From Nitratifractor sp. (GTDB lineage Bacteria; Campylobacterota; Campylobacteria; Campylobacterales; Sulfurovaceae), in NCBI GenBank assembly GCA_015486995.1, contig WFQO01000174.1, forward strand, positions 1 through 37,657: DNA of 37,657 bases, read 5' to 3'. The notes under the pieces were generated by a model. The model worked only from the letters and a program-made list of their open reading frames with translations, ran no database searches and had not been told where the DNA came from. Of the stretch, positions 1 to 37,657 are shown in pieces. A program made the translations under genes and the position numbers. Each line of letters begins with the position of its first letter. Position 1 is the stretch's first letter.

Positions 1-171
1 ATACGGAACCGTCTCTTTTTTATCTTTTACAGTGGCGTTTTGACTTTACTGATTGGTAAGTCGGAATTATAACCCATTTATGGCTTAAAAATCAAGCCGC
101 ATCTTCCATCACCTCATCAGGGCCCCTGTGTTAGTATCTGTTCATAAATCTGCAAGCGAAGGAGAAAGAAT

Positions 172-1533
172 ATGCGGCGTTTTTTTCGCTGGCTGGGGCG
201 GGGATCGGCCGCCTTACTGCTGTTTCTCTTTCTCGCTTACTGGCTCGTTCCGCCCCTCACCGAGACCTTCTTCGACACGGCAGCCGTCCGGCAGAAGCTG
301 CACACCGTTATGCTCCCCAGCGACCAGCCCAAACAGATTCGTCTGCCCAAAGAGCAAAAACGGATCTTCCGTGCGATGAACCTGCGCACCTACCTCGGAA
401 CGGCGGCCTGGACACTGTTGGACCTCCCCGCCCTCAGCTTCCACTACCTGACCCTCGAGCCCCGATACAAAACGATCTCACGTCAAGCCGTCGGCCTCTT
501 CGTCGATCCGGCGAAAAACAGGACGACAGATATCCTGCAGGCGCTCAAAGAGCTCAACGTCAGCTCCGTAGCCCAGCGCATCTACCTCGACGATGCTTTT
601 CTCGCTTCGCCGGATTACACCCGGCATCTGCAGTTGGCCAAAGCACTCCACGCCCGGGGCTACAACCTGACGCTGGTGCTGGCCCAGACCTTCGAATCTT
701 TTGACACAAACCTGACCGCGACTATGGACAAGGTAGTCAAAGATTTCGCTCCTTACGTCGACTTTTACCAGATCGCCGAAGCGGTCAACCGCAGCAAATG
801 GGGAGTGCCCGACAAAGACGACTACCTCGCTTTCGTCGATGCCGCTTTCGATGCGATCCACCGCCTCGACCCCACGGCCAGAACTCTCGGTCCCAGCGTC
901 ATCGACTTCGAATGGTTCTACACTCTCTATTTCGACCACCTGGCCGGCGACCGCTTCGACATCGCCAACACTCTCCTCTACGTCGATCGGGTCCGCCAGC
1001 CCGAAAACGAACAGCACGGCTTCGACACCGAGGAGAAGATCCGCCTCTTCAAAGCGATCCACCCCGGGAAACCCCTATGGATCACCGAAGTCAACTGGCC
1101 GCTCAAAGATCAGGGGCGCTACAAACCCACCTCCAACAAAGAAGCGGTCAGCGAAACCCAATACCGCGACTATATGCTGCGCTACCTCATCATCGCCCTG
1201 GGGAGCGGCTACGTGGACCGGGTCTACTGGTGGCAACTCTTCGCCAAAGGCTACGGCCTCATCGACCACCTCACCCTCCGGCGGCGCAGCGCCTTCGACG
1301 CCCTGGCCGCCCTCCAGCGCCTCCTCCCCGGCAGCCGGCCGCTCGGGCACCGACACGAGGATGGGCTCTACGACTACCGCTTCACCCGGGAGGGGCGACG
1401 CTTCCGTCTCCTCTGGACCAAAGACGGGAAAAGCCGCCCCCTCCCCGCCGGCCTGCACTGCCGCACACTCGAAGGAACGGCCCCCGTCCTTAGACTCGGC
1501 CCCACTCCCATCTTTTGTCAGGAGAGACCGTGA
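172..1533 (+). CDS. Putative membrane-anchored TIM-barrel glycosidase-like protein
   Basis: 453 aa ORF; N-terminal hydrophobic segment (AALLLFLFLAYWLV); GH-like motifs 'FYQIAEAVNRSKWG', 'PLWITEVNWPL', 'VYWWQLF' suggest a clan-A type glycosidase fold. Confidence 0.6.
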   Translation: MRRFFRWLGRGSAALLLFLFLAYWLVPPLTETFFDTAAVRQKLHTVMLPSDQPKQIRLPKEQKRIFRAMNLRTYLGTAAWTLLDLPALSFHYLTLEPRYKTISRQAVGLFVDPAKNRTTDILQALKELNVSSVAQRIYLDDAFLASPDYTRHLQLAKALHARGYNLTLVLAQTFESFDTNLTATMDKVVKDFAPYVDFYQIAEAVNRSKWGVPDKDDYLAFVDAAFDAIHRLDPTARTLGPSVIDFEWFYTLYFDHLAGDRFDIANTLLYVDRVRQPENEQHGFDTEEKIRLFKAIHPGKPLWITEVNWPLKDQGRYKPTSNKEAVSETQYRDYMLRYLIIALGSGYVDRVYWWQLFAKGYGLIDHLTLRRRSAFDALAALQRLLPGSRPLGHRHEDGLYDYRFTREGRRFRLLWTKDGKSRPLPAGLHCRTLEGTAPVLRLGPTPIFCQERP

Positions 1534-3176
1534 AACTCGACCGACGCGAATCGACGCTGCTGACCCTGCTTTTTCTCGCCTACGCCCTGCTGCTCTTCTA
1601 CCACATCGGTCACTATCCGGTCTGGAACAAGGACGAGGGGCTCTACGCCGACGCCGTACGTGAAATGATCGAACGGGGCAACTACCTCGACCCCTATTTC
1701 AACTACGAACACCGCTGGCAAAAGCCGATCCTCATCTACTGGGCCCTGCTGCCTTTCGCCAAGCTCTGGGGAGCCGACGCTTTCAGCCTCCGCTTCGCCC
1801 TCGCCCTGCTCGCTCTGGCCACCGTCGGGATCACCTGGGCTTTCGCCCGCAAACTCTTCCCGCAAAAGAGCATCGCCTTTCTGAGCGCCTTTTTTCTCCT
1901 CTCTTCCGCCGCTTTCATCCTGCAAGCCCGGCACATCGCGACGCATATGCTGCTGCTCTTTACCATCATGCTCTCTTTCTATTTCCTGGCCGATCTCCTG
2001 AACGGACGGCGCGGGCTGCGCACCGTGCTGTTCTTCGGCGCCAGCGTCGGCCTCGCTTTCCTGGCCAAGCTCTATGTCGGCGTCGTCTTTATCCTTGCGA
2101 CGGGCTTCCTTCTGGGCTTCCCCGAGATTTGGCGCCACAAAGCCGCTTTCGTCAAAAAGGCGCTGCTGGGAACCGCGGCCTTCGCTGTCGTCGCACTGCC
2201 CTGGTATCTCTACATGATTGTGCACTACCGGGAGGCTTACCTCGATTTCGTCTACCACGAATTTTTCGACCGCATCGGCAAAAACATCACCGGCAAAAAC
2301 GGCCCCTTTTTCTATGTCAGGGTTTTTTTCGGTAATTTCGCCCCCTGGTCGGTCCTCCTCGCTCCCCTCGGCCTCGCGGCCCTCTGGCACTACCGAAGCG
2401 ACTGGTGGCGACGCCTTCTCGACAACCGAAGCCTTCTGCTGGTCCTGAGCGCCTTTTTCGTTGTCTTCGTCACCCTCTCGATCCCCAAATCCAAACTCCC
2501 GGGCTATCTCTTCTACCTCCAGGGTTTCGCCGCGATCCTGATGGCCGTAGCGATCGTCCACGCCCGCTTCGAGCGCTGGTTGCGCTGGCTGATGCTGGGG
2601 CTCCAAGGACTGCTCACCTTCGCACTCATCGCCATCTGGGTGCTCTATTTCGACTGGCGCTCTCTCACGTTCACTGTGATCCTCCTCGCCGCCGTCGCCC
2701 TCTGGTTCCTGCCGATGCGCACACCGCTGATCGGGGTTTTTCGCATCGGAGCGGTGATGTGGATGCTCTACTTCACGGTCCTGGGCAACATTTACGAAGC
2801 GATCCAACCCTACTTCGGCTACCAGCGTTTCGGTGAAGAGATCGTGGAGTTACGCAGCAAAAAGCCGCAGTTGAAAGTCTACGCCCTCGACGGCGGCCGC
2901 CAGTCGATGCCTTTCTACGCCCGGACCAAAATCCGGAACTTCCGCAAAGAAAAGCCCGACGCCTACCCCTACCTTCTCCTCGTCTCCCGAGAACATTTCG
3001 AAAAGCTCTCGCCGAATCTCCGCACCCGCATCCTCGACCGTTCCCTCTACTACAAGCACTCCGATAGCCGCGTCTGGCAAATCCTCAACATCGCCAAAGG
3101 CTATCGAAAGAACCGCCCCGATCGGACGGGCGAACTGCTGCTGGTAGAGGTATTGGGAGAGAAAAAGGGAAGTTAA
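1530..3176 (+). CDS. GT39/ArnT-like polyprenyl-phosphate glycosyltransferase, multi-pass membrane protein
   Basis: Motif 'YPVWNKDEGLYADAVREM' (first-loop DE) and many TM segments. GTG start at 1530 preceded by AGGAGAG and overlapping the upstream TGA (GTGA) is preferred over the TTG at 1515. Confidence 0.75.
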   Translation: MKLDRRESTLLTLLFLAYALLLFYHIGHYPVWNKDEGLYADAVREMIERGNYLDPYFNYEHRWQKPILIYWALLPFAKLWGADAFSLRFALALLALATVGITWAFARKLFPQKSIAFLSAFFLLSSAAFILQARHIATHMLLLFTIMLSFYFLADLLNGRRGLRTVLFFGASVGLAFLAKLYVGVVFILATGFLLGFPEIWRHKAAFVKKALLGTAAFAVVALPWYLYMIVHYREAYLDFVYHEFFDRIGKNITGKNGPFFYVRVFFGNFAPWSVLLAPLGLAALWHYRSDWWRRLLDNRSLLLVLSAFFVVFVTLSIPKSKLPGYLFYLQGFAAILMAVAIVHARFERWLRWLMLGLQGLLTFALIAIWVLYFDWRSLTFTVILLAAVALWFLPMRTPLIGVFRIGAVMWMLYFTVLGNIYEAIQPYFGYQRFGEEIVELRSKKPQLKVYALDGGRQSMPFYARTKIRNFRKEKPDAYPYLLLVSREHFEKLSPNLRTRILDRSLYYKHSDSRVWQILNIAKGYRKNRPDRTGELLLVEVLGEKKGS

Positions 3177-3577
3177 CGCCGCAGGTAATCCTGAAGGATC
3201 TGGGCGTGATCGAAACAAAGTTCCGAAAAGGGGATCGCTTCCAGCGGTACGATGCGCGCCGCTTTGGCGTCATCGGCTCCGACGGGAACCCCCTCCGCTT
3301 CGCAGACGAAGACGCAGCTGGCGGTATGAAAGCGCGGATCCCGCTGCGGGTCGCTGTAGACTCCCAGCAGCCGACGGATCCGCACCTCCAGGCCCGTCTC
3401 TTCCCGCATCTCCCGGACGCAGGCCGCTTCGACCCGCTCCCCCACTTCGACGAATCCGCCGGGCAGCGCCAGGCCTCGGGGCTCGTTCTTGCGCTCGATG
3501 AGGACGATCCCCCTGAGAGCTTCTCCCTCGTAAATCTCGATGATTCCGTCGGTAGCCAGATGCGGAGTTCGGATCAT
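3173..3577 (-). CDS. NUDIX hydrolase
   Basis: Complete NUDIX box GFVEVGERVEAACVREMREETGL; start chosen at MIRTPHLATDG. Stop codon overlaps the convergent gene's stop (TTAA, 3173-3176). Confidence 0.85.
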   Translation of the reverse strand: MIRTPHLATDGIIEIYEGEALRGIVLIERKNEPRGLALPGGFVEVGERVEAACVREMREETGLEVRIRRLLGVYSDPQRDPRFHTASCVFVCEAEGVPVGADDAKAARIVPLEAIPFSELCFDHAQILQDYLRR

Positions 3578-3654
3578 ATCTTTCCTTTTTGATTCGGATG
3601 ATAGCATAGTGTGCTTGGGATACAATCCACCAAAAGAACCCAAAGGAGATCCTC

Positions 3655-4392
3655 TTGGAAAAGCACGAAAACGCAGAGAACGCTCTTCAAATGCTCCTCG
3701 CACAGATCACACTCGACTGCAGCTCCGTCGAGGAGAATCTGCGCAAAATCATCGCCTGCATCGCCGGCCATCTGGAAACCGGGCTCTTCCTCTTCCCGGA
3801 GCTGGCCCTCAGCGGCTACCGTTTCGCCCATCTACGCGGTCTCACCGCGGCCGAGATCGACGAAGCCCTCGACCGGATCCGACAGGCACTAGCCCCCGGA
3901 CAATGTGCCGTCGTAGGCGCTCCGAGGATCGAGGAGAACCGCTACTACAACTCCGCCTTTGTTCTCTTTCCCGACAAAGAGACTCTGACTTACGACAAAA
4001 TAACCCTTACCGAAGCTGACGCGAAATTTTTCGAAGCGGGAGCAGAACCGCTGATCTTTTCCCACCGGGGACATCGCTTCGGAGTATTGATCTGCCGGGA
4101 CCAGAACAACGTCGAACTTATCGGAAATTACCGAGGAAAGGTCGATGCGATGCTCCATCTCGCCGCCCACTACTACCTTCCCGAGACCGCGATCCGCAAA
4201 GATGACAAAAACGTCGCTTTCCCCATTGTCCGTGCGATCGACAGCGATACCCTCTGGTGCAAGGTCAACACCGTCGGCCACTGCGGGGAGAGCCTCTCCC
4301 TCGGCTCCAGCCTCATCGCCCTCCCCGACGGTACGGTTCACAGACAAGCCGGCCGCTTCGACGAGGAGAGGTTACTGTTTGCTCTGGATTAA
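3655..4392 (+). CDS. Carbon-nitrogen hydrolase (nitrilase/amidase superfamily)
   Basis: Catalytic triad contexts FPELALSGY (E), DKITLTEADAKFF (K), GVLICRDQN (C). TTG start. Confidence 0.8.
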   Translation: MEKHENAENALQMLLAQITLDCSSVEENLRKIIACIAGHLETGLFLFPELALSGYRFAHLRGLTAAEIDEALDRIRQALAPGQCAVVGAPRIEENRYYNSAFVLFPDKETLTYDKITLTEADAKFFEAGAEPLIFSHRGHRFGVLICRDQNNVELIGNYRGKVDAMLHLAAHYYLPETAIRKDDKNVAFPIVRAIDSDTLWCKVNTVGHCGESLSLGSSLIALPDGTVHRQAGRFDEERLLFALD

Positions 4393-4470
4393 ATACGATG
4401 AGAGGGGAGGCTTCCCCCCGTTCGCAGCTCGGTAAAGCTGTAGGGCAGAAAGGGGAAAGATAGGAAAATT

Positions 4471-5766
4471 TTACGCTTTTTTCGCCAGGATTTCCCGCAC
4501 TACTTCCCGATCGTCGAAGGGGTGCTTGACTCCGGCGATCTCCTGGGTCTCTTCGTCCCCCTTGCCCAGGATCAGCAGGATCTCCCCCTCCTCCAGCCCG
4601 TCGATGGCCCGCTCGATCGCTTCCCGGCGGTCGACGATGGCGTGGACGTTCTCTTTACCTTTGAGCCCGGCCAGGATTTCGGCGATGATCGCTTCGGGAT
4701 CTTCGCCGCGGGGGTTGTCGCTGGTGACGTAGATCTTCTTGGCGAAGCGGCCGGCCACGGCGCCCATCCGGGGGCGTTTGCCACGGTCCCGATCTCCGCC
4801 GGCGCCGAAGACCACGACCAGATCCTTGTCCTTGAGGCTGTCGAGAACCCGATACATCCCGTCGTCGGTGTGGGCAAAATCGACGAGGATCGTCGGATCG
4901 GCGCTGACCAGCTCCATCCGGCCGCTGACCCCGCCGAAGTTTTCGACCATTTCGCAGATCTTCGCCAGCGGCTCCTCGGTCAGGAGTTTGGCCGAAGCGA
5001 TGGCGGCGAGGAGGTTGTAGAGATTGAAAAGCCCCATCATATTGGAGGAGAAAGCCTCTTTCTCCTCGCGAAACTGCACCACGGCGCTGATGCCGTTTTG
5101 GAGGGAATAGGCCATCACTTTGAAAGTCGCCGGCTCTTCGACTCCGTACGTGTAGGCGTTGGCGGGATTGAAAGCGAGGGTTTTGATTTCGTCCTTGTTG
5201 AGAAGCTTCAAGGTATCGTCGGCGAAGAAGCGGCTCTTGACCTTCCGGTACTCTTCGACGGTGCCATGGTAATCCAGATGGTCCCGGGTAACGTTGGTAT
5301 GGACTTTGAGAGCGAAATCGATCCCCTCGATCCGCTCCTGATCGATGGCGTGGGAGCTCACCTCCATCACGAAATACTCCGCCCCCGCTTCCCGGGCCCG
5401 CTTCATATTCCAGAGGGTCTCGAGAATGGAGGGGGTCGTCATATGCTTCCGCTCCAGGGGCCGGTCGTCGACAAAGAGTCCCCGGGTCCCCTGCAGCGCC
5501 GCCGAGCGTCCCAGGTCGATCAGCAGAGAGTAGATCAGCGCCGTCGTCGTGGTTTTGCCGTTGGTACCGGTGACACCGACCGTTTTCATCCCCTCCAGAT
5601 TCCAGCGGCGGATCAGCTCTTCGGGAGTGATTGTGGGGGTTTCGGCGGGAAGTTCTCGGCGATAGGGGGCGTTCTGCTTCGTCGCGAGCAGCAGAGTGCC
5701 CGTTTCGAGCTCCTGCGTATTGTCCGTCAGTGTCTCGAAGCCGTCGTACGGGTAAGGGACCGTCAC
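4471..5766 (-). CDS. murE: UDP-N-acetylmuramoyl-L-alanyl-D-glutamate--2,6-diaminopimelate ligase
   Basis: Mur ligase P-loop GVTGTNGKTTTTALIYSLL, EVSSHAIDQERIEGIDF, HLDYHGTVEEYRKVKSRFF, ILVDFAHTDDGM. Confidence 0.93.
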   Translation of the reverse strand: MTVPYPYDGFETLTDNTQELETGTLLLATKQNAPYRRELPAETPTITPEELIRRWNLEGMKTVGVTGTNGKTTTTALIYSLLIDLGRSAALQGTRGLFVDDRPLERKHMTTPSILETLWNMKRAREAGAEYFVMEVSSHAIDQERIEGIDFALKVHTNVTRDHLDYHGTVEEYRKVKSRFFADDTLKLLNKDEIKTLAFNPANAYTYGVEEPATFKVMAYSLQNGISAVVQFREEKEAFSSNMMGLFNLYNLLAAIASAKLLTEEPLAKICEMVENFGGVSGRMELVSADPTILVDFAHTDDGMYRVLDSLKDKDLVVVFGAGGDRDRGKRPRMGAVAGRFAKKIYVTSDNPRGEDPEAIIAEILAGLKGKENVHAIVDRREAIERAIDGLEEGEILLILGKGDEETQEIAGVKHPFDDREVVREILAKKA

Positions 5767-6335
5767 GCGTCGCTCTTTTGCAGCAGGGCGTAGAGGCCGT
5801 AGATCTCCTGATCGTTGCCGAAGCTCTCGCCCAGGGTATCGAGGTAATTGGCCGCCATCTCGTCGTAGCCCGCTTCGACCAGGCGCCGGATGAAGTCGAT
5901 GAACTCCTCCCGGGTACGGATCACCACACGGGTGGAGAACATAATGTCCTCGAACGCCTCTTTGAAGCTGCCTTTCTCTTCGATCAGACGAACGAAGTCC
6001 TCGTAGCGGATCCCCTCGTCGAGCTGCGCCTCTTCCAGGCCGCCGAGGAGCTGCTCCTGGATCACGACACGGGTGGCGTAGATCGTCTGCATCAGCTGAT
6101 CGATGATCTCCTCCGCGTTGTCGTTGGAGCTTTTGATCGCCTGATAGTAGTCGAAGAGCGCCTGGGCGTCTTCGTCGCTTTCCAGCCCCATATCGCTGAG
6201 AAAGACACCGATGCGCGCGTCTCTCATCTGCGGATCTTCCTGCAGCAGCAGGCTGTAAATCTTGATGGCGTTGTCATATTCACGCCGCAAAAACTGTTCT
6301 TCGGCCCGTTTCAACAATACATTCTTACTTGTCAT
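5763..6335 (-). CDS. Hypothetical TPR-like protein
   Basis: 190 aa; N-terminal helical repeat 'AEEQFLRREYDNAIKIYSLLLQEDPQMRDARIGVFLSDMGL'; 4-bp stop/start overlap with murE. Confidence 0.65.
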   Translation of the reverse strand: MTSKNVLLKRAEEQFLRREYDNAIKIYSLLLQEDPQMRDARIGVFLSDMGLESDEDAQALFDYYQAIKSSNDNAEEIIDQLMQTIYATRVVIQEQLLGGLEEAQLDEGIRYEDFVRLIEEKGSFKEAFEDIMFSTRVVIRTREEFIDFIRRLVEAGYDEMAANYLDTLGESFGNDQEIYGLYALLQKSDA

Positions 6336-6425
6336 ATCTTCTTCCTCTTCTTTAAAAATTATTTTATCATATATTCAGATTCATATAAGCATATATGACG
6401 GAAAAACCCTGCAACCTATGTTGCA

Positions 6426-7538
6426 TTAGCGGACTTTTTCTTTCAGGCGTTTCAGACGGGCGGCGGACTCCTCGAGTCGACGGCGGTCGATCTTCCCCTC
6501 CCGGACGAGCTTGACGATGAGCCGCACCAGCTTACGCGGCGACTCGATACGCCGGGGATCGAGCTGATTGCCGAAGAGCAGCAGATCATCTCCCGCCTCG
6601 ATGGCGAGCTCGACGCTCCGAGCGAGGCTGTACCGCCGGGTAATGGCGCCCATCTGCAGATCGTCGGTAATCACCACTCCCCGGTAGCCGAGTTTCCCGC
6701 GCAAAAGGCCGGTGACGGTGCGCGCCGAGAGGGAGGCGGGATAGAGGGGATCGAGCCGTCGGTTGAAGACGTGCGCCACCATCACCGAATCGGCCAAGCC
6801 TCGGCGAATCAACCGACGGTAGGGCTCCAGCTCGACGGGTTGCCACTGCTGCGTCACATCCACAAATCCCTCGTGGGTATCCCCTAAAGAAGAGCCGTGC
6901 CCGGGGAAGTGCTTGAGCGCGGTGACGATTCCCTCGCGGTGCATCGCTTCAATGAACAGCGCGGAATAACGCGTGACCCTCTGCGCACTCTTGCCGTAGG
7001 AGCGGCCCCAGCCGACGATGACCCGATTGCGGGGATTGAGTGCCAGATCGACGACCGGAGCCAGATCGTAGTCGATCCCCTCCTGCGCCAACTCCTTTGC
7101 CATTTTCGTGAAACTCCTCTTCGCCGCGCTCTCTCCCGCTTCGGCGATGTCGGCGGCCCGGGGGAAACGGCCGTAAAAGCCGTCTTTGCTCTTGAGACGC
7201 TGCACCATGCCCCCCTCCTGATCGACGGCGATCAAGAGTTTGCCGTCCGGGCTACAGGCTTTGAGTTGCCGCGTCAAACGCTTCAACTGTGCGGGATCGA
7301 CAATGTTTTTCGGCCGTTTCGGATCGACCGGATTGCGGTCGAAGAGAATCACACCCCCCAACCCGTAGCGGCGGATCTGCCGACATATCTCACTCTTCGG
7401 CCCCGCTTCGGTGCCGAAAAACCCCACCATCAGCATCCCGCCGGCGAGGCGCTCCAGTTGCCTCTCCTGCGCTCCCGACGCGAAGATCGGCAGTATCGCA
7501 GCCAATAAAAGGGTGAGAATCCCTCCGTAAAATCTCAT
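6426..7538 (-). CDS. nagZ: Beta-N-acetylhexosaminidase, glycoside hydrolase family 3 (NagZ-like)
   Basis: Signal-like N-terminus from MRFYGG; motifs VDQEGGMVQRL, KHFPGHGSSLGDTHEG, GVVITDDLQMGAI. Start overlaps the hypA stop (ATGA). Confidence 0.85.
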   Translation of the reverse strand: MRFYGGILTLLLAAILPIFASGAQERQLERLAGGMLMVGFFGTEAGPKSEICRQIRRYGLGGVILFDRNPVDPKRPKNIVDPAQLKRLTRQLKACSPDGKLLIAVDQEGGMVQRLKSKDGFYGRFPRAADIAEAGESAAKRSFTKMAKELAQEGIDYDLAPVVDLALNPRNRVIVGWGRSYGKSAQRVTRYSALFIEAMHREGIVTALKHFPGHGSSLGDTHEGFVDVTQQWQPVELEPYRRLIRRGLADSVMVAHVFNRRLDPLYPASLSARTVTGLLRGKLGYRGVVITDDLQMGAITRRYSLARSVELAIEAGDDLLLFGNQLDPRRIESPRKLVRLIVKLVREGKIDRRRLEESAARLKRLKEKVR

Positions 7539-7876
7539 TCCATCTCCAGGGTCATCAGATACATCTCTTCGCCGTCGATGATCTCCGTTTGGATGCTTCC
7601 GCATTTCGGGCAGACAAGCTTCAACTCCTCCAGCATTGTCTCTTGGCCACACTCCCGACAGCGGATCACTACCGGCTGGATGTTCATCACAAACTCCGCA
7701 TCTTTGCAGATCGTACCCTCTTTGAAGGTATCAAAAGCCGTTTGCAGCAAATCGGGCTCCACGCCGCTCAAAACCCCGATTTTGGTGACCACTTTGGTGA
7801 TCTTTTTCGCATTGTGTTTGGCGGCGTGGCTTTCACACTGATCAAGCAGGGCTTGAACTATGGAGTATTCGTGCAT
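7535..7876 (-). CDS. hypA: Hydrogenase maturation nickel metallochaperone HypA
   Basis: MHEYSIVQALLDQCE start (MHE Ni-binding motif), CRECG...CPKCGS zinc site. Confidence 0.95.
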   Translation of the reverse strand: MHEYSIVQALLDQCESHAAKHNAKKITKVVTKIGVLSGVEPDLLQTAFDTFKEGTICKDAEFVMNIQPVVIRCRECGQETMLEELKLVCPKCGSIQTEIIDGEEMYLMTLEME

Positions 7877-9528
7877 TGTTTGAACCTTTCGGGGGTTTTG
7901 GCGGGGCATTGCTTGTAGACAAACTCCCGTCGCAGCGTATGGAAAGGGCTCTTCGGATCCCAAAACTGAGGGTGCATAATCTCGAGCTCTTCGCGTTTGG
8001 CCGCCTCCAACGCCGCTTTGCCGGAGTCTATCCGATCGGCTTTAACGTCCAACCGATCGTAGTAACGATCCTCGTCACTGAGCAGTGCCCGGCAATAGGC
8101 TTTGAGGGCCTCGTCATACTCTTCGGCGGGCAATACGTGATCGATCATCCCGATCGCTTGGGCTTTGGGGGAGCTGATCGGTAGACACTCTTCCAGCAAC
8201 TTTCTCGCCGTCTCTTTGCCCACTCGCCTAGGCAACGTCCAGGTGTGGTATTCGCTGCCGCTGAGTCCCAGGGTTTTGTAGTGGGGATTGAGCACCACCC
8301 CCTCACGAGCGACGATTTTGTCGCAGGCCAGGCCCAAAAAGACACCGCCGGCACCCGCATTTCGCCCGATAGAGGCGACGGTGAGCACCTCCTCGGCGTA
8401 GAGGATCGACGCGATCAAATCGTTCATAGCGTTGATGTTGCTCCAGCCGTCTTCGCCCTGTTTTTTGCTGTCCTCGAGGATGTTGAGGTGAATGCCGTTA
8501 CTGAAAAATTCGCGCCCTCCCATCAGCACCAGCACTTCACAGCGCTCTTTGAGGTACTCGATCGCGTATTTGAGGCGGATGCACTGATCCGCACTCATCG
8601 CTCCGTTGTGAAAGTCAAAGTACAGATAGGCGATGCCGCCCTTCTCTTCGGCCCAGATTTCGTAGAACGTCTCATAACTGCGATCGAAAATCAGGGGGAT
8701 ACGCCGTTCTTTAACACCTTGGATTCGCTCTTTGAGCACATAAGTAGCCGGAAGCTTGAAGCGCCCCGGCTCTTTGAGGTGGCTGATCCAGACCGCGCCG
8801 TCGCCGGTTTTGAGGCAGACGGCACCGTTGCGTTTGGCCAGGACGGTTTTGATCGGTGCCTCGGCAAACTCCACACCCAAGCGCTCCTCGTTGTGGGCGC
8901 CGAAAAGGTGGCACGGCATCCCGGCGATCTCATCCAAAACGCCGGGGAGAGAGTCGCTGAGGTTGATCTTTTTGATAATCGTCCCGGTATCGTCCCTTTT
9001 CCAGTCGATGGAGCGCTCTTTTTGGGTAAAGCGCGGGTGCATCGGAGCATCGAGTTGCGGGATTTGCCGGCCGCTCTTGTGTGCTTCGAGCAAATCAGGC
9101 AGCATCGCCACGGCGGCTTGGGTCACCTCTTGACGATAGAGGGAGGCTTTGGTGGCTTCTTTTCGCACCGAAATAGCCGCTTCGGCCAAAATATCGCCGC
9201 CGTCGAGCTCTTCGGAGGCTTCCAGCCAAACCGCTCCCCACGACTCGGTGTCGCGACTGAGCGCGTGTTCTAAAGAATCGGGCCCCCGATCGCCCCGGGG
9301 ACCGGGGTGGAAGATGTAGGTGGGGCGAAGGGTGTAGACCTTCGGAGGGATGTAGCGGCGCAGATAGGGAGCCAGCACGATCTCGGGGTCGTGTTCAAGC
9401 AGCTCGCTTCGCATTTGCTCAGGACTCACGGCATAAACCACGCAAACCTCGTGCCCCAGATCTATCAGGCGGCAAAAGACGGCTTGGGAGAGGGAGTTGA
9501 AAGCCGAAACCAAGAGAGCGATACGCAT
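7858..9528 (-). CDS. hypX: HypX/HoxX hydrogenase maturation protein (formyltransferase-like + enoyl-CoA hydratase-like domains)
   Basis: Formyltransferase segment 'TYIFHPGPRGDRGPDSLEHAL...DGGDILAEA' followed by crotonase-like region 'GGREFFSNGIHLNILED...AGAGGVFLGLACDKIVAREGVVLNPHYKTLGLSGSEY'; lies in the hyp operon. Confidence 0.9.
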   Translation of the reverse strand: MRIALLVSAFNSLSQAVFCRLIDLGHEVCVVYAVSPEQMRSELLEHDPEIVLAPYLRRYIPPKVYTLRPTYIFHPGPRGDRGPDSLEHALSRDTESWGAVWLEASEELDGGDILAEAAISVRKEATKASLYRQEVTQAAVAMLPDLLEAHKSGRQIPQLDAPMHPRFTQKERSIDWKRDDTGTIIKKINLSDSLPGVLDEIAGMPCHLFGAHNEERLGVEFAEAPIKTVLAKRNGAVCLKTGDGAVWISHLKEPGRFKLPATYVLKERIQGVKERRIPLIFDRSYETFYEIWAEEKGGIAYLYFDFHNGAMSADQCIRLKYAIEYLKERCEVLVLMGGREFFSNGIHLNILEDSKKQGEDGWSNINAMNDLIASILYAEEVLTVASIGRNAGAGGVFLGLACDKIVAREGVVLNPHYKTLGLSGSEYHTWTLPRRVGKETARKLLEECLPISSPKAQAIGMIDHVLPAEEYDEALKAYCRALLSDEDRYYDRLDVKADRIDSGKAALEAAKREELEIMHPQFWDPKSPFHTLRREFVYKQCPAKTPERFKQCTNTP

Positions 9529-9544
9529 CTTAAACTTTGAGATA

Positions 9545-9620
9545 AGAGTTTTTCACGTGGGGCGAAGCCCCGCCCCAATGACCAGTGACCAATGACCAAT
9601 GACTCGACGAAGTCGTTTCC
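9545..9620 (-). repeat. TTGGT-rich dispersed repeat, copy 1 (with GGGGC-GAA-GCCCC hairpin)
   Basis: Minus strand reads GTCATTGGTCATTGGTCACTGGTCATTGGGGCGGGGCTTCGCCCCACGTGAAAA; similar architecture to 21666-21725. Confidence 0.55.
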
Positions 9621-9621
9621 A

Positions 9622-10623
9622 TCAACAAATCCTCGGCAGCAACTCCCCCGTCGGCAGCTCCAAAAAGCGCCGCGTACCCCACTCGCTCTCTAACACCACA
9701 CGGTCGGGATGACTCGTCGTGACCGTGCCGATCAGCGCGGCGCTCTCGCAACCGGGGAAAGCCTCCAAAATCTCCAAAGCCATCGGCACCTCGGCAGGAT
9801 CCAACGCCGTCACGAAGGTCCCCTCGTTGGCCAAGGCCGTAGGTTCAAAGCCCAACATTTCGCAAATCCCCCGCACCTCTTCGCTGACGGGAATCGCCCC
9901 CTCTTCCACTTCGATGCAGAGCTCGTTGGCCGCGGCCCACTCATTCAGCACCGCCGCCAAACCGCCCCGGGTGGCGTCGCGCAGGGCGTGGGGGCGGATA
10001 CCGCCATCCAGCAGGCTCGCCACCTGAGGCCACAAGGAGGCGCAGTCGCTTTGCAGAGCGCTCTGCATCTCCAACCCCTCTCGGGAGACGAAGATCGTCG
10101 CCCCGTGGCGGCCGATGTCACGACTGATGACGATAGCGTCGCCCTCTTGGATGTTGCGAATACCGATACCCTGCGCCTGCACTTCGCCGATACCCGTGGT
10201 GTTGATAAAAAGCCCGTCCACCGTCCCTTTGGGGACCACCTTGGTATCACCCGAGACAATGATCGCATCGTTCGTGGCCAGCTCCTTCTTCATACTCCGC
10301 ACGATTCGCTCCAGCTTTCTCGTTTCAAATCCCTCTTCGATGATGACCGAAAGGCTGAGGTATCTGGGCGCCGCTCCCATCATCGCCAGATCGTTGCACG
10401 TCCCGCAGATACTGAGCTTGCCGATGTCGCCGCCGGGGAAAAAGAGGGGCGAGACGGTAAAGCTGTCGGTGGTCATCGCGGGATTTTTCAGCGAAGCCAA
10501 CAAGGCGGCATCCTCGCCCCGGTCCAAAATCTCGTTGCCCAGATGCTTCCAGAAAATCTCGTGAATGAGGGCCTGATTCTCCGCACCGCCGTTGCCGTGG
10601 GCCAGAGTAACGGTTTTGGTCAT
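9622..10623 (-). CDS. hypE: Hydrogenase maturation protein HypE
   Basis: AHGNGGAENQALIHEIF, GEDAALL, TTDSFTVSPLFFPGGDIGKLSICGTCNDLAMMGA; C-terminus ends PRIC with the terminal Cys. Confidence 0.95.
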   Translation of the reverse strand: MTKTVTLAHGNGGAENQALIHEIFWKHLGNEILDRGEDAALLASLKNPAMTTDSFTVSPLFFPGGDIGKLSICGTCNDLAMMGAAPRYLSLSVIIEEGFETRKLERIVRSMKKELATNDAIIVSGDTKVVPKGTVDGLFINTTGIGEVQAQGIGIRNIQEGDAIVISRDIGRHGATIFVSREGLEMQSALQSDCASLWPQVASLLDGGIRPHALRDATRGGLAAVLNEWAAANELCIEVEEGAIPVSEEVRGICEMLGFEPTALANEGTFVTALDPAEVPMALEILEAFPGCESAALIGTVTTSHPDRVVLESEWGTRRFLELPTGELLPRIC

Positions 10624-11063
10624 GAAGCTCTTCCTTCGGTTAAATCTTTCGGTGAAAGGATTTTGATCGATTCAAAATTTTTCAGACGCAGGAGTTTTCG
10701 ATCTTGGGTGACCAAAATATCAACGCTGTGCCGGTATGCCGTTTGTAACATCAAAAGATCCTCCAGGTCATCAAAAACCTTTTCGTTGAAAAGAAAAAAG
10801 GCGTAACGGGTATCGTGGGCATCGAAAAAGAGCGGTTCGATCTCTTCCATCATTTTTTGCATCGCATGGACAACCATCTGTTTATCGATCTTTTTGCGCT
10901 CTGTCAGAATATAAAACATCGTCGTTATGGCATCCGAAAAGAGGAAGAATCGGTTGTGTAGATTTTCTTCGGTATCAAGATACCATTGAGCCGTATCCGA
11001 AGCGTTGTCTCTTGTTCGGTCCAGTAAATCAAGACAAATATTGGTGTCAAGTAGAAAATTCAT
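10620..11063 (-). CDS. PIN-domain toxin (VapC-like)
   Basis: MNFLLDTNICLDLLDRT (first PIN Asp), DLEDLLMLQTAYRHSVDILVTQDRKLLRL; preceded by a small overlapping gene. Confidence 0.85.
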   Translation of the reverse strand: MNFLLDTNICLDLLDRTRDNASDTAQWYLDTEENLHNRFFLFSDAITTMFYILTERKKIDKQMVVHAMQKMMEEIEPLFFDAHDTRYAFFLFNEKVFDDLEDLLMLQTAYRHSVDILVTQDRKLLRLKNFESIKILSPKDLTEGRAS

Positions 11064-11335
11064 TCGAAACGGGAACTCTCTTTGTAAAATTCATTTCGCA
11101 TCTCTTTGTAAGACTCATTCCCGATCATGCCATCAAGCATTCCGATGAAGCTGCCGTCTCTTTTATTGGCGCTTTTTTCGATTTCGTCCAGAATTTCGGG
11201 ATTTTTGACGACCGCTTTGAGATAGAGTGTGATGGCCTGAGTGAGGTTTTTGTGCCGTTTTTTCAAAATCTTTTGCGCTTCATCGACTAAGGTCCGATCG
11301 AAAAGAAAATTTTTGCGGACTTGTAGTGCTTTCAT
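11060..11335 (-). CDS. Antitoxin of the PIN-domain module (probable RHH-type)
   Basis: 91 aa; N-terminus MKALQVRKNFLFDRTLVDEAQKILKKRHKNLTQAITLYLKAVV fits a RHH fold; 4-bp overlap with the toxin. Confidence 0.75.
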   Translation of the reverse strand: MKALQVRKNFLFDRTLVDEAQKILKKRHKNLTQAITLYLKAVVKNPEILDEIEKSANKRDGSFIGMLDGMIGNESYKEMRNEFYKESSRFE

Positions 11336-11357
11336 AACGGTTTACCTCTCAATTTTT

Positions 11358-11390
11358 ATACATATTACTGAAATATGTATTGCTTGTCAA
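11358..11390 (-). promoter_or_regulatory. TA promoter with overlapping operator palindrome
   Basis: Minus strand TTGACA (11390-11385), 17 nt, TAATAT (11367-11362); perfect 9-bp inverted repeat ATACATATT-ACTGA-AATATGTAT (11358-11380) overlaps the -10. Confidence 0.65.
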
Positions 11391-12544
11391 TGTAGCAGAT
11401 CCCCATACTTGTAATAGGCCGCGCAAGCCCCCTCGCTACTGACCATACAACTCCCCAGGGGCTTTTGGGGGGTGCAGGCGGTGCCGAAGACCTGGCATTC
11501 GGTGGGCTCGGCCATCCCCCGCAATATGTCGCCGCAGATGCAGAGTTTGTGATCTTCGATCTCTTCGATAGGCAGAATGTCGCGATAGACCACTTCCGCG
11601 TCGATGGAAGCATACTCGTCCCGTAGCTTCAGCGCACTATCTGGGATATTGCCCAAGCCCCGCCATTTGAAAAGGGGGCGTTTTTCAAAGTAGCGTCCGA
11701 TCTGCTTTTGGGCCGCCACGTTTCCGTCCATCGTCACGCTGCGGCGATACTGGATCTCCAGCTCGCAGCGATTTTGCACGCATTGTCGCACCAGCATCAG
11801 CACCCCCTCCATCACATCCACCGGCTCGAAACCGCTGACGACTACCGGACGGCCGTATTTTTCGGGAAACTCTTTGTAGATTTTGGCCCCGGCGATGACA
11901 CTGACGTGGCTGGGGCCGATGAAGGCGTCGATGCGGTTGTTGTAGCTATCCACGTGTTCGTCGCGGCTGTCGATGAGTTCACGCATCACTTCGGGCACGG
12001 TGACGTGGTTGACGTGCACCAGCAGATTTTTCAGCCCCAGCTTCTGGGCCCGGGCGATCATCGCCGCGGTCATCGGGGTAGTGGTCTCGAAACCGATGGC
12101 GAAAAAGATCACCTTTTTATCGGGGTTTTCTTGGGCAATCTTGATCGTATCGAGCGGGCTATAGACAAAGCGCACATCGGCCCCGCGGCTTCTGGCGTCT
12201 TGCAAGCTGCCCTGAGAGCCCGGTACCTTGATCATATCCCCAAGCGTGACCAGGATCACCTCCTCCTGCATCGCCAAAATATAGGCGTGGTCGATCCGCT
12301 CTTTTGGCATGATGCACACGGGGCAGCCTGGGCCGTGGATGAAGCGGATGTTGTGGGGCATCAGCTGTTTGAGACCGTACTTCATGATGGTATGGGTATG
12401 GCCGCCGCAGACTTCCATAATGCGGATTTCCCGATCCAGCTTCGCCGCCTCCTCGTGAATGAGCTTGGAGAGGGCCTTGATCGTCGCCGGATCGCGAAAG
12501 TCGTCATACAAATTTTTAAGTTGCAGCTTCACAGTTGTCCCCAT
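11387..12544 (-). CDS. hypD: Hydrogenase maturation protein HypD
   Basis: EVCGGHTHTIMKYGLKQLMP, GPGCPVCIMP, GFETTTPMTA, C-terminal SSEGACAAYYKYG. True start may be the GTG at 12532. Confidence 0.95.
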   Translation of the reverse strand: MGTTVKLQLKNLYDDFRDPATIKALSKLIHEEAAKLDREIRIMEVCGGHTHTIMKYGLKQLMPHNIRFIHGPGCPVCIMPKERIDHAYILAMQEEVILVTLGDMIKVPGSQGSLQDARSRGADVRFVYSPLDTIKIAQENPDKKVIFFAIGFETTTPMTAAMIARAQKLGLKNLLVHVNHVTVPEVMRELIDSRDEHVDSYNNRIDAFIGPSHVSVIAGAKIYKEFPEKYGRPVVVSGFEPVDVMEGVLMLVRQCVQNRCELEIQYRRSVTMDGNVAAQKQIGRYFEKRPLFKWRGLGNIPDSALKLRDEYASIDAEVVYRDILPIEEIEDHKLCICGDILRGMAEPTECQVFGTACTPQKPLGSCMVSSEGACAAYYKYGDLLH

Positions 12545-12800
12545 CCAGTATTGCCTGCCGCCTCTCCTCTTCGTCCATTAGGGCCAAAATTTCTTTATAG
12601 GTCTCGATGGAAGCCAAGGCATCCTCTTCGCTGATGATGTTCATCGCGAAGCCGATGTGAATGAGTACGTAATCGCCCACTTTGACCTCATCCTCGACAA
12701 AATCGATCCCCACTTCCCGCTGCACCCCCATCGTATCGACGACGGCGGTGGCTTTGGCTTTGTCGATTTTGACCACTTTGCTCGGTATCGAAAGGCACAT
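12516..12800 (-). CDS. hypC: Hydrogenase maturation chaperone HypC
   Basis: MCLSIPSKVVKID start; VGDYVLIHIGFAMNIISEEDA. Confidence 0.95.
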   Translation of the reverse strand: MCLSIPSKVVKIDKAKATAVVDTMGVQREVGIDFVEDEVKVGDYVLIHIGFAMNIISEEDALASIETYKEILALMDEEERRQAILDGDNCEAAT

Positions 12801-12808
12801 AAGATCTC

Positions 12809-13579
12809 CTATCGCATTTTTCGTTTGAATTCGATCCAGTCGATCACTTTTTGGATCGTCTCGGGCTCTTTGATGTTGACTTCCAGGATGTCCACACCGG
12901 GCTTGATCCGCCGGGCTTGGGTCTTTTCGTGTTCGATATCGTAGTCGAAATAGGGCAGCAGATCGGTTTTGGTGATGAGGACCAGATCGGCCTGGCGGAA
13001 CATCACGGGATATTTTTCGATCTTGTCACCCCCTTCGGGTACGCTGACCAGCACGATGTTCAGATGTGTCCCCACATCGTAGCTGGCGGGGCAGACCAGG
13101 TTGCCCACGTTTTCGACGAAGCAGACGTCGATCTCCTCCAGCGGCATTTCGTGCAGTCCCTTGTGGACCATAAAGGCGTCCAGGTGGCAGGCACTCCCCG
13201 TGGTGATCTGATAGGCGGGGATCCCTTTTTCGCGGATGCGGTCGGCATCCCGGTTGGTCTCCAGGTCCCCTTCGATGACGCCGAAGCGAAAGGGCGCCGT
13301 CTCAGCCATCGTCTCCAGCAACGTCGTCTTGCCGCTGCCGGGAGAACTCATCAGATTGATCGCCAACACCCCGTGGCGGTCGAAGTGCTCCCGGTTGTGT
13401 TGCGCTTCGTGGTCGTTTTTTTCCAGGATCTTGCTAATGACCTCGATGGTTTTCCCGTCGTTGAGCTGCGGGTTGTGATGCAGCGTCTCGTGGGCCGCCT
13501 GATGGGTATGACTGTGGTGATCGTGGTCGGGATCGTGATGGTGATGATCGGTGATGCTACAGCCGCAATCTTTACACAT
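12809..13579 (-). CDS. hypB: Hydrogenase maturation GTPase HypB
   Basis: N-terminal CKDCGC and His-rich stretch; P-loop SSPGSGKTTLLE; VGNLVCPASYDVG; ITKTDLLPY. Confidence 0.95.
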   Translation of the reverse strand: MCKDCGCSITDHHHHDPDHDHHSHTHQAAHETLHHNPQLNDGKTIEVISKILEKNDHEAQHNREHFDRHGVLAINLMSSPGSGKTTLLETMAETAPFRFGVIEGDLETNRDADRIREKGIPAYQITTGSACHLDAFMVHKGLHEMPLEEIDVCFVENVGNLVCPASYDVGTHLNIVLVSVPEGGDKIEKYPVMFRQADLVLITKTDLLPYFDYDIEHEKTQARRIKPGVDILEVNIKEPETIQKVIDWIEFKRKMR

Positions 13580-13591
13580 ATTTTCTCCTTC

Positions 13592-14341
13592 TCAAAAATG
13601 TAGATGGTAGTGGGAATGGACAAACTTTTTATGCCGATGCTTATGCTTGTGAATCAGGTTGGCTTGAACGAGTAGGTCGAGATCTTCCATCAGACTCTCC
13701 ATATCCCCGTCATAGACGACGCGATGGCTCTCGTCCAGCACGACAGCCCGTCGACAAGACTCGTAGGCTACGCTCAAGTCGTGCGTCGCAAGGACGATCG
13801 TCGTATCCAACTCCGACAGCAGATCGATCAACCACCCCGTCGTTCTGGGGTCCATTGCCGTCGTGGGTTCATCCAAGAGCAAAAGTTCGGGCTCATAGGC
13901 TAGAATCGAAGCCAGGATCACCTTCTGTTTCTCGCCGCCGCTGAGTTTCAGCGGAGATTTGTCCAAAAGGTTTCGCACTCCAAAGGTTTCGGCGATTCTG
14001 TCAATACGCTCCTCGATATCCTCAAATCCGAATTCCCGCAGAGAAAACGCGATTTCGTCATAGACCGTAGGGTTGAAAATCATCGCGTCAGGGTTTTGAA
14101 ACAAAATACCCACATCAGGGCGCAGTCGCTTGGCGTATTTTTTGTCGACTTTTACCTTGTGAAACAGGTACTCGCCCTTTGTCGGAAAATAGAGTGCCGC
14201 CAGGATACGAAGCAGCGTCGATTTGCCGCTGCCGTTGCTGCCGAGGACGGCCACCCTCTCTCCCTTGTCGATCTGCAAACCGACTCTCTCCAGCGCAAGG
14301 ACATCGTCATAGCGATAGCTGACGTTTCGCACTTCAATCAC
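13592..14341 (-). CDS. ECF-type nickel/cobalt transporter ATPase (CbiO/NikO-like)
   Basis: Walker A GSNGSGKST, signature LSGGEKQKV, Walker B LLLLDEPTTAMD; His-rich C-terminus HKHKHRHKKFVHSHYHLHF. Confidence 0.9.
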   Translation of the reverse strand: MIEVRNVSYRYDDVLALERVGLQIDKGERVAVLGSNGSGKSTLLRILAALYFPTKGEYLFHKVKVDKKYAKRLRPDVGILFQNPDAMIFNPTVYDEIAFSLREFGFEDIEERIDRIAETFGVRNLLDKSPLKLSGGEKQKVILASILAYEPELLLLDEPTTAMDPRTTGWLIDLLSELDTTIVLATHDLSVAYESCRRAVVLDESHRVVYDGDMESLMEDLDLLVQANLIHKHKHRHKKFVHSHYHLHF

Positions 14342-14888
14342 GGAAAAACCCTCTCGCTTTCATCGCCAACGTGCGCTCATTCGCATCATAGAAAGACTTT
14401 TCCAAAAAAAACTCAAACGCTCGCGCGATAAAGGCGGGGTTTTTGTCTTTAAGCCGCCATCCTCTTGAGAGGTAAGCCAACCGAAGCTCCTCAAAGCTTT
14501 TTTTGTAGGAAAAAATTTGTGACAAAGCGATCGTGGTCAGGTAGCTGAGGTCTTTAGAGAAACCGACGATTTGGACAATGGAGTAGTGAGTAAAAAACCA
14601 AAAGACGAAATAGGTCAAAAGATAGACTTTGAGGTTGATGTAAAACAGATACTCCCAGGGGGTCTCGTGTCGCCACAGCGCCATTGCCGCATATCCCAAG
14701 CTGACCCCTAGATTGAAGATCAAAATGGAGCGAATCACGCGAATCGTCAGAGGCACGATTTTTGGAAAGCTCACGATCCAAAGCGCTATCAATGCGGTAA
14801 ACAGGTATGCAAGATGATGCAGACTCAACAGGGTAAAAAAAGCCGCGACGAAAAAGAGTCTGGCCGAGAGAATCTTATTTTTTTGCAA
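14334..14888 (-). CDS. ECF-type nickel/cobalt transporter transmembrane protein (CbiQ/NikQ-like)
   Basis: Multi-TM; 'LRLAYLSRGWRLK...AMKARGF' matches the CbiQ A(x)xxRG coupling motifs; between ATPase and CbiN-like genes. Confidence 0.85.
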   Translation of the reverse strand: MQKNKILSARLFFVAAFFTLLSLHHLAYLFTALIALWIVSFPKIVPLTIRVIRSILIFNLGVSLGYAAMALWRHETPWEYLFYINLKVYLLTYFVFWFFTHYSIVQIVGFSKDLSYLTTIALSQIFSYKKSFEELRLAYLSRGWRLKDKNPAFIARAFEFFLEKSFYDANERTLAMKARGFFRD

Positions 14889-15168
14889 GGATTTTTCCTA
14901 TCATCATCCACAAAAGATAGATCAACACGACTCCGACAACGGCACTAAGGTAGTATCCCGTTACGCTTCCGGTTCCGGGGGCCGTATACTCAGGAAGCAA
15001 GGGATGAAGCGCCGAGTGAAAATGCTTCATACCTTCAGGGATGAAGCCCAGTTTCTCGGCGTAATAGTGCACATCCCACTCCCCCCAGGCCTCCGCATCG
15101 GTCAAAAGCCCCAACGGAACGCACGCAAGCATCACGGCCACGATGGGCCATATCCTCTTGACATTCAT
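14875..15168 (-). CDS. PDGLE/CbiN-like small membrane component of the Ni transporter (NikN-like)
   Basis: 97 aa, N- and C-terminal TM segments, position between CbiM- and CbiQ-like genes. Confidence 0.75.
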   Translation of the reverse strand: MNVKRIWPIVAVMLACVPLGLLTDAEAWGEWDVHYYAEKLGFIPEGMKHFHSALHPLLPEYTAPGTGSVTGYYLSAVVGVVLIYLLWMMIGKILAKK

Positions 15169-15806
15169 ACTTGTCCCTCTCTTTTTTTCAAAAATGTGTA
15201 GACGATTTGCGTAAAGACACCCTCGATGACCCCGAAGATCAACAGATGCGCCGTCATCATCGCGGGGACCGTCACCTCCAAACCGAAGGGAAAGTAGAGG
15301 GGCTTGCCTGCCGCGTCACTAAAGAGCCAGGGCTGTATGCCCAACACCACAGCATCGCACAAAGCGGCGGCATTGATGGAAACCCATCCCGCGATAAAGG
15401 GGGCGAATTTTGTTTTTTCCTTCAAAGCCTGGTAAACGGCGTAGCCGGCAAACGCCGCGATAAAGGCCATATCGAAAGCGTTGACGGCCCAAGTGGAGAT
15501 CCCGCCGTCCCCAAAGACGAGCGCTTGAATGAGCAGGACGAAAGAGACCGCGATAAAGGCGACCCAGGGCCCAAAGAGTATCGCCAAGAGCGCCGTCCCG
15601 ATGGCATGCCCGCTCGTGCCGCCGGGAACAGGAATGTTGAACATCATCACCAAAAAGCTGAGTGCGCTGAGTGATCCGAGCAAGGGAAGGGTTTTCTCAT
15701 CCAAAAACGATTTGAGTTTGCGAAATCCATACGCCCATAACGGGAGCATCACCGCATAACTTGTCGCGACCGTCGCCGGTGAGAGATACCCGTCGGGAAT
15801 ATGCAT
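15165..15806 (-). CDS. CbiM/NikM-like substrate-binding membrane component of the Ni transporter
   Basis: MHIPDGYLSPATV N-terminus (CbiM/NikM Met-His motif); GTSGHAIGTALLAILFGPW. Confidence 0.92.
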   Translation of the reverse strand: MHIPDGYLSPATVATSYAVMLPLWAYGFRKLKSFLDEKTLPLLGSLSALSFLVMMFNIPVPGGTSGHAIGTALLAILFGPWVAFIAVSFVLLIQALVFGDGGISTWAVNAFDMAFIAAFAGYAVYQALKEKTKFAPFIAGWVSINAAALCDAVVLGIQPWLFSDAAGKPLYFPFGLEVTVPAMMTAHLLIFGVIEGVFTQIVYTFLKKREGQV

Positions 15807-15842
15807 ATGCTCTCCTCTGTTCCATCCGATCTATTCTATGTC

Positions 15843-15860
15843 ACTGAATACCTATTCAGT
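15843..15860. promoter_or_regulatory. Candidate TetR-family operator, copy 1 (nikM promoter region)
   Basis: ACTGAATA-CC-TATTCAGT, 8-bp perfect arms, 37 bp upstream of the nikM start. Confidence 0.55.
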
Positions 15861-15896
15861 TTTCTCTGTATTGTAACGCGTTATCATAAAAGCGTT

Positions 15897-16607
15897 ATGA
15901 AACCTGGAGATTCCTATATAGTATCCGGACCTTTTCCTTTGGAGCATTGCCCTTTTTGCGGCAATGACACTCTCTACGGACTTTCAGACGGTCGCGTCAA
16001 ATGCAGTCGGTGCAAACGGCGCTATTCGGTTAAAAAGTTGCAAAGGGAGAGGCATCTTGTCAACCTCTTTTGCCGGGAGTACAACGCATTAGCCGCTTCC
16101 AAAGAGGCGAGGGTCAGTTACGTAACGGCCAAAAACTTTTTCGACCGTGTCCGCCGCCGCCTGCCCGTGCTGCTCGAGGCCGATTACGAACAAAACCGCG
16201 ACCGAATCGCGGAATACGACGAGTACCTCTACCTCGACCGTTCCAAACGTAAGGACAAACGCCGGATCTTCGATGCCCACAATCTTCTCACCTTCGACTA
16301 CGGCGGACGGGTTTACTCAATCCTGATGCCGCCGCTGGATCGCTTCAAACAAGCCTATTTGGATGACGGATTGGAGGAGGTCTATTACCGGGAGTTCTCC
16401 CGTTTTCTCAACATCCACCGCATCGCCCGTCTCAAAAGCCGCCACAACACCATCGTACGGTTCTGGGCCTTTTTGGATGAACAGATGAAGCGCCATCGTG
16501 GCGTGAATCGGGAAAACTTTTTCTACTACCTCAAAGAGGCGGAGTTTTTGTTCAACTATCCGATGCCGGATAGAGAGGCTATATTGAGAAGTATATTGAC
16601 GTATTAA
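15897..16607 (+). CDS. IS1595/ISXO2-like transposase-related protein
   Basis: Zinc ribbon CPFCGNDTLYGLSDGRVKCSRCKRRYS; C-terminal 'RHNTIVRFWAFLDEQMKRHRGVNRENFFYYLKEAEFLFNY' resembles the ISXO2 'ieSFWs..krrl.kf.Gi....F..yLKEcEfRfN' block. Confidence 0.7.
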   Translation: MKPGDSYIVSGPFPLEHCPFCGNDTLYGLSDGRVKCSRCKRRYSVKKLQRERHLVNLFCREYNALAASKEARVSYVTAKNFFDRVRRRLPVLLEADYEQNRDRIAEYDEYLYLDRSKRKDKRRIFDAHNLLTFDYGGRVYSILMPPLDRFKQAYLDDGLEEVYYREFSRFLNIHRIARLKSRHNTIVRFWAFLDEQMKRHRGVNRENFFYYLKEAEFLFNYPMPDREAILRSILTY

Positions 16608-16625
16608 AATAGAATTTATGGTAAT

Positions 16626-16660
16626 ATACTTCTGTAATAAATATAAAATTACGGAAGTAT
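16626..16660. repeat. Inverted repeat immediately upstream of the AAA ATPase gene
   Basis: ATACTTCTGTAAT (16626-16638) / ATTACGGAAGTAT (16648-16660), 12 of 13 pairs complementary plus one G-T; a related half-site GAAGTATATT is at 16588-16597. Confidence 0.6.
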
Positions 16661-16661
16661 A

Positions 16662-17924
16662 ATGAAAAATATACTCATAGAGCAGAACCGTCACTGGTCG
16701 GGCAAACGATACGGCGGTGTGCGGCGCCACAAACTTGATAAACTCATCTCCTACCTTCCCCTTCGACAGATCATTGCCGTCACAGGCATACGCCGCTGCG
16801 GAAAAAGCACCCTGGTTAAACAGGCAATCGATCATCTCGTAGATAGCGGCGTCGATGCGAAAAATATCCTCTTTGTCAATCTTGAGCATCCGGCTTTCGT
16901 CGAAAAGAGAGAGAGTCCGATGCTGCTGGAAGAGATTTATGAAACCTATCTGAAACTGATGAACCCTACCGGAAAGGTCTATTGTGTTTTCGATGAGATT
17001 CAGTATGTCAAAGAGTGGCAGGTGGCGATCAAGAACCGTTACGAACTGGGAGAGATCAAGTTTATCATAACCGGTTCAAACTCTTCGATGCTTTCGAATG
17101 AATTGACGACGCTGCTCAGCGGTCGCAGTTTGACGATCGAGCTGGATACCTTTTCGTTCGCCGAGTATCTTGATTATCAAGCGATTCCCTATGCTACGGA
17201 GTTGGAGCGGCTCACCCATCGCATTCCCATCGCCCGGGCCAAAGAGAGCTATCTGAAGTGGGGCGGTTTCTATGAAGTGTTCACCATCGAAGACGATCTC
17301 GTCCGTCAGGAGCTATTGACCGCCTACGCCCGCAATATCATCTACCAAGATATCGTACCTCGATACAAAATCCGCCATGCCGAAACGGTGGAGAGACTCT
17401 TTTTCTATCTTTTGGGTATGGTCGGCGGCATCCTCAACTACGCCACCCTTTCAAAAATTTTTGATATCAGCGACAAAACCGTACGGGAGTATATGCGCTA
17501 TTTCGAGGATGTCTTCTTTTTTCATCGTATCGATCGCTTTCATACCAAACCCAAAGAGCGCATCCGATCCACCAAAAAACTCTATCTCGGTGACAACGGC
17601 TTTTTACAAATCGCACCGAAGCATTCAGAAAATCTTGGAATCGCATTGGAAAACGGCGTTTTCAACCTGCTGCGCAACCGCTGCAAAGAGGTGACCTATC
17701 TCAAGGAGAATGTGGAAATCGATTTCAAGTGCGAAAAAACGCTCTATCAGGTCGCCTGGCGGATCGACGATCCTGCCACCCGCAAAAGGGAGACGGAAGC
17801 CTTCAAAAAACTCGATCCCGAGGGAAAATATTCCCATCGAATCGTCACCTATGAGGATCACAAAGAGATAGAGGGGATCGACATCCTCGATTATGAAACC
17901 TTCGCGCTGGCGGAAAAAATTTAG
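16662..17924 (+). CDS. AAA-family ATPase with DUF4143-like C-terminal domain
   Basis: Walker A TGIRRCGKSTLVKQ; Walker B YCVFDEIQYV; sensor FIITGSNSSML; FSFAEYLDYQ; C-terminal 'IDFKCEKTLYQVAWRI' nuclease-like region. Confidence 0.85.
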   Translation: MKNILIEQNRHWSGKRYGGVRRHKLDKLISYLPLRQIIAVTGIRRCGKSTLVKQAIDHLVDSGVDAKNILFVNLEHPAFVEKRESPMLLEEIYETYLKLMNPTGKVYCVFDEIQYVKEWQVAIKNRYELGEIKFIITGSNSSMLSNELTTLLSGRSLTIELDTFSFAEYLDYQAIPYATELERLTHRIPIARAKESYLKWGGFYEVFTIEDDLVRQELLTAYARNIIYQDIVPRYKIRHAETVERLFFYLLGMVGGILNYATLSKIFDISDKTVREYMRYFEDVFFFHRIDRFHTKPKERIRSTKKLYLGDNGFLQIAPKHSENLGIALENGVFNLLRNRCKEVTYLKENVEIDFKCEKTLYQVAWRIDDPATRKRETEAFKKLDPEGKYSHRIVTYEDHKEIEGIDILDYETFALAEKI

Positions 17925-20209
17925 ATTTGTTGTAGCGCGTAATAGAGCTGCCCCAGGGCGATCGCCGCATCGTTCGGTGGTAGAAATTTGGAGAGCATCA
18001 GCCGTTGGGCGAAGGGCTGAGCCAAACAGCTCTCCAGCAGAATGCGGTTTTGAAAGACTCCGCCGGCCAGGACGATGGGAAAGTCCGGATGACGCTCTGC
18101 AACCTTGGCGACAAGATCAGTCAAAGCCGCCACGAAGGCGTGGGCGGTGTCTCTTTCGCCCATAGCCAGGGCGCGAACCAGGGGCGCCCAGTCGATCATA
18201 TCGCCGTCGATCTCAAAAAATCCGCTTTCAGCCGCGACGCCATCGCTACCCCACGCTTCCAGACGCAAACCGCTTTCGCCTTCGTAGCTTTGAAACTGAC
18301 ATACCCCCGCCAGGGAAGCCACCCCGTCGAAGAGTCGCCCCATCGAACTGCCGATCGGCGCGTTGAGCCCTTTTTCCCACGATTGATGCAGCAGACGGAT
18401 TTCCGCGGGTTTAAAGGCTCGAACCGTGGGGTTTTCCATCGCCAAGATTTCATCGAGCCCAAAGAGCTCGAAAAGCAACGCCAAGGCCACGCGTCTGGGC
18501 TCTTTGATGGCCTTTTCGCCCCCGAGGAGCCGAAAGGGGCGTAAGTGGGCGACACGCTCGAAGCCTTGGGTATCGGCCAGCAGCACCTCTCCGCCCCAGA
18601 TCGTGCCGTCGGTGCCGTAACCCGTCCCGTCAAAAGCGAAGGCCAATACTTTCTCCCGATAGCCGTGCTCCGCCATCACCGCCAAAACGTGAGCGAAATG
18701 GTGCTGCACCTGATGAATTTTGGATTTTGGATTTTGGATTGTGAATGCTTTTGCCCATTTTGTGGTTTCGTAATTAGGGTGCAGGTCACAGACGATCTCT
18801 TCGGGACTGACATCGTAAAATCGCCGGAACGTTTCGACCGTGCGGGCGAAATACTCCATCGCTTCGATGCTGTTCAAGTCTCCGATATGGGGAGAAACAA
18901 CGATTTTATCCTCAAGGGAGAGCGCGACGGTGTTTTTTTGATTGGCGCCGACGGCCAAAACGGCAGAGGCGTTTTTTGAATCGGCGGTCAGGCTCAAAGG
19001 GGCGATACCTCGGGCCACCCGCAACCACTGCACCCGATCACCGATGATCTGTGCCACACTGTCGTCGCAGGCGTTGACGATTTCCCGATCGTGGTCAAGG
19101 ACGGCATCGACGACGTCGCCCAATTTTTGACGCAGCACCTCCCCGTCTCGTAGGATCGGTTCGTCGGAGAGATTGGCGCTGGTGGCCACAAGCGGGCGAT
19201 TCAGCCGTTCGAGCAGCAGAGTATGCAAGGGGGTATACGGCAGCATCAACCCGATACGTCCGATTCCAGGTGCCACCGCTTCGGCCACGGTTTTCTCTCC
19301 CTCTTTCTTATCCAGAAGGACGATGGGGCGCTCTTTCGAGCAGAGGAGTTCCCGTTCTCTGTCGTTCACCGCTGCCAGCTTTTCGGCCGCTTCGAGAGAC
19401 GCCATCATCAAAGCGAAGGGTTTGGCGGGACGATGTTTGCGCTCCCGGAGACGTTGCACCGCCGCTTCGTTCAAAGCGTCGCAGACCAGATGAAAGCCGC
19501 CCAACCCCTTGATCGCTACGATCTGGCCCGCTTCGATCCGCCGGGTCGTCTCCTCGAGGAAAATTTCACTCGCCGTTTGAGGATTGTCCGCACCGTCAAG
19601 CTCTTGCCAACGGTTGTCAATCTTCTGCCAAAAGCTCAATCTCGGTCCACACTCCCAGCAGCCGATAGGCTGGGCGTGATAGCGACGATCGGCGGGGTCT
19701 TCATATTCACGGCGGCAGGCGGGGCACATTTCAAAAGCAGCCATTGAGGTGTTGGGGCGGTCGTAGGGGACGGTCCGGAGGATGGAATACCTCGGTCCGC
19801 AGTCGGTGCAGGTGATGAAGGGGTAGTGATGGCGACGGTTTGAGGGATCGTGCATCTCCGCCAGGCACGCATCGCAAAGGCTCATATCGGGAAGCACCGC
19901 GACACGTTTCTCTTCCCGACTTTCAGAGTGGACAATGTGGAAACTTTGTAAACCTTGAGCTTGACACGCTTTGACAAGCAACGAATCGATACGGGCCAGG
20001 GGAGGCTTCTCGCTTCGCAGACGTTTTTGAAAGCGTCTCAGCGCCTTCTGCTCGCCTTCGATATGCAACGTCACCCCTTCCGCGTCGTTACGTACCCAAC
20101 CTCGTATCCCCTCTTCTTCGGCCAGTCGATAGACAAAGGGGCGAAACCCGACCCCCTGCACCAGGCCGCCGATCGAAATACTGTACGCTTGACTCTTTTC
20201 GGGAGACAC
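17921..20209 (-). CDS. hypF: Hydrogenase maturation carbamoyltransferase HypF
   Basis: Acylphosphatase GLVQGVGFRPFVYRLA; two zinc fingers CDACLAEM...CTDCGPR and CPACRREY...CWECGP; YrdC and Kae1-like domains (VQHHFAH, FAFDGTGYGTDGTIWGGE, GGVFQN). GTG start overlapping the hydE stop. Confidence 0.95.
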   Translation of the reverse strand: MSPEKSQAYSISIGGLVQGVGFRPFVYRLAEEEGIRGWVRNDAEGVTLHIEGEQKALRRFQKRLRSEKPPLARIDSLLVKACQAQGLQSFHIVHSESREEKRVAVLPDMSLCDACLAEMHDPSNRRHHYPFITCTDCGPRYSILRTVPYDRPNTSMAAFEMCPACRREYEDPADRRYHAQPIGCWECGPRLSFWQKIDNRWQELDGADNPQTASEIFLEETTRRIEAGQIVAIKGLGGFHLVCDALNEAAVQRLRERKHRPAKPFALMMASLEAAEKLAAVNDRERELLCSKERPIVLLDKKEGEKTVAEAVAPGIGRIGLMLPYTPLHTLLLERLNRPLVATSANLSDEPILRDGEVLRQKLGDVVDAVLDHDREIVNACDDSVAQIIGDRVQWLRVARGIAPLSLTADSKNASAVLAVGANQKNTVALSLEDKIVVSPHIGDLNSIEAMEYFARTVETFRRFYDVSPEEIVCDLHPNYETTKWAKAFTIQNPKSKIHQVQHHFAHVLAVMAEHGYREKVLAFAFDGTGYGTDGTIWGGEVLLADTQGFERVAHLRPFRLLGGEKAIKEPRRVALALLFELFGLDEILAMENPTVRAFKPAEIRLLHQSWEKGLNAPIGSSMGRLFDGVASLAGVCQFQSYEGESGLRLEAWGSDGVAAESGFFEIDGDMIDWAPLVRALAMGERDTAHAFVAALTDLVAKVAERHPDFPIVLAGGVFQNRILLESCLAQPFAQRLMLSKFLPPNDAAIALGQLYYALQQI
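18717..18740 (+). repeat. Heptanucleotide tandem repeat (ATTTTGG)x3.4 inside hypF
   Basis: Direct reading ATTTTGG ATTTTGG ATTTTGG ATTG. Confidence 0.9.
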
Positions 20210-21657
20210 TAAATTGAGCCCTCCGAATACCGTGTAGGAGAGCTATCCAATGCGATCCGATTGGAAAAATAGGGTTGGGAGATCTGGAATTTACTCAAAA
20301 TCCGACTGAAGAGGACCGAATTGGCAAAAAGATCCCCCATCAGGAGGAAGGAGTCGATCTTGAATTGTCGCTTTAGCTGTCCCAGCACGGAGACGACCAT
20401 ATCGCCGTAGGCCTCGAAAATACTGTAGGCGAGATAGTGAGGATCGGTACCGGCAAGGCGAAAACTCATAATCGAACCGATCATCGCGGCGTAATCGAAG
20501 TCCCCCTCTTTGAACTGCATATCGATTTTGAGACCGCCGTTGCCGTGGAACTCCAGAGCTTTGTCGCTCAACGCTTCAAATCCCGGATCGTCCAGACCGA
20601 GAATCAATGCAATCGTCGTAAAGAGATCGATCGACTCATCCGAGGATTCGTTCAACTTCTGAGCGGTTTCGGGAAAACGCTCAGAGAAATTTTCCAGCAG
20701 ACGTTTGCGACGGGAATCCGACTGCATCTGCGCAATCGTCTTTCCCAACGAAAAGGGGTGGAAGAGAATCGCCTTTTTGACCCCGATATCGTTGGCTACG
20801 GGAAAGCTCACCCCGTGCCGACGGCTCAAATACGCCCCGATCGCCTCTGAGACACCGGCTTCTTTTCGGACATTCAGGAAACGGTTGAGTACGGGGTCTT
20901 CGTGCAGCGGTTCCAGCGATGCACTGATTCGGTTGTCGTAAATCATATGCAGATGTTCCTGGACCAAAACCGCATCGGGCTCCCCGTCCCTTTCATCGAA
21001 AAAGAGGGTCGTGATCCCGCTCTCTTTGGCGTTGAGGGCCGCCAAGACGCTTTTGACGTTGTAGGGGGCTTTGAGACGAAGAAATTTTTTGCCGGTGAGC
21101 GTCTGAAGTTCGGGATCTTTTACGGTGACTTTGAGGGTCGGTTTTTCGATGGAAAAGAGCGCGTTGATCTCTTCGTCGGTAACGAGAAAGAGTTCCCGTA
21201 CCTTCGAGGTGTCGCAGAGCAGGACCGTATCGTTGCCGTTGAAGTGGGGAGAGAAGTAGGTGCTGTCTTGATCCTCGTAGACTTCGTCGTTGGCATAGTG
21301 GGTACAGACGACCGTATCGTCCAGAAAGCGCTCACTGGCGGGATCGGTGATCTCTTCCAGGCAGCGGGGGCAAGGGGCCAACGCATAGACGGGAGAGCGA
21401 AAACGCTCGGCTTTCGGTTGGGTATCGGCCCGCTCTGTCCTGATCTCGCCCAGAAAGATCGAATGGGGCAGATACTTCTGCGTGTAGGTGCTGAAACGCT
21501 CCAGAGCCTTCGGATCCTCTTCGGAGAGAATCAGTGTGATCGTTTTGCCGTTCTGTTCGACGCTCCCTTTGACACCGCTTTCGTCGATGGCGGCTTGGAG
21601 AAAACCGGCGAAATATTTGTGTTCGATCTTGAATCGGATGGTTTGGACGATGGACAT
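20209..21657 (-). CDS. hydE: HydE, hydrogenase operon protein; appears to be a divergent HypF-like protein
   Basis: Position hydABCD-E; N-terminal acylphosphatase-like segment, CPRCLEEITDPASERF zinc-finger-like segment, C-terminal segments resembling HypF. Confidence 0.8.
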   Translation of the reverse strand: MSIVQTIRFKIEHKYFAGFLQAAIDESGVKGSVEQNGKTITLILSEEDPKALERFSTYTQKYLPHSIFLGEIRTERADTQPKAERFRSPVYALAPCPRCLEEITDPASERFLDDTVVCTHYANDEVYEDQDSTYFSPHFNGNDTVLLCDTSKVRELFLVTDEEINALFSIEKPTLKVTVKDPELQTLTGKKFLRLKAPYNVKSVLAALNAKESGITTLFFDERDGEPDAVLVQEHLHMIYDNRISASLEPLHEDPVLNRFLNVRKEAGVSEAIGAYLSRRHGVSFPVANDIGVKKAILFHPFSLGKTIAQMQSDSRRKRLLENFSERFPETAQKLNESSDESIDLFTTIALILGLDDPGFEALSDKALEFHGNGGLKIDMQFKEGDFDYAAMIGSIMSFRLAGTDPHYLAYSIFEAYGDMVVSVLGQLKRQFKIDSFLLMGDLFANSVLFSRILSKFQISQPYFSNRIALDSSPTRYSEGSI

Positions 21658-21665
21658 TGTTCACC

Positions 21666-21725
21666 TTGGTTATTGGTATATTGGTGTATTGGTTATTGGA
21701 ATGTGGCTTCGCCCCGATGAAATTC
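21666..21725 (+). repeat. TTGGT-rich dispersed repeat, copy 2
   Basis: TTGGTTATTGGTATATTGGTGTATTGGTTATTGGAATGTGGCTTCGCCCCGATGAAAT, similar to the reverse complement of 9545-9600. Confidence 0.5.
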
Positions 21726-21740
21726 CTACTTTATTACCTC

Positions 21741-22289
21741 TTATCTGACTTTTCGCGGGGCGGTAGGATTGGCATAGAAGTCGATCACCTCATCGAGGCT
21801 TAGCGGTTTCGCTTTCGGCTTGACCGTCACTCCGCTTCGCTTTAGCTCATCCAGAGCGGTATCGACAAAGGCGGGAAAAGCCGTTTTGAGTGTGTCACTC
21901 AACCCCGCTTTGACGCTCAGAATATCTTCGGGGACGATCCCGATGATGTTGACATCGCTGAGATTGCCGTTGAGGGCGGCGATTTCGAGCATCTCCACGA
22001 TCTCCACCTCGTGAGCGGTCTGTTTGTAGCTGCCTAGGCCCAGCAGCTCTTCGCCCGGGATATTGTAAATCGATCCGGGAGAATCGTTTTTCATCGTGAT
22101 CGTATCGAGGATGATCACCTTGTCGTAGTCGGTGTAGTAGGTCATCAGCTGAAAACCCAGCACCCCGCCGTCGACCAGCGTCACATCGCCGTCAAAGTCG
22201 TAATTTTCCGCCAGGTATCGCTGGGCATAGACCCCCACTCCTTCATCGCGGAAGATCACCGTCCCCGCACCGACAACCGCTAGTCGCAA
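21741..22289 (-). CDS. hydD: Hydrogenase maturation protease HydD
   Basis: VVGAGTVIFRDEGVGVYAQRYL, DGGVLGFQLM, LDTITMKNDSPGSIY (metal-binding E, D motifs). TTG start. Confidence 0.92.
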   Translation of the reverse strand: MRLAVVGAGTVIFRDEGVGVYAQRYLAENYDFDGDVTLVDGGVLGFQLMTYYTDYDKVIILDTITMKNDSPGSIYNIPGEELLGLGSYKQTAHEVEIVEMLEIAALNGNLSDVNIIGIVPEDILSVKAGLSDTLKTAFPAFVDTALDELKRSGVTVKPKAKPLSLDEVIDFYANPTAPRKVR

Positions 22290-22314
22290 ACCGTTCCTTT
22301 TTTGGGTCGTCTTC

Positions 22315-23016
22315 TCATTTCTCTTTCGCGAACTTGCTACCGCCGAAGGCGATGGCGATATCGCCCTCCTGCCAATAGATGGTACGCCAAACCTGATAAT
22401 AGATGTGGAACATCACCCAAACGATGATGAAATACATACTCATATGGTGCCAGTAGCGTACATCCATATTGGTACCGCCGGTGAAGGCGACGGTCCAGTC
22501 GGTCGCCCAATGCAGCAGTGCCGGCCACCAATCCCCGATGCTACTGTGCCCGCTCTCCAATCCCTGAACATAGAGTTGCAATCCGGTAAAGAGCATCCAG
22601 ACCAGCAACAGGTGAAAGATCAGAAAATAGACGGTATTGAAGCTGTCGGCGTGGCTGGAGTCGAACTTCTTGACCCGGTTGAAGGTGATCAGATTGAGAA
22701 AGACCGCGAAAAACTCCACGATATTCTTCGGCGTCGGCAGAAGCTTCAAGATCGGCTTCTCAAAACGGCTGAAGAAGTAGAGATAGGCGATAACGATCGA
22801 GCTCACATCAAAGATGATCGCCGCCATCAGATGCACCCAGCGGTTCCAGGCCATCACGTATTTATCCACCGCCGGTTCGGCGATAAGGGTCTGATAGTAG
22901 GGATGACCGATGTAGAGGCCGGTGATCACCGCCGCCACCATACAGATCGCCACGACCCAGTGATTGATCCGCATAAAGGTCGTCATCCTCTTGACTTTTT
23001 TGTATCCGGCTTTCAT
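22315..23016 (-). CDS. hydC: Ni/Fe-hydrogenase b-type cytochrome subunit HydC
   Basis: MRINHWVVAICMVAAVITGLYIG, multi-TM with heme-ligand His, follows the large-subunit gene. Confidence 0.93.
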   Translation of the reverse strand: MKAGYKKVKRMTTFMRINHWVVAICMVAAVITGLYIGHPYYQTLIAEPAVDKYVMAWNRWVHLMAAIIFDVSSIVIAYLYFFSRFEKPILKLLPTPKNIVEFFAVFLNLITFNRVKKFDSSHADSFNTVYFLIFHLLLVWMLFTGLQLYVQGLESGHSSIGDWWPALLHWATDWTVAFTGGTNMDVRYWHHMSMYFIIVWVMFHIYYQVWRTIYWQEGDIAIAFGGSKFAKEK

Positions 23017-23028
23017 TGGATGCCTCCT

Positions 23029-24774
23029 TTAGACGCTACAGCTCGTGCTGACTTTGAAACTGCCCAGCTCCTTGCCTTTGGTATCGACGATATGCACCGC
23101 ACAGGCGATGCAGGGGTCGAAGCTATGGACGGTGCGCAGAATCTCCAACGGCTGCTCGGGATCGGCCACCTTGGTGCCGATCAATGCCGCCTCGTAGGCG
23201 CCCATACGCCCTTTGCCGTCGCGGGGTGATGCGTTCCAGGTCGAGGGAACGACGGCCTGATAGTTTTCGATCTTGCCATCTTTGACCTTGACCCAATGGC
23301 CCAAGGCACCCCGGGGCGCCTCCTCCAAACCGTAACCCTTGGCATCTTTGCTCACGGCATCAAAATCGAATTCCGTCCAGGTACTGTGGTCCCCGGCGGC
23401 GACATTGGCGGCCAGTTCATCGATCCACTCCATCATCACGTCGGCCATCATCTCCGTCTCGATGGCCCGGGCGGCGGTACGCCCTACGGTAGAAAAGAGT
23501 ACTCCCGCCGGTGCCGATTTGTCCAGACCCAACAGGTGCCCCAGGCGATCCAGGAAGCCCGTCACATATTTGGTAATTCGCTCGTCTTTGGAAGCGACCC
23601 CGACAACCATTCGTGCCAGAGGACCCACTTCGACCCGCGTATCCCCGAAAACAGGTGCTTTGATCCAACTGTATTTCTCCTCGGTTTTCAGATAGGCCAA
23701 GCCGTCGGCTTCCTTTTTCAAGCCCGTATACTCCGGGATTGTCGTCCCGTTGAAGGGGTGCTGAGGCGCGGGAGCCTTGTACCAGCTGTGGGTGACATCC
23801 TCGGTCACCTTCGCCTGATCGAAGGGGATTACCTTGCTCAAATCCCCGTTGACGACTACCCCTGAAGGGAAGAGAAGCGACGCTTTATAGAAGTCGTTGT
23901 CGTCCAGACGGAAGCCGCCGTAGGTCATATAGTTCTTCAGTCCGGCACCGGTACCGTCGAGAGCTTCGTCGGCGTAGACGGTGCCCGCCATCGCGATGTC
24001 GGCCAAATAGGCGTTTTTGATGAAGTTACGGGCTTTGGTCAGGATCGATTTGAACTCGGCGTTGCGGGCGGGGTTGATAATGTCCTGCACACAAGTGACC
24101 CCGCCGACGACGATGCTCTGGGGATGGGGCATCTTGCCCCCGTAGATCGCCATCAGCTTGGACATATCCCGCTGCAGATCCAAGGCCTGTAGATAGTGGG
24201 CGACGCCGATCAGGTTCTGCTCGGGAGTCAGCTTGTAGTGTTTGTTGCCCCAGTAACCGTTGGCGAAAAGTCCCAAACGCCCCTGCTTGACAAACTTCTG
24301 CAGCCGTTCCTGCACCGCGCGCAACTCCCCGACTCCCGTCCCGTAGGGAGTCTCGGTCCATTTGAGCGCCTCTTGAGAGGCTTTGACGGGGTCGGCTTTG
24401 AGGGCCTGAGTGATGTCGATCCAATCCAAGCCGTGGAGATGATAGAAATGCACCGTATGGTCGTGAAGATAGAGGGCCCCTTGCATCAGGTTCCGAACGA
24501 TTCGAGCGTTTTTGGGGATTTTTACCTTGAATGCGTTTTCCACCGCCTCGATGGAGCGCTGATAGTGGGTGCCGGTACAGACGCCGCAAATCCGCATCGC
24601 CAACAATCCGGCATCCCGGGGATCCCGTCCCTTGAGGATCGTCTCGATTCCGCGAAACATCGTGGAGCTGGCATAGGCATCTTTGATGACGTTGTTCCCG
24701 TCGATCACCGCTTCGATACGGAGGTGTCCCTCAATCCGGGTGATGGGGTCTACGATAATATGTTTGCTGCTCAT
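23029..24774 (-). CDS. hydB: [NiFe]-hydrogenase large subunit HydB (membrane-bound uptake, group 1-like)
   Basis: L1 RICGVCTGTH, L2 DPCIACAVH followed by a cleavable C-terminal extension IVDTKGKELGSFKVSTSCSV. Confidence 0.96.
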   Translation of the reverse strand: MSSKHIIVDPITRIEGHLRIEAVIDGNNVIKDAYASSTMFRGIETILKGRDPRDAGLLAMRICGVCTGTHYQRSIEAVENAFKVKIPKNARIVRNLMQGALYLHDHTVHFYHLHGLDWIDITQALKADPVKASQEALKWTETPYGTGVGELRAVQERLQKFVKQGRLGLFANGYWGNKHYKLTPEQNLIGVAHYLQALDLQRDMSKLMAIYGGKMPHPQSIVVGGVTCVQDIINPARNAEFKSILTKARNFIKNAYLADIAMAGTVYADEALDGTGAGLKNYMTYGGFRLDDNDFYKASLLFPSGVVVNGDLSKVIPFDQAKVTEDVTHSWYKAPAPQHPFNGTTIPEYTGLKKEADGLAYLKTEEKYSWIKAPVFGDTRVEVGPLARMVVGVASKDERITKYVTGFLDRLGHLLGLDKSAPAGVLFSTVGRTAARAIETEMMADVMMEWIDELAANVAAGDHSTWTEFDFDAVSKDAKGYGLEEAPRGALGHWVKVKDGKIENYQAVVPSTWNASPRDGKGRMGAYEAALIGTKVADPEQPLEILRTVHSFDPCIACAVHIVDTKGKELGSFKVSTSCSV

Positions 24775-24776
24775 AA

Positions 24777-25997
24777 TTACTCCTCGTCTTTTTTACCTGC
24801 TGTTGCGCTGACCGCGGCGTGGATAGCGATGCCCACACCCGCCGCCGTCAACAATCCCAAACCGAACTGATCCACACTCTTTTCTACGCCGCCGGTGGGT
24901 GCTTTGATGTGGGCGTCGGCCATCGGACGCTCGTAAGCGTACTTGTCCCAAAACTGCGGCTCGGAGCAGCCGATACAGCCGTGGCCGGCACCGATGGGCC
25001 AGTTGGTTCCGCTGTTGTAGCGGACGATGGAGCAGTTGTTGAATGTCATCGGCCCCTTGCAGCCCATCTTGTAGAGGCACCAGTTGTTCTGTGCCCCCTC
25101 ATCTCCCCACTCTTCGACGAATTCCCCGGCATCGAAATGCGCCCGACGCTCGCAGTTGTCGTGGATCCGATAACCGAAGGCGAACTTGGGACGGTTGAGA
25201 TGGTCCAGTTCGGGAATCTGTCCGGTGAGGACGAAATGGATGATCGTTCCGGTGATGTTGGCCGGGTTGGCCGGGCAAGCCGGAATGTTGATGATCGGCT
25301 TGCCCTTGACGATGTCCTGGACCCCCACCGCTCCGGTGGGATTGGGGGCCGCCGCCGGTACCCCGCCGAAAGTGGCACAAGTCCCCACAGCTACCACCGC
25401 AGCGCTGTCACCGGCGACACGAAGCAGATGCTCTTCAAACGTTTCTCCTTTGGCTCCGATGGTACACCACTCCTTCCCTACTCCCACAGGCACAGAGCCT
25501 TCCACGACGCAAAGATATTTGTCCTTGAAGGTCTTCATCGCTTCGTCGAGATGTGCTTCGGCCTGATATCCAGCCGCCGCCATCAGCGTCTCGTTGAACT
25601 CCAGGTCGATGGTCTCCAGAATCAGCTCGTCGATGGTGGGCGAGTCGGAACGTAGAATCGCCTCGGAGTTTCCGGCGCAATCTTGCAGCTCGATCCAGAT
25701 CACCGGGACCCGGTTCATCAGTTCGGCGGCTTCGGCCACCAGAGGAGTGAAAGAAGCCGGCAGCATCAGCATCGCCGTGATCGCACTGGCCCACTTCATA
25801 AAGTCCCGTCGGCTCAGCCCTTCGGCATCCAAAGCCTTTTGGATATCCATTTTCGTCGCCGCCGGCGTCTGCCGCAATTCATTCAAGCGCTTCTCCATCG
25901 TTCGGCGCAGCTTCTCGTAATAGGCCTCCCCCCGATTGGTGTTGACCCGTACCCCCTTGGCGCCAAACATCTTCGCCAATGCGTCACGTCTATCCAT
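24777..25997 (-). CDS. hydA: [NiFe]-hydrogenase small subunit HydA with Tat signal
   Basis: SRRDFMKWASAITAMLMLPASFTPLVAEA Tat motif; VGTCATFGG; IHDNCERRAHF; GCKGPMTFNNC; GCIGCSEPQFWD; C-terminal TM anchor. Confidence 0.96.
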   Translation of the reverse strand: MDRRDALAKMFGAKGVRVNTNRGEAYYEKLRRTMEKRLNELRQTPAATKMDIQKALDAEGLSRRDFMKWASAITAMLMLPASFTPLVAEAAELMNRVPVIWIELQDCAGNSEAILRSDSPTIDELILETIDLEFNETLMAAAGYQAEAHLDEAMKTFKDKYLCVVEGSVPVGVGKEWCTIGAKGETFEEHLLRVAGDSAAVVAVGTCATFGGVPAAAPNPTGAVGVQDIVKGKPIINIPACPANPANITGTIIHFVLTGQIPELDHLNRPKFAFGYRIHDNCERRAHFDAGEFVEEWGDEGAQNNWCLYKMGCKGPMTFNNCSIVRYNSGTNWPIGAGHGCIGCSEPQFWDKYAYERPMADAHIKAPTGGVEKSVDQFGLGLLTAAGVGIAIHAAVSATAGKKDEE

Positions 25998-26009
25998 AAC
26001 ATACCTCCC

Positions 26010-26027
26010 AGTGAATAGTCATTCACT
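26010..26027. promoter_or_regulatory. Candidate TetR-family operator, copy 2 (hydA promoter region)
   Basis: AGTGAAT-AGTC-ATTCACT palindrome 13 bp upstream of the hydA start, abutting a TATGAT -10-like hexamer (26033-26028, minus). Confidence 0.6.
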
Positions 26028-26160
26028 ATCATAAAGGCGCCGAACTTATATGGATATTAAAAATCGATGATTTTCTTTAAAAAATTGTAAAATTCATAAT
26101 TTCTTATATAATTTCCGGACCAACTCCCAAAAAAGCATCTCTATCTCTTCCTTCAGACGC

Positions 26161-27426
26161 TCATTTCGTCGTACAGACGCTGCAGACATCGAAGGATTTA
26201 AAGACCAGCTCCGCCGGATCCTCCCGATGCAGGCCGATCAGTGCCGACTGGGCAATTCCCGGATTTTCTCGGCTCCCGTTGCCCAGATTCCATTGTGTCG
26301 GAGTGACGATCCGATAGCTTGCAATTTTTCCCTCTTTCACTCTCAGCCGATGAATCAGCGATCCTCGGGCCGCTTCGACGATTCCCGTTCCCTCCGCATT
26401 CTCAGGAAAAGGCCCCGGATCGATCCAGGCAGGTTCCGACAGATCGATACGAGCAATCAACGCTTCCGTATAGCGCAGCAGACGCGGGATTTCGCAGACT
26501 CGCGCCAGAATACGGCTAAAAAGGGAGTCGCCGTAACGGCGATGCGCTTCCCGGATCAAGGGAGTTTTCAGCAGCATCGCCCGAGCCAGCGGACCCGTCT
26601 CGTAACTTTTCCCCCGATAGAGGACACGACGCGCCCGGGACCCCTCGATCGCTGATTCCCGAAGATAACGCAGATCCAAATGCTTTTGCAGTCGTGTTCC
26701 GATGGATTTTCCCGCGGCAAACAAATCGTTCTGCCCGAACACGATGAAGCGATCGTGACTCCGTCCCAGCCGCTCCCAGCCCCGATCGAGGATTCGCTGC
26801 ATCGCCTGAGGAAGGTCCCCCGCACGTTTCAGCATCTCTTCGATGCGATCGCAATGCACGAAAAGCTCTAGGTCTACATCGATCACTCCCCGACGAAAAA
26901 GCTTTTGAAGATGCCGATGCCTCTGCCGCACTCCGAGGAGATCTACCGGCGTGATTTCACCGGTGATCCCTCCGGGGATTGCGTAACTGTTGTGGGGGTA
27001 TTGTCCCGCCAGAAGAGCGATCATCTCTCCCAAAATCCGTGAAGGCTCCAGGACTCTTCGCATCGGTGCCTCCAAATCCAACAGAGGCAGAATCGTCAAA
27101 TAAAACCATTTGAAATGGTTTTGCAAAAGTTCGAAGGCCAGGGTCAACTCCCGGACCGTCCGTGCCTTTCGACTGAGCTTCAAATCCGCGTAGCACTCCT
27201 CCAAAGCCCGTACCGTAGCGATCAGATGAGCGTGGCCGCAAATGCCGCAGACTCTCGGAGTGATCGTCAAAGCATCCCAGGGATCCCGTCCCTCCAGAAT
27301 TTTTTCGATCCCCCGCCCCGTCAAAAAAAGAATTTCGGCGAAATCCACCTGCTCCTTTTCGTAGACGTAGCGTACCTGCGCCTCCCCCTCGATCTTTTCG
27401 ATCAACTCCAGCCGAACTTCAGCCAC
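26161..27426 (-). CDS. [NiFe]-hydrogenase large subunit, sensory/group 2-like, without C-terminal extension
   Basis: L1 RVCGICGHAH, L2 DVCSVCTTK at the extreme C-terminus. Confidence 0.88.
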   Translation of the reverse strand: MAEVRLELIEKIEGEAQVRYVYEKEQVDFAEILFLTGRGIEKILEGRDPWDALTITPRVCGICGHAHLIATVRALEECYADLKLSRKARTVRELTLAFELLQNHFKWFYLTILPLLDLEAPMRRVLEPSRILGEMIALLAGQYPHNSYAIPGGITGEITPVDLLGVRQRHRHLQKLFRRGVIDVDLELFVHCDRIEEMLKRAGDLPQAMQRILDRGWERLGRSHDRFIVFGQNDLFAAGKSIGTRLQKHLDLRYLRESAIEGSRARRVLYRGKSYETGPLARAMLLKTPLIREAHRRYGDSLFSRILARVCEIPRLLRYTEALIARIDLSEPAWIDPGPFPENAEGTGIVEAARGSLIHRLRVKEGKIASYRIVTPTQWNLGNGSRENPGIAQSALIGLHREDPAELVFKSFDVCSVCTTK

Positions 27427-28294
27427 GCTTATCCTCCATCATCGGCCGCTCCAAACGCTCGATATGAAAGGCTTTGGCGATACCTGCCAGGCTCAGATAG
27501 GCTCGCCGCGGAACCCCCAGAGGCAACCGGGCGGGGATCCCCATACGTTTGGAAGTATGCCAAAGCCCCTCCCGCGGGAAATCGGGTTCGGTGCATCCCA
27601 TACAGGGCGTCCCTGCCCGGGTTTTGGAGTGGACCCCATTCCAGAGGATTTTGTTGCAGCTGCCGTGGGTGAAGGTCCCTTGACAGCCGTGCTCGTAAAA
27701 CATACACCCCTCCAACGCACCGAAACGGTGTTCGTCGATCTTGTATTCGAAATATTCGTTACGGGTACAGCCGTCGTGCACCGTATGGGCATAAAAATAT
27801 TTGGGACGATGCAACGTATCCAGAGGAAGTGGCTCTTCCGACCGCAACAGAGAAAGGGTCCCCGCCAATACCTCCGGCTGCACCGGACATCCGGGCAGAC
27901 TGAGGGTTTTCTCCCAGAAACCGTCAAAAAACCCGTGCCGCCGCTCTCCGGAGAAATGCAAACCGCTTCGTCCCTCCCCTCCTTGGGCGAAGATCCCTCC
28001 GAAAGTCGCGCAGGTTCCCACCGTCACGATGTATTTGGCCTCTACGGCATAACGCTCAAAAAGCTGTTTGTACGCAAGACGGTTTTTCACCAGGCCCTCT
28101 TCCAGCGTTCCGTCGACGAGAAGTATCTCTACCCCGTCGATCCCCTCCTCCACTTCCGCCAGTGTATGGGTCGAGGGGAGCAACGGATGGTAGAGCCACT
28201 CGAAATCCTCCTGCCACTCTTCGAAGCGCGGATAATTCAACAAAGCGTGAGCGTTTCCGTTGCACGCCAAAGCCGAAAGCCAGAGCAGACGCAT
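27419..28294 (-). CDS. [NiFe]-hydrogenase small subunit, soluble (no signal peptide), group 2-like
   Basis: MRLLWLSALACNGNAHALLNYP; VGTCATFGG; LPGCPVQPE; HDGCTRNEYFEYK; GCQGTFTHGSCNKILWNG; CMGCTEPDFP. Confidence 0.9.
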   Translation of the reverse strand: MRLLWLSALACNGNAHALLNYPRFEEWQEDFEWLYHPLLPSTHTLAEVEEGIDGVEILLVDGTLEEGLVKNRLAYKQLFERYAVEAKYIVTVGTCATFGGIFAQGGEGRSGLHFSGERRHGFFDGFWEKTLSLPGCPVQPEVLAGTLSLLRSEEPLPLDTLHRPKYFYAHTVHDGCTRNEYFEYKIDEHRFGALEGCMFYEHGCQGTFTHGSCNKILWNGVHSKTRAGTPCMGCTEPDFPREGLWHTSKRMGIPARLPLGVPRRAYLSLAGIAKAFHIERLERPMMEDKRG

Positions 28295-28902
28295 CAGGAA
28301 GCCTTCAGTGCGTTGTAAATGTTTTCCGATATATCGTCGACATACTCCTCGAGAGTCTTGGGCAGAATATGCTCTCCGTTGAGAAAGACCATTCCCCCCA
28401 GATACCCCATAAAAAGACCGAAGGCACTGAAAAAGTCCTGGTTTTTCAACTCTCCGCTTGCCACACCGTCATCGAAAAAGATCATAATCTCCGTGACAAA
28501 TTCGTTCACGCAGATCATCCCCTCACACCCTTCGTGAAAAACTTCACGATTGGAGAGATAGACCCGCAGAAAAAAGTCGATCATCTCGGGCTCGTCCCGT
28601 GCCGTCTCGAAGTAGATCGTCACAATCCGACGGATCTTCTCCCGTACGGGAAGTTCCGCTTCGTTGATCTCTCGGATTCTTCCCCCCAGATAGGCCGAGA
28701 TCTCCCGGATGATCTCCTGGGCCAGAAGCTCTTTGGAGGAGAAATAGTTGTAGAGGTTGCCGACACTCATCTTCAGATCCCGGGCCATTTCCGGAATCGT
28801 GGTGGCATAAAAACCCTTTTCGGCAAAGAGTTTCAGTGCAGTCCGTACAATCTCGTTTCGTCTTTTGGCCTTTTTTTCCGCTCTATGCTGTTCTTTAATC
28901 AT
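28294..28902 (-). CDS. TetR/AcrR-family transcriptional regulator
   Basis: N-terminal HTH 'RRNEIVRTALKLFAEKGFYATTIPEMARDLKMSVGNLYNYFSSKELL'; start at MIKEQHRAEKK; contiguous with the hydrogenase small-subunit gene. Confidence 0.92.
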   Translation of the reverse strand: MIKEQHRAEKKAKRRNEIVRTALKLFAEKGFYATTIPEMARDLKMSVGNLYNYFSSKELLAQEIIREISAYLGGRIREINEAELPVREKIRRIVTIYFETARDEPEMIDFFLRVYLSNREVFHEGCEGMICVNEFVTEIMIFFDDGVASGELKNQDFFSAFGLFMGYLGGMVFLNGEHILPKTLEEYVDDISENIYNALKAS

Positions 28903-29029
28903 AGGAATATTATACGGAAAAAGGGGAGAAGAATAATGATGGGGATCGCTGAGTTCAAAGTAAAAGCTCTCTAAAAATTTTCTCAAGGACTTTGAAGGGA
29001 TAAATGTTGACAAATTGAAGAAGAAACAG

Positions 29030-29106
29030 TGGTACGCCCAGGAGGATTCGAACCCCCGACCTTCGGAACCGGAATCCGACGCTCTATCCAGCTGAGCTAT
29101 GGGCGC
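29030..29106 (-). tRNA. tRNA-Arg (anticodon CCG), CCA encoded
   Basis: Reverse complement GCGCCCATAGCTCAGCTGGATAGAGCGTCGGATTCCGGTTCCGAAGGTCGGGGGTTCGAATCCTCCTGGGCGTACCA folds as a cloverleaf; anticodon loop TTCCGGT. Confidence 0.95.
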
Positions 29107-29134
29107 AAAAAAAGTTTCGGGCCGAAACCCGAAA
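29107..29134 (-). terminator. Rho-independent terminator downstream of rplQ
   Basis: Minus strand TTTCGGG-TTTCGG-CCCGAAA hairpin followed by CTTTTTTT. Confidence 0.75.
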
Positions 29135-29148
29135 GAAATTATAGCGAA

Positions 29149-29499
29149 TTATACCAATTCGATGATGGCCATTTCGGCGGCATCGCCTCGGCGGGTACGG
29201 GTCTTGATGATCCGGGTATACCCGCCCTTCCGCTCGGTGTAGCGGGGAGCGATTTCCTCGACGAGGCGCTTGGTGCTGCCTTTGTCCTGGAGCTGGGAGA
29301 AAACCGCACGGTGGGCGTTGAAATCCCCGGCGGAGGCTTTGCTGATCAGCTTCTCGTAATACTTCCGCAGCTCTTTCGCCTTGGGCAGGGTGGTTTCGAT
29401 CCGCTCGTGCTCGGTCAGGGCGATGGCCAGGTTTTTCAGCAGCGCGGCGCGGTGCTGAGATTTTCGGCCGAGTTTGCGGTATCCATGTCTATGTCTCAT
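29149..29499 (-). CDS. rplQ: 50S ribosomal protein L17
   Basis: [25 protein letters not shown]. Confidence 0.98.
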
Positions 29500-29514
29500 G
29501 GGAATCCTTTTCTC

Positions 29515-30516
29515 TTATTCTTTGAGTTGTGCTAGCTTGCTTTCCAACGCGGCGCGGGTCTTCTCGTCCAATTCGAATTCGGCGCCGAAACCGTGCTCGG
29601 CCAGAACCTCCTGGATCTCATCCAGGGATTTTTTGCCGAGGTTTTTGATTGCCTTGAGCTCGTTCTCGTCCATCAGGACCAGCTCACCGAGATACTTGAT
29701 CCCGGCACGGTCAAGGGAGTTGAAACTCCGGGCGCTGAGGCCCAGGGTGTCGACGGGGACCAGGAAGGATTTCAGCTCACTGGAGGCCCCACTCTGAGCG
29801 CGGCGTCCGCTTTCAAGGTCGATATCGAGAACCGTGCTAAAGACCGAAAGTTGGCTGTTCATCGTCTCGAGGGCGTTGGTCAGAGCTTCGACCGGGGTGA
29901 TCTGTCCGTCGGTCTCGATTTCGAAAACGATCTTCTCGTAATCGGGATTGTCTTCAACGAGAACATTCTCGATGCTGTAGTTTGCTTTGCGTACCGGAGT
30001 GAAGAAGGCATCCAACGCAATCGCTTCGCTGTCTACGTCCTCGCGGAGGTCTTCGCTGGGAACGTAGCCGATCCCTTTCGCGATTTCAACGGTGAAAGTC
30101 AGCTCTCCATCCTCGTTCAGAGTCGCCAGGGGCGCCTCGGGGTTGACGACATCGACGTCGTCATTGACGAGGTCGGCCGCAATGATCTCTTTGGGACCTT
30201 TGAAGCTGTAGCTGACAACGGCGCGGTCGAGCTCTTCACGAACTTTGAAACGAATACTCTTGAGGTTGATGATGAAAACGGCGATGTCCTCATGCATTCC
30301 CCGGATCGAGTCAAACTCGTGCGCGGCTCCCTCGATCTTGACGGAAATGGGAGCATAACCGATGGAACTCCCCAGCAACAGGCGTCGCAGAGGATGCGCC
30401 AAGGTGACCGCGTATCCGCTCTCGAAGGGGTAGGCGCTCACCAGCGCGCGGGTGGTGCCGATCTCTTCGACTTCCACCTCGCTAGGCAGGAAAGGCGCTG
30501 TTTTGATTTTTCTCAT
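29515..30516 (-). CDS. rpoA: DNA-directed RNA polymerase subunit alpha
   Basis: GYAVTLAHPLRRLLLGSSIGYAP; C-terminal alphaCTD LSARSFNSLDRAGIKYLGELV. Confidence 0.98.
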   Translation of the reverse strand: MRKIKTAPFLPSEVEVEEIGTTRALVSAYPFESGYAVTLAHPLRRLLLGSSIGYAPISVKIEGAAHEFDSIRGMHEDIAVFIINLKSIRFKVREELDRAVVSYSFKGPKEIIAADLVNDDVDVVNPEAPLATLNEDGELTFTVEIAKGIGYVPSEDLREDVDSEAIALDAFFTPVRKANYSIENVLVEDNPDYEKIVFEIETDGQITPVEALTNALETMNSQLSVFSTVLDIDLESGRRAQSGASSELKSFLVPVDTLGLSARSFNSLDRAGIKYLGELVLMDENELKAIKNLGKKSLDEIQEVLAEHGFGAEFELDEKTRAALESKLAQLKE

Positions 30517-30539
30517 ATACTAGCCTTTGCTATTTACGC

Positions 30540-31166
30540 TTACTTGGAGTACAGCTCGACGATCAGACGCTCTTCAACCGGGATGGAGATCTCTTCTCTC
30601 TCGGGAATCCGGGTAAAGATCCCGAACAGCTTGTCCTTGTCCACATCCACCCACTCGACGAGACCCGTCTGATTGGTCAGTTCCATCGCCCGCTGGATCT
30701 GGGGGTTGTTTTTGCTCTTCTCACGGACTTCGACCTTTTGGCCGGGCTTGACACGGTAGGAAGGAATATCCACACGGCGTCCGTCGACCAGGATGTGACC
30801 GTGGTTGACCAGCTGGCGGGCAAAGGCACGGGTCGTCGCAAAGCCCATCCGATAGACGACGTTGTCCAAACGCTGCTCGAGAAGTTGAACCAGCAGCTCT
30901 CCGGTGTTGCCTTCGAGGCGGTTGGCCTCTTTGAAGATGGAGCGGAACTGTTTCTCGCTCACACCGTACATAAATTTCGCTTTCTGCTTCTCACGCAGCT
31001 GCAGGCCGTATTCACTGATCTTCGTACGGCGCTGACCATGCTGACCCGGGGGATAGGGACGCTTCTCGAGGGCGCTCTTGCCCGCGAGACGGCGCTCGCC
31101 TTTCAAGCCGAGATCGACACCGAGGCGTCGTTCGAGTTTTTCTCTGGGACCTCTATATCTTGCCAT
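30540..31166 (-). CDS. rpsD: 30S ribosomal protein S4
   Basis: [20 protein letters not shown]4 domain [30 protein letters not shown]. Confidence 0.98.
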
Positions 31167-31232
31167 CTTTTTACCTTTTGTCTCTATTCTCTATTTTCTA
31201 AACGCTATGCAGAACCTAAAAAACCGTCTCGA

Positions 31233-31607
31233 TTAGACGCGGCGTTTCTTGGGGGGACGGCAGCCGTTGTGAGGCAGAGGCGTGATGTCTTTGAACCAGA
31301 CAACCCGAATGCCTTCAGTGGCTCCGACGGATTTGACGGCAGTGTCACGTCCGGAACCGGGTCCCTGGACTTTGATACCGACCTCTTTGATCCCGTACTC
31401 TTTGGCTTTGTTCATCGCATCCTCGACCGCCTGCTGCGCGGCGTAGGGAGTCGACTTTTTGCTGCCTTTGAATCCGAGAGCGCCGGCGCTGCTCCATGCG
31501 AGCACATTGCCCATTTCATCCGTTACGGTGATCACGGTGTTGTTGAAGGTTGCCGCTACGTAAACGACGCCGCGTGCGACGCTTTTTTTGATCTTTTTCT
31601 TAGCCAT
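31233..31607 (-). CDS. rpsK: 30S ribosomal protein S11
   Basis: [18 protein letters not shown]...[12 protein letters not shown]. Confidence 0.98.
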
Positions 31608-31620
31608 GCTTCGTCACTCC

Positions 31621-31983
31621 TTATGCTGCGCCGACGGTTTTGCGCTTGCCTTTGCGGGTCCGCGCATTGGTCTTGGTCTTCTGTCCACGAACGGGCAATC
31701 CTCTACGGTGGCGAAGTCCGCGATAGTTTCCGAGGTCCATCAGGGTTTTGATATCCATCATCACCTTCTTGCGAAGATCCCCTTCCACCATATAGTGTTC
31801 TTGGATCTCTTTACGAATCGTCGCCGCTTCAGCGTCACTGAGCTCATAGACTCGCTTGTCGTAGCTGATTCCGGTGGCATCCAGAATCTTGCGGGCACTG
31901 GTCAGGCCGATTCCGTAAATATAGGTCAAGGCGTATTCCATCCGCTTATTTTTGGGTAAATCAACCCCTGCGATACGTGCCAT
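31621..31983 (-). CDS. rpsM: 30S ribosomal protein S13
   Basis: [48 protein letters not shown]. Confidence 0.98.
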
Positions 31984-31985
31984 GC

Positions 31986-32099
31986 TTATCCTTGTCTCTG
32001 TTTATGCTTGGGATTTTTGCAAATCACTCTGATAACACCTTTGCGCTTGATGATCTTGCAATCATCGCACATCTTTTTGACCGAGGGTCTAACCTTCAT
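31986..32099 (-). CDS. rpmJ: 50S ribosomal protein L36
   Basis: Translated from the reverse complement: [37 protein letters not shown] (37 aa); absent from the supplied ORF track because it is short. Confidence 0.97.
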
Positions 32100-32383
32100 A
32101 GGGTTCTCCTGTATCTGATTGCACCTTCGTTTTGCGTGGATCGATGAGAGTCTCTTCGAACCAACCCTTATGGAAGCGGTGCTTTTCCCATAAAGGTTCT
32201 TCGCACAGTCCCCTTACTGGTCACAGCGGATTTTCAGGGCTGATGATTTTACCGGATTGTCGATTAAAAATCGCTGAAGTGTTTATGCTTCTACCAAAAC
32301 GCGCACTTCGCTCGTGAAGTTTCGTATCTCTTCGGGAAGGAGCTTTACTCGCCCGGGTTTTTCCACCCTTCGGAGTCCCTTTC

Positions 32384-32602
32384 CTATTTGTACCGGAAGG
32401 TGATCCGGCCTTTGTCGAGGCTGTAGGGGGTGAGCTCGACTTTGACCCGGTCGCCGGGGAGGATTTTGATGTAGTGCATCCGCATCTTTCCGGCGATGTG
32501 GCAGAGTACCACATGGCCATTGTCCAGTTCGACACGGAAGGTGGCGTTGGGCAGTGCTTCGATCACTTTGCCGTCGATTTCGATCACATCGTCTTTTGCC
32601 AA
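32384..32602 (-). CDS. infA: Translation initiation factor IF-1
   Basis: [72 protein letters not shown]. Confidence 0.98.
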
Positions 32603-32684
32603 GTTTCTATCCTTTTTTGCTTGGGTTTTCCTGCCGCAGCGGGCACATCCGCCCCCACCGTGGTGGAGCCGAATCTGACCGGAG

Positions 32685-33440
32685 TCAGGGCAGCGTCAGA
32701 ATGACGGCTTTGCCGTCGACGACTGCCACCTGATGCTCGTAATGGCTCGCCCGTAGGCCGTCTTCACTGACGACGGACCAGTCATCCTCCAGGACGACCG
32801 GTTCACCGCTTTTTTGGCACACCATGGGTTCGAGGCAGAAGACCATTCCGTTTTTGATCTTGGGGCCCTGTTTGGGCTTCCCTTCAAGATAATTCAAAAT
32901 GTTCGGTTCGTCGTGGGGTTTGGTCCCGATGCCGTGTCCACAATAGTTGCGAAGAGGCACATATCCTCGGGAGGTGATGCTCTCCTCCAGAATCGCGCTG
33001 AGCTCTTTGAAGCGCATCCCGGGCCGAATCGCCTCGATCGCTTCGTAGAGTGCCTCTTTGGAACAGTCGATCAGGCGCTGATCCTCCTCGGAGATTTCTC
33101 CGACAGGCATCGTGATCGCCGCATCGCCGTAATAGCCGTCGATCTTCGTTCCGATATCCAGGCCGAGAATGTCCCCCTCCTGAACTTTGTAATCGGTCGG
33201 AACACCGTGGATGACCACTTCGTTGACGGAAGTACAGACGGCGGCGGGAAAGCCGTAGAGCCCCTTGAACGAGGGTTCGGCTCCGAGCTTGCGAAGAAAC
33301 GCTTCGCCCAGCGCATCGATTTCGATGAGGCTCATTCCCGGTTTGACAATGCTTTGGAGATATTCGAGTGTCTGGCCGACGACCGCACCCGCACGCCGCA
33401 GCGTGTCAATCTCGGCCGGTTTACGTAGAGGGATGGCCAT
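32685..33440 (-). CDS. map: Type I methionine aminopeptidase
   Basis: [48 protein letters not shown]. Confidence 0.97.
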
Positions 33441-34702
33441 CAGAGACCTACATTGCCCAGGGTTTCGTACTGTGCCATGGTCCGCTGCGCTTCGATCTTA
33501 CGCATCGTATCCAGGGCGACCTGCACGACGATCAAGACCGCGGTTCCTCCGAAATAGAAGGAAGCCCCCATTGTATTGATGAGGATAAACGGCAAGGTCG
33601 AAATAACTGCAAGATAGAGCGAACCCCAGACCGTCAGTTTGCTGGCGACATCGTTGAGGAATGCCGCGGTCTGCTCACCGGGACGCACACCGGGGATGAA
33701 GCCGCCCTGACGTTTGAGGTTGTCGGCGATGTCCTTGGCGTTGAAGGCGATCGACGCGTAGAAGAACGCGAAGAAGATGACCAACACAAACATCAGCGCA
33801 TTGTAAACCAAACCGCCGGGATGGAGAATGTCCGCCACAGCGGTGACCCACTTGTTGGTACTCGCCTGCAATAGCGTCAGCGGAAACATCAGCACGGCGC
33901 TGGCGAAGATCGGGGGAATGACTCCCGAGAGGTTCACCCGTACCGGAATGTAGTTCATCACTCTTTTGTGCTGGTTTTGCATAATGGTCTTGCGCGAGTA
34001 ACTGATCGGAATCCGCCGTTCGCCAAGCTCCACATAGATAATGATAAGAATCGTCGCAACCATAATCACCAGAATCGCCAGAACGACGAGGAAGTTCATC
34101 GTTCCGGAGTTGACGGCGGCGATGGTGTTGCTGATCGCCGCGGGAATCCCCGAAACGATCCCGGCGAAAATGATCAGCGAAATACCGTTGCCGACACCCT
34201 TCTGGGTGATCTGCTCACCGAACCACATCAACAGCATCGTCCCCGTCATCATCGAAAAGACGGCGAGAATAACGAATTGGGTGGGATCGATCATCACGGC
34301 GCTCTGTCCGCCGGCCCCCTTCATCGCCTGGAGCCCCAGAGAGACACCGATCGCCTGGATCACGGTGATGAAGATGGTTCCGTAACGGATGATCTGCATA
34401 TATTTCTGCATCCCGTCACGCTCTTTCTTCATCTGTCCGAGTGCCGGAAAAGTGGCGGCCAGCAATTCCATAACAATGGCGGCGGTGATGTAGGGCATGA
34501 TTCCGAGGGAGATGATGGACATACGGCGGATGGCGTTGCCGCTGAACATATTGGCGAGGCCCAGGGCGTTGTTGGCGTTCTGATCGAAGAAGTGCTTGAT
34601 CACTTCCAGATCGACCCCGGGGATCGGGATGTATGCTAAAACTCTGTAAGCAAAAAGAAATCCAAGCGTAATCAGGATCTTCTGAGTCAAAGCATTTCCC
34701 AT
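33440..34702 (-). CDS. secY: Protein translocase subunit SecY
   Basis: MGNALTQKILITLGFLFAYRVLAYIPIPGVD; multi-TM; GISLIIFAGIVSGIP. Confidence 0.98.
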   Translation of the reverse strand: MGNALTQKILITLGFLFAYRVLAYIPIPGVDLEVIKHFFDQNANNALGLANMFSGNAIRRMSIISLGIMPYITAAIVMELLAATFPALGQMKKERDGMQKYMQIIRYGTIFITVIQAIGVSLGLQAMKGAGGQSAVMIDPTQFVILAVFSMMTGTMLLMWFGEQITQKGVGNGISLIIFAGIVSGIPAAISNTIAAVNSGTMNFLVVLAILVIMVATILIIIYVELGERRIPISYSRKTIMQNQHKRVMNYIPVRVNLSGVIPPIFASAVLMFPLTLLQASTNKWVTAVADILHPGGLVYNALMFVLVIFFAFFYASIAFNAKDIADNLKRQGGFIPGVRPGEQTAAFLNDVASKLTVWGSLYLAVISTLPFILINTMGASFYFGGTAVLIVVQVALDTMRKIEAQRTMAQYETLGNVGL

Positions 34703-34704
34703 GA

Positions 34705-35103
34705 TTACTTCCTGCTGGTGGTTACAGCATCATCCTTGATCTTGGCGGCGAGCTCTTTGGCTCCCGTACCGATAAGTTTAACGCGTGTGACGTTTTTGCC
34801 CAGCTTGTGGACGCCGCGAATCGTCTCGAGGGTGATCTCCTCGAGTTCGGCGACCGCTTTGATCCGATCGACGTTGATGACGTAGGGCTTTTCGACCCGG
34901 GAAACGAAGCCGACTTTGGGCAGCCGCTTGTAGAGAGGCTGCTGGCCCCCTTCGAATCCGCGCTTGCGGCTGTAACCGGTCCGGGACTTCTGTCCCTTCT
35001 GGCCGCGGCCCGCGGTCTTACCGGTACCGGATCCCTGTCCGCGGCCGATGCGCTTTCTGTTTTGTGTCGAGCCGGGTGCCGGCTGAAGATTGTGCAAACC
35101 CAT
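34705..35103 (-). CDS. rplO: 50S ribosomal protein L15
   Basis: [36 protein letters not shown]. Confidence 0.98.
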
Positions 35104-35112
35104 AACTGCTCC

Positions 35113-35559
35113 TTAACCTTTGATTCTGGTCAGCGCTTCGACGGTGCAGCGTACCAGGTTGTTGGGATTGTTGGATCCGATGGACTTGGCGATGACGTCC
35201 TTGATCCCGGCCAATTCGATGACGGGGCGGGCCGCACCTCCGGCGATGGCACCGGTACCTTCGCTGGCCGGGCGCAGAACGATCCGGCTGGCGTTGTATT
35301 TGTGCTCGATGTCGTGGGCGATGGTTGTGCCTTTGATCCCCTTGAGCGTGACCAGGTTTTTGAAAGCGTCGTCGACGGCTTTCTTGATCGCGTCGGGCAC
35401 TTCCTTGGCCTTGCCGTAGCCGTAGCCGACGGTTCCGTTGCGGTTGCCCACGACGACCAATGCCGTAAAGCGGAAACGGCGTCCACCCTTGACGACTTTG
35501 GTCACACGGCCGATGTTGACGATGACTTCTTCGAAATCTTCTCGATTGATGTTTTCCAT
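35113..35559 (-). CDS. rpsE: 30S ribosomal protein S5
   Basis: [44 protein letters not shown]. Confidence 0.98.
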
Positions 35560-35569
35560 TCAGCGTTCC

Positions 35570-35926
35570 TTAAAACTTGATTCCGGCTTCCCGGAGAGCG
35601 TCGGCGAAGGACGCGACCACGCCGTGGTAGAGGTAGCCGTTCCGGTCGAAGACGATCGTCTCGATCTGGGCGGCTTTGAGCTTGTCGGCCAGGTCCGCTG
35701 CGACTTTCGCCGCATCCTCGCGGTTGGCTTTGAGGCCGAGTTTGCGGCCGTCGGCATAGGCCAGTGTGTGGCCGCGGTCGTCGTCGATCGCTTGGGCGTA
35801 AAAGTGCTTGTTGGAGCGGAAGACCGTCACACGGGGCAACTCGGCGGTTCCGTGGATCTTGCCACGAACCCGGCGTTTGCGCTGCGTATACATTCTGTTC
35901 TTTTTCTTCTGGGTACTTTTCAACAT
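35570..35926 (-). CDS. rplR: 50S ribosomal protein L18
   Basis: [41 protein letters not shown]. Confidence 0.98.
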
Positions 35927-35937
35927 ACGGGCGCTCC

Positions 35938-36474
35938 TTACTTACCTGCCGCTTTACCGGCTTTTCTGATGATCACTTCGTCGGTGTACTTGACCCCCTT
36001 GCCTTTGTAGGGCTCGGGCGGGCGGAAGCCGCGGATCTCTGCCGCGACCTGGCCGACCTGCTGTTTGTCGGTTCCGCTGACGGTGATGATGTTTTTCTCC
36101 ACCTTGATCTCGATCCCTTCGGGGATTTCGAAATTGATGGGGTGGGAGTAGCCGAGCTGAAGCTCGAGCGTTTTTCCGTTGACGTTGGCGCGGTAACCGA
36201 CCCCGTTGATCTCCAGCGACTTCTTGAAGCCCTGATCCAGGCCGATGACGATGTTGTTGAAGAGCGAACGATAGGTCCCCCAGAAGGCCGACGACTCTTT
36301 GCTATCGTCCTTGCGGGTGAAGACCACTTCGTTGTCTTTGATTTCCATATTGACGCGGCCATGCGTCTCCAGGCGCTTCTCCAGGTTGCCTTTTTTGGCG
36401 ATCAGCTCGGTTCCTTCGACTTTGACCTCGATCCCGGAGGGAACGGTGACGGGTACTTTTCCTACACGTGACAT
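35938..36474 (-). CDS. rplF: 50S ribosomal protein L6
   Basis: [49 protein letters not shown]. Confidence 0.98.
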
Positions 36475-36487
36475 ATTCTCTCCCTCC

Positions 36488-36883
36488 TTACCAGATGCTG
36501 CAGACGACTTCGCCGCCGCGGCCCTGCTTGTAGGCTTCGTCGTTGGGAAGCACCCCGGCGCTCGTGGAGACGATCAGGGTGCCGTATCCGTTCTTGAAGC
36601 GCTTGATCTCTTCTTTGCCTTTGTAGATGCGGCGGCCGGGCTTGGAGATCTTTTTGATCTCGTTGATGACGCTGCGGCCGTCGTCGTCGTACTTGAGCAC
36701 GACCTTGATGGATTTCTTGTTGCCATCTTCCTCTACCGAATAACTCTCCAGATAACCCTTGTCTACAAGAATAGAAACGATGGCTTCGATCATTTTCGAG
36801 TGGAGAAGTTCGGTCGTCTCCAGCCGGCGCTGAGCGGCGTTTCGTATTCGAGTAAGAGAGTCTGCAATGTTGTCTGTCATCAT
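36488..36883 (-). CDS. rpsH: 30S ribosomal protein S8
   Basis: [45 protein letters not shown]. Confidence 0.98.
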
Positions 36884-36896
36884 CTTTTACTCCTTC

Positions 36897-37082
36897 TTAC
36901 CAGCTTGCTTTGCGCATGCCGGGGATTTGGCCTTCGGAGGCCATCTTTCTCAGACAAATCCGGCAGATCCCGAAATCTCTGTAGACAGAGTGGGGACGGC
37001 CGCAGATGTTACAGCGGGTGTAGGCTTGAACAGCGAACTTGGGCTTGCGCTTCTGCTTCGCGATCATCGACTTTTTTGCCAT
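36897..37082 (-). CDS. rpsN: 30S ribosomal protein S14 (zinc-type)
   Basis: [41 protein letters not shown] with 4 Cys. Confidence 0.98.
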
Positions 37083-37627
37083 TACTTTCTTCCTTTCGCA
37101 AACGGCATGCCCAGCTTCTCCAGCAGGACAAATGCCTCTTTGTCGTCGTCGGTGCTGGTGACGATGGTGATGTTCATTCCGTGGGTCTTCATGATTTGAT
37201 CGTAGACCACTTCGGGGAACATCAGCTGCTCGTCGAGACCGAAGTTGTAGTTGCCGCGTCCGTCGAAGCCCTTGCGGGGAACCCCGCGGAAGTCCTTCAC
37301 CCGGGGAAGGGCGATGGAGATCAGCTTGTCGAGGAAGTTATACATATTCTCACCGCGCAACGTGACTTTGATCCCGCTGGGAGCTCCCTCACGGGCTTTG
37401 AAGCCGGCGACGGATTTCTTGGCGAGCGTGATGACGGCGTGCTGGCCCGCGATCAGGCTGATGGTATCGGCCATGTTCTGGATCAGTTTGCTGTCCTTGC
37501 CCTCTTCCCCGGCCCCGACGCTGATGACGATCTTTTCGAGTTTGGGGGTCTGCATGACATTCTTGATCCCGAGCTCTTCGCGGAGCGCGGGAACGATGGA
37601 TGCGTATTTCTCTTTCATTCGGCTCAT
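37082..37627 (-). CDS. rplE: 50S ribosomal protein L5
   Basis: [47 protein letters not shown]. Confidence 0.98.
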
Positions 37628-37628
37628 A

Positions 37629-37657
37629 TCAGCCCTCCACTTTCTTGACGTTGGAGA
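37629..37657 (-). CDS. rplX: 50S ribosomal protein L24, C-terminal fragment (truncated by window end)
   Basis: Reverse complement encodes ...SNVKKVEG-stop directly upstream of rplE. Confidence 0.7.

Follow-up and report, generated by a model that had tools for sequence, protein, structure and literature searches.

A TetR-family repressor gene paired with a cytoplasmic [NiFe]-hydrogenase in Campylobacterota, and its probable operator: a candidate H2-responsive switch

Introduction

The closest described counterparts of the locus presented here are the regulatory hydrogenase systems of group 2b, HoxBC-HoxJ-HoxA and HupUV-HupT-HupR. Like HupSL of Campylobacterota, their hydrogenases are cytoplasmic, lack a Tat signal, have a large subunit ending at the L2 motif, and are encoded together with regulators of the uptake hydrogenase; in place of the TetR-family protein that accompanies HupSL, however, they employ a histidine kinase and an NtrC-type activator. 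By their description in the literature, the group 2d hydrogenases of Campylobacterota and Aquificae (HupSL, HuaSL) are the same genes as those considered here, and their function is reported as unknown or debated (PMC5357620; PMC12286921; PMC6702916). An ongoing dispute that dates from 2007-2008, between Nakagawa and Sievert, concerns the role of this cytoplasmic group 2 hydrogenase in Campylobacterota, as sensor or as enzyme (reviewed in PMC4584964). A TetR-like gene upstream of hupSL was reported in S. multivorans and suggested to encode a hupSL repressor (Kruse et al., 2017; PMC5357620); no description of a conserved tetR unit, of an operator at hydA and nickel genes, or of the C-x4-C loop presented below was found in the open-licence papers searched.

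Three further systems offer partial parallels. Huc, the group 2a hydrogenase of M. smegmatis (Hyd-2), is the best solved relative of HupSL by sequence and has the CxGN proximal motif in common with it, whereas Huc-type large subunits, unlike HupL, carry a C-terminal tail and are accompanied by a protease gene. TetR/AcrR repressors such as Bacillus FadR resemble the present TetR in fold and DNA-binding helices, although the present TetR is paired with a hydrogenase and has no close characterised relative, its best solved matches reaching about 20% identity. NikR likewise regulates hydrogenase and nickel transport (PMC2667541), but belongs to a protein family unrelated to TetR, and tetR-hupSL occurs mostly in genomes without a NikR match.

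Results

Organisation of the locus

The stretch analysed (hereafter the window) comprises 37,657 nt of a Nitratifractor sp. contig (WFQO01000174.1, assembly GCA_015486995.1), from an incomplete genome (1.83 Mb, 184 contigs, 88.8% complete). On the minus strand, the gene order is rpoA, rplQ, tRNA-Arg, tetR, hupS, hupL, hydA, hydB, hydC, hydD, with the following features:

28294-28902, minus strand: tetR, TetR-family repressor (ATG start, 202 aa; TetR_N at 49.7 bits against a cut-off of 24, 3.1e-13; AF2 model)
27419-28294, minus strand: hupS, small subunit of a cytoplasmic [NiFe]-hydrogenase (291 aa; Pfam Oxidored_q6 and NiFe_hyd_SSU_C)
26161-27426, minus strand: hupL, large subunit (GTG start at 27426; Pfam NiFeSe_Hases)
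24777-25997, minus strand: hydA, Tat-type small subunit of a periplasmic respiratory hydrogenase (TIGR00391, 449 bits), first gene of a proposed TetR target operon
23029-24774, minus strand: hydB, large subunit with C-terminal tail
22315-23016, minus strand: hydC, b-type cytochrome subunit
21741-22289, minus strand: hydD, HycI/HyaD-type maturation protease, after hydC
15165-15806, minus strand: nikM/cbiM-type substrate component of a nickel ECF transporter (CbiM, 5.3e-62), first gene of a second proposed target operon
9622-15168, minus strand: downstream of nikM, nikN-like PDGLE protein, ABC ATPase, hypB, hypC, hypD, a PIN-domain gene and hypE

The contiguity of tetR, hupS and hupL noticed in the first-pass annotation was borne out, with overlapping junctions consistent with one operon: the tetR TGA and hupS ATG have one base in common (at 28294), and the 8-nt overlap of hupS with hupL points to coupled translation. 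Its description of the hydrogenase also stood, in that HupS has no Tat signal (its N-terminus reads MRLLWLSALACNGN) and HupL stops at L2 with no protease tail (C-terminus FDVCSVCTTK), as did the absence of a histidine kinase or NtrC-type regulator near the locus, none being found in those window ORFs that were searched against Pfam. The neighbouring HydA, unlike HupS, has a Tat-type RRDFMKW motif and a weak TAT_signal match, and HydB, unlike HupL, possesses the usual C-terminal tail, with the HycI-type protease gene following hydC.

The nickel-transport and hyp maturation genes downstream of nikM appear to form one operon. Within it, between hypD and hypE (10620-11335), lie the VapC-like PIN-domain gene and a 91-aa ORF in a toxin-antitoxin-like arrangement. 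A gene at 7858-9528 fuses formyl-transferase and enoyl-CoA-hydratase domains, an arrangement typical of HypX, which makes the CO ligand. Divergent from nikM, with the operator region in common, a plus-strand gene at 15801-16607 encodes a weak IS1595-like zinc ribbon; its homologues adjoin the nickel-transporter site in several relatives.

Linkage of tetR and hupSL across Campylobacteria

A conserved tetR-hupS-hupL linkage, raised as a point to check by the first-pass annotation, was found whether counted from HupL or from TetR (67 of 68 genomes either way): among 298 Campylobacteria genomes, 67 encode both TetR and HupL, one HupL alone, one TetR alone and 229 neither, counts (68 HupL and 68 TetR genomes) that ignore kinship and leave out the truncated TetR of G204. 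All 66 pairs with coordinates are located on one contig, at most 2.7 kb apart, and tetR immediately precedes hupSL in nearly all examined loci on contigs of sufficient length. The recurrence of this three-gene order throughout the class argues against chance. In the single HupL-only genome (G295), a contig edge lies close upstream of hupL, while in the one genome with TetR alone, G143, the place expected for hupSL is taken by a sulfide:quinone-reductase-like gene. Median pairwise identity is 63% for TetR, 51% for HupS and 44% for HupL, and the window TetR has a median identity of 64% to its orthologues; the better conservation of TetR would be expected if the regulator is strongly constrained.

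Two further loci were observed. A 49.8-kb plasmid of Sulfurimonas paralvinellae (NZ_CP041407.1) carries tetR-hupSL-hydABC-hypF together, with an adjoining integrase, and the module may therefore move as a unit. The truncated TetR of G204 (about 99 aa) occurs in a genome devoid of hupL and hydA, an apparent case of decay after target loss.

Properties of HupSL

In HupL, the L1 (RVCGICGHAH) and L2 (FDVCSVC) motifs are intact, and the nickel ligands and most Fe-S ligands are conserved across the HupSL sequences, the proximal motif of HupS being CNGN instead of CxGC. All complete HupL sequences end at L2, within about three residues of the last Cys and with no tail, an ending common to HoxC, whereas groups 2a, 2c and 1 end otherwise. 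As in group 2b, the protein is cytoplasmic, and HupS N-termini of complete genes lack a Tat signal. Membership of the HoxBC/HupUV group was nevertheless rejected by both tree and residues: Campylobacterota HupL sequences form one clade of their own, separate from HoxC/HupV, each supported at 100/100; the proximal motif is CNGN rather than CGGC; and the C-terminal extension of HoxB is absent from HupS when the two are aligned. The bulky gas-channel residues of HoxC are I62 and F110. An equivalent of I62 is present in HupL, but is common to groups 2a and 2c, and the F110 position is occupied by T, V or N in most sequences, with F in one (L115). No partner PAS-histidine kinase or NtrC-type activator was found near the tetR-hupSL loci examined, and HoxJ matches in the source genome mainly cover its C-terminal kinase part. 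Judged from these sequence features, HupSL may work like a regulatory hydrogenase although it stands outside the HoxBC/HupUV clade.

A different account, which we regard as improbable though the likeliest of the alternatives, is that HupSL functions as a conventional catalytic enzyme in the cytoplasm, that TetR controls hydABC in response to another signal, and that the operon merely keeps them together. The intact active-site and Fe-S ligands fit such a role, for example in supplying the reverse TCA cycle with reduced ferredoxin, the task suggested for Aquifex hydrogenase III; a catalytic function has been put forward for N. profundicola and S. denitrificans, HupL is enriched with ATP-citrate lyase (50 of 68 HupL-positive genomes), and G143 has TetR without HupSL. 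Nonetheless, 17 HupL-positive genomes, not counting the incomplete source genome, are devoid of ATP-citrate lyase and 25 genomes with the lyase have no HupL, against a tie to TetR of 67:1:1, and HupL is missing from all 19 genomes that lack hydA. Moreover, no complete HupL has a protease tail, the cytoplasmic hydrogenase of S. denitrificans is transcribed yet soluble H2-uptake activity went undetected (PMC4584964), and group 2d genes of A. butzleri fall with H2 (PMC12286921). As the sole explanation of HupL, the tie to the reverse TCA cycle is weakened by the 17 lyase-less genomes. The reading of HupSL as the input of TetR appears fairly probable on this comparative evidence, a near-obligate partner that is not a target being best explained as an H2 input; it is placed no higher because of the G143 exception and the mixed expression data considered below.

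A probable operator at hydA

A palindrome upstream of hydA was first seen by eye, and its core, TGAAT-N4-ATTCA, was then tested on other loci. The features concerned are:

26010-26027, unstranded: O-hyd, proposed TetR operator, AGTGAAT-GACT-ATTCACT, a perfect inverted repeat (core 26012-26025)
26028-26033, minus strand: -10-like TATGAT abutting O-hyd, read from the sequence

O-hyd is situated between TATGAT and the hydA ribosome-binding site. The core has 96 matches in 1.69 Mb, compared with eight after shuffling, and most are found 20-50 bp before hydA. Exact arms precede 66/86 hydA copies in TetR-hupSL loci, and arms with at most one mismatch 83/86, giving a consensus of about aTGAATGAnTATTCATT. 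In TetR-lacking genomes, by contrast, exact arms occur within about 450 bp of hydA in none of 39 cases and a single-mismatch site in one, at -224 (Fisher test, 7e-18, computed on genomes that are related, with a few loci representing the same genome). Ten of these controls encode a HydA 68-82% identical to that of the window and belong to four families (f1, f6, f7 and f11) that also have TetR-positive members; the contrast repeats within all four. A TATAAT-like hexamer is found near the site in 66 of 82 loci, against 43 expected from shuffles. Comparative genomics places the palindrome over the proposed target promoter, as for a TetR repressor, and the palindrome is very probably the TetR operator. 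Counting against the TetR model, the site is missing from several second hydA copies that lie away from tetR-hupSL (G060, two in G125 on C14 and C18, and the second copy of G163).

The tetR gene itself rarely has a core site: none precedes it in the window or in most loci, and the palindrome search upstream of tetR returned AT-rich, promoter-like patterns only. This bears on the proposal, made for S. multivorans, that TetR is a local autorepressor of hupSL with no control of hydABC. Adjacency of tetR and hupSL, the scarce hupL transcription in that species (PMC5357620) and a core site at tetR in three loci (L048, L079 and L076) agree with it, but in the window and most loci the site precedes hydA, including hydA copies far from tetR, and does not precede tetR, which renders autorepression alone highly improbable.

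Further sites and the putative regulon

Three core matches were detected in the 1.83 Mb source genome, at hydA, at nikM and at C121:1035, the last with a centre that departs from consensus. The site at nikM is:

15843-15860, unstranded: O-nik, proposed TetR operator, ACTGAAT-ACCT-ATTCAGT, a perfect inverted repeat, with equivalents before nickel transporters in relatives

Two close relatives (G074 and G058) contain exactly two sites each, at hydA and at a nickel transporter. Three others (G208, G003 and G131) have a site at a NicO-like gene that precedes hypB. Both operators are retained in G143, which has TetR without HupSL; one of them is situated at a HupE gene, again with hypB downstream. 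The transporters behind the second site are non-homologous (CbiM/NikM, NicO-like and HupE/UreJ), and the placement of different families behind one site argues against simple inheritance of flanking DNA. Copies of hydA remote from tetR-hupSL likewise keep the site in five genomes (G010, G225, G288, G191 and G131), so that the operator would act in trans. Retention of TetR and both operators in G143 indicates that TetR may work without HupSL.

The TetR protein

Assignment to the TetR family is supported by both Pfam (TetR_N domain) and the AF2 model, which has a TetR fold at a pLDDT of 91. The model is least confident at a loop spanning roughly residues 118-132 (pLDDT 68 and 57 for the two blocks covering residues 111-130), which holds two Cys encoded at:

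28510-28527, minus strand: codons of TetR C126 to C131 (C-x4-C), a conserved loop modelled by AF2 at low confidence

Both C126 and C131 are invariant, in 84/84 and 63/63 sequences; TetR paralogues at 40-48% identity, in which the Cys are shifted or absent, were excluded. The loop would be compatible with a role as docking surface or as a site of metal binding, Fe-S ligation or redox chemistry; that it receives the signal is conceivable but somewhat doubtful, and the nearest solved TetR structures (all at about 20% identity) gave no hint of a ligand.

The excluded paralogues (L131-L136) are found near Ech/Coo-like hydrogenase clusters in L134 and L135, behind a second hydABC cluster in L136, and near unrelated genes otherwise. 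On a plasmid of Runella slithyformis (L215), a TetR/AcrR gene immediately precedes the genes of a tailed hydrogenase resembling group 2a; this TetR/AcrR protein was not found among the close relatives of the window TetR.

The two Cys also admit the explanation that TetR directly senses metal or redox state (nickel, iron or thiol oxidation) in a NikR-like manner, with HupSL at most a modulator. Targets comprising hydrogenase and nickel uptake/hyp genes, the invariance of C126 and C131, and the lack of a NikR match in 55/68 HupL-positive genomes are in keeping with this, whereas the near-obligate HupSL partner is left unexplained and NikR is also present in the other 13; we consider it unlikely, clearly more so than a catalytic HupSL. 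Coexistence in those 13 genomes led to rejection of TetR as a simple replacement of NikR.

Discussion

The reading favoured here, with a probability of about 0.62 as a whole, is that TetR represses hydABC and the nickel/hyp genes, with HupSL as its H2 or redox input. In this scheme, tetR-hupSL would constitute a compact regulatory operon, in which a TetR dimer would occupy the 18-bp palindrome located between the -10 box and the hydA ribosome-binding site, as well as the second palindrome at the nickel-transport/hyp promoter, repressing both promoters. The tail-less cytoplasmic [NiFe]-hydrogenase made together with TetR would serve as the input: H2 would reduce HupSL, which would signal to TetR, perhaps via the invariant C126-x4-C131 loop, which could be redox-active, bind Fe-S or serve in docking, and TetR would let go, allowing hydABC and nickel uptake to be expressed. 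The parts differ in strength. What the genomes themselves show is the conserved tetR-hupSL unit and the palindromes, which occur together with TetR; H2 as the inducing signal is somewhat favoured. That the hydrogenase signals H2 directly to TetR, by electron transfer or docking on C-x4-C, in a Campylobacterota-wide system free of kinase and phosphorelay that controls both respiratory hydrogenase and nickel supply, is a tentative proposal, with the odds slightly against it. The first-pass annotation had suggested TetR as the output partner linking H2 or redox status to the uptake hydrogenase; control of hydA by TetR is well supported by the presence of operators where TetR is present, whereas the role of HupSL as the driving H2 sensor is what we infer.

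Published evidence for H2-dependent hydrogenase transcription in these bacteria is mixed. In S. multivorans, hydB is near-constitutive, with no significant effect of H2, and hupL transcripts are almost absent (PMC5357620), so that TetR may be almost absent too; should tetR be equally silent, the TetR model predicts constitutive hydB. In A. butzleri hDNRA1, a strain considered here from published expression alone, both hynAB sets rose 2.3- to 6.2-fold with H2 as the group 2d genes decreased, in cultures that differed also in electron donor and extent of nitrate reduction and in which 1191/2260 genes changed (PMC12286921).

What is new is the probable target of TetR, the palindrome at the hydA and nickel-uptake promoters, and this operator offers a direct test of the sensor-versus-enzyme question. 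If the reading is true, bacteria would have a second route from H2 to transcription, present in lineages often encountered at hydrothermal vents and in sulfidic waters, and the locus would be a candidate for a minimal switch that responds to H2. As far as comparison of genomes can tell, the tetR-hupSL pair and its probable target are strongly supported as real features, and the pair probably serves to inform the cell of the presence of hydrogen.
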